Origin: Clostridia bacterium
GTDB lineage: Bacteria > Bacillota > Clostridia > Oscillospirales > CAG-272
NCBI GenBank assembly: GCA_017540175.1
Contig: JAFYBN010000054.1
Location: forward strand, 1 to 64,000
DNA: 64,000 bases
Direction: 5' to 3'
Position numbers and translations under genes: made by a program
Notes under the pieces: model-generated
Databases searched by the model: none
Told to the model about the DNA's origin: nothing
What the model saw: only the letters and a program-made list of their open reading frames with translations
Shown: in pieces, positions 1-64,000 of the stretch
Numbering within the stretch: position 1 is the stretch's first letter
Layout of the letters: every line of letters starts with the position of its first letter

Positions 1-63
1 TACCTCTTTCTTCTTCTTTGCAATCTGCTTTTCATTCATGTGGTGTTTAACCATCATGTCGGT

Positions 64-290
64 CTGTCGCATTAACTCCCAAACCATGGAGAAATGCGAC
101 AGCCCGCTTGCTTTTCAGATCTGACAGCCGTACTTTTTCTCTTTTATCGAGGAGAAAAAGTACCAAAAAGAGGAACTCTTTCAAAGTCTTGGGTGTTCCG
201 AGGTCTGCGGACCTCGGGTCAGGACTCCGTCCCGACACCCTGCCGCCTTTTGAAAAAGGCGGGCGAAAACTTTTCGCCTATTTGCGACAG
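64..290 (+). repeat. R1 multi-hairpin repeat, copy A
   Basis: First of two copies of a structured intergenic repeat; the other is at 32516-32787, same strand. Successive inverted repeats are visible: arms 64-73 and 93-102 (CTGTCGCATT with its complement), arms 130-141 and 152-163 (GTACTTTTTCTC), arms 198-205 and 210-217 (CCGAGGTC around a TGCG loop), and a hairpin at 243-262 (CCGCCTTTT). The element ends with a tail around CGAAAACTTTT and TATTTGCGACAG. Two arms differ from copy B by paired changes that keep the pairing. No open frame here looks real. The rest of 1-463 (1-63 and 291-463) holds nothing I can identify; no convincing promoter for the gene at 464 was found. Confidence 0.85.
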
Positions 291-463
291 CTCCGCGTCC
301 CCACTCCCGCGCCGCGGCAGCGTCCGGAAACGATTTCTATAACCTCGATGAGGCGTGTGCTATCATATAGGCGTACCGAACGGAAGACACCGCGCGAACC
401 CCGGGCTCCGGTGCTCGGCGGTCTGCCGAAAAACAAAATTCACTCGATTGAGAGGTATTAAAA

Positions 464-1558
464 ATGAAAAAGGCAACTCGTCCGATCTCCCTGCTTCTCT
501 GCGCGCTTCTCGCCTGCTCCGCGATCTTCACCGGCTGCGGCAGAAACACATCCCGCCTGTATGCGGACAGCGACCCGAACGAATTCTTCACCGTCGTCAG
601 CCGGAACGGCGGCCAAAACGGCGGCCAAAACAGCTCGTACGATACCCGCACCCCGGGGGCCGCGTACATCAACGATCAGGTCGGTCTGCGCTTTGATCTG
701 CCCGGAAGCGACTGGGCCCTTTGCCCGGAGGAAGAGCTGACGGAGCTCTGGGACTCGTCGTTATCCGCGTATGACAGCACGCTCGCCGCCACGGCGAATC
801 AGATCACTTCGGTCGATTTGGAGGCGGTCTCGACAAGCGGATCGAGCGTCACGCTCGTCGTCGTGGACGCGGCGATGCTCGAGCGCATGGACCGCACCTG
901 GAACCGCGCCTCCTATTTCGACCAGTTCGCAGACGGCTTTGTGAGCTCTCTTGCGGAAAACGAGCTTCTGACGATCCGGCAGACAGGCAAGTACGAATGG
1001 GAAATGGCGGGGCTGAAATGGATCCGCCAAGACATCCGCTGCGATACTTACGGATACACGGTCATGGACGCGGCCGTCCTGGCTTGCGACACCGGAAACA
1101 CCATCCTTTCGCTCGCGGTCATGCGCACCTCTGACGAAACGCTGACAATGGAGCAGATCCTCGGCTCTTTCAGCTCCGCTGCCGCCGGGTACGCCCCGAG
1201 TTCTTCCTTCTCCTTCGCTCCCGCGGAAGCCGACGTTACCGGCAGATATGTGATCAAAGAGTTCAACGGCCAATCCGTCGAGTATTTCTTCATGACCGAG
1301 ATGGGCGCGGAGGCGGTGGAATTCCTCCGCGAACTCAACGTCAGCTCCTTCGAGGAACTCATCACCTTCGAGTTCAAAGCGAACGGGACTGTGATATTCA
1401 CCGAAGCCGGAGAAGGCACCGAAACCGGCACATGGACACAGCAGGGGAGCCGAGTGATCATCACGATCAGCGACACCTCGAGAGAAGCGGCGCTGAGCGG
1501 CGGCGAACTTACCGTTGTGACGGACGACGGCAACGTCTATGTCTTCCGGAAGAAATAA
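464..1558 (+). CDS. Lipoprotein of unknown function
   Basis: A 364-residue secreted lipoprotein. It starts with a basic n-region, a hydrophobic stretch and a lipobox ending in Cys near residue 25 (FTGC). An AGAGG site lies about 9 bases before the ATG. A short low-complexity stretch with a GGQN repeat follows (residues 44-51). The middle (about 65-240) resembles no family I can name. The C-terminal part (about 255-364) has the pattern of a small beta-barrel lipocalin-like domain: 'GRYVIKEF' opening, 'FKANGTVIF', 'GTWTQQGSRVIITI', then a closing strand. It is monocistronic and converges on the sulfatase operon. The function is unknown. Confidence 0.8.
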   Translation: MKKATRPISLLLCALLACSAIFTGCGRNTSRLYADSDPNEFFTVVSRNGGQNGGQNSSYDTRTPGAAYINDQVGLRFDLPGSDWALCPEEELTELWDSSLSAYDSTLAATANQITSVDLEAVSTSGSSVTLVVVDAAMLERMDRTWNRASYFDQFADGFVSSLAENELLTIRQTGKYEWEMAGLKWIRQDIRCDTYGYTVMDAAVLACDTGNTILSLAVMRTSDETLTMEQILGSFSSAAAGYAPSSSFSFAPAEADVTGRYVIKEFNGQSVEYFFMTEMGAEAVEFLRELNVSSFEELITFEFKANGTVIFTEAGEGTETGTWTQQGSRVIITISDTSREAALSGGELTVVTDDGNVYVFRKK

Positions 1559-1608
1559 TCCCGGCGGCGGAGAGCTTCCCGAAAAACAAAAACGAATCGC
1601 CTGCGGCC

Positions 1609-1647
1609 CCGCCTCCGCGCCCCGCACCCCGGGCAGCGCGGAGGCGG
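1609..1647. other. Perfect 12-bp GC-rich inverted repeat
   Basis: Arms 1609-1620 and 1636-1647 (CCGCCTCCGCGC and its complement) surround a 15-base loop, 50 bases after the stop of the plus-strand lipoprotein gene. No T-run follows on either strand, so it is not a classical intrinsic terminator. It may protect the mRNA end or act as a weak terminator. Confidence 0.5.
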
Positions 1648-1692
1648 GCAATTCGCAGAAAGCGCGGCGGCTGCGGATGGCGCGGGAATACA

Positions 1693-1720
1693 GAAAAAGC
1701 GGCGGGAACGAGCCCGCCGC
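1693..1720 (-). terminator. Intrinsic terminator of the sulfatase operon
   Basis: Read on the minus strand, a perfect 7-bp stem CGGCGGG / CCCGCCG (1719-1713 and 1706-1700) is followed by CTTTTTCT. It lies 57 bases beyond the sulfatase stop codon. Confidence 0.75.
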
Positions 1721-1776
1721 CCGGCGTGTTTGCGGATCATCCGCGGCGCGCCGCGGATCGGTTTCGGCGCCGTTGT

Positions 1777-3153
1777 TCAGCATTCGGATTCGGCGCGCGG
1801 CAGGACGGAAAGCGGGGAGCCTTCCTCCCGCAAAATCGCCGCCTCGAGCCGCTGCCTCAGCGCTTCTCTCACCTCCGCGTACGCCCCGAGCCCCGCCAGA
1901 TTCCGCCTTTGATGCACATCGGCGAGATTGTCGTACACATACGCCTCACGCAGAACCGCGCCGTCCCGCATCGCGCAGTAGGTATGCGTCTTCGTACGGA
2001 CGGCGCGTCCCTCTCCCGCCTCGCTGATCTGCACATAGACCTCGTCCCGGATCGGCTCGTCCGGACGCGTCGCGAGCGTCTGCAGGGGATGTCCGGGGAA
2101 CGCGGCGGGGATCGGGACCCCGGCTGCCTCAAGGATCGTGGGCGGCAGATCGACGAGGGAGGTCAGCTGATCCACGGCCGCGCCTCCCTGAAATCCCGGG
2201 CCGCGGATCACGAGCGGGACGTGCAGGCTCGCGTCGTGCGCGGAGCGCTTGTATTCGGAATTGCGCGTCCGGAAGTGGCACCCGTGGTCGGAGGTATAAA
2301 CGACGAGGGTGTTTTCATAGAGGCCCTCCTCCTTCAATGCGCTTGCGATCCGTCCGACGTTTTCGTCCAGACTGCGGCAGCACGCGAGGTAGTCGGGCAG
2401 TTCCTCGCGCCAGTCCCCGCCCGTGCCGACGAGGTCGCCGGGGATTTCATAGTCCTCGTATCTCTCCCGCCATCCGGCCGGGGCTTCGCAATGCCCGCGG
2501 TCGTTCTGGTAATGCGGCTCGAGCCACGAGACGAAGAGGCAGAAGGGCTTTCGCTCTTCCCGGGAGGAGGACTTCTCCGCATCCCGAGCCCGCCGGATGA
2601 AGTCGATCGCGCGGTCTGCGAGAAAATCCGCGCGGTACCCGTCGAAATCGACGCGCCGCCCTTCCCCGTCGAACACATACCCGCCGTACCCGTGCGAGGT
2701 GAATTCGAGCACGTCCGCCGCCATCCAATAGTCCCGCCAACCGCCCCGCCTCTGTGGCGGGACGGGTTTTGTTTTGTAATCCGCCGCATCGGGCGGCGGC
2801 GGGGACTCGAACGAACGGTTCGACGCGAGGTGCCATTTTCCGACGTAGGCGGTCTCATAGCCCGCCCCGTGCAGATGATCGGCGATCGTCGGCAGCCCCG
2901 GCGGCAGGGCGCGGTCGTTCACGCCGCAGCCGATGCCCTCCGGATAAAGCCCCGTCATGAGGCAGGCGCGCGCGGGTCCGCACACGGGCTGGCAGGTCAT
3001 GGCGAGATCGAAGCGCACCCCCTCCTCCGCCAGGCGGTCGATGTTCGGCGTGAGCCCGAAGGGGGCTCCGGGAGAGACGCCGTAACAGCTCACGGTGTCC
3101 CAGCGCTGCTGATCGGAAAACAGAAAGACGATGTTCGGCCGCTTGTTCGGCAT
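1777..3153 (-). CDS. Type I (formylglycine) sulfatase
   Basis: A 458-residue arylsulfatase/alkaline-phosphatase-fold sulfatase that would hydrolyse sulfate esters, probably on glycans. The N-terminus has the family start 'PNIVFLFSDQQRWD', with a metal-ligand Asp near residue 14. The maturation motif C-x-P-x-R is C58-G-P-A-R62, followed by 'ACLMTG'; Cys58 should become formylglycine through an anaerobic maturase (anSME), and no maturase gene lies in this window. Further family landmarks are 'GKWHL' and 'YTSDHGCHF'. There is no signal peptide, so it is probably cytoplasmic. An AAGGAGG site lies 6 bases before the ATG. It is the last gene of a three-gene operon, 49 bases after the phosphoesterase. 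The substrate is unknown. Confidence 0.92.
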   Translation of the reverse strand: MPNKRPNIVFLFSDQQRWDTVSCYGVSPGAPFGLTPNIDRLAEEGVRFDLAMTCQPVCGPARACLMTGLYPEGIGCGVNDRALPPGLPTIADHLHGAGYETAYVGKWHLASNRSFESPPPPDAADYKTKPVPPQRRGGWRDYWMAADVLEFTSHGYGGYVFDGEGRRVDFDGYRADFLADRAIDFIRRARDAEKSSSREERKPFCLFVSWLEPHYQNDRGHCEAPAGWRERYEDYEIPGDLVGTGGDWREELPDYLACCRSLDENVGRIASALKEEGLYENTLVVYTSDHGCHFRTRNSEYKRSAHDASLHVPLVIRGPGFQGGAAVDQLTSLVDLPPTILEAAGVPIPAAFPGHPLQTLATRPDEPIRDEVYVQISEAGEGRAVRTKTHTYCAMRDGAVLREAYVYDNLADVHQRRNLAGLGAYAEVREALRQRLEAAILREEGSPLSVLPRAESEC

Positions 3154-3202
3154 TCTTTACCTCCTTGCCCCGCGGCATAGGTCCGGTGAAGTCCTTCCCC
3201 GC

Positions 3203-4318
3203 TCACGGCGTCGTGCCGTGAACCTCGATGATCACATACTCCGATTTCGTGCCCGTCTTGAAATCGATCTCCCAGCAGGAGATCCCCGACGTGACGATGA
3301 AATCCGTTCCTCCCCGCCGCTCATATCCGTAGGTGCGGTCGTTGATGCCGAAGCCCTCTCCCACGTACTCGAGCGGCCAGAGCTGTCCGCCGTGCGTGTG
3401 TCCCGACAGGACGAGGTCGGCAGCGGTTTCGGATTCCTTCTCGTAATCGGTCGGCTGGTGATCGAGCACGACGATATACTTGTCGGGATCGACGCCCTCG
3501 AGCAACTCGGAGAGCTCCTTCCTGTGCCGCGACGACGCGTCCTTCCTGCCGACGACGCAGAGATCTCCGAGCTCGACCGCTTCGTCCTCGAGCACATGTA
3601 CCCCGCTGTCCGCGAGCATCCGTTCGAGATCCCGCGCGTCAAAATCCCTGCTTCTTCCGTAACCCCTGTCGTGGTTGCCGTACACGTACCACACGCCGAG
3701 GGGCGCGTCCACGCCGGCGAGCGCTTCGCACGCCCGCTCCACATCCGCGCGCCGGGAGGAATCGTCGACGAAGTCCCCCGCGATGAAGAGAACGTCGGGC
3801 CGTTCGCTTTTGATCGTCTCGAGATGCTCCGCGAAGCCTTCGCCGTCAAACGTCGCGCCGATGTGGGAATCCGCGATCAGCGCGATTCGCACCGTGCCGT
3901 TCTCCCTGAGCCCGAGCCCGAGGGTCTTTTCGGTCGTCAGCGCGTATTCCGTCCGAAAGACGTGGTGGCAGAGAACAAATCCGACCGAGAGGACGATCAC
4001 CGTCGCGCCGAGAGCGAGCCAGCCCTGCCAGTTGATCCGGAATTTCTTTTTCCGGATCGCCGCGGCGATCCGGAACCCGAGTCCGAAGAGCAGGAAGAAA
4101 ACGACCGCGTGGATGAAGACCACAAAGGTGTTGACGAGCCCCATGAAAAGCGTGGATACGCCGAAGCAGAGCGCGACGGCGCCGAGCGACAGCAGCGCCC
4201 GCGCCCATTTTTTCTTTGCCTTCCGGATCAGCCCGAACCGGCTGACCGCGAACGTGAGATAAACGAGCCCGCCGAGCAGAAGCCCGACCGCGGCGTATAT
4301 GACCAGATACCAGCGCAT
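3203..4318 (-). CDS. Membrane-anchored metallophosphoesterase
   Basis: A calcineurin-like phosphoesterase of 371 residues. The first 115 or so residues hold several hydrophobic helices. The catalytic domain then shows the ordered metal-binding motifs 'IADSHIG' (D-x-H), 'GDFVDD' (G-D), 'YGNHD' (G-N-H-D) and 'GHTHGGQLWP' (G-H-x-H). This order is typical of the YkuE/YaeI-like group, some of which act on lipid phosphates; the substrate here is unknown. An upstream GTG at 4330 overlaps the GH43 stop, but GGAGG is spaced properly only for the ATG at 4318, so that start is chosen. The near overlap implies translational coupling to the GH43 gene. Confidence 0.9.
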   Translation of the reverse strand: MRWYLVIYAAVGLLLGGLVYLTFAVSRFGLIRKAKKKWARALLSLGAVALCFGVSTLFMGLVNTFVVFIHAVVFFLLFGLGFRIAAAIRKKKFRINWQGWLALGATVIVLSVGFVLCHHVFRTEYALTTEKTLGLGLRENGTVRIALIADSHIGATFDGEGFAEHLETIKSERPDVLFIAGDFVDDSSRRADVERACEALAGVDAPLGVWYVYGNHDRGYGRSRDFDARDLERMLADSGVHVLEDEAVELGDLCVVGRKDASSRHRKELSELLEGVDPDKYIVVLDHQPTDYEKESETAADLVLSGHTHGGQLWPLEYVGEGFGINDRTYGYERRGGTDFIVTSGISCWEIDFKTGTKSEYVIIEVHGTTP

Positions 4319-4326
4319 AATACCCC

Positions 4327-5220
4327 TCACCTCCAGTCAACGTCGAACTCAGCGTTTCGATCGCAGACGAGCTCCCCGTTTTCGGTTTTGAGCTCAGCCA
4401 TCTGGATCACGCTTTTCTGCGGGAAACCCGGGTCGGGGTGCGTGAAATACACGACGAAGGCCCGCCCGCCGCAGACAAACACGTCCGCGTGCGCGCCCCT
4501 GCCCCCGTCGTCCCGCCGGGTCCCGCTTTCGCGCAGGATGTTCTCCGGCTGGCGGACGAAGTGTTCGCAGTCGTCCGAGCGGTACACCGCAAGCCCGTCC
4601 CACACGTCGGCGACCATCCAGTACGCGCCGTCGAAGAAAAAGACGTTCGGTCCCTCCTGCGGCTGATCGCCCGCGGCGATCCCCTCGTATTCCCATTCAT
4701 AGAGATCGCGGCTGGCTGCCGAGCAGGTCGCCGAGTTCTGCCGCTCGTCCTTGTACCACATCCGCCAGCCGCCGCCGGGCAGCTCGATGAGGCAGGGATC
4801 GATGATCCGGGAGGAGCCGAACGAGAGCGGTCCCACCCGCTTCCAGTAAAACAGGTCTTCCGAGACGTAGTGCTCGATGCGGGCATCGCCGCCCCAGTAG
4901 ACGTACACGCCCTGAATGTAGGAAACGAACATGTGGTAGAGCTTTTCATCCCGGCTGTACACGACCTCCGGCGCCCAGAAGGTGTTTTGCCCGAATTCGA
5001 AATCGAGATCGAGCGCGCCGCGGTAGTGCCAGTCCCTTCCGTTCGGGGATTCGGCGACGCCGATCGGCGAGCCGTAGCAGTGGGACACTCCCTCCACGAA
5101 CTGATTCGCCCGCCGCTGGGTATAGAACATGTAAAAGAGGCCGTCCGATTCCTTCCGGATGACCGTGGGGTCCGCGGGACCGTCGAATATGGGATCCCTG
5201 TAAAGAGGCGCGGGGATCAT
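4327..5220 (-). CDS. GH43-like glycoside hydrolase
   Basis: A 297-residue protein with the layout of a five-bladed beta-propeller glycosidase of the GH43/GH117 type. Visible landmarks are an N-terminal 'ADPTV' with Asp17 as candidate catalytic base, 'FWAPEVVY', 'IIDPCLI' as candidate pKa-modulating Asp, and 'EGPNVFF' near residue 188 as candidate acid Glu. There is no signal peptide, so it probably acts on imported oligosaccharides. A GGAGG site lies 5 bases before the ATG. It is first in an operon with the phosphoesterase and sulfatase and has a consensus promoter at 5258-5287. The sulfatase in the same operon suggests a sulfated glycan substrate, which is inference. The exact family could be a neighbouring beta-propeller family. 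Confidence 0.8.
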   Translation of the reverse strand: MIPAPLYRDPIFDGPADPTVIRKESDGLFYMFYTQRRANQFVEGVSHCYGSPIGVAESPNGRDWHYRGALDLDFEFGQNTFWAPEVVYSRDEKLYHMFVSYIQGVYVYWGGDARIEHYVSEDLFYWKRVGPLSFGSSRIIDPCLIELPGGGWRMWYKDERQNSATCSAASRDLYEWEYEGIAAGDQPQEGPNVFFFDGAYWMVADVWDGLAVYRSDDCEHFVRQPENILRESGTRRDDGGRGAHADVFVCGGRAFVVYFTHPDPGFPQKSVIQMAELKTENGELVCDRNAEFDVDWR

Positions 5221-5257
5221 GGGAACCTCCGATGTATATATATGCAGTCCTATTGAT

Positions 5258-5287
5258 ATTATAGCACATCCTCTCCGGCGGTGTCAA
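5258..5287 (-). promoter_or_regulatory. Sigma-A promoter of the GH43 operon
   Basis: On the minus strand TTGACA (5287-5282), an 18-base spacer and TATAAT (5263-5258), both hexamers perfect, 38 bases before the GH43 ATG. It sits back to back with the plus-strand promoter at 5317-5346. Confidence 0.85.
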
Positions 5288-5316
5288 GCCGCGGCAGAAA
5301 TCCCGCGCGCCGCCTC

Positions 5317-5346
5317 TTGACTTTCCGCACGCTTCGGGAGTATAAT
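5317..5346 (+). promoter_or_regulatory. Sigma-A promoter of the nucleotidyltransferase
   Basis: TTGACT (5317-5322), an 18-base spacer and TATAAT (5341-5346), about 40 bases before the ATG at 5387. A GGAGGG ribosome site follows. Confidence 0.8.
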
Positions 5347-5386
5347 ACCGGGGAAACGGGAACAACGGGGAATACGGAGGGAAAAC

Positions 5387-6064
5387 ATGATCGATCTTGA
5401 CGCATATCTCGAGAGCCTGATCGCCGAATGCAGAGCGGCCTTCGGCGGGCGGCTCCTCTATGTCGGGCTTCAGGGCAGTTATCTGCGCGGCGAGGCAACG
5501 GAGGATAGCGACGTCGACATCATGCTGCTGATCGACCGTCTGACGGCACAAGACCTGGATGAATACCGGACGATCCTCGATAGGATCGGAAACGCGGAGA
5601 AATCCTGCGGCTTTCTGTGCGGCAGGGACGAGATGGCGCGGTGGAACCCGCTGGAAATCCGCCATCTGCGGCATACGACGAAGGACTTCTTCGGCGCGCT
5701 GGAGAATTACCTCCCGGACGCGTCCCGGGCGGACGAGATCAATTTCGTGAAGCTCTCCCTCGGCAATCTGTATCACGAGCTTTGCCACCGCTATGTGCAC
5801 GCGGACCGGGAGACGAACCGGAGGAAGCTATGCCGCACCCTGAAGGGGCTGTTCTTCCTGATGCAGGATCTGTGTTGCCTCGAAACCGGGACCTTCGCCG
5901 CGACGAAGCGGGAACTCAGTGAGCTGGTTTCGGAGGAAGACCGCGCCGTGCTCAGGCTGACGGAGACGCCGGACCCGCTCACCCCCGCCGATTTCGACCG
6001 CGCCTTCCGACAGGTGTTCGACTGGTGCCAAAACGCCTTTGTCCGCGCGAGCCATCTCGGTTGA
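5387..6064 (+). CDS. Pol-beta-type nucleotidyltransferase domain protein
   Basis: A 225-residue cytoplasmic protein. The N-terminal 100 residues carry the minimal nucleotidyltransferase signature: G30-S31 followed by D42-x-D44 (the GS...DxD motif), with hydrophobic strands around it. The C-terminal half (about 110-225) is mostly helical, as in small-molecule or protein nucleotidyltransferases that have a helical substrate-binding domain. Whether it modifies an antibiotic, a protein or a nucleotide cannot be told. It is monocistronic with its own promoter, and an R2 repeat lies 9 bases after its stop. Confidence 0.8.
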   Translation: MIDLDAYLESLIAECRAAFGGRLLYVGLQGSYLRGEATEDSDVDIMLLIDRLTAQDLDEYRTILDRIGNAEKSCGFLCGRDEMARWNPLEIRHLRHTTKDFFGALENYLPDASRADEINFVKLSLGNLYHELCHRYVHADRETNRRKLCRTLKGLFFLMQDLCCLETGTFAATKRELSELVSEEDRAVLRLTETPDPLTPADFDRAFRQVFDWCQNAFVRASHLG

Positions 6065-6073
6065 TTTATTATG

Positions 6074-6127
6074 AAGGGGGAAACGCGGCTTCTTTGAAAA
6101 GAAGCCTGGCAAGAAACTTTCATACGA
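6074..6127 (+). repeat. R2 hairpin repeat, copy a
   Basis: A 54-bp element nearly identical to 14567-14618. It contains an 8-bp stem GGCTTCTT / AAGAAGCC (6087-6094 and 6099-6106) with a TGAA loop, then CTGGCAAGAAACTTT and ATACGA. Both copies lie just downstream of a plus-strand gene. The hairpin plus AACTTTTAT-like tail resembles the last module of R1. It may serve as a terminator or 3'-end stabiliser. Confidence 0.75.
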
Positions 6128-6197
6128 CTGGTGCAGCTTACCGTTCAAAGTGCAGTTCGGGGTAATGTGCGGCGCACCGACGGGCAGAACATACACA

Positions 6198-6240
6198 GGG
6201 CCGCCGCATTCTCCGTTTTCGGGAGCAAATGCGGCAGCCC
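6198..6240. terminator. Possible terminator hairpin between convergent genes
   Basis: A long imperfect hairpin with outer arms GGGCCGCCGCATT and AATGCGGCAGCCC and an inner CTCC/GGAG stem. It lies between the nucleotidyltransferase and the anti-sigma gene. The outer stem resembles the first hairpin of R1. No clean T-run follows, so termination is uncertain. The rest of 6128-6322 shows nothing else. Confidence 0.4.
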
Positions 6241-6322
6241 TTTCACTTATAATTTTTGCCCCTCTCCGAGGGAGGAGATCCGGTCGCCCGGGGTTTTGCG
6301 GCTCCGGTCGTGGCTGTGGTCG

Positions 6323-7018
6323 TCACGATCCGGCCCCCTTCAGGGTTTGCGTGATGATTTCGGCGATGATCTCTTCCGGCTCGCCGTCTTTCAGCTCGAG
6401 GCAGTAGGCGTATTCACCCCGGTTCCAGACCGCGGTGGAATACCGCCCGTCCGCGCCGCCGAGGACAACGCTGATCCCGTCGATTTCCGTCTCCCGCATT
6501 TCGGGGAAAACGGCGTTTGAGAGCGCGCGTCCGGCGGGAGCCTTGCGCAGGACCGCGCTCTTGCCCTCCCCTGCCGCACTGATCCGCGCCGTTGTGCCGG
6601 AGGCTTCGTAAACGACGCCGTCCGCTTCAAACGGAAGGGCGCGAAGCTCTTCGACGGGGAATCCGACCGCCTTTTCGAGATCGGTCAGTGAGCTGTATTT
6701 TTCGAAACCGGCCGGATCCCCGACGGCGGTCTGGGAGCCGGGCCCGTCGGTCGGCACGGGCGGGTCCGTGATCGTGGTGCCGCCGAAAATCCTCCAGATC
6801 AGCGTGCCGGCAAGCACGACCGCGAGCATGGCCGCGATCGGAAGAACGCGTTTCCAAAGCGGGCGGGTCGGTTTCCCGCGTTCAAGCGGAAGCTCCCCGT
6901 CCGGCGCGCGCTCCCCCGGCGCTTCCGGGGAGACGGAGGAGAGCTTTTCGAGCAGACGTTCTTTCATGGCGGGCGTCATTTCGATCCGATCCATGATCTC
7001 ATCATACCGTCGTTTCAA
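6323..7018 (-). CDS. Probable anti-sigma factor, single-pass membrane protein
   Basis: A 231-residue protein whose start overlaps the last 17 bases of the ECF sigma gene, the usual arrangement for a cognate anti-sigma factor. Residues 1-52 are cytoplasmic and charged; one membrane helix spans about 53-76; the remaining 155 residues are extracellular and rich in beta-like segments. No zinc-binding anti-sigma (ZAS) His-Cys motif is visible, so the binding mode would be of another class. The role is inferred from position and topology, not from a recognised domain. Confidence 0.7.
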   Translation of the reverse strand: MKRRYDEIMDRIEMTPAMKERLLEKLSSVSPEAPGERAPDGELPLERGKPTRPLWKRVLPIAAMLAVVLAGTLIWRIFGGTTITDPPVPTDGPGSQTAVGDPAGFEKYSSLTDLEKAVGFPVEELRALPFEADGVVYEASGTTARISAAGEGKSAVLRKAPAGRALSNAVFPEMRETEIDGISVVLGGADGRYSTAVWNRGEYAYCLELKDGEPEEIIAEIITQTLKGAGS

Positions 7019-7652
7019 AGTCGTACTCCTCCTTCAGGATGGATTTGAGCCGAGCCCTGCCTCGCGCCAGACAGGAACGCACGGTAGATTCGTTCTTCTG
7101 CAGAATTTCGGCGATCTGGGCGGTACTGTACCCCTCGTAATAATACATGTGTATCACTTCTCTGTACTGGACCGGAAGAGACTTCACGGCTTCCCACACG
7201 AAGGACAGATCCTCGCGTTCCTCCGCGATCAGCTCGTCGTTGAGCTCGTCGGTCACCCGGTATTGATTGTACCGGATCCTGTTTTTGCTCAGATTGCCCG
7301 CCACGCGCATCAGCCACGCGATTTCGTGGGTTTCATCGGCAAAGGACGGATTGGTTTTCAGAAGCTGAACGAACGTATCCTGCAAAACCTCCTCGGCATC
7401 CGCCATATTGTGAAGATAGGAATACGCGAGGCGCAGGATTTTCGTGCCGCATCGATTCAGAAGCCGCTCCGCTCTTTCGTTTCTCTCCCTCAGCTCACAG
7501 TCATCCGTTTCCAGCCGCACAAGCCCCGCGGCGGCAAGCAGAACGGCAAAAAAGCCGCGGGAACCGGAGCTGAGACGGGACTCAAATCTCTTCTCCCCGC
7601 CGCGCAAAAAGGGGAAAGCAAACCAAGCGGGCGGTCTTTTCAGGTTTTCCAT
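7002..7652 (-). CDS. ECF-type RNA polymerase sigma factor
   Basis: The open frame is 216 residues. Region 2 is clear at about residues 66-135 ('RLAYSYLHNMADAEEVLQDTF'-like helix with the DAEEVLQDTF motif). Region 4 is at about 150-210 with 'SLPVQYREVIHMYYYEG' and the helix-turn-helix 'STAQIAEILQKNESTVRS'. The start is uncertain: the ATG at 7652 is preceded by AAGGAG at a long spacing, but the 60 or so residues before region 2 are not typical of the family. A later GTG near 7535 lacks a ribosome site. It probably responds to an envelope signal through the overlapping membrane protein gene. Confidence 0.88.
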   Translation of the reverse strand: MENLKRPPAWFAFPFLRGGEKRFESRLSSGSRGFFAVLLAAAGLVRLETDDCELRERNERAERLLNRCGTKILRLAYSYLHNMADAEEVLQDTFVQLLKTNPSFADETHEIAWLMRVAGNLSKNRIRYNQYRVTDELNDELIAEEREDLSFVWEAVKSLPVQYREVIHMYYYEGYSTAQIAEILQKNESTVRSCLARGRARLKSILKEEYDFETTV

Positions 7653-7801
7653 TTTCGTCTTTCCGCACTCTCTCCTTCCCGGAGCGTCTCTCTGCGGAAT
7701 TCCTTTCGTAACAGATAACAGATGGGAAACGTGAAACGTTGCATCACATGGATGATAATTCGGCGCAGTTTCCTCTCTCCTGCGGAGAAAAACCGTAAAT
7801 T

Positions 7802-7830
7802 ATTTTACCACATCCCTGAAAGAAAATCAA
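7802..7830 (-). promoter_or_regulatory. Candidate sigma-A promoter of the sigma/anti-sigma operon
   Basis: Minus strand TTGATT (7830-7825), a 17-base spacer and TAAAAT (7807-7802), about 150 bases before the sigma ATG. A GAGGAAACT segment inside the leader (near 7775) is a weak resemblance to an ECF -35 element, so autoregulation is possible but unproven. Apart from this and the plus-strand promoter at 7961, the 371-base gap 7653-8023 shows nothing. Confidence 0.55.
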
Positions 7831-7960
7831 TACATTCCGTCAAAACAAGGTCCGGGAATGCGCAAGACCGGGGCAAAAAGAAGCTCCGGGCCACGTTCTG
7901 CGCTCCTCCGTGACCGCCGCGGCGTTTCGCGGGCGTTTTCGGTTTTTCGCCCCGACGCTC

Positions 7961-7989
7961 TTGACACGTTTCGTTGAATCTGGTATAAT
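7961..7989 (+). promoter_or_regulatory. Consensus sigma-A promoter of the HPt/pilus operon
   Basis: TTGACA (7961-7966), exactly 17 bases, TATAAT (7984-7989): a full consensus match. The TATAAT includes an in-frame ATG (7988) which therefore cannot be the translation start of the HPt gene. No other strong promoter was seen before the terminator at 14512, which supports one long operon. Confidence 0.9.
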
Positions 7990-8023
7990 GAAGAAAAAAT
8001 CTGAAACGAACGGAGCGATCGCG

Positions 8024-8368
8024 ATGCTGACACTGAATGCGCTCAGGGAATACGGCGCAGATGTAAAAGAAGGACTCGGCCGCTGCATGAACAACGAGGC
8101 TTTTTTCCTGCGCATGGTGGGAATGGCAGTCCGGGACGACAAAATCGAAGCGCTCGACGCGGCTCTGAAGCAGGGAGATCTCAAGGGGGCCTTCGAGCTT
8201 GCGCACGCCCTGAAAGGGATGTACGCCAATCTCTCGCTGACCCCGCTGTCGGCTCCCCTGTCCGAGATCACGGAAATTCTTCGGGCCGGGTCGGACGAGG
8301 GCGTCTCTGCTCTGATGAACGAGATCATTCTTCAGAAGCAAAAGCTGAACAGCATCGCCGCGGATTGA
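8024..8368 (+). CDS. Stand-alone HPt (histidine phosphotransfer) protein
   Basis: A small cytoplasmic protein of 114 residues with the HPt signature 'AHALKGMYANL', in which His61 is the expected phospho-acceptor. It would shuttle phosphate between receiver domains of hybrid kinases and a final response regulator. The start is set at the ATG at 8024, because GGAG lies 8 bases upstream and earlier in-frame ATGs fall inside or before the promoter. It is the first gene of the pilus-like operon; 171 bases separate it from the next gene. The five hybrid kinases at 16549-32187 carry receiver domains but no HPt, so they are natural candidate partners (inference). Confidence 0.85.
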   Translation: MLTLNALREYGADVKEGLGRCMNNEAFFLRMVGMAVRDDKIEALDAALKQGDLKGAFELAHALKGMYANLSLTPLSAPLSEITEILRAGSDEGVSALMNEIILQKQKLNSIAAD

Positions 8369-8539
8369 CGGGAGGTTTTGCTCCGGTTTTTATCCGGGTT
8401 TCGTCTGAATTCCGATCCCGGCGCAACATTTCCCGCGGCCGGCGTGTATAGAAAGCAGCAGCGACCAGTCAAACCCGGGCACAGCGGTTCGGCGCGGCCG
8501 ACCGCGCGGCGCGGGAAGATGCGGAAAGAATCTGTTTCC

Positions 8540-9535
8540 ATGACAAAAATCAGAATTCTCCGGTTTTTATGCGCAGCCATAGCCCTCCTTATGATCGCGG
8601 GCTGCACGGAACCCATCTCGGACGACTCGGGGGAAGTCCTCCAGGACGAGACGCTCCCGGAAGAAGTCCAGCGGGAAGCGGTTCCGCTGGCGGATTTTTT
8701 CGCCCAGTACCCGCAGGACCCTACGGGAACCTATCAGGCTCCCGCTCTGCTCCATGTGGAATATCACGCCGATAAAGCGAGCGGGATCGAAACCGCCAAG
8801 CTCGACCTCTCCATGGTTTCCAAAGGCGTCGTGACCGTGAAGGCGACCTCGTCGAAACGGCTGAAATTCGTCATCGCGGTAAACGAAAACAATTACTACT
8901 ACAACATCAAGAACGACGGCACGCCCTCCGTGTTCCCCCTCACGTCCGGAAGCGCGACTTACAAATTCAGGGTGATGGAGAATACCACGGGCACCAAGTA
9001 CAGGGAGATGTACTCCACGACCAAAGAGGTAAAGCTGGACGATCAGTTCGCTCCCTTTGTGCGCAACAGCGACTACGTCCCCTTCTCGAAGGATTCCGAA
9101 TGCGTGAAAAAGGCGGCGGAGCTGGCCGCGCAGACGTCCGACGCCGTCGGTGCGGTCTCGAAGATCTATGAATACATGACCGCAAACATCACCTACGACT
9201 ACGTCAAGGCGAACACGGTGCAGTCCGGCTATATGTCGGATCCGGATGCCACCCTGAAGACCAAAACGGGCATCTGTTTCGACTACGCCGCGCTGACGGC
9301 CGCCATGCTCCGCTCCCTGGGAATCCCCACCAAGATGGTCTTCGGGTACGTCGATCCCGGCAACGCGTATCACGCGTGGAACATGTTCTACACCGCTGAA
9401 ACGGGCTGGGTGACGGTGTCCTTCCAGGCTCCGAAAGACGAATGGAGCCGTCTGGATCTGACCTTCTGCGCCGGAGGGATCGACCCGGCCTACATCGGGA
9501 ACGGCACGCACTACTCCGACGTGTATTATTACTGA
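8540..9535 (+). CDS. Transglutaminase-like lipoprotein
   Basis: A 331-residue secreted lipoprotein with signal peptide 1-21 and lipobox Cys22 (MIAGC). Residues about 195-300 form a transglutaminase/protease-like domain with Cys247 in 'KTGICFDYAALTAAML' and His278 in 'YHAWN'. The third triad residue is normally Asp in a 'W..VDPT' segment; here the aligned place reads 'WVTVSFQAP', so Ser294 replaces Asp. Activity may be altered or lost. The central part is beta-rich and unassigned. Longer in-frame starts exist, but only the ATG at 8540 gives a proper signal peptide. It lies in the pilus-like operon, 23 bases before the GspF-like gene, so a role at the cell surface is likely. Confidence 0.85.
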   Translation: MTKIRILRFLCAAIALLMIAGCTEPISDDSGEVLQDETLPEEVQREAVPLADFFAQYPQDPTGTYQAPALLHVEYHADKASGIETAKLDLSMVSKGVVTVKATSSKRLKFVIAVNENNYYYNIKNDGTPSVFPLTSGSATYKFRVMENTTGTKYREMYSTTKEVKLDDQFAPFVRNSDYVPFSKDSECVKKAAELAAQTSDAVGAVSKIYEYMTANITYDYVKANTVQSGYMSDPDATLKTKTGICFDYAALTAAMLRSLGIPTKMVFGYVDPGNAYHAWNMFYTAETGWVTVSFQAPKDEWSRLDLTFCAGGIDPAYIGNGTHYSDVYYY

Positions 9536-9558
9536 GAAACTGAGAACAGGAAGCCGAT

Positions 9559-10605
9559 ATGAGCAAAAAGATACTTGATCCTCTCGGCGTGAGCGCGTTC
9601 TGCGAGAGCATGGCGATGATGGTTCAGTCCGGCATCCAGACCGACGAAGCGATTTCCCTTCTGCAGGGCAGCCGCGATTCGGCCTCCGGTCCGATGGAAA
9701 CCGCGCTCCGTGAAATGAAGCAGTCCGTGGACGAAGGGGAGAGCCTCTCCGCGGCCATGGAAAAGAGCGGCGTTTTCCCGGACTACGCCGTGAAGATGAT
9801 CCGGGTCGGCGAGCTTTCCGGACATCTCGAGAACATCCTCTTCCGTCTCGCCCGCTACTACACGGACCAGAAGACTGTCGCGGACAAGCTGCGAAACGCC
9901 GTGACCTATCCGGCCGTCATGCTGATTCTGATCATTGTCGTTCTGACGGTCATGCTGACGACGGTCCTGCCGTCGTTCAAGGAAGTGTACGAGGCGATGA
10001 GCGGAAGCCTCGCCGCCTCGTCCTACCGGTACATCGGGTGGGCGAACGTCCTCTGCTGGATCGCGCTGGGCGTGATGATCGTACTTGCGCTCGCGCTCCT
10101 CGGCGGTCTTGTGCTGTGGAAAACCGGACACCGTGGACCGGTGGAAGCCGTTCTCCGGAGGATCCCGATCACCGCGAGAATTCTTGAATCGATGGGTCTG
10201 TTCCGCTTTACCGGAGCGCTCGGGACCTTTCTCGCGTCCGGCAGGCTTCAGGACGAAGCCGTTCTCGATTCCATCCCCATGACGGACTGCGCGCCCGTGG
10301 AGGAAAAGCTGAAAAAGGTCGTCCGTTCGATGGAAGAGGGTCACGGCATTTCCCAAGCCTCCTGCGACGCCGACCTGTTTGAGCCCCTTTACGGAAGGAT
10401 GCTTCTTGCGGGCGAACGGAGCGGCAATCTCGAGGGCGTGCTGGGACGGCTGACGGAACATCTCGGGCAGAACTGCTCGGAGCTGGTGGACCGGCTGGTG
10501 AGCGTGGTCGATCCGATCCTTTCCGGCGTTCTGATGGCGACGGTGGGTCTGTCCCTGCTCAGCGTCATGCTTCCGCTGATCGGCATGATGAGCTCGGTCG
10601 GCTGA
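9559..10605 (+). CDS. Type II secretion/type IV pilus inner-membrane protein (GspF/PilC family)
   Basis: A 348-residue polytopic protein with two T2SSF domains, about residues 10-130 and 210-335, and membrane segments near 113-135, 155-188 and 318-342. Typical family features are 'SGELSGHLENILFRLARYY' in the first domain and 'AGERSGNLEGVLGRLTEHL' in the second. It would form the platform in the membrane on which pilin-like subunits are assembled and which the ATPase drives. It sits between the transglutaminase-like lipoprotein and the small pilin-like genes. Confidence 0.92.
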   Translation: MSKKILDPLGVSAFCESMAMMVQSGIQTDEAISLLQGSRDSASGPMETALREMKQSVDEGESLSAAMEKSGVFPDYAVKMIRVGELSGHLENILFRLARYYTDQKTVADKLRNAVTYPAVMLILIIVVLTVMLTTVLPSFKEVYEAMSGSLAASSYRYIGWANVLCWIALGVMIVLALALLGGLVLWKTGHRGPVEAVLRRIPITARILESMGLFRFTGALGTFLASGRLQDEAVLDSIPMTDCAPVEEKLKKVVRSMEEGHGISQASCDADLFEPLYGRMLLAGERSGNLEGVLGRLTEHLGQNCSELVDRLVSVVDPILSGVLMATVGLSLLSVMLPLIGMMSSVG

Positions 10606-10618
10606 CGGAGGGTCATCC

Positions 10619-10960
10619 ATGTATTCGGATCGGAAAAAGCGTATTTGGCCATGGTTCGCCATCGCCGCGGCCTTGCTCGTCGCCGTCTTTTTGATCGCCG
10701 GGCAGATCGACCCGCAGCGGAGGGAGATCCGGGAGGAAGGCGCGGTCGCCATCCGCGAGCTGATCGAGCGGACCGCGCGGCAGTGCTACGCCGTGGAGGG
10801 CGTCTATCCTCCGAATCTGGCCTATCTCGAAGATCATTACGGCATCGAAATCAACAAAAAGGACTATTTCGTCAACTACGAAGCCTTCGCGTCGAACTTT
10901 CCGCCGAGCGTGCTCATAACGCCGAAGGGATCCACGCGGGCGTCGGAGATCTTGCCGTGA
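10619..10960 (+). CDS. Small pilin-like membrane protein
   Basis: A 113-residue protein with one N-terminal membrane helix (about 10-30) after a short basic segment, then an extracellular helix and a small globular end. 'CYAVEGVYPPNLAYLEDHYG' resembles the region of minor pseudopilins that carries G-x-Y-P. There is no classical prepilin cleavage site (G/A before F-x-x-x-E). The pilin-like role is inferred from shape and from its place 13 bases after the GspF-like gene. Confidence 0.65.
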   Translation: MYSDRKKRIWPWFAIAAALLVAVFLIAGQIDPQRREIREEGAVAIRELIERTARQCYAVEGVYPPNLAYLEDHYGIEINKKDYFVNYEAFASNFPPSVLITPKGSTRASEILP

Positions 10961-10985
10961 GGAAATACAAAGGGAGGGTATGCCG

Positions 10986-11459
10986 ATGAAGCGGACGGAG
11001 CATTCGCCCCTCGGCTGGTATACTGTCGGGATCGCCGCGCTGTTTCTGGCGGGCTTTTTCCTTCTCGTGCTGTTCGGCTCGCTGACCTACCGGAACACGG
11101 TCCGCAGTCAGAGCCGCAATTATGACGCGCGCAGTCTGACCGCCTATCTGACCACGTCGGTCCGCGCGAACGATTCGGAAAACTCGGTTTCGGTTTACGA
11201 TTCCCCGTACGGTACGGTGCTTTCCGTGGCGGACGGGGATTCCGGTTTTGCTTTTCGGATCTACCGATACGGCGGCAGTCTGGTGGAGGATTACGATCGG
11301 ACCGATGCGGATCTCATGCCGGATTCCGCTGAAATCATCGGGAACACGGAGGTCTTTTCGGTCGAAGTGCCCTCAGACGGTCTTTTATCCGTGCGCACCG
11401 ACGCGGGACGCGCTTTGATCGCCGTGCGGTCCCTGTGCGAAGGAGGGGCGGGAAAGTGA
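10986..11459 (+). CDS. Membrane-anchored pilus-operon protein, possibly DUF4860
   Basis: A 157-residue protein with one membrane helix (about 12-35) followed by an extracellular beta-rich domain containing 'SLTAYLTTSVRAND' and 'GTVLSVADGDSGFAFRIYRY'. This looks like the DUF4860 family found beside PilT/GspF genes in Clostridia; I recall the family but cannot search. An ATG at 10980 is also in frame, but the AGGGAGGG ribosome site is correctly spaced for the one at 10986. Its stop overlaps the next gene's GTG start (GTGA), so the two are translationally coupled. Confidence 0.7.
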   Translation: MKRTEHSPLGWYTVGIAALFLAGFFLLVLFGSLTYRNTVRSQSRNYDARSLTAYLTTSVRANDSENSVSVYDSPYGTVLSVADGDSGFAFRIYRYGGSLVEDYDRTDADLMPDSAEIIGNTEVFSVEVPSDGLLSVRTDAGRALIAVRSLCEGGAGK

Positions 11460-11893
11460 AAAAGCACATCACCCCCTTCTACATTGAAACGCTGGTTCTC
11501 GTGCTGGTCTTCGTCGCCGTGATCCTCACCCTCACGCAGGTGTTCGGAATGGCGAAGAAGCAGAGCGAGGAGGCAAAGTTGCTGACGGCGGCGGTCACGC
11601 TCGCGCAGAACGCGGCGGAGGCCTTTTCGGTTTCGGAGAACGACGAAAAACTCCTTGCCCTGCTCGACGAGGGCGGGAACGCGAACCTGAACTCGGCGGA
11701 CGGAGCCGTCGAAGCGTTTTACGGCGCGGACATGAAGCCGGACCGCGGCGGCGTGCTGCGGGTCCGCGTCGAGAGGAACGCCGTGAGCCCCTTCTTTTCC
11801 GAAGGCGCGATCCGCGTGTTCCGCGCGGACACGGGCGGGGAGATCTACTCCGTCGAAACCGCCGCGACCTATGCTGAGGAGGAAGGATCATGA
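11456..11893 (+). CDS. Pilin-like single-pass protein
   Basis: A 145-residue protein starting at GTG, with GGAGG 8 bases upstream; the GTG overlaps the preceding stop codon. A short N-terminus leads into a long hydrophobic helix with an early Glu ('FYIETLVLVLVFVAVIL'), as in type IV pilin and pseudopilin N-termini where a Glu sits near the start of the helix. The rest is a small extracellular domain with an amphipathic helix ('LAQNAAEAF'). No clear prepilin peptidase site is visible. Its stop overlaps the next start (ATGA). Confidence 0.65.
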   Translation: MKKHITPFYIETLVLVLVFVAVILTLTQVFGMAKKQSEEAKLLTAAVTLAQNAAEAFSVSENDEKLLALLDEGGNANLNSADGAVEAFYGADMKPDRGGVLRVRVERNAVSPFFSEGAIRVFRADTGGEIYSVETAATYAEEEGS

Positions 11894-12291
11894 AGGACGT
11901 ACCCGTCAGGCTCGGGCCGCTCGCTCTTTTGCTGGCCGTCATCAGCATCTGCATGACCGTGCTCGGCATTCTGACCTGCGTGACGGCGCGGGCAGACAAG
12001 AATCTCTCGGACAAATACGCCGCGACGGTTCGGGCGCGCTGTTCGCTCGAAAAAACCGCTCAGGAATGGGTGAGCGGATTCCCTGCGTCCGCCTCCGCGA
12101 CGGAGGAGGACGGCGTTTACAGACGTGATTTCGCAGACGGCGAGGGGATGATCCTGCACGCGGGCGTGAGGATCGGGCAAAACGGCCGCCCGGTCGTCGT
12201 CGAATGGCGCATCGAGCGCGAATGGACGGAGGACACCTCCATCGGAAAACTGTGGGACGGCAAGCCCCTGACAGACGGGAGAAAATCATGA
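11890..12291 (+). CDS. Small membrane protein of the pilus-like operon
   Basis: A 133-residue protein with a membrane helix at about 10-32, then a soluble domain of about 95 residues with a 'YRRDFADGEGMILHAGVRI' strand region. It has ATGA overlaps with the genes on both sides, so production is coupled to them. No family recognised; a minor subunit or assembly factor is plausible. Confidence 0.65.
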   Translation: MKDVPVRLGPLALLLAVISICMTVLGILTCVTARADKNLSDKYAATVRARCSLEKTAQEWVSGFPASASATEEDGVYRRDFADGEGMILHAGVRIGQNGRPVVVEWRIEREWTEDTSIGKLWDGKPLTDGRKS

Positions 12292-13346
12292 ATATCGAAG
12301 AAATCCTGAGCATAGCCATTGACAAGGACGCCGCCGACGTATTCCTCGTGGCGGGCATTCCGGTCACGTACAAATGCAGCGGGCGTCAGGTCCGCGCCGG
12401 GGACGGGATCCTCATGCCGGAGCGCCTGAACGAGCTGATCCGCGAGATCTACACGATCAGCCGCCGGGATCCCCGGAACTTCGAGCGCGAGATCGACGAC
12501 GACTTCTCCTTCTCCGTTCCGAAGCTCGGACGGTTCCGCGTCAACGTCTTCCGCCAGCGCGGATCGGCCGCGGCGGTCGTGCGGGTCATCCGCTTCGGCC
12601 TGCCGGACCCCGTAAAGCTCGGCATTCCGGAAAGCGTTCTGTCCCTCGCGGACGTAAAGAAGGGGCTCGTCCTCATCACGGGCGCGGCGGGGACGGGCAA
12701 ATCCACCACGCTGGCCTGCATCATCGACCGGATCAACAACGCCCGGGACGGTCATATCATCACGATCGAAGACCCCATCGAATACATCCACCGGCACGGC
12801 CGCTCGATCGTCACCCAGCGGGAGATCTCCATCGACACGCCGTCCTATCTCGACTCCCTCCGCTCCGCCCTGCGCGAGGCCCCGGACGTGATCCTGCTCG
12901 GCGAGATGCGGGACTATGACACCGTCTCGGCGGCGATCACGGCCGCGGAAACGGGCGTCCTGCTCTTCTCGACCCTGCACACGGCGAGCGTATCCAACAC
13001 CATCAACCGGATCGTCGACGTGTATCCCAGCGATCAGCAGCAGCAGGTCAAGATCCAGCTCTCGCAGATTTTGAAGGGCGTCGTGTGTCAGCAGCTTGTG
13101 CCGACGAAGAGCGGCGGGCAGACGGCGGTGTTCGAGATCATGAAGACAAATACGGCGATCCAGAACATGATCCGGGAAGACAAACTGCATCAGATCGAAT
13201 CCGCGATGCAGACCGGCGCGGCGGAAGGCATGTGCACGATGGACGGCAGCCTTTTGAAGCTGTACCGGGACGGGATCATAACAAAGGACGTCGCGCTCGT
13301 CTATTCCGTCCACTACGAAAACATGGTGAAGCGTCTTTCCATGTAA
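12288..13346 (+). CDS. pilT: PilT-family pilus ATPase
   Basis: A 352-residue hexameric motor ATPase of the PilT/VirB11 superfamily. Visible motifs are Walker A 'GAAGTGKST' (about 132-140), an Asp box 'EDPIEYI', Walker B 'VILLGEMRD' (201-209), the His box 'STLHT' (228-232) and 'AIQNMIRE' (290-297), which matches the AIRNLIRE motif of retraction ATPases. The length is that of PilT rather than the longer PilB. No PilB is in this operon, so this may be the only motor of the locus or may pair with genes elsewhere. The start is the ATG overlapping the previous stop (ATGA). Confidence 0.92.
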   Translation: MNIEEILSIAIDKDAADVFLVAGIPVTYKCSGRQVRAGDGILMPERLNELIREIYTISRRDPRNFEREIDDDFSFSVPKLGRFRVNVFRQRGSAAAVVRVIRFGLPDPVKLGIPESVLSLADVKKGLVLITGAAGTGKSTTLACIIDRINNARDGHIITIEDPIEYIHRHGRSIVTQREISIDTPSYLDSLRSALREAPDVILLGEMRDYDTVSAAITAAETGVLLFSTLHTASVSNTINRIVDVYPSDQQQQVKIQLSQILKGVVCQQLVPTKSGGQTAVFEIMKTNTAIQNMIREDKLHQIESAMQTGAAEGMCTMDGSLLKLYRDGIITKDVALVYSVHYENMVKRLSM

Positions 13347-13370
13347 ATCCGGGAAAGGAGTTCTGTTCCG

Positions 13371-14513
13371 ATGGAAGCGGTTCTGTACGCGGAAATTTAC
13401 GCAGTCTGCATCATTGCGGTCGGCGTGCTGCTCTTTTGGACGCGGCGGCACGAAACCCTCTCCACGGAGGAGCTTTGGCTCAAGAGGACGCTGACCGTTT
13501 TCCTCCTCAATTTCACCGCGAATTTCTGCTTCACGCTGGTCAATCGGATCTTCGTATGGGAGGGCGCCGCCCGCCCGCTGTCCTGGCTCTTCAAATCTCT
13601 GTATTTTCTGACGCTGAACGGCGGCGTGTTCGTGTGGTGCGGGTACGCGGCGACCGTCAGCCGGAATAGACAGTCCCGCGCCCGTCCGCCCCGGTATCTG
13701 TGGTGGATCCTTTCGGCGCTCTCTTCCGTTCTGATTCTCGTAAACCTGAAAACGCACTGGCTGTTTGAGATCGACGCGGACCTCGTTTACCGGCGGCATT
13801 TTCTGTTTCAGGGAGAGCTCGCGCTGTTCGTCCTCCTAACGACGGCGTTCAGCATTCCGCTCCTGAAGCACGCGCGGGCGGAAGCGGAACCTGTTCAGCG
13901 CTCCCACCTGATCCTGACCGCCTCCTTCCCCATCTGCATGCTCGTGTCGCTGGCTCTGTCCTTCGCAGGCGAGACGTTCCCGGTGATCTGCGTGTGCGTC
14001 ACGCTGGAGCTGCTCTGTCTCTACATCGGAGCGCTCAATCACCAGGTCTCGATCGACAGCCTGACGCAGGTGAACAACCGTCAGAATCTGTTCGGTTACA
14101 TGAACTACAAGCTGAAAAACCATGAAGAGCCCCTTCATTTCCTGATGATCGACCTGGACGGGTTCAAGCGCATCAATGACACGTGGGGGCACCCGGAGGG
14201 GGACAACGCCCTTGTGACGCTCGCGGGCGTTTTGAAAAAGGCTTGCGGTCCGTTCCGGAAACGTCCGTACATCGCACGGTACGGGGGCGACGAATTCATC
14301 GTCGTGATGGAGGGCTCCGCGGACGACGCGGCGGCTCTGTGCGAGCTGATCCGCAAGACGATGGACGAGGCGAACCGCTCGATCGAAGCCTACGACATTT
14401 CCCTCAGCATCGGGGAGGCCGAATGGCGGGAGGGGATGACGCCCAAGGAAGTCATCTCGGAAGCGGACCGAGAGCTGTACCGCATCAAAAGCAGAAAACG
14501 GGATAAAAGATAG
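13371..14513 (+). CDS. Membrane GGDEF diguanylate cyclase
   Basis: A 380-residue protein with an N-terminal sensor of about six or seven membrane helices (residues 5-222) and a C-terminal GGDEF domain (about 225-380). The active site is intact: 'YGGDEF' at 304-309 and 'DLDGFKRINDTWGH' upstream. The residues just before the active site ('RKRPYIAR') do not form the RxxD inhibitory I-site, so product inhibition at that site is not expected. It makes cyclic di-GMP from GTP. As the last gene of the pilus-like operon it may control pilus activity locally. Confidence 0.93.
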   Translation: MEAVLYAEIYAVCIIAVGVLLFWTRRHETLSTEELWLKRTLTVFLLNFTANFCFTLVNRIFVWEGAARPLSWLFKSLYFLTLNGGVFVWCGYAATVSRNRQSRARPPRYLWWILSALSSVLILVNLKTHWLFEIDADLVYRRHFLFQGELALFVLLTTAFSIPLLKHARAEAEPVQRSHLILTASFPICMLVSLALSFAGETFPVICVCVTLELLCLYIGALNHQVSIDSLTQVNNRQNLFGYMNYKLKNHEEPLHFLMIDLDGFKRINDTWGHPEGDNALVTLAGVLKKACGPFRKRPYIARYGGDEFIVVMEGSADDAAALCELIRKTMDEANRSIEAYDISLSIGEAEWREGMTPKEVISEADRELYRIKSRKRDKR

Positions 14514-14543
14514 GAGCAGGACATCGCGCCTTGCTCCTTTTTT
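14512..14543 (+). terminator. Intrinsic terminator of the pilus-like operon
   Basis: Stem AGGAGCA(G)GG / CCTTGCTCCT with the loop ACATCGCG followed by TTTTTT. It begins at the stop codon of the GGDEF gene. In the opposite direction it is followed by ATCTTTT, so it may also stop transcripts of the convergent signalling island. Confidence 0.85.
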
Positions 14544-14566
14544 GCGTCCCATACGAATCTCAGCCT

Positions 14567-14618
14567 AAAGGGGAAACGCGGCTTCTTGTAAGAAGCCTGG
14601 CAAGAACTTTTATACGAA
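14567..14618 (+). repeat. R2 hairpin repeat, copy b
   Basis: Second copy of the element at 6074-6127, with stem GGCTTCTT / AAGAAGCC at 14580-14587 and 14590-14597. It follows the operon terminator by 24 bases. The loop is two bases shorter than in copy a, but the stem is unchanged. Confidence 0.75.
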
Positions 14619-14675
14619 CGGATCGCACGCATCTGTGCGAACCCCGGTCGATCGGTCGCCCTGGTGGACAAAAGG

Positions 14676-16508
14676 TCATGCCTCCGTCAGCCGGGCAAAA
14701 ATCTCTTCGTAATACGCTCGGCCGTCGCCCATAAGGATCCGGTTCAGCTCGGCGCGCAGTTCTCCGTCCTCCAGATAGGACAAAACCGGCGGAGAAAAGC
14801 GCGCTCTTTCTTTTCCGGTCATTCGCTGAAGCCGTTCTTCGACGGACATGCAGAGGGATTCGCCGTCCGGGCCTGTGGCCGTGCGTTCGGTCAGCCATTC
14901 CGCCACCGCCGCCGCGTCCGTGAGTTTCCGGAACGGGGAGCGGAGGCGTTCGTACCCGGAGGGATCTTCCTCGGACTCCGCGTAGCTGCTGTGGTGACCG
15001 CGCGCGATATCGGCATAGATTGCCGTGGAGCGCCGCCGCGCGAGATCGTCTCCGCCGGAAACCGTATGCAGCCGGATGCGCCGCGCTTCTTCTTCGAGAA
15101 GGGGGCGTGTGTGCTTCAGGCGTTCCACGTTCATCTTGAAGAGGCCGAAATCGTGGTAGAGCCCGCAGTCCCGCGCGAGCTTCACAAGCTCTTTTTCCTT
15201 ATCCGCGGGATCGTCAAGGGCGGAGAGGACGGGTATATCGTCGAAGAAGGCGGGGTCCTGCCGAAGGATCGCGAGGCACAGGGCCGCGATCAGATCTCCG
15301 ACCGTACGGGAATGAACGTACAGATCGCCCGCGTATCGGGCCATCAGAAGCTCCGTGACCTCCCGGTAGGTGATCAGCCCTTCCGCCTCGTAAAAATCCG
15401 AACAGACCTTGATGAGCGTGTAGACAAACGAATCGTCGAACCGCTCGGGCGGGAAGCTTCTCAGAGTCTCCATCATTTTCCGGTACGCCTTGTCGAGGAA
15501 CCGGATCCGGCTGTCGTCTCCCGCCAGCGACGGATTCTTTTCGAGGATATTGCCGTATTCGACCGCCAGCTCCACGTTGCCGTAGAGTCCCGCCATATCG
15601 TACTGATCCGCGGGGGTGGAGGATATCAGGCGCTGCAGCCGATCCACCGTCTCCTCCAGCGTGACGTATCCGCAGCTGTATTCCATGTCGTAATACGGCC
15701 AAAGCCACCGCACACTGGGATTTTCCGCCGCTTCCTCCGCCCGGAACACCTCATAGCAGGAGTCCAGCACCGCGGCGATCTCCTCCTTCGTCAGGGAGAC
15801 GGTTTTCAGGGCGGAGCGGTTGGTGCTCATCTGCTGGTGAGTTTTGCGGATAAACAGATCCCACGGCAAACCGGGCGCGTTCCGGCGGTATTCTTCGTCC
15901 CGCAGGATCTCGAGCGTCCGCATGCTGATGTCGACCCGCTTCTTCCGGTTCTGCGTGCAGAGCGTGATGTTGGCGAGACAGCGGATCACGTATCCCCGCG
16001 CCGCCTCGTCCCCCAGCTCGCCGAAATAACGGAGATAGGATGCGGCTTCGGTGAACACCATTTCGTTGTAAAACCGGAAGCCGTCGGTCTGGGCACACTC
16101 CACGCCCGTCACGGTCCGGTTCAGATAGTATAACCCCATACCGAGCTTGTACAGCTCCCGGATGACGCCGTCGCGGTCCTTCCGGACGCGGCACAGGCTG
16201 AGGAGCGCGTCGTGGATCGTCACGTAAACGCCGCAGTCCAGATTGGTTCTCCAGTCCATCAGCTTCTCGGCGAACTCCTCCAGATCGCGGATGACCTCCG
16301 GTCCCGCCTCGTGAAGGGTATCGAGGGTCGGATAAAGGTGCTCGGACAGCAGAACGGCGTTTTCCTCCGCAAGGGCGCGCATCCGGCCGCCGCTCCGCAG
16401 CCGCTCGGCGTACCACTCCCGAAACCCGTCCGAGCGCGACGCGGCGAACTGCCAGATCGAGGCGATTTCCACGACGTTTCGGATATACTGCTCCTGATAC
16501 GGCAGCAT
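14676..16508 (-). CDS. Diverged HD-GYP-like protein, possible cyclic-di-GMP phosphodiesterase
   Basis: A 610-residue cytoplasmic protein with no membrane helix. Residues 1-380 are helical and unassigned. Residues about 380-545 line up by motif order with HD-GYP domains: His399 ('YVHSRTVG'), His452-Asp453 ('YHDFGLF'), His481 after 'EEEARRIRLH', His505-His506 ('ARGHHSSY') and 'SGYERL' at 517-522 in the place of SGYP. The last metal-ligand Asp may be Glu ('AVAEW'). The alignment was made by eye and the family match needs a profile search. It is the last gene of the island with hybrid kinases and an EAL protein, which fits a cyclic-di-GMP role. An HD domain with another substrate is possible. Confidence 0.6.
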   Translation of the reverse strand: MLPYQEQYIRNVVEIASIWQFAASRSDGFREWYAERLRSGGRMRALAEENAVLLSEHLYPTLDTLHEAGPEVIRDLEEFAEKLMDWRTNLDCGVYVTIHDALLSLCRVRKDRDGVIRELYKLGMGLYYLNRTVTGVECAQTDGFRFYNEMVFTEAASYLRYFGELGDEAARGYVIRCLANITLCTQNRKKRVDISMRTLEILRDEEYRRNAPGLPWDLFIRKTHQQMSTNRSALKTVSLTKEEIAAVLDSCYEVFRAEEAAENPSVRWLWPYYDMEYSCGYVTLEETVDRLQRLISSTPADQYDMAGLYGNVELAVEYGNILEKNPSLAGDDSRIRFLDKAYRKMMETLRSFPPERFDDSFVYTLIKVCSDFYEAEGLITYREVTELLMARYAGDLYVHSRTVGDLIAALCLAILRQDPAFFDDIPVLSALDDPADKEKELVKLARDCGLYHDFGLFKMNVERLKHTRPLLEEEARRIRLHTVSGGDDLARRRSTAIYADIARGHHSSYAESEEDPSGYERLRSPFRKLTDAAAVAEWLTERTATGPDGESLCMSVEERLQRMTGKERARFSPPVLSYLEDGELRAELNRILMGDGRAYYEEIFARLTEA

Positions 16509-16548
16509 GATTCTTTTTCCCCTCCTTCTCTCGCCGAAATCGTACCGT

Positions 16549-18249
16549 TCAGCCCCGTGCCTGCTGAAGGACCTGCATCAGGGCGTTGATGTCGATCGGT
16601 TTGGCGATGTGACCGTTCATGCCTGCCTCGCGTGCCTTCGCAATGTCCTCGGCAAAGGTGTTGGCGGTCATGGCGTAGATCGGGACGGTCTCTGCGTCCG
16701 CTTTCCCCGAAGCGCGGATGCGGCGGACGGCTTCGTATCCGTTCATCACGGGCATCTGCACGTCCATCAGGATCAGAGCGAAGGTCCCTTCGGGCTCCGA
16801 TGCGAAAAGCTCGACGGCCTCCTGCCCGTTTTCCGCCGCCGAAACGTCCGCGCCGGTCATGGAAAGGATCTCCATGGCGATTTCCCGGTTGATCAGATTG
16901 TCTTCCGCCAGCAGGATGCGCCGCCCGCTCAGGTCGGGATAAGCCGCGCCGCCGGAATCCGACACGTTTTCCAGCGCGGCGGCGATCCCGTCCTCCAGCG
17001 TGCGCGGGAACACGGGCAGCGGTATGAAATGACCGATGCCGCACCGCTGCGCCCGGTACTCGATCTCCGGCCAGTTGTCCTCGCTGATGAGAATGAGGGG
17101 CAGAGCGGGTCGGGACTTGTTCAGGTAGGCGGCGATCCCCATCCGATCCCCGTCCCCGTCGATCCGCTGACCAAGAATGACCGCGTCGATCTTCTCCCCG
17201 CGCATGTCGGCGTCCGCCAGCGCGGAAAAAGCGGCTTCTGCCTCGGGCACCGGCACAAAGTCCGCGCCGAGGCTGCCGAACGTGCGCGCGTACATTCCGC
17301 ACAGCTTTTCGTCCGCTTCGAGCACGAGCAGTCTCTTCCCGGCCAGCCGGTTCTCCCGCGCGCCGTCCGCTTCGGCGGAAAGCGGGATGCTGACGAAGAC
17401 CTCCGTCCCCTCGCCCTGCTTCGAGCGGATATCGATCGTGCCGCCCATCGCGTCGAGGATCTTTTTGACGATGCTCATGCCGAGCCCCGTCCCCTCGATC
17501 TTCGACGTCGTGGAATCCTCCACGCGCTCAAAGGGAAGGTAAATGCGGTCCAAAAACTCCTTGCTCATGCCGATGCCGTTGTCCGTGCATCGGAACAGCA
17601 GGGCGCGGCGACCGTCCCCCGCGTCCCGGTCCGAGACGGCGACGGTGATCTCTCCTCCGGGCGGGGTGTATTTCACGGCGTTGCTGATGATATTCACGTA
17701 AATCTGCCGCAGACGGAGCGCGTCGCCGAAATAAGCCTCGCACCGGACCCCGTCCGTGTCCAGACGGAACACATGGTTCTTCTGTTCGGCAAGAGGCTTG
17801 ACGATCACGAGGATCTCGTGAAGCAGATCCCCGACGGAGAACTTCTCGTTCACGACGCGCATCTGCCCCGAATTGATCCGGGACATATCGAGCACGTTGT
17901 TGATCAGGCTGAGCAGGTGGCTGCCCGCCGTTTCGATCTTGTCCAGCGCGTCGGAGACCCTCGCCTGTTCGTCGATGTGCTTTTTCGCCAGCACGGTCAG
18001 CCCCATGATCGCGTTCATCGGCGTCCGCATGTCATGGGACATGTTCGAGAGAAAGAATTCCTTCGCGCTGATGGTTTCCTCGGCCTCCCGCAGCTTTTCG
18101 AGAAGCTCCCGGCGCTCCGCGTCCCGTCCGCAGACAAGAAGCGTTTTTCCTCCCGACAGGGGTATTTCTTCCGTGATCTCATCTCCGCCAAATCCCGGCG
18201 TAGCGAAGAGTATTCCGCTCTCGTCCGCGACCGCGTATTCCCGTTTCAT
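16549..18249 (-). CDS. Soluble hybrid histidine kinase with a degenerate first receiver
   Basis: A 566-residue kinase without membrane helices. The order is: short N-terminus (1-45), coiled coil, HisKA with His72 ('NMSHDMRTPMN'), HATPase (about 175-290; N box 'NAVKY', 'GIGMS', 'GTGLGMS'), a first receiver (305-425) in which the phospho-acceptor Asp is missing ('VILGQRI', Gly at the Asp place), and a second receiver (443-566) with Asp496 ('LMDVQMP'). The start is the ATG at 18249 with AGAAGGAG in front; an upstream ATG at 18282 has no such site. There is no sensor domain, so it may respond to a partner. Confidence 0.9.
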   Translation of the reverse strand: MKREYAVADESGILFATPGFGGDEITEEIPLSGGKTLLVCGRDAERRELLEKLREAEETISAKEFFLSNMSHDMRTPMNAIMGLTVLAKKHIDEQARVSDALDKIETAGSHLLSLINNVLDMSRINSGQMRVVNEKFSVGDLLHEILVIVKPLAEQKNHVFRLDTDGVRCEAYFGDALRLRQIYVNIISNAVKYTPPGGEITVAVSDRDAGDGRRALLFRCTDNGIGMSKEFLDRIYLPFERVEDSTTSKIEGTGLGMSIVKKILDAMGGTIDIRSKQGEGTEVFVSIPLSAEADGARENRLAGKRLLVLEADEKLCGMYARTFGSLGADFVPVPEAEAAFSALADADMRGEKIDAVILGQRIDGDGDRMGIAAYLNKSRPALPLILISEDNWPEIEYRAQRCGIGHFIPLPVFPRTLEDGIAAALENVSDSGGAAYPDLSGRRILLAEDNLINREIAMEILSMTGADVSAAENGQEAVELFASEPEGTFALILMDVQMPVMNGYEAVRRIRASGKADAETVPIYAMTANTFAEDIAKAREAGMNGHIAKPIDINALMQVLQQARG

Positions 18250-18320
18250 TCCGCGCTCTCCTTCTCCCTTTTTGTTATCCATTCCGATTTTCGCCCACCC
18301 GGCTGCCCGCCCGGCGGCCG

Positions 18321-21300
18321 TCAGTCCCCGATCAGGCTTTCCAGCGTTTCATACAGATTGTCCGGATCGACGGGCTTGGACAGATGGGCGTTCAGTCCGG
18401 CCTGCAGGGACCGCTGCACGTCCTCGTCGAAAGCGTTCGCCGTCAGGGCGATGATCGGGATCGTTTTCGCGTCCGGTCTGTTCGACGCGCGGATCCTCCT
18501 CGTGGCCTCGAGTCCGTCCATCTCCGGCATGCGCATATCCATGAGGATCGCGTCATACCACCCGGGTTCGCGGGAGGTGAACATCTCCACGGCGATTTTT
18601 CCATTGACCGCAAGCTCGGCCTTCATCTCGCGCATTTCGAGAACCATGGTGATGATCTCCGCGTTGATCGGCACGTCCTCCGCCAAAAGGATGCGGCGGT
18701 TTTTCAGATCGGCCTTCGCCTTCTTTTTTCCGACCGAAATCCCCTTGCGCCTCATGGCGGACTTGAACTCGTCCTTGACCGCGGCGGCGAACAGCGGCTT
18801 CGGAATAAAGCTGTCCACGCCCGCCTCGACCGCTTCGTCGTGAATGTCGTCCCAGCGGTATGCCGTCAGAATGATGATGGCGGATTCCGTCCCGATGATT
18901 TCCCGGATCCGGCGGGCGGTCTGCACGCCGTCCATCTCCGGCATTTTCCAGTCGAGCAGGATCAGATTGTAGGGATCCCGCCGCGCGTGGCGGAACTTCA
19001 CCTTTTCGAGCGCCTCCGCGCCGGACGGGCACGTCTCAACGGGGATGCCGGCTTTTCCCAGCACCAGCTTCGCGTGTTCGCAGGCGATGGGATCGTCGTC
19101 GACGACCAAAACCGTCATGTCTTCCGTGCGGATGTCCTGATTCTCACCGCCGTCACGCTCCTCAGCGTTCATCAGCGTGACCTTGATGCGGAAGGTCGTG
19201 CCGACGCCCTTCTCGCTCTCCACCTCGATGGAGCCGTTCATCATTTCGACGATGTTCTTCGTGATCGCGAGCCCGAGCCCGGAGCTGTCGTATTTGCTCG
19301 TGGCGGAGGAATCCTCCTGCGCGAACGCGTCGAAAATCTTCGGCAGAAACTCTTTGCTCATGCCGATGCCGGTGTCCGCGACGGTAAACAAAAGCGCCGT
19401 CTGATTCTCGAACTGCGCCGTCCGCTCCACGGTCAGCTCCACCCTGCCGCCCTGTGGCGTAAACTTGACGGCGTTGCCGATGATGTTGATGAGCACCTGC
19501 TTGAGCTTCGTCTTGTCGCCGATGTAGCAGTCGTCGATCTCTCCCGTGATGCGGCAGGAATACTCCAGCCCCTTTTCCGCGCACTGACCGCTGAAGATGG
19601 TGTTGACCGCCCCGAGCAGCTCGGAGAAGGAAAACTCCTCGTTTCTGAGGCTCATGCGCCCGGATTCGATGCGGGACATGTCGAGGATGTCGTTGATCAG
19701 ACCCAAGAGATGGTCGGCGGCCGTTCCGATCTTTTCGAGATACCCCCGCGTCTTCTCCGGCGTCGCGGGATCGTTCAGGGCGATGCCGTTCAGCCCGATG
19801 ATGGCGTTCATCGGCGTGCGGATCTCGTGGCTCATATTGGAAAGGAAAGCGGTTTTTGCCCGGTTGGCCTGCTCCGCGGTTTTCAGGGCGTCGCTGAGCG
19901 CCTGCTGCTGCTCAAGTGCGGCTCTCGTTTCCGCATCCACGTCGGCAAAACAGGCTCCGACATGATTCACGAAGCGGTCTTCGTCCTCGTCCGGGCGCCG
20001 GACGCCCGCGAATTTCACGATCTCCCACGACTCCCTGCCGTTCATACGGATCATATAACGGTACGAAATCACGGGACTGCCGCGCAGACCTTCGCGCACG
20101 GCGTCGGGATGGACGAATTTCAAAAATTCCTCCCGGAAGGGCTCAAGGATGTACCGCTCGCAGTAGTCGGTGACCGTTTCCAGATATTTGAAGCGCTCCC
20201 CCGCTCTGAGGCCGGGCAGATCGCTCCGCGCCTGGTAGCAGATGCCGTCGTTCTTGTCCAGTTCCAGATAATACACGCTCCGATAGTCGGAGGACAGGGC
20301 CCGGATCATGCTGTCCTGTTGTTCAGCCTGTTCCTTCTGTTCCAGAAGCTCCTCCTGCAGGGCGATGCGGTGTTCCATCTCCTCCTGCTTGACCCGGTGC
20401 TCCGTATCGGCGGTCTCTTTCTCCAGCGCCAGCCGCGCGGTTTTGCGGTTCTGCACGATGACGTACGAGAAAACGGCGAACAGCACGGCGACCGTCAAAA
20501 GGGACTGGATCGCGCTGCGCAGGAGAATGCCGTCCGAAATCGAGCCGATCTTTTCGCTGATGACGCTTTCGCGGATCAGGTAGGTCAGAAACCAGTCCGT
20601 CCCGCTGACGGGGACATAGCTGAGAGTTTCCCGGATGCCGTTATAGGTGAACGACACCTCGCGGCTGTTTCCGCTCGCGAAGTCCCCTGCGACCTGCTCG
20701 TAGGAATACCCCGGGTCGAAGGAGACGTTTCTCAAGGCGTCCAGCAGATTGGTCTCCGCCGCCTGACCGCCGAGGACCTGATTGGTCAGCGCGATGCCGT
20801 CCTTCGTGTAGAGGTTGCTGAACGTGGCGTCCGAGCTTTGATAGTCCATGGAAACGCCCGCGAGCATCTCCGACATGTCGATCGCCATGAAGCAGACCGT
20901 CAGGGTCTTGCCCTGAAACGGGGCGCTGATCGGAACGGCGATAATGACCTGGCGGTTTTCGCTGCCCACGTCGAAAATGGAGATGTCCGGCTCGGAAAGC
21001 GTGCGGTAATCGAAGCTGTACGCGCCGATGTTGTCCTGCGTCCCCGTTGATGTGTAGATCAGCCCTTCGGTGTCGACGAATGCGAATTTGTCCAGCGAAT
21101 AAAGCCGCTTCATCCGGCTCTGGTAGGCTTCGAGAGAAGCCTTGTCTCTCAGATCCCCTTCGGTCAGAAGATCGATGGCGACGCGGATCACGTCGATCTT
21201 ATCGCGCAGATTGTTTCCGACGACCTGTTCCCGCCGTCCCGCGAGCTCGTCCAGATACAGAAGGCTGACCGAGCGGGCGGCGTTTTCCGTGTCGATCCTC

Positions 21301-21395
21301 GCCCGTCTTCCCGTCCAGACCGTGCCGAGAACAAGGATCAGCATGAGCGCGACGACGCCCGCGACCGCGATGATGCGGCTCCGACTGTTTTTCAT
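18321..21395 (-). CDS. Membrane hybrid histidine kinase, Cache-like sensor, two receivers
   Basis: A 1024-residue kinase. TM1 is at about 8-28, an extracellular Cache-like domain spans about 35-285, and TM2 is at about 292-315. Then come a coiled coil (320-362), a PAS-like domain (about 365-490), HisKA with His523 ('NMSHEIRTPMN'), HATPase (about 630-740), receiver 1 with Asp815 ('LLDWKMPEMDG') and receiver 2 with Asp953 ('LMDMRMPEMDG'). It has no HPt and no DNA-binding output. It resembles the kinase at 23488 from the PAS-like domain to the last residues ('LIGD'), which suggests duplication. 71 bases separate it from the next kinase. Confidence 0.93.
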   Translation of the reverse strand: MKNSRSRIIAVAGVVALMLILVLGTVWTGRRARIDTENAARSVSLLYLDELAGRREQVVGNNLRDKIDVIRVAIDLLTEGDLRDKASLEAYQSRMKRLYSLDKFAFVDTEGLIYTSTGTQDNIGAYSFDYRTLSEPDISIFDVGSENRQVIIAVPISAPFQGKTLTVCFMAIDMSEMLAGVSMDYQSSDATFSNLYTKDGIALTNQVLGGQAAETNLLDALRNVSFDPGYSYEQVAGDFASGNSREVSFTYNGIRETLSYVPVSGTDWFLTYLIRESVISEKIGSISDGILLRSAIQSLLTVAVLFAVFSYVIVQNRKTARLALEKETADTEHRVKQEEMEHRIALQEELLEQKEQAEQQDSMIRALSSDYRSVYYLELDKNDGICYQARSDLPGLRAGERFKYLETVTDYCERYILEPFREEFLKFVHPDAVREGLRGSPVISYRYMIRMNGRESWEIVKFAGVRRPDEDEDRFVNHVGACFADVDAETRAALEQQQALSDALKTAEQANRAKTAFLSNMSHEIRTPMNAIIGLNGIALNDPATPEKTRGYLEKIGTAADHLLGLINDILDMSRIESGRMSLRNEEFSFSELLGAVNTIFSGQCAEKGLEYSCRITGEIDDCYIGDKTKLKQVLINIIGNAVKFTPQGGRVELTVERTAQFENQTALLFTVADTGIGMSKEFLPKIFDAFAQEDSSATSKYDSSGLGLAITKNIVEMMNGSIEVESEKGVGTTFRIKVTLMNAEERDGGENQDIRTEDMTVLVVDDDPIACEHAKLVLGKAGIPVETCPSGAEALEKVKFRHARRDPYNLILLDWKMPEMDGVQTARRIREIIGTESAIIILTAYRWDDIHDEAVEAGVDSFIPKPLFAAAVKDEFKSAMRRKGISVGKKKAKADLKNRRILLAEDVPINAEIITMVLEMREMKAELAVNGKIAVEMFTSREPGWYDAILMDMRMPEMDGLEATRRIRASNRPDAKTIPIIALTANAFDEDVQRSLQAGLNAHLSKPVDPDNLYETLESLIGD

Positions 21396-21435
21396 TCCGC
21401 GCCCCTTCCTTCATTCCTCTGTTCCGCGTCGTTTC

Positions 21436-23454
21436 TCATCCGTTCCGCTCTCCTCCCTGTGCGCCGAGGTACCTCCGAAGCAGCCTGAGCAGCTCCTCGG
21501 GCTGGAACGGTTTTGCCAGATGGGCGTTCATCCCGGCGTCAAGACAGGCCTTCACGTCCTCCGTATAAGCATTCGCGCTCATGGCGATGATCGGGATGCT
21601 TTTGTCGAAGGCGCGGATCGCTCCCGTCGCTTCAAAGCCGTTCATGACCGGCATCTGTATATCCATGAGGATCCCGTCGAAGTCTCCGGCGGGCTTTTCG
21701 CGCAGCGTCTCGACGGCGGCCCGTCCGTTTTCCGCGCGATCCGCCTCCATCCCGTACTGCTCGAGTACCATGCAGGCGATCTCGGCGTTGACGTCGTTGT
21801 CCTCCACGACGAGGATCCGCTTTCCGGCGAGCTCCGCGCAGCCGTCGTCCGGCTCCGCCGCGCCCCCGGTCTCTTCGTCCCCGGCGGACTGCATCTCGAG
21901 CTCCACCGTGAATTCCGAGCCCTCGCCCAGCTTGCTTTTCACGGAGATCGTCCCCCCCATCAGCTCCACGATGCTCGCGGTGATGGCGAGTCCGAGTCCC
22001 GACCCCTGCACGCGGTTGATCGTCGTGCGCTGTTCGCGGGTGAAGCTGTCGAAGATATGGGGCAGATAGTCCTCGCCGATCCCCACGCCGGTGTCGCGGA
22101 CAATGAAGCGGTAGCGGTGTTTTCCGCCGTCCGCCGCGTCAAGCTCTTCTGCGATCAGGGTGACGTCCTTTCCCTCGGGCGTGTATTTGATGGCGTTGCT
22201 GATGATATTGATCAGCACCTGCTCGAGTCTCAGCTCGTCCGCCAGCACTCTGAAATGCCGCACGCTCTCCCGGTGGTACCGGATGTTCAGCGCTTTCTGT
22301 CTGGCTTGCAGGGAGGTGATGTCCTCGATGCGCCGGAACACCGCGGCAAGATCGCAGGGCGCGGGGGAGAGCTGCATTTTTCCGCTCTCGATTTTGGAGA
22401 TATCGAGGACGTCGTTGATCAGGGACAGCAGAAAGTGGCTGGCGGAGCGAATTTTGTCCAGCGATTCCCGGACGGCGGCGGGGTCCCCGATGTGCTCCCG
22501 CGCGATGTTGGTGTATCCGACGATGGCGTTCATCGGCGTGCGGATGTCGTGGGACATATTGGCGAGGAAATCGTTCTTCGCGCTGGTTTTCGCGTCCGCC
22601 ATCCGCTGTTTGTATTCCTGTTCCCGGCGCATCTGCGCGTCGATGTTGTTCGTGCCGACTATGAGATGCCGCCCGTCCTTGTCGTCGAGCAGCGTGGCCT
22701 TCATGCTGACCCAGACCGGCGTTTCCCCGAACATCAGGCGGTATTTCATCGTGAAGCTGCCGTCGCGCTCCACGATGGAAAGAACCTTTTCCCGGGTGAA
22801 GATCCCCATGAAGCGGTCGCGGTCGTCCGGGCAGATGATCCGGTTCATGTTCTTCTGGCTGACGCCGAAAAAATCCTCCCCGGACTTCTCCACCTTGAGC
22901 GTGTCAAATTCCTGCGTCGAGCTGTAGACGTGAAAATGGTCGGTGTCCAGATCGACGACGTAGATGCTGAAAAAGTCCCCCGCAAGCGCCTGCGCCACGC
23001 GGCTGTACGTGAGGCGCTGCGCCTCCGCCTGCCTCAGCTCCGCCTGCTGGCGCATCTGCTCGTCCACGCTGCTGATGCCGATCACCGCGTGCCGCACTTC
23101 CTTTTCGATCATGCGGGTCACCTTCATGTGGACGTAGGTCGGGACACCTTCCATGAGCAGGCGGAAGGTCATCGTAAAATAGCCGTGCGCGTTCAGGGAA
23201 CGGACGATGTTCTCCTTGGTGAAAGTATCAAGGAAAAACTTCCGGTCCTCCTCGTGGACGAGTTTCTCAAACCGCTCGCGGCTGAAGGAGATGAAATCGT
23301 CCCCCGCGTCGGGAAGCCCGAGCGACTTGAACTCCGGCGACGCGCTGTATTCGACAAATTTATCGCTTTCGGTATCGACGTAGTAGATGCAGAAATAGTC
23401 CGCCGCCAGAGCCTGCGCGATGCTCGTCTGGGAGACGTTCAACAGTCTTTCCAT
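21436..23454 (-). CDS. Soluble PAS-PAS hybrid histidine kinase
   Basis: A 672-residue cytoplasmic kinase with two tandem PAS-like domains (about 10-135 and 150-275; both start with 'AQALAADYF' or 'AQALAGDFF', evidence of internal duplication). A coiled coil leads to HisKA with His302 ('NMSHDIRTPMN'), HATPase (about 408-520) and one receiver (545-665) with Asp598 ('LMDIQMP'). GGAGGA lies 10 bases before the ATG. It is spaced 40 bases from the downstream kinase and 33 from the upstream one. Confidence 0.93.
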   Translation of the reverse strand: MERLLNVSQTSIAQALAADYFCIYYVDTESDKFVEYSASPEFKSLGLPDAGDDFISFSRERFEKLVHEEDRKFFLDTFTKENIVRSLNAHGYFTMTFRLLMEGVPTYVHMKVTRMIEKEVRHAVIGISSVDEQMRQQAELRQAEAQRLTYSRVAQALAGDFFSIYVVDLDTDHFHVYSSTQEFDTLKVEKSGEDFFGVSQKNMNRIICPDDRDRFMGIFTREKVLSIVERDGSFTMKYRLMFGETPVWVSMKATLLDDKDGRHLIVGTNNIDAQMRREQEYKQRMADAKTSAKNDFLANMSHDIRTPMNAIVGYTNIAREHIGDPAAVRESLDKIRSASHFLLSLINDVLDISKIESGKMQLSPAPCDLAAVFRRIEDITSLQARQKALNIRYHRESVRHFRVLADELRLEQVLINIISNAIKYTPEGKDVTLIAEELDAADGGKHRYRFIVRDTGVGIGEDYLPHIFDSFTREQRTTINRVQGSGLGLAITASIVELMGGTISVKSKLGEGSEFTVELEMQSAGDEETGGAAEPDDGCAELAGKRILVVEDNDVNAEIACMVLEQYGMEADRAENGRAAVETLREKPAGDFDGILMDIQMPVMNGFEATGAIRAFDKSIPIIAMSANAYTEDVKACLDAGMNAHLAKPFQPEELLRLLRRYLGAQGGERNG

Positions 23455-23487
23455 GATGCGAATCTCCTCCGATTCTCCGTTCCTCGA

Positions 23488-26454
23488 TCAGTCCCCGATC
23501 AGATTTGTGAGTGTTTCGAACAGCGCGTCCGGCTCCACAGGCTTCGACAGATGGGCGTTGAGCCCGGCCTGCATGCTGCGCTGCACGTCCTCGTCGAACG
23601 CGTTGGCCGTCAGCGCGATGATCGGGATCTTCTTCGCGTCCGCGCGGTTCATGGCGCGGATCGTCCGCGTCGCCTCGAGTCCGTCCATTTCCGGCATCCG
23701 CATGTCCATGAGGATCGCGTCGTAATAATTCTCGGCGGACCGGGCGAACAGCTCCGTGCACACCCGCCCGTTTTCCGCCACGTCCGCTTCGATCTCCCGC
23801 ATGCTCAGCACCATGACCATGATCTCCGCGTTGACTTTCATATCCTCGGCGAGCAGCACCCGCCGGCCTTTCAGATCCGCTCGGCTGCCGTCCGGGGTCC
23901 TGTTCTTCTGCTTGAGAGCCTCGCGGAATTCTTCCAGTACGCTTCCGGCGAAGAGGGGCTTTGGGACAAAGGTGTCCACGCCCGCGCTCCTGGCCTCTTC
24001 GGCAATGTCGTCCCAGTTGTACGAGGTCAGGATGATGATGGGGGTTTCGCCGCCGACCACAGCCCGGATCTGCCGCGCGGTCTCCACGCCGTCCATCTCC
24101 GGCATCCGCCAGTCCAAAAGGACGAGATTATATTCCTCGCGGCGGGCATGGCGCAGCCGGATCATTTCCAACCCTTCCCTGCCGGAAGAAGCGGTCTCGC
24201 AGCGCACGCCCGCCTGACCCAAAACGATCTGCGCGTGTTCGAGGGCGATGGGATCGTCGTCGACGACCAGAACGCTCATCTCCTGCGTCCGGATCTCTTT
24301 CTGTACGCCGCTTGTGTCCTTGCGCTCGGATTCGCCGAGCGTGACCGTTACGGTGAAGGTCGTGCCCTTTCCCTTTTCGCTCTCGACCTCGATGCTGCCG
24401 TTCATCATTTCCACGATGCTCTTCGTGATGGGCAGACCGAGGCCCGTGCTTCCGTATTTGTTGGTGGAGGAGGCGTCCTCCTGCGAGAAGGTCTCGAAAA
24501 TATGCGGCAGATACTCCCGGCTCATGCCGATCCCGGTGTCCGAAATCTTCAGGATAAGCGTCGCCATTTTTTCGAGCCGGGGTCCTTCCTTGATCAGGCA
24601 GGTCACTCTCCCGCCCGAAGGCGTGAACTTGACGGCGTTCCCGAGGATATTGATCATGACCTGCCTCAGCTTCATGGCGTCGCCGATATAGCAGTCGTCG
24701 ATCCTGCCCTCGGTCCGGCATTCGTAAATCAGTCCCTTTTCGCCGCACTGTCCGCTGACGATCGTATTGACCTGTTCGAGGCATTTCGAGAAGGAGAATT
24801 CCTCGTGCTTGACGATCATCCTCCCGGATTCGATGCGGGACATGTCCAGAATATCGTTGATGATGCCGAGAAGGTGCTGCGCGGAATCGCCGATTTTGAG
24901 AAGGTATTCCCGGATCCTGTCCGGCACGCCGGGCTCGTTCAGGGCGATGTTGTTCAGCCCGATGATGGCGTTCATCGGCGTGCGGATCTCGTGGCTCATA
25001 TTGGACAGGAACGAGGTTTTCGCGCGGTTGGCCTGCTCCGCCGCGGTGAGAGCTTCCTTGAGCGCGCGGCCGCGGGCAAGGGATTCCCGCATTTCCGCGT
25101 CTATTTCCGTAAATCCGACCCCGACCGCGTGCACGATGTGATCGTCCCGGTCGCCGGGGCGGCGCACGCCCGCCATCCGCAGCATTTCATAGCGGTCCCT
25201 GCCGCCTCTGTGCACGAGGTACCGGAACGCGATGATGTTCTCCGCTGCCAAGGCACGGCGGATATGATCCGGGTCGATGTAGCGCATGAAGTCCGCTTTG
25301 TATTCGTCGTCGACGTAGGAGGCGCAGTAATCCGCGAAGCGCTTGTGAAAGGGAAAGTGAACGCCCAACGGCGTTTCCCGCGCGTCCTCGGAATCCGCGC
25401 GGTAGCAGACGGCGTCGTCCGCGTCGAGATCCACGTGATACACGCTCCGGTAGTCCGACGCCATCGCGGTGATCATGGCGTCCTGCTCCTTGCGGCGTCT
25501 CTCCTGTTCGAGAAGCTGCGCCTGAAGCGCGAGACGTTCCTCCATCTCGCGCTGCTTCGCCCGGTTCTCCTTCTCCTCGGCCTCGCGCAGGGCCTGCTGA
25601 ACGGCCTGACCCTGCCGGACGTCGGCGTCCACGTCCTTGAATCCGCAGACGACGCCCATCCTGCCGCCGGGCATATTGACCTTCGCGAATTCGATGCGGT
25701 AATACCGCTCGGATTCGTCGTCCGTTTTCCGGAGGTAGTTGATGTTGTACTGCGGCCGGTCCTTCAGATTGCTCACGATCGCGGGCAGATCGAGCTCCCG
25801 CTGAAGCCGCTCTCTGTCGCATTCGGCGACCATCGTGCGGATATAGGCGTCCTTCGCCTGGGAGAAGGTCATTTTTCCGAGAGCCTCGCGGATCGGCGCG
25901 GCGTGATCGGTTTCTCCGGCGACGTCGCCCCGGTACAGGGAGAAGCTCTCCGTCTCCACGTCGTTGATCAGCCACATGGTGTGGTACGATCCGCTCAGCG
26001 CTTCGATCACGGCGCTGCGCACCACCATGTCCGTTTCCATGCGCTGTCTTTTTTCGGTGATGTCCGAAATAAAGACGTAATAGACCCCGCCGTATGCCTC
26101 CGTTTCGGAGTAGTGCCCGTAGTCGTCCACCCAGCGGACGGCTCCGTCCTTGCGGACGATGCGGTATTCCACATAGTCCATGTGGTCGGCGTTTGCCTCG
26201 ATCTGCTTGTCGATGGACGAGGAAACGACGGCGTAGTCCTCAGGATGGAGCATTCCCTTGAAGGTAAATCCGGTCAGCCTCTTGAAATCCTCCAGATCGT
26301 CGCAGCCGAAAATGCCGCAGCAGGCCTTATTGGCGTAGAGCAGTTCTTCCGGCGCCTCGGCGCGGTAGATGAAGAAGCCCCCCGGCATATGGCTGCCGAT
26401 ATCCTCCACGAAAGCGAGAGTTTCCGGGGTGAGATCGAATTGTTTTCCGAGCAT
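23488..26454 (-). CDS. Soluble multi-PAS hybrid histidine kinase, two receivers
   Basis: A 988-residue cytoplasmic kinase with three PAS-like regions (about 15-140, 150-278 and 330-455). HisKA has His488, the HATPase is about 590-705, receiver 1 has Asp781 ('LLDWRMPEMDG') and receiver 2 has Asp917 ('LMDMRMPEMDG'). The ATG at 26454 is chosen because AAGGAG lies 8 bases upstream; the longer frame to 26571 overlaps untranslated leader. From the third PAS-like region on it is a close paralogue of the kinase at 18321, which carries a membrane Cache-like sensor instead. Confidence 0.92.
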   Translation of the reverse strand: MLGKQFDLTPETLAFVEDIGSHMPGGFFIYRAEAPEELLYANKACCGIFGCDDLEDFKRLTGFTFKGMLHPEDYAVVSSSIDKQIEANADHMDYVEYRIVRKDGAVRWVDDYGHYSETEAYGGVYYVFISDITEKRQRMETDMVVRSAVIEALSGSYHTMWLINDVETESFSLYRGDVAGETDHAAPIREALGKMTFSQAKDAYIRTMVAECDRERLQRELDLPAIVSNLKDRPQYNINYLRKTDDESERYYRIEFAKVNMPGGRMGVVCGFKDVDADVRQGQAVQQALREAEEKENRAKQREMEERLALQAQLLEQERRRKEQDAMITAMASDYRSVYHVDLDADDAVCYRADSEDARETPLGVHFPFHKRFADYCASYVDDEYKADFMRYIDPDHIRRALAAENIIAFRYLVHRGGRDRYEMLRMAGVRRPGDRDDHIVHAVGVGFTEIDAEMRESLARGRALKEALTAAEQANRAKTSFLSNMSHEIRTPMNAIIGLNNIALNEPGVPDRIREYLLKIGDSAQHLLGIINDILDMSRIESGRMIVKHEEFSFSKCLEQVNTIVSGQCGEKGLIYECRTEGRIDDCYIGDAMKLRQVMINILGNAVKFTPSGGRVTCLIKEGPRLEKMATLILKISDTGIGMSREYLPHIFETFSQEDASSTNKYGSTGLGLPITKSIVEMMNGSIEVESEKGKGTTFTVTVTLGESERKDTSGVQKEIRTQEMSVLVVDDDPIALEHAQIVLGQAGVRCETASSGREGLEMIRLRHARREEYNLVLLDWRMPEMDGVETARQIRAVVGGETPIIILTSYNWDDIAEEARSAGVDTFVPKPLFAGSVLEEFREALKQKNRTPDGSRADLKGRRVLLAEDMKVNAEIMVMVLSMREIEADVAENGRVCTELFARSAENYYDAILMDMRMPEMDGLEATRTIRAMNRADAKKIPIIALTANAFDEDVQRSMQAGLNAHLSKPVEPDALFETLTNLIGD

Positions 26455-26494
26455 GGCTGTATCTCCTTGTCCGTATGCGGAACCGTCGCTTTTC

Positions 26495-28717
26495 TCAATA
26501 AACGGCGCATCCGGTCTCTTTCGACCGCTTCTGCCGGCACAGCGCTGCGTCCGCGTCCTCGAAGACGTCACCGCGCGGGTCGGCTCTGTCCGAGAAGGCG
26601 ACGCCGAAGCTCAGGGTGACGGCGTCCTCCCCTTCGGGAGCGTTTTTCAGCACGTCGTTGATCCGTTCCGTTTTGTCGAGCACCAGCTTCCGCATGGAGC
26701 TGTTCATGCGCGACATGATGACGGCGAATTCATCCTCCTGCAGGCGGCATACGCTGTCGACGGAGCGGAAGCTGTCGCGCAGCGCCTCGGCCACCCTTTG
26801 GAGGAGGCGCTCCGCCCTGACTTTCCCGTATTCCTTCCGAAGCGTCCCGTAGCCGTCCACCGCCGCGAGCATCACGGCGATGTGGTCGTGGTCGGAGTCA
26901 CGGAACAGAACCTCGAAGGCGCTGTGGTTGTACAGCCCCGTCAGCGGATCGTGCATGGCTTCGTATGTAAACTCGTCCACCGGCCGAACGCCGCGCTCCG
27001 CCTTTTCGTCCGCGGGCGTGTCCGCCCCTTCCTCGTCCAGATTCCGCACGTACGCCTCGAACTCGTCGGCGGGCAGGGGCTTTGAGAAATAATAACCCTG
27101 AATGATGTCGCAGCCCATCGCCTTGAGGGTGAACGCCTGCTCGGCGGTCTCCACGCCCTCCGCGATGGTGGGAAACTCGAGGGACTTCGCCAGCCCGACG
27201 ACGGCTTTCAGGAGTCTTGTGTCCTTACGCTCGCGGAAAGCGGAGCGGATGAACTGCATGTCCAGCTTCAGCGCGTCGATCGGCAGGGAGGTGATCATAT
27301 TCAGCGAGGAATAGCCCGAGCCGAAATCGTCCATTTCGATCACGAAGCCTTTATTCCGCAGGGAGTTCACGACGAGGATGATCTGTTCGGCGTTGTCGGT
27401 GTACGCCGATTCCGTGATCTCGAGAAGGAGCTCCCTGTGGCTGATGCCGGCCTCCTCCACGATCGTATCGAGCTTTTTGAGCAGCGCCGGATCGTTCAGA
27501 TCGATGCGCGAAACATTGACCGAAACGGGGATCGTTCTCCCGAGCGTCTCCTTCCAGATCCGGATCTGGTTCGCCGCCTCCCGCCAGACGTAGGAATCCA
27601 GTTCCCGGATCAGCCCGTTCTGCTCGAAGAGCGGGATGAAAACGCCGGGGGAGATCATGCCGAGCTTCGGGTGACGCCAGCGGACGAGCGCTTCCGCGCT
27701 GTTCAGCACCGGCTTTTCGGCGCGGATGTCAAATTTGGGCTGATAATGCAGGGTGAACTGCTTTTCCCGGATGGCGGCGCGGAAATCCTCGAGGAGCTGT
27801 TCGGCGAAGAGCTCCTTCTCGTGCATGGCAGCGTCGTAAAACCCGATCGCGTGGGAATAGCTGTTCTTTACGGTATCCACCGCCTGCTTGGCGCGGTCGA
27901 AGCGGTGTTCGATGTCGATGCCGCGGTCCGTTTCGGCATATACGCCCATGCGGACGCGGACCTGGTACTCCGCGTTCATGTCCACGCTCGCGCGCTCGAG
28001 GATCTCGCCGTAATCGCCGCGGTGCGCGCAGTAGATCAGGAAGGTGTCACTTTCCCTGCGGCAGAGGATGCCGTCGGACTCGCTCACGACCTCGCTGAGC
28101 TTTTCGGCGACTTTTTTCAGCACTTCATCGCCGAATACCCGTCCGTAGCGCTCGTTGATCATGTGGAAATGGTTGATGTCCAGCATGATCGCGTCCGTCG
28201 GCGTGGAGGGGTGATAGACGTCGAACTGCGCCGCGTAGCGGTAGAAGAACTCGCGGTTGTACAGCCCCGTCAGCTGGTCGCGCTCGGTCCGGAGGATGGT
28301 GTCCCGGTCCTCGAAGAGCTCGATCGTGCGCCGGATGCGCGCCAAAACGATCTCCTGCTTGGGATAGGGCTTTGAAATAAAGTCCGTCGCGCCGAGCCCA
28401 AGGCACTCCACCTCCGAATTCTGGTCCGCCGTCATCACGATGACGGGCAGGCGGGCGGTCCGTTCGTCCGACTTGATCCGGCGCAGAATGTCCATGCCCT
28501 TCATATCGGGCAGGTTCAGATCCAGCAGCAGAAGACTCAGCGCGCCGTGCTGCGCCTCAAGGATCTCCAGCGCCTGAGCGCCGGTTTCCGCGAAGCTGAC
28601 GTCGTAGGTCTCGCTGAGCATGAACCCGAGGATCTCCCGGTTGATCATTTCGTCCTCGATCACGAGGATCCTGCGTTTCGCGTTGGCGGAACGGAAAGTC
28701 AGATTGCTGTCAGGCAT
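26495..28717 (-). CDS. Response regulator with EAL phosphodiesterase and two degenerate GGDEF domains
   Basis: A 740-residue protein ordered REC-GGDEF-EAL-GGDEF. The receiver (15-130) has Asp66 ('LLLDLNLPD'). GGDEF 1 (about 140-290) reads 'RRESDTF' and GGDEF 2 (about 580-730) reads 'LQEDEF', so neither should make cyclic di-GMP. The EAL domain (305-555) keeps 'EALVRW' (342-347), 'LEITES', 'DDFGSGYSS' (463-471), 'ALKLD', 'AEGVE' and 'GYYFSKP', so it should hydrolyse cyclic di-GMP. Phosphorylation of the receiver probably controls it. It is the only protein of the island in which a receiver is joined to an output domain other than a kinase. AGGAGG lies 7 bases before the ATG. Confidence 0.93.
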   Translation of the reverse strand: MPDSNLTFRSANAKRRILVIEDEMINREILGFMLSETYDVSFAETGAQALEILEAQHGALSLLLLDLNLPDMKGMDILRRIKSDERTARLPVIVMTADQNSEVECLGLGATDFISKPYPKQEIVLARIRRTIELFEDRDTILRTERDQLTGLYNREFFYRYAAQFDVYHPSTPTDAIMLDINHFHMINERYGRVFGDEVLKKVAEKLSEVVSESDGILCRRESDTFLIYCAHRGDYGEILERASVDMNAEYQVRVRMGVYAETDRGIDIEHRFDRAKQAVDTVKNSYSHAIGFYDAAMHEKELFAEQLLEDFRAAIREKQFTLHYQPKFDIRAEKPVLNSAEALVRWRHPKLGMISPGVFIPLFEQNGLIRELDSYVWREAANQIRIWKETLGRTIPVSVNVSRIDLNDPALLKKLDTIVEEAGISHRELLLEITESAYTDNAEQIILVVNSLRNKGFVIEMDDFGSGYSSLNMITSLPIDALKLDMQFIRSAFRERKDTRLLKAVVGLAKSLEFPTIAEGVETAEQAFTLKAMGCDIIQGYYFSKPLPADEFEAYVRNLDEEGADTPADEKAERGVRPVDEFTYEAMHDPLTGLYNHSAFEVLFRDSDHDHIAVMLAAVDGYGTLRKEYGKVRAERLLQRVAEALRDSFRSVDSVCRLQEDEFAVIMSRMNSSMRKLVLDKTERINDVLKNAPEGEDAVTLSFGVAFSDRADPRGDVFEDADAALCRQKRSKETGCAVY

Positions 28718-28872
28718 ATCGCATCCTCCTGTTATGGGTGTACGTTTCTTTCGCGGGTCGGCGCATTCCCACGGCCGCGCCCGCTCTCCTGCAATGATTC
28801 TTATGCGTGTTTCTTATGCGCGCGTATCGGCGCGCGGCGGATCCGGCGCCGGTACGTTTTCGGGTTCTGCCG

Positions 28873-31800
28873 TCATTGTGCCCCTTCTTTCCCGGAGCCG
28901 GGGCCGTCCGAAAGCAGGTTTCCGATCGTCTCCATCATCTTCGGGATATCGTAGGGCTTGGCAAGATGGCCGTTCATTCCCGCTTCCATGGCGACGGACC
29001 GGTCTTCCTCAAAGGCGTTCGCCGTGACCGCGACGATCGGGACGGAGGCTTTGCGCCTGTCCTCCAGCGCGCGGATCTGCCGCGTCGCCTCATAGCCGTC
29101 CATGTGCGGCATCTGAACGTCCATCAAAATGATATCGTAGGTTCCGGCGGGGGAGTTTTTCATCCGGTCGACCGCCTCGACGCCGTCCACCGCCAGATCG
29201 ACCGCGAAGCCGTGTTCCGTCAGGATCTCCGTGGCGATCAGCCGGTTCATCTCGTTGTCCTCGGCGAGCAGGAGGCGTTTTCCCGTGAAATCATGCGCCG
29301 CCGGGCCGTCCGCATCCGTTCCGACCTGTGCCCCGATCCCGGAATCGTGCCGGAAGGGCTCAGCCAGAGCTTCCCGGAGCTCGGACAAGAAGAGAGGCTT
29401 CGAGCAGAATGAGGTCACGCCCGCCTCGCGCGCCTCTTCCTCGATGTCCGCCCAGTCGTAGGCGGTGAGGATGATGATCGGCGCGTCGTTCCCGATCACG
29501 CGGCGGATCCGCCTTGCGGTTTCGATCCCGTTCTGATCCGGCATCATCCAGTCGATGATATACACCCCGAACGGATCGGCCTGATCGAACGCCTCCTTCG
29601 CGCGGATCACGGCCTCCTTGCCGTAGTTTGTCCAGTCGGGACGCATTTCGATTTCCCGCAGCATGGAGCAGACGGACAGGCAGGTGTGGATATCGTCGTC
29701 CGCCACCAGCGCGCGCGCTCCCTTCAGGTCGGGGATCGGCTCGACGGCCTTCGCCGACCCGGCGATCCTGCACGGGAGATCCACGATGAATTCGCTGCCC
29801 TTGTGCTCCTCGGAACGGACACAGATCGTGCCGTTCATCATATCCACGATGTTCTTCGTGATGGCCATGCCCAGTCCCGTGCCCTGAATGCCGCTGACCG
29901 TGCTGGTCCTTTCGCGGGAGAAGGCCTCGAAGATCGTCTTCTGGAACTCCTTGCTCATGCCGATCCCGTTGTCCTTGATGCGGAACTCAAAATCGGCGTA
30001 TCCCGCCCTGGCGGAGGCTTTCTCGATCACACGGAAGCTGATCGTGCCGCCGGCGGGCGTGAACTTGATGGCGTTTGAGAGAATGTTGAGCAGCACCTGA
30101 TTCAGTCTGAGCTTGTCCGTGACGATATCCTCGTGCACCACGTCCTGCGTGTCGATAAACAGATCCAGCTGCTTCGAGGTGACGTTGGAATGGATAATAG
30201 TCCTTAGATCGTGGATCACGTCCGGAAGATGCACGTCGCTCTCTTCGATGGTGACCTTGCCGCTTTCGATGCGGCTCATGTCCAGAATGTCGTTGATCAG
30301 CGAAAGAAGATGCTGTCCGGAGACGGAGATCTTGCCGAGGTAGTCCCGCACCTGTTCCCGGTTGTCTATGTGGGAAGCGGCGAGGGCGGTGAAGCCGACG
30401 ATCGCGTTCATGGGCGTGCGGATGTCGTGGGACATATTGTTCAGAAACGCGGTCTTCGCGCGGTTGGCGTGTTCCGCCGCGACCAGGGCGACGGACAGGG
30501 CGTCCTTGCTTTCGGCGAGCTCCGCGTTTTTCTGTTCAAGCTCCTGCCTTGCCGCCTCCTTCTCCCGGACCTTTACCTTCGACAGCCGCGCGTCGCGCAC
30601 GAGCAGGAAAATCACCAGCGCCGCCACCGCGAGAATGATCGTAGCAAACAGCGCCATGTGATCCCGGAGCATGTCGCCGAGCCCGTAGGAGTACAGCGCG
30701 CCGGTATAGCGGTACGAAATGTTCTGGGCGTAGTCGCCGCCGATGACGTTCACGCCGCGGTTTAAGAGCTTGAGCAGTCCTTCGTTTCCGATCTCCACGC
30801 CGAAGCAGCGGTCGTCCGTCCGGGAGGACTGGAGCATGGACAGTCCGCTGTACCGCCGGTTTTTCAGGATATCGTTGGCGCGCAGACCGTTCAGGGTGGT
30901 GCAGCCCGCATCGCCGGAGAGCACGGCGTCCAGGCAGTCGTCAATGGAGGGGTAAAAAACGATCTCGGCGTCCGGGAAATTGGCGCGGATATAGTAATAC
31001 TGCATCCGGTTGTTTTTGTTGACCGCGAACCGCCGGAGCGTGTCTTCCCCGAACTCGCCCCGGAAAACCAGCTCCGTGGAAGCGGAAGCGACCGGATTGG
31101 ACTGGTAGATGCCGTTTTCCTCGGAATAGTAGAGCCCTCCGCCCACGGGGAACGCCGTATCGATCAGCTCCGCGTTCAGGTCCGCGATCATATCGTCGTA
31201 GCTGCGGTATCCCCGGTACGAGACCTCGAGCTCCGTCACGCCGAGCGCCTTTAAGATCTCGGGCACCACGTCCCTGACGACCCCGGTCACCTGTCCGTCT
31301 TCGTCCGTTCCGCTGTAGGGCATATAGTTTTCAAGATAACCGACGGAGAGCGCGTTGTGTTCGCTCAGCCATTCCTTTTCCGCGGCGGAAAAAGCCCGCG
31401 TCGTCACGCTGAGGGAATAGTATTTGGCGCTGAGCGAGCTGACGTAATTCGGTTCCTCCTGAAGCAGCTGCGTCTGCGCCGCGTTGAGTTCGGCAAGCAG
31501 ATCGGGGCGTTTTTTGGCGACGCACAGATAATACTCGGACGAGCCGAAGGAGGTCAGCACGGCGGCGTGTTCCCTTCCCCGCGCGCCGTCGCTCTCCGCC
31601 GCGACCACGTCCAGCTTCCCCGCGTCGAACGCCTCGAAGAGCTCCGTATAATCCGCGTACGGAACGACCTGCGCCGCGACCCCGCGTTCTTCGAGAAAAC
31701 CGTTCAGAACGCCGACCATCGCGCTGTCCAGCACGCCGATCTTTTTCCCCTGAAGCGACGCGGTGTCGGTCGTGATTTCCGCATCCGAATCGTGCTTGAT

Positions 31801-32187
31801 CAGATAATAGGATTCCCGTCCCATCACGGCGTCCGGGTACCCGATGAGCTCAGCGCGGTCTTCCCGCCACGCGAGCCCCGCGAGCAGGTCGATCTCTCCG
31901 TCCAGAAGCATCTGGTAGAGCTCGCCGAACCCGCCGTAGACGTATTCGTACCGCCAGCCCGTATATTCGGAGAGCTTCCGGTAATACTCATACGCGTATC
32001 CGGTTTTGACCGCGCCGTCCTTCGCGCCTTCCTGAAAGACCTCGTTTTCATAGTAACCGACGCGGACAGCGGCCGCCTCGTCCGCCGCCCCCGCCCCGAA
32101 GGGAAGAACGGCGGCGAGGAGCAGCAATGTGCTTACGAAAACCGCGAGAAAGCGCGGTATGGACTTCTTGTTGTTATGCAGGTACAT
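28873..32187 (-). CDS. Membrane hybrid histidine kinase with two solute-binding sensor domains
   Basis: A 1104-residue kinase with a signal peptide or first helix (about 11-35), then two periplasmic-binding-protein type 3 domains in tandem (about 40-260 and 278-495), as in BvgS-like sensors. TM is at about 510-530, followed by a coiled coil, HisKA with His587, HATPase (about 695-805), receiver 1 with Asp879 ('IIDWMMPDQNG') and receiver 2 with Asp1023 ('LMDVQMPHMDG'). It has no HPt. It is first in the island; 155 bases, including a short direct repeat of TTCTTATGCG, separate it from the EAL gene. The sensors suggest an amino acid or similar small ligand, which is unproven. Confidence 0.93.
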   Translation of the reverse strand: MYLHNNKKSIPRFLAVFVSTLLLLAAVLPFGAGAADEAAAVRVGYYENEVFQEGAKDGAVKTGYAYEYYRKLSEYTGWRYEYVYGGFGELYQMLLDGEIDLLAGLAWREDRAELIGYPDAVMGRESYYLIKHDSDAEITTDTASLQGKKIGVLDSAMVGVLNGFLEERGVAAQVVPYADYTELFEAFDAGKLDVVAAESDGARGREHAAVLTSFGSSEYYLCVAKKRPDLLAELNAAQTQLLQEEPNYVSSLSAKYYSLSVTTRAFSAAEKEWLSEHNALSVGYLENYMPYSGTDEDGQVTGVVRDVVPEILKALGVTELEVSYRGYRSYDDMIADLNAELIDTAFPVGGGLYYSEENGIYQSNPVASASTELVFRGEFGEDTLRRFAVNKNNRMQYYYIRANFPDAEIVFYPSIDDCLDAVLSGDAGCTTLNGLRANDILKNRRYSGLSMLQSSRTDDRCFGVEIGNEGLLKLLNRGVNVIGGDYAQNISYRYTGALYSYGLGDMLRDHMALFATIILAVAALVIFLLVRDARLSKVKVREKEAARQELEQKNAELAESKDALSVALVAAEHANRAKTAFLNNMSHDIRTPMNAIVGFTALAASHIDNREQVRDYLGKISVSGQHLLSLINDILDMSRIESGKVTIEESDVHLPDVIHDLRTIIHSNVTSKQLDLFIDTQDVVHEDIVTDKLRLNQVLLNILSNAIKFTPAGGTISFRVIEKASARAGYADFEFRIKDNGIGMSKEFQKTIFEAFSRERTSTVSGIQGTGLGMAITKNIVDMMNGTICVRSEEHKGSEFIVDLPCRIAGSAKAVEPIPDLKGARALVADDDIHTCLSVCSMLREIEMRPDWTNYGKEAVIRAKEAFDQADPFGVYIIDWMMPDQNGIETARRIRRVIGNDAPIIILTAYDWADIEEEAREAGVTSFCSKPLFLSELREALAEPFRHDSGIGAQVGTDADGPAAHDFTGKRLLLAEDNEMNRLIATEILTEHGFAVDLAVDGVEAVDRMKNSPAGTYDIILMDVQMPHMDGYEATRQIRALEDRRKASVPIVAVTANAFEEDRSVAMEAGMNGHLAKPYDIPKMMETIGNLLSDGPGSGKEGAQ

Positions 32188-32515
32188 CCGTATTCACCTC
32201 TCCCGGCGGAAAATCGGCGTCGCCGCACCGACGACTCTTGCGGCGCTGCCGCGCGGCAAACGATGCTTATATTTTTCTATTTTAGATTATATCACAGCTT
32301 TATGAAAATTCTGTGAACGAAAGGCGTTTCGGTCGTTTTTTCATACGTCGGTCAATCGGACGGAAAGGCGCTCCGGCACGAGCCGTCCGCCGAACCTGTC
32401 CGCACGCCGCATGCCTCTCGTCCCGTCCCCTTGCGGAGCGAATTCCGCGCCGGTCCGATGCGGGATCCGGCGCGGGTGCGGGGACGGGTGCGCTTTTCCG
32501 CGGATCTCAAAGGGG
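32188..32515. other. Leader of the signalling island and intergenic DNA
   Basis: On the minus strand a TATAAT lies at 32291-32286, about 100 bases before the first kinase. The best -35 candidates (ACAGAA at 17 bases, TTCACA at 20) are weak, so an activator or another sigma factor may be needed. The stretch from 32330 to 32515 is GC-rich and shows no convincing gene or signal. Confidence 0.5.
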
Positions 32516-32787
32516 CTGTTGCATTAACCTCCAGAAAACGGAGAAATGCAACAGCCCGCTTGCTTTTCAGAGCCGACAGCCGTACTTTTTCTCCTTTATC
32601 GAGGAGAAAAAGTACCAAAAAGAGGAACTCCTTCTGTGTCTTGGGTGTTCCGAGGTCGGAGAGTTCGCGCTCCGCGCGAATCTCGGGACCTCGGGTCAGG
32701 GCGCTGCAGCAGTTCGCAGAGCGAACTGCAACACCCACACCACCTTTTGAAAAAGGTGGACGAAAACTTTTATCCTATTTGCGACAG
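32516..32787 (+). repeat. R1 multi-hairpin repeat, copy B
   Basis: Second copy of the element at 64-290. Hairpins: arms 32516-32525 and 32545-32554 (CTGTTGCATT), arms 32582-32595 and 32602-32615 (a perfect 14-bp arm GTACTTTTTCTCCT), arms 32650-32657 and 32687-32694 (CCGAGGTC), and 32740-32759 (CCACCTTTT). Relative to copy A it has two extra stems: one inside the third hairpin (about 32659-32684) and a perfect 9-bp stem at 32709-32717 / 32721-32729. The shared tail ends TATTTGCGACAG. It lies 63 bases past the stop of the GH95 gene, in opposite orientation to that gene. Confidence 0.85.
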
Positions 32788-32850
32788 ACCCCTCTTTGTT
32801 TTTCCGAAAGCTCCTGTTTCAAGGCTAAGGCCAAAGCCAGTGCCGAAGCC

Positions 32851-35466
32851 TCATTCCTCCGGCATCTCCGGCGCTTCCGCGCCGCCGCAGACGGCGTTGA
32901 GCGCGCGCACGAGATACCGGTATCTCTGCCGCTCGAGCGCGGTGGAGTGGTTCAGGGTCACGACCGCGCCGGGAGCGGACCCGTCCTCCGCGTCCGCGCG
33001 GGTGATTTTATAGGTGACCGTTTCGCAGTCCTCAAATCGGAAGCCGCCGTCGGTGAACGAGCCGCCCTCGACGCTGTCCGCGATTTTCTCGTAAACGGGC
33101 GCGCTGTCGACCGCTCGCCAGACCGAAACGGATCCGGCATAGTCCCACGTCAGCCGCAGAGACCGGTCCGCGCGGAGCGTTTCGGGCGCCGGTTCTCTCA
33201 CCCACGCCGGGATGCCGTCGATCACGTATTCCTTCCCCGCCTCGGTCGCAAATTCGATCCGGTCGGCGCCGAGGGTCGTATGCGGGAACGGAATGCCCGC
33301 CCGCGCGACGCCCGGGTACCGGATTCGGCAGACATTCCCAGCGAGGGAGCGCACCGTCAGCCGGTGAGCGCAGCCGTTCTTCCATTCCGCGCCGATCTCG
33401 AAGCCCCCGCGCGCGACGAGGCCCTCATAGGAGCCGCTTTCCCACGCGTCCGGAATGCAGGCGAGGGGCGCGATCTCGCCCTCATGGCTCTGCAGCAGCA
33501 TTTCCGCCACCCCGGAGGTCCCGCCGAAATTCCCGTCGATCTGGAACGGCGGGTGGGTGTCCCAGAGATTGGGCAGGGTGCGCTTTCCGAGGAGGTTGCC
33601 GTAGAGTTTATACGCGCGGTTTCCGTCCCCGGTCCGCGCCCACGCGTTCAGCCGATGCGCCAGTGCCCAGCCGGTGCTCTCGTCCGAGCGGAAATCGAGG
33701 GTCTTTTTCGCGGCGTCGAGCCACGCGGGCGTTTCCCGGCTGATCTGCGTGCCCGGGTAAAGCCCCACGAGTTCGGAGATATGGCGGTGCCGGAACTCGC
33801 CGACCTCGCCGTAGAATTTCTCTTCTCTGTATTCCTTGATCTGTCCGCTCCAGCCCACCTGCACGGGATCGTACCGGTCGATCTGGCGGCGCAGCTCGTC
33901 GAGCACCGCGCGGTCCTTTTCGGGCAGGTTCTCCTCCCCGATCAGCTCGGCGCAGCGCAGCAGATCGAGCCCGTTTTCGCGGATCATCTGCTGGTCGAAC
34001 GCGCATCCGACCGTCTGATAATACTGAACAGGATTCGACCAGTTGTTCGCGATGATCTGCTCGGGGGACGCGGAGAAGACGGAGAGATACAGCCCGTCGT
34101 ATTCCCGCACTACACGGAGAAGATGCTTCGCCATGGAAAGCAGCGCGGGGTAAGTCACCTCTTTGAGCGTTTCACGGGAGCCTGTGAAGGAATACGCGTC
34201 CCAGAAAAGCTTCGAGGTCAGCCCGCCCGTGCCGGGGCCGGAATGCCCGCCCGGTCCGCTGATCGTATAGGCGTAGCTCCCGGTGCCGATGGTCCAGCCG
34301 CATTCTCCCGGCTCGTCCGTATATTTCTCGGGCACGGTCGCCTTCACGAACTGCCGGGCGTATTCCTGTGCCGCGGGGCGGAACGCCTCGTTGAACGCCC
34401 GGTAAGCCTCAAAGGTCTCCGCGAGGTTCGTGACGAACGCGGGCCAGTAATTCATCTGCACGTTGATGTTGTGCCAGTAGCCGCTGCCCCACGGGGAGCG
34501 GTCGTGGCAGTTCCACACGCCCTGCAGATTGGCGGGCAGGCACCCGGGACGGGACGACGAAATGAGCAGGTAGCGCCCGAACTGGAAGTACAGGACCTCG
34601 AGATACCGGCTCCTCTCCCCCTGCCCGTAGGCGGCGATCAGCTCGTCCGTGGGCAGCGCGGGGACCTCGGATTCGCCGAGCGTGAGGGAAACCCTGCCGA
34701 ACAGCCCCCGGTAGTCCTCGACGTGCCGCTTTTTCAGCTCCCCGTATGAGAGCGCCTCCGCGCCTTTCATGACGGCCGTCACCTTGTCATGCGGGTCGAA
34801 GTCGCGGAGCTTTTTCGCGTTGTCCCGCTCAAGGAAGACCTCCGGGCGAAGCTCATAATTGGTCCCGCCGCAGAAGATGAAATGCGTCTCCCGCGCGTTC
34901 TCCACCCGCAGCGCGCCGTCCGCCGCCGTGACGCGTCCGTCGGAGAACACCTTGAGCTGCCCTTCGAAGCGGACGTTGTACGCGCACATGACGCCCGCCA
35001 TCGTGATTTTATCTCCCTCGGCTGTCACAACCCCGCGCTTTTCTCTGCCCTCCTCCTCGGTGAGGAAGGGGATCTCGAGCGCGACGTCAAACGAGATCGG
35101 CGCGGACGCCGCGATCCGCCCGACGACCGCCCGGTCCGGATAGGAGGCGAAATACTCCCTCTCCACGCGCACGCCGTCCGCCTCATACCGGACGTATGCC
35201 AGCGCGCGCCCAATGTCGAGCCCGCGCTCGTACCCCTCTGCCTCCTCAAAGGAATGCGGAAAGCAAAGCCGGATGTCCGCGAAGCTGTTCAGTCCCCCGA
35301 GATGCCCCGGGTTTTCCGCGGAATTCTCGGTGATCTGGATCCGTTCCCGCGCGACGCCGCCGAAGACGTTGCCGCCCAAGTACGAATTCCCTATGGGCAT
35401 GGAATACCTCTCCCATCCTTCTTCGGAATCCGGCGCTTCTTTTTTGTAACGCAGAATCAGTTCCAT
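32851..35466 (-). CDS. GH95-family glycoside hydrolase (alpha-L-fucosidase type)
   Basis: An 871-residue enzyme with the GH95 layout. The N-terminal beta-sandwich opens with 'WERYSMPIGNSYLGGNVFGG'. A helical catalytic barrel contains 'GCLPANLQGVWN', 'NINVQMNYWPA' and 'IDGNFGGTSGVAEMLLQSH', all typical of the family. A C-terminal beta domain follows, and the last 110 residues look like an additional Fn3-like module. There is no signal peptide, so it is probably intracellular. Known family members remove fucose or L-galactose from glycans; the substrate here is not determined. A GGGAGGA site lies before the ATG and a TTGCAA-17-TATCAT promoter upstream. Confidence 0.92.
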   Translation of the reverse strand: MELILRYKKEAPDSEEGWERYSMPIGNSYLGGNVFGGVARERIQITENSAENPGHLGGLNSFADIRLCFPHSFEEAEGYERGLDIGRALAYVRYEADGVRVEREYFASYPDRAVVGRIAASAPISFDVALEIPFLTEEEGREKRGVVTAEGDKITMAGVMCAYNVRFEGQLKVFSDGRVTAADGALRVENARETHFIFCGGTNYELRPEVFLERDNAKKLRDFDPHDKVTAVMKGAEALSYGELKKRHVEDYRGLFGRVSLTLGESEVPALPTDELIAAYGQGERSRYLEVLYFQFGRYLLISSSRPGCLPANLQGVWNCHDRSPWGSGYWHNINVQMNYWPAFVTNLAETFEAYRAFNEAFRPAAQEYARQFVKATVPEKYTDEPGECGWTIGTGSYAYTISGPGGHSGPGTGGLTSKLFWDAYSFTGSRETLKEVTYPALLSMAKHLLRVVREYDGLYLSVFSASPEQIIANNWSNPVQYYQTVGCAFDQQMIRENGLDLLRCAELIGEENLPEKDRAVLDELRRQIDRYDPVQVGWSGQIKEYREEKFYGEVGEFRHRHISELVGLYPGTQISRETPAWLDAAKKTLDFRSDESTGWALAHRLNAWARTGDGNRAYKLYGNLLGKRTLPNLWDTHPPFQIDGNFGGTSGVAEMLLQSHEGEIAPLACIPDAWESGSYEGLVARGGFEIGAEWKNGCAHRLTVRSLAGNVCRIRYPGVARAGIPFPHTTLGADRIEFATEAGKEYVIDGIPAWVREPAPETLRADRSLRLTWDYAGSVSVWRAVDSAPVYEKIADSVEGGSFTDGGFRFEDCETVTYKITRADAEDGSAPGAVVTLNHSTALERQRYRYLVRALNAVCGGAEAPEMPEE

Positions 35467-35540
35467 AATTCCTCCCTTGAAAAACGGTTCAGATTGTCAC
35501 GCCCGGCGGATTGGTTCCGACCGTCGGGACTTTCTTTTTC

Positions 35541-35569
35541 ATGATACCATATCCGCGCGGCTTTTGCAA
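35541..35569 (-). promoter_or_regulatory. Promoter of the GH95 gene
   Basis: Minus strand TTGCAA (35569-35564), a 17-base spacer and TATCAT (35546-35541), 75 bases before the ATG. Confidence 0.65.
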
Positions 35570-35633
35570 CAGGCCCGCGGGAACGCGGGGCGCGGGGTGC
35601 GGGGCAGAGGGCGGCTTCCGTGCCGCGCCCCGA

Positions 35634-35686
35634 TAAAAGGGGAACCGCCGCATCGGTTCCCGGAAAGAAGAAATGCGGCGGCTCCC
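35634..35686 (-). terminator. Terminator of the solute-binding protein gene
   Basis: Minus strand stem with core CCGCCGCAT / ATGCGGCGG, extended by GGGA-like and TTCCC arms, followed by CTTTTATC. It lies 28 bases after the stop of the gene at 35714. Its GCCGCATT-type stem resembles the hairpins at 6198 and in R1. Confidence 0.7.
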
Positions 35687-35713
35687 TCTCGAAGTCGAAG
35701 GATCGGCGGCGCG

Positions 35714-37192
35714 TCAGCCTTCGAGCTCCGAATAGGTCTTGTTCAGTTTTTCGGTGCCCTTCGTGAGGGACTTCATGGATTTCTTGATGTAGGACGCGGT
35801 CTCGCCCGCAGTGGTGTTGGACTTCAAGAACACGAGATTGTTCAGCCCGGCGACGGATTGGCTGAGCGCGTAGCCGAGGTCGACGTACTGCACGTCGCGG
35901 ATGATGTAGAACATTTCGGTGTCCTCCGGCGCGTCTGCGAGCTTGCTGCCGAGCACCGTCTCCCACACGGCGGGGATGACGTTGTTGTAGTTCTCGCAGC
36001 TGATGGCCTCGAGGCAGTAGGAGATCAGCTCTTCATGGGCGGCGGAGGAAAGGAGCACGCCCCAGTAGATGTCATAGCCCGCGGAGGCGTATTCTTCCTG
36101 CGTCTCGTCGAATTTCGGAGCGGGAAGCACGCCGTAGGAGACGTTCGAGTCGCGCATGCTCTCGTATAGGTTGCGGTTCTCGGAGAACATGAAGAGTCCG
36201 CGTCCCTCGGAGAACATCTTCACGTTGTAGTCCGTGCCGGTGACCGCCTGCGTGAACGCGTCGAGCGCGTCGAATTTCTCCATCACGGCAACCAGTTTCT
36301 CGGTGTTGGCGGTGAAGGCGACGTTGCCGTCCGCGTCCTTTTCCATGCAGCCCGCGCCGAGGTCGGACTGGAACTGTAGCCAGCCGTAGGAGGCGGTGAG
36401 GAAGCCCCACTGGTCGTTCGTGTCGAGCTTGCCGTTGCCGTCGAGGTCCTGCATGCCGCCCTCCGCCATCACGATCATGTCGTCGATGTACCAATCGCCG
36501 TTGCGCACCTTTTCATAGGGGAAGTCCATGCCGAGGTTGCGCATCAGATCCTTGTTGAAGGAGACGGTGCAGTTCATGTAGATGCCGCTCATCGCCATCG
36601 GGTTCGCGGTCGCGAAGAGCTTGCCCTGAATGGTGAAGACCTGGGACGCGCCCTGCCACCACGGCTTCGAGAAGTTGATGAGCTCGAAATTGCGGAGGTT
36701 GCAGAAGTCGCCCCTCAGACCGTTGTTCATGGTCATGTTGTCGTGGTTGTACACGATGTCATAGGTGTCGTCGCCGGCGAGCACAAGGCTGTGGACGTTT
36801 GCCGCGACCACATCGTTCATGTCGTTCGCGGTGCAGGTGACCTCCACGTTGAAGCGTTCGGAAACCTTCGAGCGCTGGTTGAAGAGCGCGTCGTTGACGA
36901 CCTCGCCGTTCATCTCCTCGGCGAAAATGTAGTTCTTCGCTTCATACCAGGTGGTGGTGATGATGTCGAAGGAGTCGCCGTCGAAGTTCTTCTCGGGCAG
37001 GTCGTCGGTGATGAAGGCGTCTTCCTCTTCTTCGGCCGCGGCGCCCGCTTCGGCGGACGGGGTCGCGGTCCCGGCGTCCGTTTTTTCGGACGAGCCGTCG
37101 GCCGCCTTCTCGGAGCATCCGGTGAAGGATACGGTCACGGCGGAGCATGCAAGAAGCACAGCGAGCAGAAGACTGAGAAGCTTTCGATTCAT
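35714..37192 (-). CDS. Extracellular solute-binding lipoprotein (ABC family 1)
   Basis: A 492-residue lipoprotein with signal peptide 1-25 and lipobox Cys26 (FTGC), followed by a linker rich in Ala, Glu and Ser (30-62). The rest is a type 1 solute-binding fold. 'DLDGNGKLDTNDQWG' (about 255-270) is an EF-hand-like calcium loop often seen in sugar-binding proteins of Clostridia. No permease or ATPase gene is adjacent, so it is an orphan that must share a transporter. Carbohydrate is the likely ligand, given the glycosidase genes around it (inference). Confidence 0.88.
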   Translation of the reverse strand: MNRKLLSLLLAVLLACSAVTVSFTGCSEKAADGSSEKTDAGTATPSAEAGAAAEEEEDAFITDDLPEKNFDGDSFDIITTTWYEAKNYIFAEEMNGEVVNDALFNQRSKVSERFNVEVTCTANDMNDVVAANVHSLVLAGDDTYDIVYNHDNMTMNNGLRGDFCNLRNFELINFSKPWWQGASQVFTIQGKLFATANPMAMSGIYMNCTVSFNKDLMRNLGMDFPYEKVRNGDWYIDDMIVMAEGGMQDLDGNGKLDTNDQWGFLTASYGWLQFQSDLGAGCMEKDADGNVAFTANTEKLVAVMEKFDALDAFTQAVTGTDYNVKMFSEGRGLFMFSENRNLYESMRDSNVSYGVLPAPKFDETQEEYASAGYDIYWGVLLSSAAHEELISYCLEAISCENYNNVIPAVWETVLGSKLADAPEDTEMFYIIRDVQYVDLGYALSQSVAGLNNLVFLKSNTTAGETASYIKKSMKSLTKGTEKLNKTYSELEG

Positions 37193-37283
37193 AGGAATGA
37201 TCCTTTCGATGTAAAAATGAGAACCTTCCGCCGCACCGCGCGAGTGTTCGCGAAATTGACGCGGCGGCGGGGATACTGCCCAT

Positions 37284-37312
37284 ATTTTAACCGATCACGG
37301 GCGGCTTGTCAA
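37284..37312 (-). promoter_or_regulatory. Promoter of the solute-binding protein gene
   Basis: Minus strand TTGACA (37312-37307), a 17-base spacer and TAAAAT (37289-37284), about 90 bases before the ATG. Confidence 0.8.
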
Positions 37313-37467
37313 GGGGGGAGACGGGAGAAGAGAGGGATTCTTCAGCCGGGTTCTCCCGCTGCGCGGGGGCCGTGCGGGGACCGCTCGGGGACTGTGCGGC
37401 GAACGCGCGGCAGTTTATCGGCGGGGAACCCGTGTCTGATTTTTTGGCCGCGCCGCCGCCCCTTCCG

Positions 37468-39738
37468 TCACGGCTCGAACGTCTTCACCGTATGCCATTC
37501 GAAGTACCAATCATCGTCCCATCCGGATTTGTCCCCGAGGTGATAAACGGTAAGATCCGAACCTCTTTCGAAAATAAATCCGCCCGTCTCCGGCAAGTCG
37601 CCGTAGAAGTACGCGGCTGCGAATCCGCTGTCGAAAGCGCCTTCTCCGATATACGTCACGCTCGCAGGGATCGTCACGGCGCCGAACAGGAGATCGCAGA
37701 ACGCAAACGCCCATTCTCCGATCGTTGTGACGCCTTCCGGGATCGTCAGGCTGCCCGTGAAGCCGGAGCACTCATAAAACGCATTCTCTCCGATCTCCGT
37801 GACACCCTGCGGAATCGTCAGAGGGCCCTCTGTTCCGCTGTTTTTGTAAAACGCGTATTCCCCGATCCTCTCGCACGCCGGATGGAATTCGGGAAGCGAC
37901 TTCACGCTGCCCGGGCACTGAACGAGCGTCTTTCCGTCCGCCGTGTAGAGAATACCGTTATAGACCGTATAGCTCCGGTTCCCCTCCGCCGCTCCGGCGA
38001 AATAAAGCTCGCCGCAATCCGAAAAAGCCGCGGCGCCGACCGACGCCAGACCCGCCGGGAGCGTCAAGCCTCCCGTGAAGCCGGAGCACCCCGAAAACGC
38101 CCATTTTCCGATCTCAACGAGACCGTCCGGAAGCGAGAGAGTGCCCGTGAAGCCCGAGCAGTCCGAGAATGCCCATTCGCCGATCTTACCGAGACCGTCC
38201 GGAAGCGAGAGGGTGCCCGTGAAGCCCGAGCAACCCGAGAACGCGCCGCTTGCGATCTCCGCGAGATCCGCGGGAAGCGCCAGATTTCCCGTGAAGCCCG
38301 AACAGCTGCAAAATGTCTCTTCTCCGATCCAGGTCACGCCGGCTCCGATGCGGAACTCGCCCGTGAAGCCTGAGCACCCCATGAACGCCCGGTCCCCGAT
38401 CTCCGTCACGCTGTCCGGCAGCGTCAGGCCGCCCGTGAAGCCGGTGCATTCGCAGAAAGCCTCCGCTCCGATCCGGGTCACGCCGGCTCCGAGCTTCAGC
38501 GGACCGGTGATACCGGAGCATCGGTAGAATGCCCGGTCGCCGATCTCCTTCAAGCCGTCCGGGAGGGTCAGGACGCCAGCGGCGGCGCTGCGGTTTTCAA
38601 ACGCGGCCTCCCCGATTTTCACGCACGCGGGGTGGATTTCGGGAAGCTCCGTCACGCCCGGCGCACAGAGGACGAACGTTGAGTGATCCTTCGTGTATAC
38701 AGCTCCGCCATAGGAGGAATAATACGGGTTTTCCGCCGAGACTTCAAAGGACGACACCCCGCGGCATCCGTCGAACGTACCGGATCCGATATCGGAAAGC
38801 CCGGAGGGGATCTTCACGGTTCCCTCCATGCCGCCGCAATAACCGAACGACCTCAATCCGAGCTGGGTCAGGCTTTCCGGGAGGGTCGGTACGCCGACAA
38901 GCCCGTCGCAGCCGTAGAACGCGAAATCGCCGACGGTCTCCACCCCCTCCGGGAGCGTCAGATTTCCCCTGATTTTTTCGCATCGGAAAAACGCGTTATC
39001 TCCGATCCTTTTGCAGGCGGGATCGATTGCGGGAAACCGCGTCATGCCCTGCGGGCAAGCCACGAGCGTGCTTCCGTCCGCCGTATACAGAACGCCTCCC
39101 CGGGCCGAGTAGTACCGGCTCCCCTCCGCGACCGAAAACGAGGTGAGCCAGCTTGTGCCATCGAACGCCCTGATACCGATCGCTTTGAGACTCGCGGGAA
39201 GCACCACGCTGTCAAGACCCATACAAGAGCCGAACGCCGCGTCGCCAATGGACGTCACTCCCTCCGGAATCGTCAGCTTGCCTCTCAGACCCTCGCAGCC
39301 CGAGAACGCGCCGTTTCCGATCGAGGTCACGCCTCTCGCGATTTCGAGGCGGTCAAAGTCCATTCCCCACGGGGCTTCGGTCCGATAACCGCCGCCGACC
39401 AGGATATGGAGCTCGTAATCCCACATCTGCCCCTTGCCGAAGATCGCGAGGTGTCCGTCCTCGTAAAGCCGCCAGTACAGGGTCTCCCCGCACTGACCTT
39501 CCTCCTTGATCTCCTCGTCGTATTCATAGTCGAAGGAGTCGCCGTAGTCCGCCTCCGGTTCTTCTTCCGGGACTTCTTCCGGGACTTCTTCCCCGACTGC
39601 TTCCGTCGTTTCCTTTGTTTCGGAGGGATCCTGCCCCAGCCCGTACTTTCCCGCGTTCTGCGAGGGTCTGACCCTCCGCCTGCATCCGCCTGCCGCAAGG
39701 ATCAAAACCGCCAGCAGCACACAAAGCCCTTTTTTCAT
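37468..39738 (-). CDS. BspA-like leucine-rich-repeat lipoprotein 1
   Basis: A 756-residue surface lipoprotein with signal peptide 1-18 and lipobox (LAAGGC), then an acidic Pro/Glu/Thr linker. A cap module 'EGQCGETLYWRLYEDGHLAIFG...MWDY' follows, then about 25 repeats of the LRR_5/BspA type (consensus 'F-G-L-x-L-P-x-x-L-x-x-I-G-x-x-A-F-x-x-C-x-G'). The array is broken by non-repeat segments of the type 'YYSARGGVLYTADG'. The end is 'VYHLGDKSGWDDDWYF' and a few more residues. The ATG at 39738 is chosen for its AGGAG site and signal peptide; the frame extends 86 codons further upstream without support. Known relatives bind host proteins or other bacteria; a ligand here is unknown. Confidence 0.92.
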   Translation of the reverse strand: MKKGLCVLLAVLILAAGGCRRRVRPSQNAGKYGLGQDPSETKETTEAVGEEVPEEVPEEEPEADYGDSFDYEYDEEIKEEGQCGETLYWRLYEDGHLAIFGKGQMWDYELHILVGGGYRTEAPWGMDFDRLEIARGVTSIGNGAFSGCEGLRGKLTIPEGVTSIGDAAFGSCMGLDSVVLPASLKAIGIRAFDGTSWLTSFSVAEGSRYYSARGGVLYTADGSTLVACPQGMTRFPAIDPACKRIGDNAFFRCEKIRGNLTLPEGVETVGDFAFYGCDGLVGVPTLPESLTQLGLRSFGYCGGMEGTVKIPSGLSDIGSGTFDGCRGVSSFEVSAENPYYSSYGGAVYTKDHSTFVLCAPGVTELPEIHPACVKIGEAAFENRSAAAGVLTLPDGLKEIGDRAFYRCSGITGPLKLGAGVTRIGAEAFCECTGFTGGLTLPDSVTEIGDRAFMGCSGFTGEFRIGAGVTWIGEETFCSCSGFTGNLALPADLAEIASGAFSGCSGFTGTLSLPDGLGKIGEWAFSDCSGFTGTLSLPDGLVEIGKWAFSGCSGFTGGLTLPAGLASVGAAAFSDCGELYFAGAAEGNRSYTVYNGILYTADGKTLVQCPGSVKSLPEFHPACERIGEYAFYKNSGTEGPLTIPQGVTEIGENAFYECSGFTGSLTIPEGVTTIGEWAFAFCDLLFGAVTIPASVTYIGEGAFDSGFAAAYFYGDLPETGGFIFERGSDLTVYHLGDKSGWDDDWYFEWHTVKTFEP

Positions 39739-40022
39739 TTTCACATTCTCCTGTTTGTCGGAATCCGCCCCGCAGACGGCGACTGCCCCGCTTTTGCGGC
39801 AGGGCAGTTCGCCGGAACAAAGAGCGCCTTCATACATCAGTATATCACAGCCGGTACGCCGGGGTGGAAACCCGTTTCCGGGCAAGCTGCGGTCTGTTCC
39901 CGCGTCCGTCTTATTTGTAAAGAGACGGGATGGAAGTTTCTCTTTTTCGGGCATTCGCCCCGCCGTCTGCAAACGGTCCGGGGGAGCGTCCCGCAAAAGG
40001 GTTTGCCAAAAGAGCGGTTTTT

Positions 40023-42269
40023 TTACTCTATCGTGATCTCGCCGCAGAGCCGGATATCGCGCGAGCCGCCGCCGACGAGGACGCGGAACCTGCCGGGCTC
40101 CACCGTCCAGTTGTAGCGGATACCCATGACCTTGAAGCTGTCATAATCGAGCGTGAAGGAGACGGTCTGCTCCTCTCCCGCCTTCAGGGAGATCCGCTTG
40201 AAGCCCTTCAGTAGCATGGGCGGGGTCACGACCGACGCTTCGCAGTCGTCGAGATAGAGCTGGACCACCTCGTCGCCGTCCACCGTGCCGACGTTTTTGA
40301 CCTTCACCGTCACCGCGGCGTCGGTCGGACCGGTTTTTTCGATCGCAAGGTCCGAATACTCGAATTTCGTGTAGCTCAGCCCGTGACCGAAGGAGTAGAG
40401 GGCGTTTTTCGGTCCCTCGAGGAAATCCGTCGCGCCGCCGGGCAGCATGGAATAGTAGCAGGGGATGCGGGTGGAGCTGCGCGGGAGGGAGAGGGGCAGG
40501 CGTCCGGCGGGGCTGAATTCTCCCGTCAGGGCTTCGACGATCGCCCGCGCGCCGCTCTCGCCGCCGAAGAAGGTCATGAGGATCGCGCCGCAGACCTCGC
40601 TCTCGCGGGAGAGCTCGAGCGCCTTGCCGTTTTCGAGCACGAGGACGAGGGGCTTGCCGAGCGCGGAGAGCTTTTCGATCAGCTCGCGCTGACGTCCGTT
40701 CAGAGTCAGCTCGCACCGGTCGCGGCCCTCGCCGCTCGTGATGGTGTTGTCGCCGCCCACGAAGACGACCGCGTCGCAAGAGGCCGCGATGGCGAGGGCT
40801 TCTTCCATCTCGTCGACGATCTCTTCCTCGCCCTCGGACCAGAGATGGGGCTGACCGTCGACGACGCGGGGCTGCTTCTTATCGTAGGTGATGGCGCAGC
40901 CGTTGCACTGGCGCACCGTCACGCCCTCGCCGAGCGCGGCTTTCAACTCCTCGTAAACGGAGGGGATGTGGAACTGCGGCGTGGAGGAGTAGCCGCCGAT
41001 CTTCTGCGCCGCGGAAGACGGTCCGATCACGGCGACGGATTTCAGATCCTTTTTAAAGGGCAGCACGCCGTCGTTTTTGAGCAGGACGACGGATTCGCGG
41101 GCGATCTCGTGCGAGACCTCGCGGTGTTCCCCGCAGCGGATGACGCTTTCCCACGCTTCCTCGTCCGTATAGGGATGCTCGAAGAGCCCGAGCTCGAACT
41201 TGACGCGGAGCACGCGGGAGACGATGTCGTCCAGCCGCTCCATGGAAAGCGATCCCTCTTCGACGAGCGCGACGACGTTGTCCCGCCAGAAGTCCGGATC
41301 GTAGTCGCAGCCCTGCACGTCCAGTCCGTTTCGCATGGCGAGCCCGATCGCCTCCTTATCCGTCGCGACGAGGTGATGGGCGTGCTTCAGCCGTCCCACG
41401 CCGCCCCAGTCGGAGCGGGAGTAGCCCTTTAATTTGAAGCGTTCCTTCAGCACGTCCTTCAGATACCATTCGGACGCCATGAGGGGATCGCCGTCCACGC
41501 AGTTGTAGGCGACCATGACGTTGTACGCGCCGCCCTCCCGGATGCCCGCTTCGAACACGGGCAGGTAGCAGCTTTCGACCTCGCGTCTGCCGGCGCGCGC
41601 GGGAGCGCAGTTGGTGCCGCCCTCCGCGATGCCGTGGACGCAGTAGTGCTTGGGCTCGGCGATGACGGCGTCCGGGCGGGAGATGTCTCCCTTCTGCTCC
41701 CCGGAGACGATAGCCGCCGCCATACGGGACGAAAGATAAGTGTCCTCGCCGAAGGTCTCCTCCACGCGTCCCCACCGGGGCTCCCGCGCGACGTCGAGGT
41801 TCGGGGCGAGGATCTCGTACATGCCGAGCGCGCGGGTCTCACGACCGATGGCTTCGCCGACGCGGTGAACCAGGTCGGGATCGAAGGTCGCGCCGAAGTT
41901 CAGCGGGCAGGGGAAGACCGTTCCTCTGATGCCGCTGATGCCGTGCAGCGCCTCTCCGGTGAAGATGACCGGGATGCCGAGGCGGGTGTGCTCGACGAAA
42001 TACCGCTGGATCTTATTAAAAGGCACGGGGGTGGAGTACATGTCGTGAACGAAGCCGATGCCGGCCTCGCCGAAGTCCTTCGCGAGCTTGTCCCAGTCGA
42101 AGTCGGTGTCGGGCTCGACGGAGCAGAACTGGCGCGGATCGGGCTTCGTCGCGTATTCGACGCCGCGCATCATACAGGTCTGGGCGGCCTTCTCTCTCAG
42201 GGTCATGCGCCCGAGCAGGTCGGCGACGCGCCGCTCGACGGGGAGGGCGGGATTTTGATAATCAAACAT
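40023..42269 (-). CDS. GH3-family beta-glycosidase
   Basis: A 748-residue enzyme of glycoside hydrolase family 3. The N-terminal barrel starts 'PVERRVADLLGRMTLREKAAQ' and contains the nucleophile motif 'YSRSDWGG' (Asp). The alpha/beta sandwich holds 'VFVGGDNTITSGEGRDR', and the C-terminal fibronectin-like domain ends the protein. There is no signal peptide, so it is intracellular, and no PA14 insert. Beta-glucosidase or beta-xylosidase activity are the usual options. The ATG at 42269 has GGAG 6 bases upstream; an ATG 12 bases earlier has no such site. Confidence 0.93.
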   Translation of the reverse strand: MFDYQNPALPVERRVADLLGRMTLREKAAQTCMMRGVEYATKPDPRQFCSVEPDTDFDWDKLAKDFGEAGIGFVHDMYSTPVPFNKIQRYFVEHTRLGIPVIFTGEALHGISGIRGTVFPCPLNFGATFDPDLVHRVGEAIGRETRALGMYEILAPNLDVAREPRWGRVEETFGEDTYLSSRMAAAIVSGEQKGDISRPDAVIAEPKHYCVHGIAEGGTNCAPARAGRREVESCYLPVFEAGIREGGAYNVMVAYNCVDGDPLMASEWYLKDVLKERFKLKGYSRSDWGGVGRLKHAHHLVATDKEAIGLAMRNGLDVQGCDYDPDFWRDNVVALVEEGSLSMERLDDIVSRVLRVKFELGLFEHPYTDEEAWESVIRCGEHREVSHEIARESVVLLKNDGVLPFKKDLKSVAVIGPSSAAQKIGGYSSTPQFHIPSVYEELKAALGEGVTVRQCNGCAITYDKKQPRVVDGQPHLWSEGEEEIVDEMEEALAIAASCDAVVFVGGDNTITSGEGRDRCELTLNGRQRELIEKLSALGKPLVLVLENGKALELSRESEVCGAILMTFFGGESGARAIVEALTGEFSPAGRLPLSLPRSSTRIPCYYSMLPGGATDFLEGPKNALYSFGHGLSYTKFEYSDLAIEKTGPTDAAVTVKVKNVGTVDGDEVVQLYLDDCEASVVTPPMLLKGFKRISLKAGEEQTVSFTLDYDSFKVMGIRYNWTVEPGRFRVLVGGGSRDIRLCGEITIE

Positions 42270-42304
42270 GGTGATCTCCATTCGGGTGATTGGTTGATGG
42301 TTCT

Positions 42305-42333
42305 ATTGTACACGTTCGCGCGTGCCTTGTCAA
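42305..42333 (-). promoter_or_regulatory. Promoter of the GH3 gene
   Basis: Minus strand TTGACA (42333-42328), a 17-base spacer and TACAAT (42310-42305), 36 bases before the ATG. Confidence 0.85.
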
Positions 42334-42399
42334 GGGAGAGGAGGAAACGGAAAAAGAAATCACGGCATGCGCCGGGATGAACTCCGTCCGGTGACGGGC

Positions 42400-42488
42400 G
42401 AGCTCCCCGCGCAGGGAGCGGCACGGGGCGTGACGCTGACCGGCGAAGCCTTCGGCGACGTGAGATCCCCGCGCGGGGAGCGGCACGG
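42400..42488. repeat. Pair of 27-bp direct repeats with internal hairpins
   Basis: Copies at 42400-42426 and 42462-42488 share GAG.TCCCCGCGC.GGGAG and GCGGCACGG, each able to form a CTCCCCGC/GCGGGGAG-like stem. They lie in the 379-base gap between the GH3 and MBL-fold genes, between the two divergent promoters. The remaining bases of the gap show only those promoters. They could be an operator pair or repeat debris. Confidence 0.6.
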
Positions 42489-42569
42489 ACGCTTTGCGTT
42501 TTTGCGGTTGAACGGATTACGGAAAACCGACCTCCGGTCGCGCGCGGAGGACGAAAAAAGCGAAATCTC

Positions 42570-42598
42570 TTGCATTCTTTCTCATTGTATGCTATACT
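42570..42598 (+). promoter_or_regulatory. Promoter of the MBL-fold hydrolase gene
   Basis: TTGCAT (42570-42575), a 17-base spacer and TATACT (42593-42598), 51 bases before the ATG; AAGGAG precedes the start. Confidence 0.7.
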
Positions 42599-42648
42599 GA
42601 AGCCGGACAAAGCTCGGGCGGCGGGATGAAAAAACGAAGGAGAAGAAT

Positions 42649-43344
42649 ATGGAAAACGTATTTCCGATCAACGAAAGCATGTGGAGGATCGAAAACGGCG
42701 GCGTGCGGTACTTCCTGCTTTGCGGCGCAGAGCGGGCGGCGCTCGTGGACACCGGCATGAGAGCGCCGGACGCGCGCGAAATCGCCGAGAGCCTGACGGA
42801 CGAGCCCCTCATCCTCATCAACACCCACGCCGACCCCGACCACATCTCGGGCAACGCCGCGTTTGAGCGGGCGTATATGAGCCCCGCGGAGGAGGAGAAT
42901 TACCGCTCCCACGGCGGCGCGGGCGAGCTCGTCCCCGTGCGGGAGGGCGACGTGATCGAGCTGGGGGACCGGCCCCTCCGGATCATCGACATTCCCGGGC
43001 ACACACCGGGGAGCATCGCGATCCTCGACGAAAAGAACCGCGCGCTGATCGGCGGCGATTCGGTGCAGGACGGCAATATCTTCATGTTTGGGGCGCGGCG
43101 CGATCTCGAAAAATACATCGAAAGCATGCGGCATCTCAACGAATATGCGGGGCTGTTCGACGAGGTCTGGCCCATGCACGGGAGCTTTCCGGTGAAGCCG
43201 GAGCTGATCGGAAAGCTGATCGAGGGGGCGCTCGAAATCCGCGCCGGACGCGCGCAGGGCGAGCCGGTCGAGCGGTTCGGGGGGAAGGTGTGCCTGTACC
43301 GGTTCCCGTACGCGGGATTTCTGTGCGATATGCCGCAGCAGTAA
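42649..43344 (+). CDS. MBL-fold metallo-hydrolase
   Basis: A 231-residue cytoplasmic metallo-beta-lactamase-fold enzyme. Metal ligands are visible in 'NTHADPDHISGN' (HxDxDH variant, HADPDH), 'IPGHTPGS', 'GGDSVQDG' and 'WPMHGSF'. The compact length and the 'HTPGS' motif fit glyoxalase II-like hydrolases. Its substrate is unknown. It has its own promoter and a strong terminator, so it is monocistronic. Confidence 0.9.
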   Translation: MENVFPINESMWRIENGGVRYFLLCGAERAALVDTGMRAPDAREIAESLTDEPLILINTHADPDHISGNAAFERAYMSPAEEENYRSHGGAGELVPVREGDVIELGDRPLRIIDIPGHTPGSIAILDEKNRALIGGDSVQDGNIFMFGARRDLEKYIESMRHLNEYAGLFDEVWPMHGSFPVKPELIGKLIEGALEIRAGRAQGEPVERFGGKVCLYRFPYAGFLCDMPQQ

Positions 43345-43441
43345 CCGGGTGAGACGGGGATCCGCTGATCCGAGGGATCGGGCGGGAGGATGAAGGAGAT
43401 CCCGCCTCTGCGCGGCGGGTGAACACGGCTGACGGAAACAT

Positions 43442-43488
43442 AACGGCTGCCGCAAGTCTTTCCGAGACTGCGGCAGCCGCCGTTTTTC
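43442..43488 (+). terminator. Intrinsic terminator of the MBL-fold gene
   Basis: Long near-perfect hairpin GGCTGCCGCA-AGTCT / AGACT-GCGGCAGCC with the loop TTCCG, followed by GCCGTTTTT. It lies between two convergent genes and probably limits read-through in both directions. Confidence 0.85.
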
Positions 43489-43507
43489 GGGTATCGGTAA
43501 TCGGCAA

Positions 43508-44647
43508 TCAGTCTTCCGCCAGCGTTTTGCAGACCATTTCGAGATTCTTGATGATCTCGAGGTGCTGGGGACATTTGCCCTCGCACGCGCCGCAGCCGAC
43601 GCAGTCGTCGAAGGTCTTGCCGCCGCGGCGGACGTAATCCCGCCACATGTTCTTCGCGTGATCCTTCAGACCGTAGACGTTGTAATACGTGTACATCTCG
43701 AAGATGCGCGGGATGTCGATGTCCATGGTGCAGGGCTGGCAGTAGCGGCAGCCGGTGCAGTAGAGCTCGGAGAACTTTTTGATCTCCTCCATCGCCTTGC
43801 CGAGCTGTTCCCATTCCTCCTCGGAGAACGCCGTGCTGTCGGAAGCGACCTTCACGTTCTTCTGCACCATGTCGAGCGTCTGCATGCCGGAGAGGGCGCA
43901 GTTCAGATTCGGGTTGCCGAGGACGAACTTGAAGGCGAGCTCGTAGGTGGCGATGGAGGGCTTGCCGGTCAGCTTCGCGTACAGATCGGTCGGAGCGGCG
44001 AGGCGGCCTCCGCCGACGGGACCCATCGCGACGGTGCCGAGTCCCTTTTCTTCGTTGACGTATTGGATCATTTCCTCGTTGGAGCGGTCGAGCAGGTTGT
44101 ACTGGCAGAGCATGGATTCGAGCTTCACGCCGCGCTCCTCCGCGGTGTCGACGATATACTTGATCGCGCTCGGATGGTCGTGGAAGGAGAAGGAAATGTG
44201 GCGGATGAGCCCTTCCTCCTTCGCCTTCGCGGCCTCGGAGAGCAGATCCTCCTTCAGGATGATGTCGTCAAAGGAGCCGCGGTTGATGCCCCAGAAGTGA
44301 TAGAAATCGACGTGGTCGGTGCCGAGCTGCTCGATGGAGCTTTCGAGACGGCGGCGGTAGCCCTCGCGTCCCATGCCCGCGTCGAGGGGGCACTTCGTCG
44401 AAATGAGGATCTTGTCGCGGAAGGAGGAGACCGCGCGTCCGAGCGCCTCCTCGCTGTGCCGATTGCAGTAGCCCGGGGCGGTGTCGAAATAGTTCACGCC
44501 GTTCTCGTAGGCGCAGGAGATCATTTCGTCGACCTTGTCCTGATCGACGAAGCGCGCGCCGTCCTTTTCAACCTCCGGAAAACGCATGCAGCCGAAGCCG
44601 AGCGCGGAGATTTTTTCGCCGGTTCTGCCGAAATTGCGGTAATTCAT
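43508..44647 (-). CDS. Aldo/keto reductase with C-terminal iron-sulfur domain
   Basis: A 379-residue fusion. Residues 1-280 form an AKR barrel ('MNYRNFGRTGEKISALGFGCMR', 'FDTAPGYCNRHSEEALG' with the catalytic Asp and Tyr, 'STKCPL'). Residues about 285-379 carry two 4Fe-4S motifs: 'CTGCRYCQPC' and 'CVGCGACEGKCP'. This type is common in anaerobic Clostridia and reduces carbonyl compounds with electrons passing through the clusters; the substrate is unknown. A TATAAT at 44724-44719 with a poor -35 lies upstream. Confidence 0.93.
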   Translation of the reverse strand: MNYRNFGRTGEKISALGFGCMRFPEVEKDGARFVDQDKVDEMISCAYENGVNYFDTAPGYCNRHSEEALGRAVSSFRDKILISTKCPLDAGMGREGYRRRLESSIEQLGTDHVDFYHFWGINRGSFDDIILKEDLLSEAAKAKEEGLIRHISFSFHDHPSAIKYIVDTAEERGVKLESMLCQYNLLDRSNEEMIQYVNEEKGLGTVAMGPVGGGRLAAPTDLYAKLTGKPSIATYELAFKFVLGNPNLNCALSGMQTLDMVQKNVKVASDSTAFSEEEWEQLGKAMEEIKKFSELYCTGCRYCQPCTMDIDIPRIFEMYTYYNVYGLKDHAKNMWRDYVRRGGKTFDDCVGCGACEGKCPQHLEIIKNLEMVCKTLAED

Positions 44648-45017
44648 GGCTGTTCCTTTCTCGTTCTGCGCCGAGGGGATGTACCCGGGCGTTTTTTGTT
44701 TTGTTCAGCGTTTTTCCCATTATATCACGGACTTGGACGGAATGGAAGAGGGAACACGAAATTCTTTAATTTTGAACGCCGATTTAATAAAATGCCCGCC
44801 GGAGAGCGGACATGCCGATCCGCCGCCGCGCGGGACCGGCCTTTCCACGCGCTGATCGGAGTTCGCGGCGCGAACTCCCTGAATTCACGCAAAGCGGGAA
44901 CTTCCGGGAATCCCCCGCTCATCGCGCAACCCGGACCTTTGGCGAGGACATTTCGTGCCGGTTTACGCGGGAAGAGGGAGATTCTTCGCTGTCGCTCAGA
45001 ATAACAAAGAAAAGCGT
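44648..45017. other. Intergenic DNA with a dispersed-repeat remnant
   Basis: The minus-strand TATAAT at 44724-44719 is probably the -10 element of the aldo/keto reductase gene (the -35 candidate is TTCCAT). At about 44968-45000 the segment GAGATTCTTCGCTGTCGCTC, then AGAATAACAA, resembles a short dispersed sequence common in gut Clostridia genomes (from memory, unverified). No gene was seen. Confidence 0.45.
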
Positions 45018-45680
45018 TCAGAAGAACAAAAAAGAGTTTTCCGTATTCCGGGAAAGCGCGCAGCTTCCCGCTTTGATCGCGTCGAGCGCTTCTTTCAGAA
45101 GTCCGAGGCTGCGGCATTCCGTTTCCTCAACGTCCGAAAACCATTCGGCGAGGATGCGGTCCGCCTCGAGCAGCGCGCCGTCGTACTGCTCCCTTGTGAC
45201 GTCTCCCGCGGCGAGGGCGTCGTCGAGCTCGTCCCGGTCGTCGACGAAGAGGTCTCCGGCGGGCGTCGCGATCACGTCGAGGTATTTGTCCACATACGCC
45301 GCGACGCCGTCTTCGTCGTATTCGATCCGCTCGATCACGTCGACGTACCACGCCGACACGCGAAACGGGGGGTGCTCCGCGCAGTCCCCGCCCATGGGGT
45401 CGTCCGGTGCGGAGCCGCCGGGTGCGGGGTTGCCGGGGGCGGGCACGAACATGACCGTGATCAGCCTCTCCGTCCCCGCGGGCGCGAGCTGGAGCCAGAC
45501 CATGCCCTTGCCCGTAACCGCGGTCGGACCCGCCTTCTCAAAGTTCCAGTACGTGTCCCCCTCGCCCGCCAGCTCGATGAGGCACGCGAGGCCTTTGAAA
45601 TCCGCGCCGTTCAGTTCCGTTTGGTAGTAGGGAAAGCGGAAAAATCCCCACGTGTCGCGGTCGAGTCTTTTTCTTTTCAT
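45018..45680 (-). CDS. DUF402-family protein
   Basis: A 220-residue cytoplasmic protein with the DUF402 pattern: 'DTWGFFRFPYYQT' at the start, 'VSAWYVDVIERIEYDEDGV', 'YVDKYLDVIATPAGDLFVDDRDELDDAL' (shown here in parts: KYLDVI, GDLFVDDRDELD) and a helical end. Some family members hydrolyse nucleoside phosphates or phosphoric anhydrides; the role here is not known. The ATG at 45680 has GAGGA 11 bases upstream; the frame extends 13 codons further without a ribosome site. An Ala/Gly/Pro-rich insertion (about 80-100, 'PAPGNPAPGGSAPDD') interrupts the domain. Confidence 0.8.
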   Translation of the reverse strand: MKRKRLDRDTWGFFRFPYYQTELNGADFKGLACLIELAGEGDTYWNFEKAGPTAVTGKGMVWLQLAPAGTERLITVMFVPAPGNPAPGGSAPDDPMGGDCAEHPPFRVSAWYVDVIERIEYDEDGVAAYVDKYLDVIATPAGDLFVDDRDELDDALAAGDVTREQYDGALLEADRILAEWFSDVEETECRSLGLLKEALDAIKAGSCALSRNTENSFLFF

Positions 45681-45849
45681 ATTCTCAAATTCCTCAAAAC
45701 AAACCGAAGACGGTTTCACCGCCCGCGCGGGTCACGCCGTCTTCGTTTTTTCGTTCTGCCCGTCCGATGCCGCCGGGCGTCGGGCGCATCGGTCTCCCCG
45801 AAGCCGGTGCCGGGTCAAGCGCGGTTCTTCGGGTTTCGTTCTGCCGGAA

Positions 45850-47475
45850 TTACGGATAATTCGAGAAATTGCAGCCGTCGAAAGCTTTTTCGCCGATCAT
45901 CTTCACATTGTCGGGAATCGTCAGGCTGCCCGTGAAGCCGCTGCAGTTGAAAAACGCGTATTCCCCGATCTTCCACACGCCGTTCCCGATCGTCAGGCTG
46001 CCCGTGAAACCGCTGCAGCCGAAAAACGCATGCGCCGCGATGATCGCCACGCTGTCCGGGATCGTCAGACTGCCCGTGAAGCCGCTGCAGCCGAAAAACG
46101 CGTTTTCCCCGATCGTCGTCACGCTGTCCCCGATCGTCAGACTGCCCGTGAAGCCGCGGCAGCTGAGAAACGCGTAGTCCCCGATCGTCGTCACGCCGTT
46201 CGGGATCGTCAGACTGCCCGTAAAGCCGGAGCATCTGTCAAACGCATAGTTCCCGATCGTCGTCACGCTGTCCGGGATCGTCAAACTGCCCGTAAAGCCG
46301 CACTGCGTGAACGCGGATTCCCCGATCTCCGTCACACCGCCCGAAATCGTCAGACTGCCCGTGAAGCCGCTGCAGAGACAAAATGCCCCGGTCCCGATCG
46401 TCCTCACGCCGTCCGGAATCGTCAGACTGCCCGTAAAACCGCCGCACCCCAAAAACGCGCTGATCCCGATCGTCGTCACGCTGTCCGGGATCGTCAGACT
46501 TCCCGTGAAGCCTCGGCAGCCGGTAAACGCGTTATCCCCGATCGTTGTCACGCCGTCCGGAATCGTCAGACTGCCCGTGAAGCCGCTGCAGTTGGCAAAC
46601 GCCCCGGCTCCGATCGACGTCACGCTGTCCGGAATCGTCAGACTGCCCGTGAAGCCGCGGCAGCCGGAAAACGCGTCTTTCCCGATCGTCGTCACGCTGT
46701 TCGGGATCGTCAGGCTGCCCGTGAAGCCGCTGCACCCCGCAAACGCATGGTCCCCGATCGTCGTCACGCTGTCCGGAATCGTCAGACTGCCTGTGAAGCC
46801 GCCGCCTCCTGAAAATGCACTATCTCCGATCTTCGTCACACAGGAAGATATCGTCAGGCTGCCCGTGAAGCCGCCGCAGCCGTTAAACGCACGGTCCCCG
46901 ATCTCCGTCACGCTGTCCGGGATCGTCAGGCTCCCCGTGAAGCCGCCGCAGTTTTGAAACGTCCTATTCCCGATCGTCGTAACGCTGGAAGGTATCGTCA
47001 GGCTCCCCGTGAAGCCGGTACAGAACTCAAACGCGCCCTCGCCGATCGTCGTCACGCTGTCCGGAATCGTCAAGACGCCCGTGAAGCCGACGCAGTCCTT
47101 AAAAGCAAAACTCCCGATCCCGGTAATATTCCCGGTCATGACAAGGCTTTTGATCGACTTCTTACAGTCCATCCACGGAGCAGCGGCGGCGCCTTTTTCT
47201 GCGTAATCCCACATGTCCCCGTTTCCGTACACGGACAGAACGCCGTCCTTGTAAAGACGCCAAAAAACGCCGTCGCCGCACTGCCCTTCGGCGACAATCG
47301 GCGGCGTACCGCCGGATTCGTCGCGGGGCGGCCTGCATTCGGTTTTCCGGCTTTTATCGCCGAACGCGTTTGTCTGCCTGCCTTCGTCTTTTGACGTCCC
47401 TCCGCCGTCCTTCCCCGCACGTCCCGCCCTGCGGAACGGCAGAGCCTCAAGAAGCAGAGAAATCAGATTTTTCAC
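45850..47475 (-). CDS. BspA-like leucine-rich-repeat protein 2, no signal peptide
   Basis: A 541-residue protein starting at GTG with GGAG 6 bases upstream. The cap module 'EGQCGDGVFWRLYKDGVLSVYG' is at about residues 63-92. Residues 131-541 are 17 successive repeats beginning 'FTGSLTI', nearly all of 24 residues and very uniform ('SVTTIG', 'AF', 'C'). Unlike its three relatives here, the N-terminus shows no hydrophobic signal or lipobox, and the array ends abruptly after the last repeat ('CNFSNYP') without a closing domain. It lies 55 bases after atpC with no terminator between, so it may be read from the atp operon. Loss of a signal sequence or an intracellular role are both possible. Confidence 0.88.
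   Translation of the reverse strand: MKNLISLLLEALPFRRAGRAGKDGGGTSKDEGRQTNAFGDKSRKTECRPPRDESGGTPPIVAEGQCGDGVFWRLYKDGVLSVYGNGDMWDYAEKGAAAAPWMDCKKSIKSLVMTGNITGIGSFAFKDCVGFTGVLTIPDSVTTIGEGAFEFCTGFTGSLTIPSSVTTIGNRTFQNCGGFTGSLTIPDSVTEIGDRAFNGCGGFTGSLTISSCVTKIGDSAFSGGGGFTGSLTIPDSVTTIGDHAFAGCSGFTGSLTIPNSVTTIGKDAFSGCRGFTGSLTIPDSVTSIGAGAFANCSGFTGSLTIPDGVTTIGDNAFTGCRGFTGSLTIPDSVTTIGISAFLGCGGFTGSLTIPDGVRTIGTGAFCLCSGFTGSLTISGGVTEIGESAFTQCGFTGSLTIPDSVTTIGNYAFDRCSGFTGSLTIPNGVTTIGDYAFLSCRGFTGSLTIGDSVTTIGENAFFGCSGFTGSLTIPDSVAIIAAHAFFGCSGFTGSLTIGNGVWKIGEYAFFNCSGFTGSLTIPDNVKMIGEKAFDGCNFSNYP
45860..47085. repeat. 72-bp tandem repeat array inside the BspA-like gene 2
   Basis: Seventeen in-frame units of about 72 bp, one of them 69 bp, with highly similar DNA: each contains ATCGTCAGRCTGCCCGTGAA (plus-strand reading). 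Such an array can expand or shrink by recombination without breaking the frame. Open frames on the opposite strand here are a by-product of the period being a multiple of three. Confidence 0.9.
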
Positions 47476-47530
47476 GAGGTACTCCTTTTCTGTGCTGTGT
47501 TCGCAGAAAGTACGCCTTCGGGGGTTTTTG

Positions 47531-47827
47531 TCATTCCCCGCGCGGGTCCTTTCCCGTCAGCACGCGCACCGTGTTCTCCGAAACGACGGCTATGCCGCCC
47601 TCGAGCTGGCAGGACAGCACGGGTTTCCCGTCCGCGAACGCTTCGATTTTTCCGGGGAATACCGCCATCAGGGCGTCCGTATGCCCGCGGCGGATGCCCA
47701 CGGTACCGCCCGGGGCCCCCCCGTCTTTGGGATCCGGCACGGGCAGGCGCACGGAATCGCATTCGACCCGGCAGACCTCCCCGTCCGGCGTGAGTACGGA
47801 GAGCGTGATCGGTCTTTTCTCGTCCAT
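47531..47827 (-). CDS. atpC: ATP synthase epsilon subunit, short form
   Basis: A 98-residue subunit of the F1 central stalk. It contains the N-terminal beta-sandwich only ('LSVLTPDGEV', 'GIRRGHTDALMAVFPG', 'GGIAVVSENTVRVLT'). The usual C-terminal helical hairpin, about 40 residues, is missing. That hairpin inhibits rotation in many bacteria, so this enzyme should lack that brake. It begins 1 base after the atpD stop and is the last recognised atp gene. Confidence 0.88.
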   Translation of the reverse strand: MDEKRPITLSVLTPDGEVCRVECDSVRLPVPDPKDGGAPGGTVGIRRGHTDALMAVFPGKIEAFADGKPVLSCQLEGGIAVVSENTVRVLTGKDPRGE

Positions 47828-47828
47828 A

Positions 47829-49229
<1,401 letters not shown>

Positions 49230-50222
49230 TCAGTCCTCCGATTTCCTTGGATTGATGGCGGGGGCGGGATCGTTCTTCCGCGCCCCGGCGGTTTCGATCA
49301 CGCCTGCCGTGACCTCGCTCTGCCGTCTGCGGCTGATGTCCGATTCGAGCGACGCGGCGTTTTGTTCCGCGTTGTCCGACGCCGTCCGCATGGCGACGAG
49401 GGTCGCCGCCTGCGCGGCCGCCGCATTTTCGAGCACGGTCCCGTAAAAGTCCGCCGAAACGCATGTGTCGGCGGCGGCGCGCAGGACCGCGTCCCGGTTC
49501 GGGACGAACAAAACGTCGTCCGGCGGGGAGGTTTTTTTCTTTCCGCCCGGCGCGCCGAACAGGGTGTGCTTTTTTTCTTTGAGTGTCCCGTCGTCCGCGG
49601 GTGTCTCCGTCTCCTGAACGAGGGGCAGCAGGACGCGGGTCGACGGCGTCTGCGTGAGCATATTGACAAAGGAAAGCGAAATCACCTCGACCGAGGAGAC
49701 CTCGCCCGCGCCGAACAGCGCAAGCGCTTCCGCGAGGATCGCGGCGGCGTCCTCTGCCGCGGGAACGTCGGGGAGATCGAACTCCCGGCGGATCCGGTTT
49801 TTCGCCCCCGGCGGGCACTGCTCGCGAAACCGGTTCACGGCGTGCCGTCCCGCGACGATCAAAAGGGGCAGGGGGACCCCCCCGCGAAAAGACCGCGGGC
49901 GGGCTTCCCCCTCCGCCTCTTCTATCAGCCGGTCCGCGAAATCGTAAAGCCGCACGTTCGCGCCGCCGGACAGACCGCGGTTCGCGCCGAGCAGCACGAA
50001 GCAGCGGGGCGCGTCCGGCGATTTCACCGGGTACGCCTCGGCAAGCGCCGCGCCGAATTTCGTTTTCAGCTCACGGGCGGCGGAGGCGTACGCCTCGTAT
50101 CCGTTCAGGCTGCCGCTGATCCGGGCGAATTTCACCGCGGACGCCGTTTTGAGAGCCCCCGCGAGCTGCCCGGTCATGCGGACGCTTTCGAGCTTTTTTT
50201 TCAGTTCTCTGAGGCTCGCCAT
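49230..50222 (-). CDS. atpG: ATP synthase gamma subunit
   Basis: A 330-residue rotor subunit, longer than the usual 285 or so. The N-terminal helix 'LRELKKKLESV' and the C-terminal helix ending 'RRRQSEVTAGVIETAGA' (RQ conserved) form the coiled-coil axle. An extra hydrophilic stretch of about 35 residues lies at about 190-225 ('DDGTLKEKKHTLFGAPGG'), and the C-terminal tail is longer by about 15. The ATG overlaps the alpha stop (TAATG), so the two are coupled. Confidence 0.92.
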   Translation of the reverse strand: MASLRELKKKLESVRMTGQLAGALKTASAVKFARISGSLNGYEAYASAARELKTKFGAALAEAYPVKSPDAPRCFVLLGANRGLSGGANVRLYDFADRLIEEAEGEARPRSFRGGVPLPLLIVAGRHAVNRFREQCPPGAKNRIRREFDLPDVPAAEDAAAILAEALALFGAGEVSSVEVISLSFVNMLTQTPSTRVLLPLVQETETPADDGTLKEKKHTLFGAPGGKKKTSPPDDVLFVPNRDAVLRAAADTCVSADFYGTVLENAAAAQAATLVAMRTASDNAEQNAASLESDISRRRQSEVTAGVIETAGARKNDPAPAINPRKSED

Positions 50223-52456
50223 TATGCGGCCTCCGTTGACGCGCGCTCCACGCACGCGGCGACCGCGTCGCGCAGCTGTCCGCGCTCGTCATCCGTCAGC
50301 TTTTTGCCCGCGGAAAGGAGGCGGACGATTTCGGGATGTTCCTTTTCCATCCGCTCGCTCAGACGGAGGGCGAAATTCTCCATGTCCTCCGGGTCCGTCC
50401 CAACGGCGAAGCCCTCGGACACGGCAAAGATGAGCAAGGTCTCCTGCCAGTCCGGAACGGGCGCGTACCGGCGCTGGCGAAGCGCCGCCATCATGCGGCT
50501 GCCCGCCTCGAGCACGCGCCGGGTGGAGGCGTCCACATCCGCGCCGAACTGCGTAAAGCCCTCAAGCTCCCGGTATTGGGCAAGGTCCATGCGCAGACGC
50601 CCGGACACCTGCTTCATGAATTTCGTCTGCGCCGCGCCGCCCACGCGGGACACGGAAAGCCCCACGTTCACGGCAGGCCGCTGACCCTCGTTGAACAGAT
50701 CGGAATCGAGGAAGATCTGTCCGTCCGTAATGGAGATCACATTGGTCGGGATATAGGCGGAAATGTCGCCCGCCTGTGTTTCGATGATGGGAAGCGCGGT
50801 CATGGAGCCGCCCCCCATTTCCGGGGAAAGCTGGGCGGCGCGTTCCAGAAGACGCGCGTGCAGATAGAAGATGTCGCCGGGGTACGCCTCGCGGCCGGAG
50901 GGTCTGCCGAGCAGGAGGGAGAGCTCGCGGTACGCCACGGCGTGCTTTGAGAGATCGTCGTAGACGACGAGCGCGTCCCTGCCCCCGTACATGAAGTATT
51001 CCGCCATGGCGCAGCCCGCGAAGGGCGCGATATACTGGAAGGAAGCGGAAGAAGACGCGGGCGCGCACACGATGACGGTGTAATCCATCGCGCCGAGCTT
51101 TTCGAGCCGGTCGCGGATCTCGGTGACAGTGGAATCCTTCTGGCCGATCGCGACGTAGACGCAGACGGTGCCCGTGCCCTTCTGGCTCAGAATGGCGTCC
51201 ACGGCGAGGGAGGTCTTGCCCGTCTGCCGGTCGCCGATGATGAGCTCGCGCTGACCGCGCCCGATGGGGACGAGCGCGTCCACGGCGCGGATGCCGGTAT
51301 GCAGGGGGCGGGAAACCGCCGCGCGGTCCGGAATGGACGGGGAGGGGCGCTCAATGGGCATGCGCTCCGCGGTGAAAATGCGGCCCCTGCCGTCGAGGGC
51401 GTGACCGAGCGGATCCACCACCCGTCCGAGCAGGGCGTCACCCACGGGGACGGACGCGATGCGGCCCACGCGGCGAACCTTCGTCCCGCTTTCCACGCGC
51501 TCATACTGGCCGTAGATCACGCAGCCGATGCGGTCCGCTTCGATGTCGAGGACCATGCCGCGCTCGCCGCTCTCGAATTCCACGACCTCGCCGTACATGA
51601 TATCGGCAAGACCGTCCATCCAGCAGATGCCGTCGGAGACGCTGAGCACGCGCCCGAGCTGGAATTCACTGACGCCGTATTTCCTTACGAAGAGCGAGTC
51701 GTGGAGCCCCTCGAGGAGCTGCTGTGCGCTCTCGTCCCCTCTGAGGTTCTGCGTCTCCATGTCAAGGCGGAGGCGGTAGAGCAGGTCCGCGCCGGTGAAG
51801 TCGTACACCGTGTCGCCGACGCGGAAGCGGAATCCGGCGATGAGCTCGGGATCCTCCCGGACCCAGTAGGACGGTTTTCCGCCGACCTCGGCGAGCATTT
51901 CCTCCGCGCGGCGTCCGATGCGGTCCACGATATTCTGCGGGAGGGGATGGGCGGAGGTGAGCGTCACGTAGAGGACGTCATGCCTTGTCAGGTAGGCGAT
52001 GTCGCCGGGGGTGATCTCCATGCGGGAGACGATCTCGTCGGCGACCTCCTCTTCCCGGACGCGGAACGCCTTCTGAAAGGGCTCCTGCGCCATGAGCTCT
52101 GCGGCGCGCTTTACGACGGCGGAGATCATGCTCTCCCTTGTGTCCGCGAGCATGTCGCGGCGCAGGCTGTTTTTGGTTTCCGCGGTCTTTTCGTCACACA
52201 GGGCGGCGTTCTTCTCCGCGTTCTCCCGGATCGCGCGAAGCTGCGCTTCGACGGACTCCGGCAGGGCGTCGGAAAAAGAAGCCGGGATCCCGGGGAGGCT
52301 CGGCTCGCTGTTTTCGATGCGCTGTGCCTCGTCCAGCTCCCGGCCGATGCGCTCGCGGCGCGACCGGAAGATGGAGACGATCGTCTTTCTGCCGAACAGC
52401 AGGATGACGGCCGCGAGAATCAAAAAATTGATGAGAGAATAGACAAAAATCATCAT
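50222..52456 (-). CDS. atpA: Fused ATP synthase b'-delta-alpha subunit
   Basis: One uninterrupted frame of 744 residues. Residues 5-22 are a membrane helix followed by a b-type segment ('RSRRERIGRELDEAQ'). Residues about 65-150 are a charged helix. Residues about 160-232 match the delta C-terminal domain ('VTLTSAHPLPQNIVDRI', 'EDPELIAGFRFRVGDTVYD'). Residues about 240-744 are a full alpha subunit with Walker A 'GDRQTGKT' (408-415) and 'SVSRVGGAAQ'. No separate atpH exists in the operon, so delta is supplied here. b'-delta fusions are known in mycobacteria; attachment to alpha is not something I know. An internal ATG (Met233, 51760) would give a 512-residue alpha of normal size but has no ribosome site. 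Confidence 0.93.
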   Translation of the reverse strand: MMIFVYSLINFLILAAVILLFGRKTIVSIFRSRRERIGRELDEAQRIENSEPSLPGIPASFSDALPESVEAQLRAIRENAEKNAALCDEKTAETKNSLRRDMLADTRESMISAVVKRAAELMAQEPFQKAFRVREEEVADEIVSRMEITPGDIAYLTRHDVLYVTLTSAHPLPQNIVDRIGRRAEEMLAEVGGKPSYWVREDPELIAGFRFRVGDTVYDFTGADLLYRLRLDMETQNLRGDESAQQLLEGLHDSLFVRKYGVSEFQLGRVLSVSDGICWMDGLADIMYGEVVEFESGERGMVLDIEADRIGCVIYGQYERVESGTKVRRVGRIASVPVGDALLGRVVDPLGHALDGRGRIFTAERMPIERPSPSIPDRAAVSRPLHTGIRAVDALVPIGRGQRELIIGDRQTGKTSLAVDAILSQKGTGTVCVYVAIGQKDSTVTEIRDRLEKLGAMDYTVIVCAPASSSASFQYIAPFAGCAMAEYFMYGGRDALVVYDDLSKHAVAYRELSLLLGRPSGREAYPGDIFYLHARLLERAAQLSPEMGGGSMTALPIIETQAGDISAYIPTNVISITDGQIFLDSDLFNEGQRPAVNVGLSVSRVGGAAQTKFMKQVSGRLRMDLAQYRELEGFTQFGADVDASTRRVLEAGSRMMAALRQRRYAPVPDWQETLLIFAVSEGFAVGTDPEDMENFALRLSERMEKEHPEIVRLLSAGKKLTDDERGQLRDAVAACVERASTEAA

Positions 52457-52460
52457 GGCT

Positions 52461-52922
52461 TCAGTCCCTCGGTCCTTCGGCCCGTTGATCCGTCGGACGC
52501 TCTCTCCCGCCGGTCAGCGCGGAAAGCCAGTCCTCGGCAAAGCGGTCCGCGTTCGATTCGAGGATGCGGGAGAGTTCTTCCTTTTCACGCGCAAGCGCCG
52601 CGCGGCAGGCGGCGGTTTCTTCCTCGCCGCGGCGGACGGCGTCCGACACAAGCCGGTCGGCGTCGGCGCGGGCGGCGGCAAGCGCCTGTCCCGCGAGGGA
52701 GGCGGTATGCGCCTCCTGCTCCGCGTGAAAGCGCTCAAGCGCCTCCTGCGCCTCGGCGGCGGCGCGCTCCGCGGCGGCTTTCTTTTCCGCCGCCGCGCGG
52801 ACGCGCTCCCCGCGTTTGTCCATGAACGCGAGCATCGGTTTGAAGAGCAGATTGTTCAAAATGAGGACGAGCGCCCCGAAGCAGATGACGGTCCAGAGAA
52901 GCACGGGCAGTTGAACGGTCAT
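52461..52922 (-). CDS. atpF: ATP synthase b subunit
   Basis: A 153-residue stator subunit: a membrane helix at about 7-27, then one long Ala/Glu/Arg-rich helix ('AAAEKKAAAERAAAEAQEAL'). The ATG at 52922 follows GAGGAGG and gives the proper length; the frame runs further upstream into atpE without meaning. A second b-like segment is carried by the fused gene that starts 4 bases downstream, so the stator may be b with b'. Confidence 0.92.
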   Translation of the reverse strand: MTVQLPVLLWTVICFGALVLILNNLLFKPMLAFMDKRGERVRAAAEKKAAAERAAAEAQEALERFHAEQEAHTASLAGQALAAARADADRLVSDAVRRGEEETAACRAALAREKEELSRILESNADRFAEDWLSALTGGRERPTDQRAEGPRD

Positions 52923-52933
52923 CCCGGACCTCC

Positions 52934-53164
52934 TCAGACCTTCGCCGCCAGCATGAATCCGATGAGCAGGCCGTAGATGGTGAGAGCCTCCATCAGAGAC
53001 AGGGCGATGATGAGGGTGGAGCGGATGTCCTTTGCCGCGTCGGGCTGACGGGCAATGCTTTCCATGGCGGCTTTCGCGGCAAGGCCCTGCCCGAGGGCGG
53101 GGAAGATGGTGCTCACCGAGATGGAGAGCGCGGCGGCGAGTGCGATGATGGCGGAGGAATCCAT
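52934..53164 (-). CDS. atpE: ATP synthase c subunit
   Basis: A 76-residue hairpin of two membrane helices, forming the rotor ring. Pro22 and Gln26 ('FPALGQG') are in helix 1, the polar loop is 'ARQPD', and the ion-binding Glu59 lies in 'LMEALTIYG' of helix 2. The residue after Glu is Ala, not the Ser/Thr of sodium-type rings, and 'EALTIYG' matches the chloroplast-type proton ring, so proton coupling is favoured. The ATG at 53164 has AAGGAG 8 bases upstream. It is separated from atpB by 1465 bases. Confidence 0.95.
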   Translation of the reverse strand: MDSSAIIALAAALSISVSTIFPALGQGLAAKAAMESIARQPDAAKDIRSTLIIALSLMEALTIYGLLIGFMLAAKV

Positions 53165-53728
53165 AATACAAACTCCTTTTCGGAATTGAATTTCGGGTTT
53201 GAGTTTTTTGGTATGGCGGTATCTAAGGTACAAACGCTGCGCGTTTGGGAACGAATTTTTGTCCTACGCGGACGGCGCAGGGAGGGGACCAGCTCAGGCC
53301 GCAGGTCCCCTCCCTGAGGGTCCCATTGGCCATGCAATCTGTTGTTCTTGATACTCAGAAGCGGCTCCGATTCGTTTGCGGCACGTATCAGCCGAAGCTT
53401 TCAGCGACTGCGGCTCTCGAATCGTCAGCCGAAACATTGCAATTCGCGCTCGCGCGAATTGCCGCGATCCAAATTCGCGAATAACACGGCGCGGGTGGCT
53501 GTCAGCGGAAGTTTGGAGTGCATCTTCGCGGCCTGAAGTTTGCGTTTATCTGCTAAGCATTTTACCGTTTCAGCGCGACGATACAGTCAGCTTCCGTTGT
53601 TCGAATAGCGAACGCGAGTTAGGAATCCTGCGGAGCCGCGATAAAGAGAATGCTGTTTTATGCTGTCGCTGTCGCGAGAATGGGATACTCCCTTCGGCCT
53701 GTTTTCTCTTCAAAAGTAGTAATGATCA
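53165..53728. other. Non-coding, less GC-rich segment within the atp operon
   Basis: No credible gene. It holds a perfect 13-bp inverted repeat (53278-53290 and 53304-53316, CAGGGAGGGGACC) and a perfect 10-bp one (53439-53448 and 53453-53462, GCAATTCGCG with a CTCG loop). Neither is followed by a T-run. No strong minus-strand promoter for atpE was found, so atpE and later genes may depend on read-through. Base composition becomes clearly richer in A and T towards the inserted gene. Confidence 0.6.
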
Positions 53729-54529
53729 TTATCGAATGCGAAATACTATGGTTTCACCGTCAAAAAGACTAATTCCAGATTTGTTACCGCTAAAAGTGAT
53801 TCTAAGTGGGATGTTAGTGTTTTTTTCGATTTCTAACGGAACATCCCCAAATATTACTATTTCGATAGATGATCCTTTGGGCTCGAAATAGTGGTATCGA
53901 TATTCATAAGAACTCCCGGACAATCCCAATTTATACATATATCCATCGTCATAATCAGCTTGTACCTGTAATAAGTCGGTGCTAAATAGTGTTTTTGTTT
54001 TTCCGATGTAGTTCAAAGTGAATTTCACCCACAAATAACATCTGTCTTCACCGGCTGCTGAAACGTTGATTGCAGTTGTGTCGTCATTGGTTGGAAGAAC
54101 TTCCCTATCATCATTATCTGAATACCAATAAGATGCGCCCCGAGAGAATTCAATCCCGTCTAATGTAAGTTCCCAATTTTCAGTTTTGACCGTATCTCCC
54201 ACTTTTGCTTCCGTCAAAGCTCCAAGTTTTCCTATATAGGTTGGGGCATATGAAACGATTACAACAAGGAGAAAAACGGCAAGCAGAACGAAGAACGCGA
54301 TTTTCCAAGGATTTCTTTTGGCTACGGGCGTACTGCTATCGTTTCCGGTTCGTTCCGGGTTTATGGGTTGTGCCTCATTTCTAATGGGTTCTATGGTTTC
54401 TATTCTGTGTTTCTGGGAAATGCGGTTCAGACAGTCATTGCACAGACAAACATTCACAGTTCGATCCCCACGGGAAATACGCGCAGCTACATCCGCAGGT
54501 TTCTTACAGGCAGCACATTCTTTAGGCAT
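53729..54529 (-). CDS. Inserted AT-rich gene: zinc-finger membrane protein of unknown function
   Basis: A 266-residue protein with an N-terminal four-cysteine zinc-binding segment ('CAACKKPADV' and 'CLCNDCLNRIS', residues 4-36), a membrane helix at about 73-92 and an extracellular beta-sandwich-like domain (about 105-266) similar in style to DUF4352 ('VKTENWELTLDGIEF', 'YLWVKFTLNYIGKT'). Its codons favour A and T, unlike the genes on both sides, and it lies between atpB and atpE where no gene is normally found. This points to recent insertion. There are no transposase, integrase or obvious target-site repeats. It is probably transcribed with the atp genes; no link to ATP synthesis is evident. 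Confidence 0.8.
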   Translation of the reverse strand: MPKECAACKKPADVAARISRGDRTVNVCLCNDCLNRISQKHRIETIEPIRNEAQPINPERTGNDSSTPVAKRNPWKIAFFVLLAVFLLVVIVSYAPTYIGKLGALTEAKVGDTVKTENWELTLDGIEFSRGASYWYSDNDDREVLPTNDDTTAINVSAAGEDRCYLWVKFTLNYIGKTKTLFSTDLLQVQADYDDGYMYKLGLSGSSYEYRYHYFEPKGSSIEIVIFGDVPLEIEKNTNIPLRITFSGNKSGISLFDGETIVFRIR

Positions 54530-54629
54530 CTTTAATCTATCCTCTTATAGAGAAAATGGGGTGGTGGCAGCCGCTCAGTTTTTTCGGTCGATGGATTTTC
54601 CCGATCCGGTTCAGCAGCCGCTGTGCTGC

Positions 54630-55304
54630 TTATTCCGCCTCCACCGCTTCTTCCAGATAGATGGAGGTCAACATGGTGAAGACGACTGCCTGGATGGCGC
54701 AGAAGAGGAGGGAGAGGCCCATCATGATGACGGGGAAGCCGATGGGGAGCAGCTCGTAGAGGTTGTGGGTCACGGTTTCCTCCCCGAAGACGTTGCCGAA
54801 CAGACGGAGCGCGAGGGAGGCGGGCTTGATGAATTCGTCCAGCACCATGAGGGGAAGCATGAACGCGATGGGGCTGACAAAGCGCTTGAAGTAATGCTTC
54901 GCCCCCGCTTTCAGTCCCGCGATCTGCAGGAACAGAAAGGTGAAGACGCCCAGTCCGAGCGTGACGGACAGGGAGGAGGTCGGCGCGCGGAAGTATTTCG
55001 TGAGCCCCACGCCGGGGATGATGCCGGAATAATTGGCGAAAATGATGAAGATGAAGAGGGAACCGAGGAAGAAGAAGTATTTCCGGGCAAGGTGCTTCCC
55101 GATGATGCCGGAGAAAAAGCCGTCGAGGTATTCGACGCCCGTCTCGACCATGTTCTGCAGCACGCCCGGTCTCTCCTTCATCCGGCGGGTCGCGAGGAAG
55201 GAAAGCACGGCGATCAGGGCAACGAGGACCCACATGGCGATCACCTCGCCCGTGATGTCGAGCACGCCTCCGATCCGGATGAGAACTTCGGATTCTTCTC
55301 CCAT
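54630..55304 (-). CDS. atpB: ATP synthase a subunit
   Basis: A 224-residue membrane subunit that forms the ion half-channels. The essential Arg167 is in 'LALRLFGNVFGEE'; 'YSGIIPG' and 'LTSIYLEEA' are other family marks. The N-terminal part before the first helix is short. The ATG overlaps the upstream stop (TAATG). Confidence 0.95.
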   Translation of the reverse strand: MGEESEVLIRIGGVLDITGEVIAMWVLVALIAVLSFLATRRMKERPGVLQNMVETGVEYLDGFFSGIIGKHLARKYFFFLGSLFIFIIFANYSGIIPGVGLTKYFRAPTSSLSVTLGLGVFTFLFLQIAGLKAGAKHYFKRFVSPIAFMLPLMVLDEFIKPASLALRLFGNVFGEETVTHNLYELLPIGFPVIMMGLSLLFCAIQAVVFTMLTSIYLEEAVEAE

Positions 55305-55822
55305 TACCGTTCGCCTCCTTTCTGCGTCTGCCCGTCCGCGGTTTCGGTTTCGGGCGGTTTTTCGTCGGTTTCGTTTTCAGGTTTTATGGGTTCGCCTTCG
55401 GACGCGCCGGGGGCGTTTTCGCTTTTGGCGGGACTGTTTTCACCTCCGGCCGGCCTCTTTTGCGACCTGCGGTTCACCTCCCGCACGAGGAGGGGGGTAA
55501 AGACGAGGAGGGGCAGGGTCAGCCCGGCGACGGCTCCCGCGAGCAGCCAGGTCCTGTTCCACGGCGTGTGCGGCGCGGCGAAATAGACGAGGACGAGGAA
55601 CCCCACGTTCAGCGTCATGCGGAGCACCGGCACCGCGCCGACAAGAGGACCGGAGCCGGATGAGGGGCCTGATGAGGAGCCGGGCGCGGAGCCGGACCCC
55701 GCGCCGCCGTCCTTCGGCAGGGCGGCTTTTTTCACGAGGGTATAATTGAAAAAGGCGATCAGAGCGCCGAGCGAAGCGGCAAGAAAAGCTCCGAAGAGGG
55801 AATGGGAAAGGAACTCAGGCAC
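55304..55822 (-). CDS. Probable ATP synthase assembly protein AtpI-like
   Basis: A 172-residue protein with four membrane helices: a first pair split by a Gly/Ser/Pro-rich loop (about 33-62, 'GSGSAPGSSSGPSSGSG') and a second pair, then a hydrophilic tail rich in Glu, Pro and Lys. The GTG at 55822 has AGGAGG 7 bases upstream; the frame extends 10 codons more. Its position ahead of atpB and its topology fit AtpI/subunit I, which assists c-ring assembly. Sequence similarity is weak. Confidence 0.7.
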   Translation of the reverse strand: MPEFLSHSLFGAFLAASLGALIAFFNYTLVKKAALPKDGGAGSGSAPGSSSGPSSGSGPLVGAVPVLRMTLNVGFLVLVYFAAPHTPWNRTWLLAGAVAGLTLPLLVFTPLLVREVNRRSQKRPAGGENSPAKSENAPGASEGEPIKPENETDEKPPETETADGQTQKGGER

Positions 55823-55879
55823 GTCGTCGCCTCCTTTCTGCGCGGTTCGCACGTTTGAATCGCGATAGATTATTGAGTA

Positions 55880-55908
55880 ATTATACCATTTTCGGGCGGA
55901 GAAAGCAA
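55880..55908 (-). promoter_or_regulatory. Promoter of the ATP synthase operon
   Basis: Minus strand TTGCTT (55908-55903), a 17-base spacer and TATAAT (55885-55880), about 58 bases before the GTG. Confidence 0.7.
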
Positions 55909-56003
55909 TGTGCGTCCGGTTGTTTTACATAATTTTTACATTCCGAATTCACAGTTTTACGATCCGATCTTTTCCGACGCGCCTCGTTTTGATTCCCTTC
56001 CCC

Positions 56004-56032
56004 TTGTGTTTTTCGCCCGGATGCGTTATAAT
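56004..56032 (+). promoter_or_regulatory. Promoter of the GH92 gene
   Basis: TTGTGT (56004-56009), a 17-base spacer and TATAAT (56027-56032), 35 bases before the ATG; GGGAGGA lies before the start. Confidence 0.75.
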
Positions 56033-56067
56033 AGAGTCGGACAGAAAATCAAGCGGGAGGAATTCGT

Positions 56068-58173
56068 ATGACGAAAACACCGGCCGAATATGTGAATCCC
56101 TACATCGGCACCATCGGGCACCTGCTCCGGGCGACCAGACCCGTGACCGCCCTGCCCCACAGCTTCGCGCAGAGCTATCCCATCGTCGAGCCCGCGCTGA
56201 CGGATTATTATCTCGCGGACAAGATCGCGGGCTTCCCCATCGGAACGGACGCGCGCGCGGACGAGTGCGCCGTTCTCGCGGCGTTTGCCCGCGGCGGCGC
56301 TCAGGGCATGGATGCCGCCGTCTCCCGGTTCGACGTGAGCGCGGCGCGTTCGCACCCCTATTGCTATACCGTCTTCCTCGAGGACCCGGGCATCGAGGTC
56401 TCGGGCACGACCGCGATGCACTCCTATGTTTACCGCGCGGCGGGGGCGGAAAAGGTCTTTCTCCGGGTCGGGGATGCCGAGGTCCGCTGTTTTGAGTCGG
56501 ACGGCGCCGTCCGGATCGAAAAGCGGACGGGAAAGCGCGTCTCGCACATCCTCGTGCGGCTCGGGCGGCCCTTCTCCGCCGAGCGGCGGGGAGAGGAGCT
56601 TCTGCTCACGCCCGCGCCCGACGCATCCGGCGGAGCGGTCACGCTGTACGCCTCCGTCTCGTATGTTTCCCATGAAAACGCGGAGAAAATCTTTGAGCGC
56701 GAACTCGGCGGAAAATCCTTCGACGAGATCGCCGCGGCGTCAAAGGCGGTATGGGAGGACCTGCTCGGGCGGGTCCGGGTGAGCGGCGGGTCGGAAGCCT
56801 TCAAGACGACCTATTACACCGCGCTCTACCGCTCCTTTGGCAAGATGTTCCAGTTCGGGGAGTACGGGAAGTATTATTCCGCCTACGACGGACGGGTGCA
56901 CGACGGGGAGGATTTCTATACCGCGGATCAGCTCTGGGACAGCTTCCGCTCGATGCATCCCCTGCAGCTGCTCCTCGAGCCTCAGCGGCACAGAACGATG
57001 CTCCAAAGCTATGTGGACATGTATCGCCAGTCCGGCGCGATGCCGTCCTTCCCCTCCTCGGACGGGGACCGGCCGGTCATGCTCGGTTTCCACGCGGCCG
57101 CGCTGTTTGCCGACGCCCTCGCGAAGGGGATCGAAGCGGACTACGAGACGGCGTACCGGGGCATTTACCGCAACGCGACGGAGATCACCATGCTGCCGTG
57201 GGTCGCCGACCGTCCCGCGAACGAGCTCGACCGGTGCTATTACGAAAAGGGCTTCTTCCCCGCGCTGGACGAGGGAGAGGTCGAGTGGGTCGCCGACGCG
57301 CACTCCTTCGAGCGCCGCCAGGCAGTCGCGGTGACGCTGGAGCACGCCTACGACGACTGGTGCGCCGCGCAGCTCGCGCGGGCGCTCGGCAAAGAAGAGG
57401 ATTACCGGCTCTTCCTGCGCCGCTCGAAGAACTACCGCAACGTTTACAACCGGGAGATCGGCTTCATGGCGCCGAAAAACGCCGCCGGGGAATGGGTCCG
57501 GGGGTACGATCCCATGCGCGGCGGCGGACAGGGCGGCCGGGCGTATTTCGCCGAATGCAACGCCTACACCTTCAATTTCTCCGTCTGGCACGACGTTGAG
57601 GGACTGGCGGAGCTGATGGGCGGCAAAGAGGCGCTCTGCGGCAGGCTCGACGAGCTGTTCACGACGCCCGCGCCGGGGAAGTATCCCTTTCTCGACCAGT
57701 TCCCGGATTCCACGGGGCTCATGGGCATGTTCTGCATGGGGAACGAGCCGTCCTTCCACATTCCGTATCTTTACAACTACTGCGGCAGGCCCTGGATGAC
57801 GCAGAGGCGGCTGCGCACGATCATCGAGCTGTGGTTCAACGATACCCCGCTCGGCATCTGCGGGGACGAGGACAGCGGCGCGATGTCGTCGTGGCTGGCG
57901 TTCTCGGCGCTCGGAATCTATCCGGTATGCCCGGGCAAGCCGGAATACGCGCTCGCCGCGCCGATGTTCGACGAGGCCGAGATCGCGGTGCCCAGCGGGA
58001 AATTCGTCATCCGCGCGCCGGGCGCGGGGGATGGACGTCGGTACATCCGCTCCGCGAAGCTGAACGGAAAGGCATGGGACCGCTGCTTCCTCGGGCACTC
58101 GGATATCGCTGCCGGAGGGGAGCTCGTGCTCGAGACGGACGACCGACCGAGTTGTGAATGGGGTCTGGCGTAA
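56068..58173 (+). CDS. GH92-family alpha-mannosidase-like enzyme
   Basis: A 701-residue glycoside hydrolase of family 92. The N-terminal beta-sandwich begins 'VNPYIGTIGH'. The (alpha/alpha)6 catalytic part contains 'DQLWDSFRSMHPL', 'GNEPSFHIPYLYNY' and 'GDEDSGAMSSWLAFSALGIYPV', the strongest family signature. GH92 enzymes are calcium-dependent inverting exo-alpha-mannosidases acting on N-glycans or mannans. There is no signal peptide. Its own promoter lies just upstream, divergent from the atp operon. Confidence 0.93.
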   Translation: MTKTPAEYVNPYIGTIGHLLRATRPVTALPHSFAQSYPIVEPALTDYYLADKIAGFPIGTDARADECAVLAAFARGGAQGMDAAVSRFDVSAARSHPYCYTVFLEDPGIEVSGTTAMHSYVYRAAGAEKVFLRVGDAEVRCFESDGAVRIEKRTGKRVSHILVRLGRPFSAERRGEELLLTPAPDASGGAVTLYASVSYVSHENAEKIFERELGGKSFDEIAAASKAVWEDLLGRVRVSGGSEAFKTTYYTALYRSFGKMFQFGEYGKYYSAYDGRVHDGEDFYTADQLWDSFRSMHPLQLLLEPQRHRTMLQSYVDMYRQSGAMPSFPSSDGDRPVMLGFHAAALFADALAKGIEADYETAYRGIYRNATEITMLPWVADRPANELDRCYYEKGFFPALDEGEVEWVADAHSFERRQAVAVTLEHAYDDWCAAQLARALGKEEDYRLFLRRSKNYRNVYNREIGFMAPKNAAGEWVRGYDPMRGGGQGGRAYFAECNAYTFNFSVWHDVEGLAELMGGKEALCGRLDELFTTPAPGKYPFLDQFPDSTGLMGMFCMGNEPSFHIPYLYNYCGRPWMTQRRLRTIIELWFNDTPLGICGDEDSGAMSSWLAFSALGIYPVCPGKPEYALAAPMFDEAEIAVPSGKFVIRAPGAGDGRRYIRSAKLNGKAWDRCFLGHSDIAAGGELVLETDDRPSCEWGLA

Positions 58174-58309
58174 AACCGGCGCGGCTCCGGCCTCTCAGCC
58201 GCACGGGACGGGAGCGCTCCGCTGGGGCTTTTTCCCTGCGCGCCGCCGAGCGGTCTGTTTTCACCTGTCGCGAAACCGCGCCGCCCTCGTCGTTTTTCCC
58301 CGAAAATAC

Positions 58310-58338
58310 TTGACAGTTTTCCCCATCCCATGTATAAT
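58310..58338 (+). promoter_or_regulatory. Consensus sigma-A promoter
   Basis: TTGACA (58310-58315), a 17-base spacer and TATAAT (58333-58338), a full match, 75 bases before the zinc-ribbon protein gene. Confidence 0.9.
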
Positions 58339-58412
58339 GATTTTGTATATTATGTTTTGAATCTCCGCCGCGGAACACCGCGGGACAAACTCATCTTCCC
58401 GGGAGACCCAAC

Positions 58413-60548
58413 ATGTTAAAGTGTACAAAATGCGGCGCCGAAAACGCGGACAACGTCAAGTTCTGTCATATCTGCGGAACGAGAATAGCGCCCCCCTCCA
58501 CGTCCGTAACCGTTCGCCGCGTCCCGCAGGGCGCGGAGCAGAACGGTGCGGAGCAGAACGTCCCGCGCTCCGAGCCGCCGAAGGCGGAACAGAGCCCGCG
58601 GCAGAGCGTCCCCCGCTCCGAGCCGCAAAGGGCGGAACAGAACCCGCGCACGGAACCGCAGAAAGCGGAACAGAATCCGCGCGCGGACATCTCGCGCCCC
58701 GAATCGACGCGGGCGGAACGGAACACGCGCACGGACATTTCGCTCACCGAGCCTCAAAAGCCGGAGCACAGCGCGCGGCAGAGCGCGGATCGGAGCGCTG
58801 GTGCTGTGCGGACGCAGACCTCCCCCGCGAAACAGGCCAGACATGCGGCTGAGACGCAGCCGGACATGCGGGGCGCGCGGGAGACCCCTCCTCCGCCCGC
58901 GTCCCGAGCCTCATCGTGGACCACGGTGCAGGAAACCCCCGCGGATGAGCCGCGCGCCCGCTCGAAGCGTTCGGACGACTCGAGCCGTCCGGGCGTTCTG
59001 AAAAGTCTTCTTTCCGCTCTTTTGAGCCGGGACGACCCGGACGCGCAGGATCCGTCGGATCGATCGGGCGCGGCGGGTGACGCAGGCGTATCGGGTGTGC
59101 CGGGCGGGGCCGGCGGATCCGCGGCGGACGAGAGGCTGAGAAAACTCGTGCTCGGGGGAGCCTGCGGGGCGGTCGTGCTGATCCTTTTGATCGTGATCCT
59201 CTGCCTCCCGCGCGGCGGCGGCGACGACCGCGGCAGCTATCTCCCGATTTCGGACACGATCCTGATCACCTATATCGAAAGGGACGGCAATCTCGCCGTG
59301 GTTCAGGACGGAGAGTTCCTGGAGACCCGGGTGAAAGCGGATTCGTATTACCGGAGCTCGACCTCCATGGACGGAAGCCGCACCGTGCTGCTTTCGGACA
59401 GCGGAGACCTGTATCTGATCGAGAACCGGAGCGCGAACAAAATCGCCGACGGCGTCCTGCGCTCCGGCATTTGTGCGGACGGCTCGAGAATCTGGTACAT
59501 CGCCGGGGATCACGGTCTGTACCTGATCAAGTCCGAAGGTTCGAAAACGGTCACGGAGCAGATCGCCGCAGAAGCGGATGATTCCGAGGTGCGCCTGTCT
59601 CCGTCCGGAACAGTCGTTCTTTACGCAACGAACAGAACGCTGATGGCATGGAGCGAGAACGCCGAAAAGGACAAGCAGATCGGCGTGGACGTGATCCCGA
59701 TTTCCGCCACGGACGACGGGAAAACGCTCTATGTCATCGACGACAAGCAAAAAGCGCTCCTGACGGCGGACGTCGAACCGGGAACGGAACGCAGAAGCGT
59801 CATGAACGACGTGGACCCGGATCACATTCTCGTCAACGCCTCCGGAACGGAATGCCTGTTCCGGCTGCGGAACGGGGAGACGTTTCTATCCGCAAACGGC
59901 GGAGAGCCGATCCGCATCGCCGGCGGAGGCCTTGCCGTGATCTATCCGGAACCGGAGGGCGAAACCGCCTCCTCCGCGGGGTATTTGAACGTCGTCACCT
60001 TCCGGAACATCGCGGTCCGGGCTGTCGATCAAAGCTCGGAAACGGACGACATCGGTTATCTGAACGCGGAATACGTATATGTGCCGCTGGAGGAGGCCGT
60101 TTCCGAAGTCCGGCTGAGCGGGGGTGCGGACCAGCTGCTCTGCGTCAAGGACGGCAATCTGCTCCGCATAAAGCTCGGCGGCGAAGCCGGGGCCGCCGGG
60201 ACGAAGCTGGCGGAAAACGCGGCGGACTTCCGGCTGACGGAGGACGGCAAAACCGTTTTCTACCTGAGCGGCGCAGGCGAGCTGTATAAGGTCGCCGTAA
60301 AGGGCGGCAAGGCGAAAAAGCTGATGGAAGGCGTCGGGCAGCTCGGACGGCTTGAGGTGTTCGAAAATCAGGCGTACGTACTTACGGACGGCGGCGCGCT
60401 TTACCGCACGGACGGAAAGACGACGGAACTGATCCGCGAGAACGCGCAGCGCATGGAATCGCACCGCGCGACCTTCGCTTATATCGCCGACGACCTGCTC
60501 TTTGTGAGCGGCGACGGCGTCACGTTCGTCTCGACGGAATATCAATGA
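58413..60548 (+). CDS. Zinc-ribbon membrane protein with extracellular propeller-like domain
   Basis: A 711-residue protein. Residues 4-24 are a zinc ribbon with two CxxC pairs ('CTKCGAENADNVKFCHICG'). Residues about 35-135 are low-complexity with imperfect repeats of the type 'RSEPQRAEQNPR'; to residue 235 the chain is disordered and rich in Arg, Pro and Ser. One membrane helix is at about 247-266. The remaining 440 residues have repeated short beta motifs ('GDLYLIENRS', 'GELYKVAVKGGK', 'GALYRTDGK') like a beta-propeller with DUF5050-type strands. The zinc ribbon should be cytoplasmic and the propeller outside. Function unknown; it could be a surface sensor. Confidence 0.82.
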   Translation: MLKCTKCGAENADNVKFCHICGTRIAPPSTSVTVRRVPQGAEQNGAEQNVPRSEPPKAEQSPRQSVPRSEPQRAEQNPRTEPQKAEQNPRADISRPESTRAERNTRTDISLTEPQKPEHSARQSADRSAGAVRTQTSPAKQARHAAETQPDMRGARETPPPPASRASSWTTVQETPADEPRARSKRSDDSSRPGVLKSLLSALLSRDDPDAQDPSDRSGAAGDAGVSGVPGGAGGSAADERLRKLVLGGACGAVVLILLIVILCLPRGGGDDRGSYLPISDTILITYIERDGNLAVVQDGEFLETRVKADSYYRSSTSMDGSRTVLLSDSGDLYLIENRSANKIADGVLRSGICADGSRIWYIAGDHGLYLIKSEGSKTVTEQIAAEADDSEVRLSPSGTVVLYATNRTLMAWSENAEKDKQIGVDVIPISATDDGKTLYVIDDKQKALLTADVEPGTERRSVMNDVDPDHILVNASGTECLFRLRNGETFLSANGGEPIRIAGGGLAVIYPEPEGETASSAGYLNVVTFRNIAVRAVDQSSETDDIGYLNAEYVYVPLEEAVSEVRLSGGADQLLCVKDGNLLRIKLGGEAGAAGTKLAENAADFRLTEDGKTVFYLSGAGELYKVAVKGGKAKKLMEGVGQLGRLEVFENQAYVLTDGGALYRTDGKTTELIRENAQRMESHRATFAYIADDLLFVSGDGVTFVSTEYQ

Positions 60549-60854
60549 CCGCGGGCGGTGAGCTTCCCTGAGTCCCCCCTCGCGCACGCAGCCGAAAAGC
60601 TTTCATGCAGACCGCGAGCCGGTGCCGCGCCGCATTTCCCCGCCGCAGAACGGACGGAAAGCGGGGCGGGATCGGCTTTCGTACATCTTCTTCTCGAAAA
60701 AAGCGGGAACGGTCGGAAACGGTTTTCGAAGGAAACGCGCCGGATATGATACAATACCGATGAAGTCCAAAGACAAATCCGCCGCCCTTCTCCTTTTTTG
60801 GGGCGTCGACGCGGCGGATCACGACAAAGCTGTGACTCCACGGAGGAAGATCCC
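60549..60854. other. Intergenic stretch without clear features
   Basis: 306 bases. A TATGAT/TACAAT-like segment at 60745-60755 could be a -10 for the next gene, but no acceptable -35 element accompanies it. No terminator or gene is visible. Confidence 0.5.
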
Positions 60855-61973
60855 ATGAACACGACCCGAACGCTGTGCGCGGTATTGACGTTCCTTTTTC
60901 TCGCATTCACCCTCACCGGACTCATTGGATGCGCGGCCCCGAGAGAGACCGCTCCCACCCCGGAAGGAACGGAAACGGTCCCGGAAGACCCCTCCGAAGC
61001 GGAGGAAGCGAATGTAATGATTCCGGAAGAGACAGCGGCGGCAGCGGAGGAAGCCGAACCCGCCGCCGTCCGCTTCGGATATGAGCACAACGCCCTTCTG
61101 ATCGACGAAGGACAGTGCGGGGACTCCGTATATTGGCAATTCTACGAGGACGGCCGTCTCGCGGTCTTCGGCGAAGGCCCGATGTGGGATTACAAGCCCA
61201 CCGGACGCGGGAAGGAAGTCACCGCCCCGTGGGAGGTTTATAAGGACGGGCTCGCAAGTCTCGAGCTCTGCGAGGGCGTCACGTCTGTCGGGAACTACGC
61301 GTTCGCCGCGTGCGGCGGCTTCACGGGCAGTCTGACGCTTCCCTCCACCCTGAAATCGATCGGGAACGAAGCCTTCAGCTATTGCTCCGGCTTTACGGGC
61401 AGCCTGACGATCCCGGACGGCGTGGAGGAGATTCAGGCGTCCGCATTCAACAAGTGCACCGGCATCGAGGGTTCGCTGACGCTCCCCTCGTCCCTGAAGA
61501 AAATCGGAATGATGGCGTTCAACCGCTGCACCGGCTTCACCGGCAGCCTGACGATCCCGGACGGCACGGAGGAGATCGGGATGTGGGCGTTTATGGAATG
61601 CCGGGGATTTGCGGGAGAGTTGACGATCCCGGACAGCGTGACCGACATCGGACACGGCGCGTTCGAGGAATGCGTCGGTCTGAGCGGCAATCTGACGATC
61701 GGCAGCGGCGTGAAGACGATCAAAGACCACGCGTTTTCCGGCTGCCGCGGCGTGACGCGCGTGACGGTCGGGGAACATGTGGAAAAGCTGGAATCCTGCG
61801 CGTTTCAGAACTGCACCGCGCTGGAGGACATGTATTTCTACGGCAGCGCGCCCGAGATGCATCACGACGCTTTTCTCGGCAGCCGCCAGCGGATCGTGAT
61901 CCATTATCCCGCGGGCGGGTTCGGCTGGACGGATCCGTGGAACGGGTTCGAAACAGAGGAGTTTGAGCCGTAA
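60855..61973 (+). CDS. BspA-like leucine-rich-repeat lipoprotein 3
   Basis: A 372-residue lipoprotein with a signal peptide and lipobox ending at Cys26 (LIGC), an acidic linker (30-75), the cap module 'EGQCGDSVYWQFYEDGRLAVFG', and about 10 BspA-type repeats ('FTGSLTLPSTLKSIG', 'AFNKCTG'). It closes with 'MYFYGSAPEMHHDAFLG' and ends 'FETEEFEP'. GGAGGAAGATCCC precedes the ATG. It is the smallest of the four relatives here and probably shares a transcript with the next gene, 120 bases downstream. Likely anchored on the outer face of the cell membrane. Confidence 0.9.
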   Translation: MNTTRTLCAVLTFLFLAFTLTGLIGCAAPRETAPTPEGTETVPEDPSEAEEANVMIPEETAAAAEEAEPAAVRFGYEHNALLIDEGQCGDSVYWQFYEDGRLAVFGEGPMWDYKPTGRGKEVTAPWEVYKDGLASLELCEGVTSVGNYAFAACGGFTGSLTLPSTLKSIGNEAFSYCSGFTGSLTIPDGVEEIQASAFNKCTGIEGSLTLPSSLKKIGMMAFNRCTGFTGSLTIPDGTEEIGMWAFMECRGFAGELTIPDSVTDIGHGAFEECVGLSGNLTIGSGVKTIKDHAFSGCRGVTRVTVGEHVEKLESCAFQNCTALEDMYFYGSAPEMHHDAFLGSRQRIVIHYPAGGFGWTDPWNGFETEEFEP

Positions 61974-62047
61974 GCAACGCGTCGGGGGCGGCCCGGGCGA
62001 CAAACACCCCCCTCCCGGCAGTCCGCGCCGCGGCGGGTCCCGCGCGC

Positions 62048-62083
62048 GGCAAATCCATCAAAAGCGGCAAATCCATCAAAAAC
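62048..62083 (+). repeat. Two tandem 18-bp repeats in the leader of BspA-like gene 4
   Basis: Units 62048-62065 and 62066-62083 (GGCAAATCCATCAAAA plus GC or AC) lie directly in front of the GGAGGA ribosome site. They are probably a slippage product; a role in translation control is possible. Confidence 0.75.
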
Positions 62084-62093
62084 GGAGGAAGAC

Positions 62094-64000
62094 ATGAACG
62101 GAACACAAAAGCGGCGGGTGCTGAAGACAGTTTTGTGCCTTGTTTTGACGGTTTTCACGGTCGTCGCGCTCATCGGCTGCGCGCGCCGGGGACGGACCGC
62201 GGACGGCGGCGGGGAAGGCGCGCCCGTCGATCCCGCCGCGCATTCGGAGAACGCCGGTGCGATGGGCGAAGAGCGGGGCGAAGAAACGGCCGAAGAAGCT
62301 CCGCCCGAAGAAACGGCCGCCGACTCCTTCGATTATACGTACGACGCCGAGCCGGTCGGGGAGGGGCAGTGCGGGGACACCCTGTACTGGCGCCTGTACG
62401 AGGACGGGCATCTCGCGATCTACGGCGCGGGGGATATGTGGGATTACGATATCAAATTTCTCGTCGGCGGCGGAGTACGGAACGAGGCTCCGTGGAAGGA
62501 CGGGCATCTCGAAAGCCTCGAGATCTGCAAAGGCGTGACGAAGATCGGAACCGCGGCATTCGCGGGATGCGGCTTCACGGGCAGCCTGACGATCCCGGAG
62601 GGGGTCACGGCTGTGGAGAACTTGGCGTTCGCCGACTGCGTAGGCTTTACCGGCAGCCTGACGATTCCGAACAGCGTGACGCGGATCGGTTGGAGCGCGT
62701 TTCAACGCTGCGGCTTCACCGGCAGCCTGGCGCTGCCCGAAGGGCTTGCGGAAATCGGAGAGGCCGCGTTTTACCGCTGCTCCGGCTTCACCGGCAGCCT
62801 GACCCTGCCCGAAGGGCTTGCCGAAATCGGAGAGGCCGCGTTTGGCGGCTGTTCCGGCTTCTCCGGCAGCCTGACACTGCCCGAAGGGCTTGCGGAAATC
62901 GGAGAGGACGCGTTTGGCGGCTGCTCCGGCTTCTCCGGAAGCCTGACGTTTCCGGCGAGTCTCACAAAAATCGGAAACTCCGCGTTCTGCGGCTGCACGG
63001 GACTTACCTCCTTTGACGCCGCGGCGGACAGCCGGACTTTTTCCGCCCGGGAAGGCGTGCTGTATTCGAAGGACGGAAAGACCCTCGTCCTTTTCCCGGC
63101 CGGCATGAAGGAATTTCCCGGGATCCCCGCCACGTGCGAAATCATCGGAGATTCCGCGTTTGCCGGCTGCAACGGTCTCACGGGCAGACTGACGATTCCG
63201 CCCGGCGTGACGACGATCGGGAATAGTGCGTTTGAGGACTGCAGCGGCTTCACCGGCAGCCTGACGCTCCCCGAAGGGCTTGTGTCGATCGGAGAGTACG
63301 CGTTTTCCGACTGCTCCGGTTTCACCGGCAGTCTGACGCTCCCCGAAGGGCTGGCGTCGATCGAAAAGGGCGCGTTTTCCGGCTGCTCCGGTTTCACCGG
63401 CAGCCTAACGCTTCCCGGGAACCTCACGTCGATCGGAAGAAGCGCATTTTACGGCTGCTCCGGTTTCACCGGAAGTCTGACGCTCCCCGACAGCCTCACG
63501 ACGATCGGAAGCTACGCGTTTTCCGACTGCTCCGGTTTCACCGGAAGTCTGACACTCCCCGAAGGGCTCGCGTCGATCGAAGAGGGCGCATTTTACGGCT
63601 GCTCCCATTTCACCGGCAGCCTGACGCTGCCCGAAGGGCTCGCGTCGATCGGAGAGGATGCGTTTTATGAATGCGACGGTTTCACCGGCAGCCTGACGAT
63701 CCCGGACAGCGTGACGACGATCGGAGAGAGAGCGTTTTACGGCTGCTCCGGTTTCGAAAGTCTCACGGTCCCCTCGAGCGTGACGTTCATCGGAGAGAGT
63801 GCGTTCAAAGGGTGCTACAGACTTTTCGCCGCATATTTTTACGGCGACAGGCCGGAAATCGGAGGAGACATTTTCGTGTTTGATGCCCGGTCCCTGCGCC
63901 TGTATGCGTACGGTACGGAATTCATCGTCTATCACCTCGCGGACAAGTCCGGGTGGGAGGATGAAACCTTCAGCTTCTGCAAGACGGCGGTATTCACGCC
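62094..64000 (+). CDS. BspA-like leucine-rich-repeat lipoprotein 4, cut by the window end
   Basis: An open frame of at least 635 codons with no stop before the window ends. Signal peptide and lipobox (LIGC, Cys29) are followed by an acidic linker, the cap module 'GEGQCGDTLYWRLYEDGHLAIYG', and BspA repeats ('FTGSLTLPEGLASIG' type). The array is interrupted once by a 'FSAREGVLYSKDGKTLVLFP' segment near 63040-63110. The end reads 'VYHLADKSGWEDETFSF' and 'AVFTP', which matches the last residues of relative 1 (...KTFEP), so only a few codons are likely missing. GGAGGA lies 4 bases before the ATG. Several neighbouring repeats are nearly identical in DNA, especially around 62720-62940 and 63240-63660. 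Confidence 0.92.
   Translation, partial: MNGTQKRRVLKTVLCLVLTVFTVVALIGCARRGRTADGGGEGAPVDPAAHSENAGAMGEERGEETAEEAPPEETAADSFDYTYDAEPVGEGQCGDTLYWRLYEDGHLAIYGAGDMWDYDIKFLVGGGVRNEAPWKDGHLESLEICKGVTKIGTAAFAGCGFTGSLTIPEGVTAVENLAFADCVGFTGSLTIPNSVTRIGWSAFQRCGFTGSLALPEGLAEIGEAAFYRCSGFTGSLTLPEGLAEIGEAAFGGCSGFSGSLTLPEGLAEIGEDAFGGCSGFSGSLTFPASLTKIGNSAFCGCTGLTSFDAAADSRTFSAREGVLYSKDGKTLVLFPAGMKEFPGIPATCEIIGDSAFAGCNGLTGRLTIPPGVTTIGNSAFEDCSGFTGSLTLPEGLVSIGEYAFSDCSGFTGSLTLPEGLASIEKGAFSGCSGFTGSLTLPGNLTSIGRSAFYGCSGFTGSLTLPDSLTTIGSYAFSDCSGFTGSLTLPEGLASIEEGAFYGCSHFTGSLTLPEGLASIGEDAFYECDGFTGSLTIPDSVTTIGERAFYGCSGFESLTVPSSVTFIGESAFKGCYRLFAAYFYGDRPEIGGDIFVFDARSLRLYAYGTEFIVYHLADKSGWEDETFSFCKTAVFT

What the first reader, a model, noticed from the sequence alone, without database searches (positions are those of the whole stretch)
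50222..52456. ATP synthase b', delta and alpha in one 744-residue reading frame
Seen: a single frame holds a membrane helix with a b-type helix, the delta C-terminal domain and a complete alpha subunit, and the operon has no other delta gene. Known: mycobacteria fuse b' to delta, and an F1 head holds three alpha, one delta and two b-type chains. Inference: if the fusion is translated as one chain, three delta domains and three extra stalk helices would be present, which breaks the usual stoichiometry. Either the stalk architecture is new, or alpha is also made separately from Met233 (51760, 512 residues), or the chain is cut.
Basis: partly seen in the sequence, partly recalled or inferred. Interest (0 to 1): 0.85.

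Follow-up and report, generated by a model that had tools for sequence, protein, structure and literature searches.

The report
Natural stalk-delta-alpha fusion in ATP synthase
In a group of mostly gut-dwelling bacteria three parts of the ATP-making rotary enzyme are encoded as one chain, which, if it stays whole, would give the enzyme three outer stalks instead of one, an arrangement shown so far for this enzyme type only in an engineered version.

Summary
[quoted passage not shown] It is not an assembly fault: 80 of 80 loci kept from a scan of named genomes span the same delta-alpha junction, 76 with a complete 734-790 aa frame; a separate delta was found beside none of them. In 8 of 19 carrier genomes tested it is the only alpha of F or V type found, so it presumably works. 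No signature of an internal start was seen; the Met233 column is Met in 8 of 77 sequences. The delta-alpha half is that of an engineered enzyme (Ueno et al. 2025, PMC12229609; PDB 9JC1, best match to the junction, E 9.9e-20), which formed up to three stalks and three a-subunits and doubled H+/ATP. That paper already notes natural delta-alpha fusions (Acidaminococcus). Here a b' helix is fused as well, in a lineage of its own (21 of 21 rows in one clade), so three membrane-anchored stalks look obligatory. Stoichiometry is inferred, not measured. The window's genome also has a conventional F-ATPase with a Na+-like c subunit; the fused one has an H+-like c subunit. New variant of a known kind.

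The parts
50222..52456 (-). b'-deltaCTD-alpha fusion gene, 744 aa
   Evidence: open frame; Pfam domains; 80 of 80 kept loci
52391..52450 (-). membrane helix, residues 3-22
   Evidence: hydropathy 2.73; PF00430 residues 3-100
52010..52390 (-). b-type helical segment, residues 23-149, with a variable proline-bearing break at about 47-66 (helix inferred)
   Evidence: PF00430; profile match to Bacillus PS3 b 6n2y; region statistics
51767..51985 (-). delta (OSCP) C-terminal domain, residues 158-230; no N-terminal domain
   Evidence: PF00213 profile 99-169 of 172
51671..51766 (-). linker and alpha N-terminal helix, residues 231-262 (helix inferred)
   Evidence: length 59-68 residues between flanking motifs, sequence variable; collinear with 9jc1
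50225..51670 (-). complete alpha subunit, residues 263-744
   Evidence: TIGR00962 697 bits, over cut-off; P-loop GDRQTGKT and SVSRVG present
49230..50222 (-). gamma subunit; its ATG overlaps the fusion's stop (TAATG) behind a GGAGG
   Evidence: PF00231; junction
47829..49226 (-). beta subunit
   Evidence: TIGR01039 754.5 bits
47531..47827 (-). epsilon subunit, 98 aa, beta-sandwich domain only
   Evidence: PF02823; length in relatives median 97, n 70
52461..52922 (-). separate b-type subunit, 153 aa
   Evidence: PF00430
52934..53164 (-). c subunit, 76 aa, closest in the PDB to 2wie_A and chloroplast c chains
54630..55304 (-). a subunit
   Evidence: PF00119
55304..55852 (-). small protein at the atpI position, no family over cut-off
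   Evidence: ORFs like it at the same place in relatives

Best explanation
A working H+-type F-ATPase in which each of the three alpha chains carries, in one piece, its own stalk: membrane helix, b'-type helix, delta C-terminal domain, then alpha. The delta N-terminal domain, which in ordinary enzymes sits on the threefold axis and limits the stalks to one (PMC12229609), is absent. The enzyme therefore has three identical b'-deltaCTD-alpha stator arms, each pairing with a separate b, and can seat up to three a-subunits round one c-ring. Both non-covalent joints of the ordinary stalk (b to delta, delta to alpha) are replaced by covalent ones. Expected result: more H+ per ATP, so a low-gear enzyme that makes ATP at low proton-motive force or pumps many protons per ATP against little force. 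Shown: the reading frame, its conservation, absence of the delta N-terminal domain, no separate delta found, active-site motifs, the only alpha found in 8 of 19 genomes tested. Inferred: one unbroken chain in the cell, three stalks, pairing with b, number of a-subunits, ion and gear.
For: Junction conserved in 80 of 80 kept loci, 76 frames complete; a, c, b, fusion, gamma, beta and epsilon all found in 67 of 80, and of the other 13 all but L119 and L136 (epsilon not recognised) fit truncation by the end of the fetched DNA; no delta found by BLAST in 80. In 19 of the 28 carrier genomes that I had, delta within the fusion matches only inside profile positions 95-172; in 8 of the 19 the fused alpha and its beta are the only PF00006 proteins over cut-off and no other delta was found, so alpha is unlikely to come from elsewhere. 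Junction length 60 residues in 65 of 81, 59-68 in all. The junction's best match in the PDB is the engineered deltaDeltaN-alpha chain 9jc1_I, collinear over the junction with a single-residue gap in the linker, deposited by Ueno et al.. That design gave up to three stalks and three a-subunits by cryo-EM and H+/ATP 5.8 against 3.0. Beta P-loop 75 of 75, GERSREG 73 of 75, a-subunit Arg motif 73 of 75, alpha SVSRVG 77 of 80 (the other three are cut before it). Several origins: one clade for all deltaCTD-alpha forms is rejected, p 0.002, which suggests that the arrangement is useful.
Against: Processing cannot be excluded from sequence. The engineered enzyme carried about two a-subunits on average and few triple-stalk particles were seen. 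The fusion is not universal even among close kin: full-length in 10 of 24 same-genus genomes, many incomplete. Five of the eight sole-alpha genomes are 91-99% complete, three only 84-87%, so a missed second alpha is possible there. Whether three a-subunits are made is not visible in sequence. The window's own delta and b matches are weak (E 7e-06 and 1e-07), and ATP-synt_B was matched by 35 of 43 members.
Confidence: 0.66

Rival explanations
1. The chain is whole and three b' helices are present, but only one arm recruits b and a; the other two are idle membrane anchors, so the ion-to-ATP ratio is ordinary.
For: a and b are single genes in the window's operon; symmetry mismatch between three arms and the c-ring is possible (inference); stalk numbers in the engineered enzyme were mixed.
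Against: In the engineered enzyme every stalk seen kept its a-subunit; all three arms here would be chemically identical.
Confidence: 0.2
2. Alpha is released by an internal start or by proteolysis and the enzyme is an ordinary single-stalk F-ATPase with a b'-delta stalk chain.
For: It would restore known stoichiometry. Some sequences have a start codon with a weak Shine-Dalgarno in the linker (20 of 81 with 4 nt or more, 4 of 81 with 5 or more). The linker's sequence is variable (majority identity 0.43).
Against: No start position conserved (best Met columns in the linker 14 of 77); no ATG at all in the linker of 22 of 81; site frequency within the range of control stretches and no synonymous constraint. 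The delta N-terminal domain is missing, so a freed deltaCTD could not clamp the alpha trimer in the usual way (inference). The SD test has limited power: the fusion's own starts show 5-nt sites in only 2 of 79 and 4-nt sites in 32 of 79.
Confidence: 0.12
3. Fused and conventional alpha (from the second operon) mix, one fused to two plain, giving one stalk.
For: 5 of 19 genomes tested (G000, G002, G024, G124, G405) hold a second alpha of conventional length and a complete delta.
Against: In 8 of 19 no other alpha was found. In G000 it is 52% identical and belongs to an operon with its own b, delta, gamma, beta and epsilon and a Na+-like c subunit.
Confidence: 0.02
4. Assembly or sequencing artefact, or a pseudogene.
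For: The source is a draft assembly of 125 contigs.
Against: Same junction in 80 of 80 kept loci on separate contigs; catalytic motifs kept.
Confidence: 0.005

Closest known systems
Engineered deltaDeltaN-alpha FoF1 of Bacillus PS3 (Ueno et al. 2025, PMC12229609; PDB 9JC1, 9JC2)
   Same: delta N-terminal domain gone, delta C-terminal domain fused to the alpha N-terminus by a short linker; epsilon without its C-terminal domain; junction collinear with a single-residue gap in the linker.
   Different: There b is separate and binds reversibly. Here a b' membrane helix and stalk helix are fused in front of delta as well, and another b is a separate partner.
Natural delta-alpha fusions of Acidaminococcus fermentans and UniProt G4Q3K6, A0A1I2C5T3, named in the same paper
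   Same: delta without its N-terminal domain fused to alpha in a natural operon.
   Different: The text read mentions no b segment; the supplementary figure was not seen, so a b' part there is not formally excluded. Not compared by sequence here.
Mycobacterial b-delta subunit (PDB 7jg5)
   Same: b-type membrane helix fused to delta (two-part match).
   Different: There alpha is a separate chain, delta is complete and there is one copy per enzyme (recalled).
N-ATPase / alternate F1F0 (TIGR03321, TIGR03324, TIGR03305)
   Same: No separate delta gene (operon beta-epsilon-a-c-b-alpha-gamma, PMC5709465 passage); a second F-type operon in some genomes.
   Different: All alt_F1F0 models score under cut-off while the atpA and atpD models score over theirs; here beta and epsilon come last.

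Membership tests
F-type ATP synthase | alpha, beta, gamma, epsilon, a, b, c genes in one operon | tested here: met
   all seven found in 67 of 80 relatives
F-type ATP synthase | delta/OSCP with N- and C-terminal domains | tested here: not met
   only profile positions 99-169 of 172; within 95-172 in 19 of 19 genomes tested
F-type ATP synthase | single peripheral stalk, one a-subunit | not testable with these tools
   needs the purified enzyme
F-type ATP synthase | catalytic and ion-path residues | tested here: met
   beta P-loop 75 of 75, GERSREG 73 of 75, a Arg motif 73 of 75, alpha SVSRVG 77 of 80, the other three cut before it
deltaDeltaN-alpha multi-stalk FoF1 | delta N-terminal domain absent, deltaCTD fused to alpha | tested here: met
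deltaDeltaN-alpha multi-stalk FoF1 | two or three stalks and a-subunits, raised H+/ATP | not testable with these tools
   inferred from PMC12229609 only
N-ATPase (alternate F1F0) | alpha and beta over TIGR03324 and TIGR03305 cut-offs | tested here: not met
   584.2 against 750.5 and 586.6 against 752 bits
Mycobacterial b-delta | b fused to a complete delta, alpha separate | tested here: not met
   delta N-terminal domain absent; alpha in the same frame

The most novel reading that the evidence does not exclude
A natural F-ATPase with three obligatory, covalently built stator arms and three working a-subunits round one H+ c-ring. If its ring is like those of its nearest solved c subunits (14-15 in Spirulina and chloroplast, recalled), three a-subunits would move about as many protons per ATP as the ring has c subunits, more than twice the 5.8 of the engineered enzyme: a low gear for life at very small proton-motive force, on a design that arose at least twice.
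Probability: 0.38. Interest if true: 0.93.

Novelty: new variant of a known kind. Interest (0 to 1): 0.76.

Why it matters
The rule of one stalk and one a-subunit is held to fix the ion cost of ATP in F-type enzymes. An engineered enzyme broke it in 2025, and its authors proposed that nature had too. Here is a clade of mostly gut bacteria whose version is tied together more firmly than the engineered one, is the only rotary ATPase found in some genomes, and by the tree arose separately from other delta-alpha fusions. It makes the question 'do natural multi-stalk, low-gear ATP synthases exist?' directly testable.

Tried and rejected
Internal start at Met233 or elsewhere: Met in 8 of 77 at that column, starts with SD no more frequent than in control stretches, no synonymous constraint. 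The positive control of the SD test was poor (2 of 79 of the fusion's own starts with 5 nt or more, 32 of 79 with 4 or more), so this test alone decides little.

N-ATPase membership: rejected on NCBIfam cut-offs. Alpha supplied from another operon: no other alpha found in 8 of 19 genomes; nine of the 28 carrier genomes known to me (G001, G003, G006, G011, G012, G013, G019, G175, G198) were not given to that search. Single origin of all deltaCTD-alpha forms: AU test p 0.002, 3.7e-05 with full-delta fusions added, 0.017 for this clade plus the main other clade; the last group was drawn after seeing the tree. Two long branches (L039, L041) make their own places unsure. Rows dropped before the tree because my P-loop pattern missed them: L094, L117, L160 of this kind and L047, L167; L049 and L050 were not put in.

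A joint alignment of both fusion kinds had no stretch conserved enough for the genome scan, so the one named-genome scan used the b'-delta-alpha kind alone; 53 of its 133 confirmed loci were not kept by the tool and not examined. Whether the Acidaminococcus fusions also carry b' could not be checked.

PDB sequence search was used instead.
Full report
What is there. The minus-strand operon at 47531-55852 reads atpI-like, a, c, b, fusion, gamma, beta, epsilon, with one unrelated ORF between a and c. The fusion, 50222-52456, is one open frame of 744 codons. Residues 3-22 are a membrane helix by hydropathy, 3-100 match ATP-synt_B, 158-230 match the C-terminal part of delta/OSCP (profile 99-169 of 172) and 268-734 are alpha, each over Pfam's cut-off. 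The delta N-terminal domain is absent. b ends 4 bases before the fusion's ATG, and the fusion's stop overlaps the gamma start (TAATG).

It is real and widespread in one order. One search covered 59 genomes, the window's own included: 12 of the other 58 held a match over nearly the whole fusion (13 loci; 10 of 24 genomes of the same genus, 1 of another genus of the family, 1 of another family of the order), 57-75% identical. A profile of the b'-delta part found full-length matches in 18 of 394 genomes of the order (the window's own included), in four families, 17 of the 18 in open frames of 736-784 and one of 521. In samples drawn evenly from the class (391) and phylum (398), which hold few genomes of this order, only the window's own genome had the fusion at E 1e-12; the other seven hits were L182 (see Origins) and six frames of 172-285 aa, of which I looked at three. 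A scan of the named genomes confirmed 133 loci and kept 80, all titled as metagenome-assembled genomes, most labelled Clostridia, Oscillospiraceae or the like, many naming rumen, caecum, rectum or faeces. All 80 carry the delta-alpha junction in one frame; 76 frames are complete (734-790 aa), three are cut at the 3' end and one at the 5' end; 79 of 80 show the membrane helix, the exception being the one cut at its 5' end. Of 43 members scanned, 43 match OSCP and alpha, 35 match ATP-synt_B at E 0.01. Genes a, c, b, fusion, gamma, beta and epsilon were all found in 67 of 80; 11 of the other 13 look truncated by the end of the fetched DNA, and in L119 and L136 epsilon was not recognised. BLAST with the window genome's conventional delta found a delta gene beside 0 of 80.

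It presumably works. Of 28 carrier genomes known to me I gave 19 to a search for PF00006. Eight (G054, G122, G093, G380, G363, G369, G339, G294; completeness 84-99%) hold only the fused alpha and its beta over cut-off; six (G014, G027, G150, G422, G315, G411) also have a pair whose frame lengths suggest an A/V-type enzyme, and five (G000, G002, G024, G124, G405) a second alpha of conventional length (the A/V label is my inference). G411 also has a second F operon with a delta-alpha fusion. A separate, complete delta was found only in the five. Catalytic motifs are kept.

One chain or two. The distance from the delta motif GDTVYD to alpha's DGICW is 60 residues in 65 of 81 sequences and 59-68 in all; 12 of 81 have 7-8 more than that. 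The linker (227-262) is variable in sequence, with no deletions against the window in 51 representatives (gap fraction printed as 0.00). The Met233 column is Met in 8 of 77 and Leu or Ile in 66. Linker starts with an SD-like site occur in 19 of 77, against 0-21 of 77 in eight control stretches (five lower, three higher), and fourfold sites are no more conserved than elsewhere. So there is no sign of a second start, though the SD test is weak, since the fusion's own starts seldom show such a site. Cutting of the protein remains untested.

What it works like. Ueno et al. 2025 (PMC12229609; abstract, passages and the whole Discussion read; supplement not seen) deleted the delta N-terminal domain of Bacillus PS3 and fused delta's C-terminal domain to alpha. 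Up to three stalks and three a-subunits formed, H+/ATP rose from 3.0 to 5.8, and they conclude that the delta N-terminal domain limits an F-ATPase to one stalk. The window clade's junction matches that engineered chain (9jc1_I) better than anything else in the PDB (E 9.9e-20), collinear with a single-residue gap in the linker. Their epsilon lacked its C-terminal domain by design; here epsilon is naturally short (98 aa; median 97 in 70 relatives), as it also is in the conventional operon of this genome (88 aa). They report natural delta-alpha fusions in Acidaminococcus fermentans and two UniProt entries and predict a multi-stalk structure there.

What is different. Here the b' helix is fused too. 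The b' segment aligns with PS3 b residues 11-147, long enough by that alignment to reach from membrane to the top of F1 (inference). The separate b is about 140 aa in relatives (median of 79; 153 in the window) against 165 in the same genome's conventional operon, as if it no longer needed the end that binds delta (inference). Each alpha thus brings its own anchored arm. In the engineered enzyme stalks came off during preparation; a fused b' could not (inference).

Origins. The same order also holds deltaCTD-alpha fusions without a membrane helix (16 in the tree, 571-603 aa), full delta-alpha fusions (671-680 aa; L161, L172, L174) and one case with a free 73-aa deltaCTD gene beside alpha (L041). 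In another order, L182 has b and a deltaCTD-alpha chain in the same frame separated by a stop. In a careful tree of 50 alphas the b'-delta-alpha kind is one clade (21 of 21, support 100/100), and a single clade of all deltaCTD-alpha forms is rejected (p 0.002). Repeated origin suggests that the arrangement is useful (inference).

Ions. The fusion operon's c subunit is closest in the PDB to 2wie_A (Spirulina, name recalled) and chloroplast c chains and carries MEALTIY or a near form in 78 of 78 c subunits recovered from the 80 loci; those rings are H+-specific with 14-15 subunits (recalled). The conventional operon's c subunit is closest to 4bem, 3zk1 and 1yce, Na+ rings (1yce so titled; the others recalled). 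The genome thus seems to have a Na+ enzyme of ordinary build and an H+ enzyme of fused build (inference).

What is in print. Searches for delta-alpha fusion, peripheral stalk with gene fusion, N-ATPase operon, multiple or three peripheral stalks, multi-stalk, Acidaminococcus, b-delta with atpA and Clostridia, and delta and alpha gene fusion led to the natural delta-alpha fusion only in PMC12229609 and to b-delta fusions of actinobacteria in PMC5709465 (passages). Passages of PMC5376962 and PMC6131620 mention no such fusion; other papers were seen as listings only. None of these searches showed a b-delta-alpha fusion; the library lacks most subscription papers and holds no bioRxiv preprints.

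Verdict. A real, conserved F-ATPase variant that presumably works; three stalks are the likeliest reading (0.66), three working a-subunits possible (0.38). Not shown: the protein's state in the cell.

Noticed in passing
window 53165-54629: An insert of about 1.4 kb with lower GC (0.41-0.52 against 0.59-0.67 in the operon genes measured) holding a 266-aa ORF without a family over cut-off lies between c and a. In 74 of 75 relatives measured the a-c gap is -22 to 89 bases; one (L098) has 728.
   Followed up: partly
L005 3743-10922 (G000:C6): A second, conventional F-ATPase operon with complete delta and a Na+-like c subunit in the same genome.
   Followed up: yes
L161 3125-5167, L172 2912-4927, L174 2975-4990: What looks like full-length delta, N-terminal domain included, fused to alpha: three delta N-terminal domains per enzyme if uncut, which the one-site picture does not explain (judged by length and sequence, not by a domain search).
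   Followed up: no
L041 about 5990-6260: A free gene for a 73-residue delta C-terminal domain between b and an unfused alpha (judged by eye).
   Followed up: no
L184 1360-2175, L185 1372-2190: Long b subunits (271-272 aa) that end in what looks like a delta C-terminal domain, with alpha separate.
   Followed up: no
L182: b and a deltaCTD-alpha chain in one frame with a stop between them, as an ancestor of the triple fusion might have looked.
   Followed up: no
L094, L101, L117, L119, L160: The alpha (non-catalytic) P-loop departs from GDRQTGK in some members: GDRSTGKS, GDHQTGKS or GDRQCGKS.
   Followed up: no
window 45850-47475: A 541-aa ORF of many near-identical FTGSLTIP repeats downstream of the operon, like BspA-type leucine-rich repeats (name recalled).
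   Followed up: no
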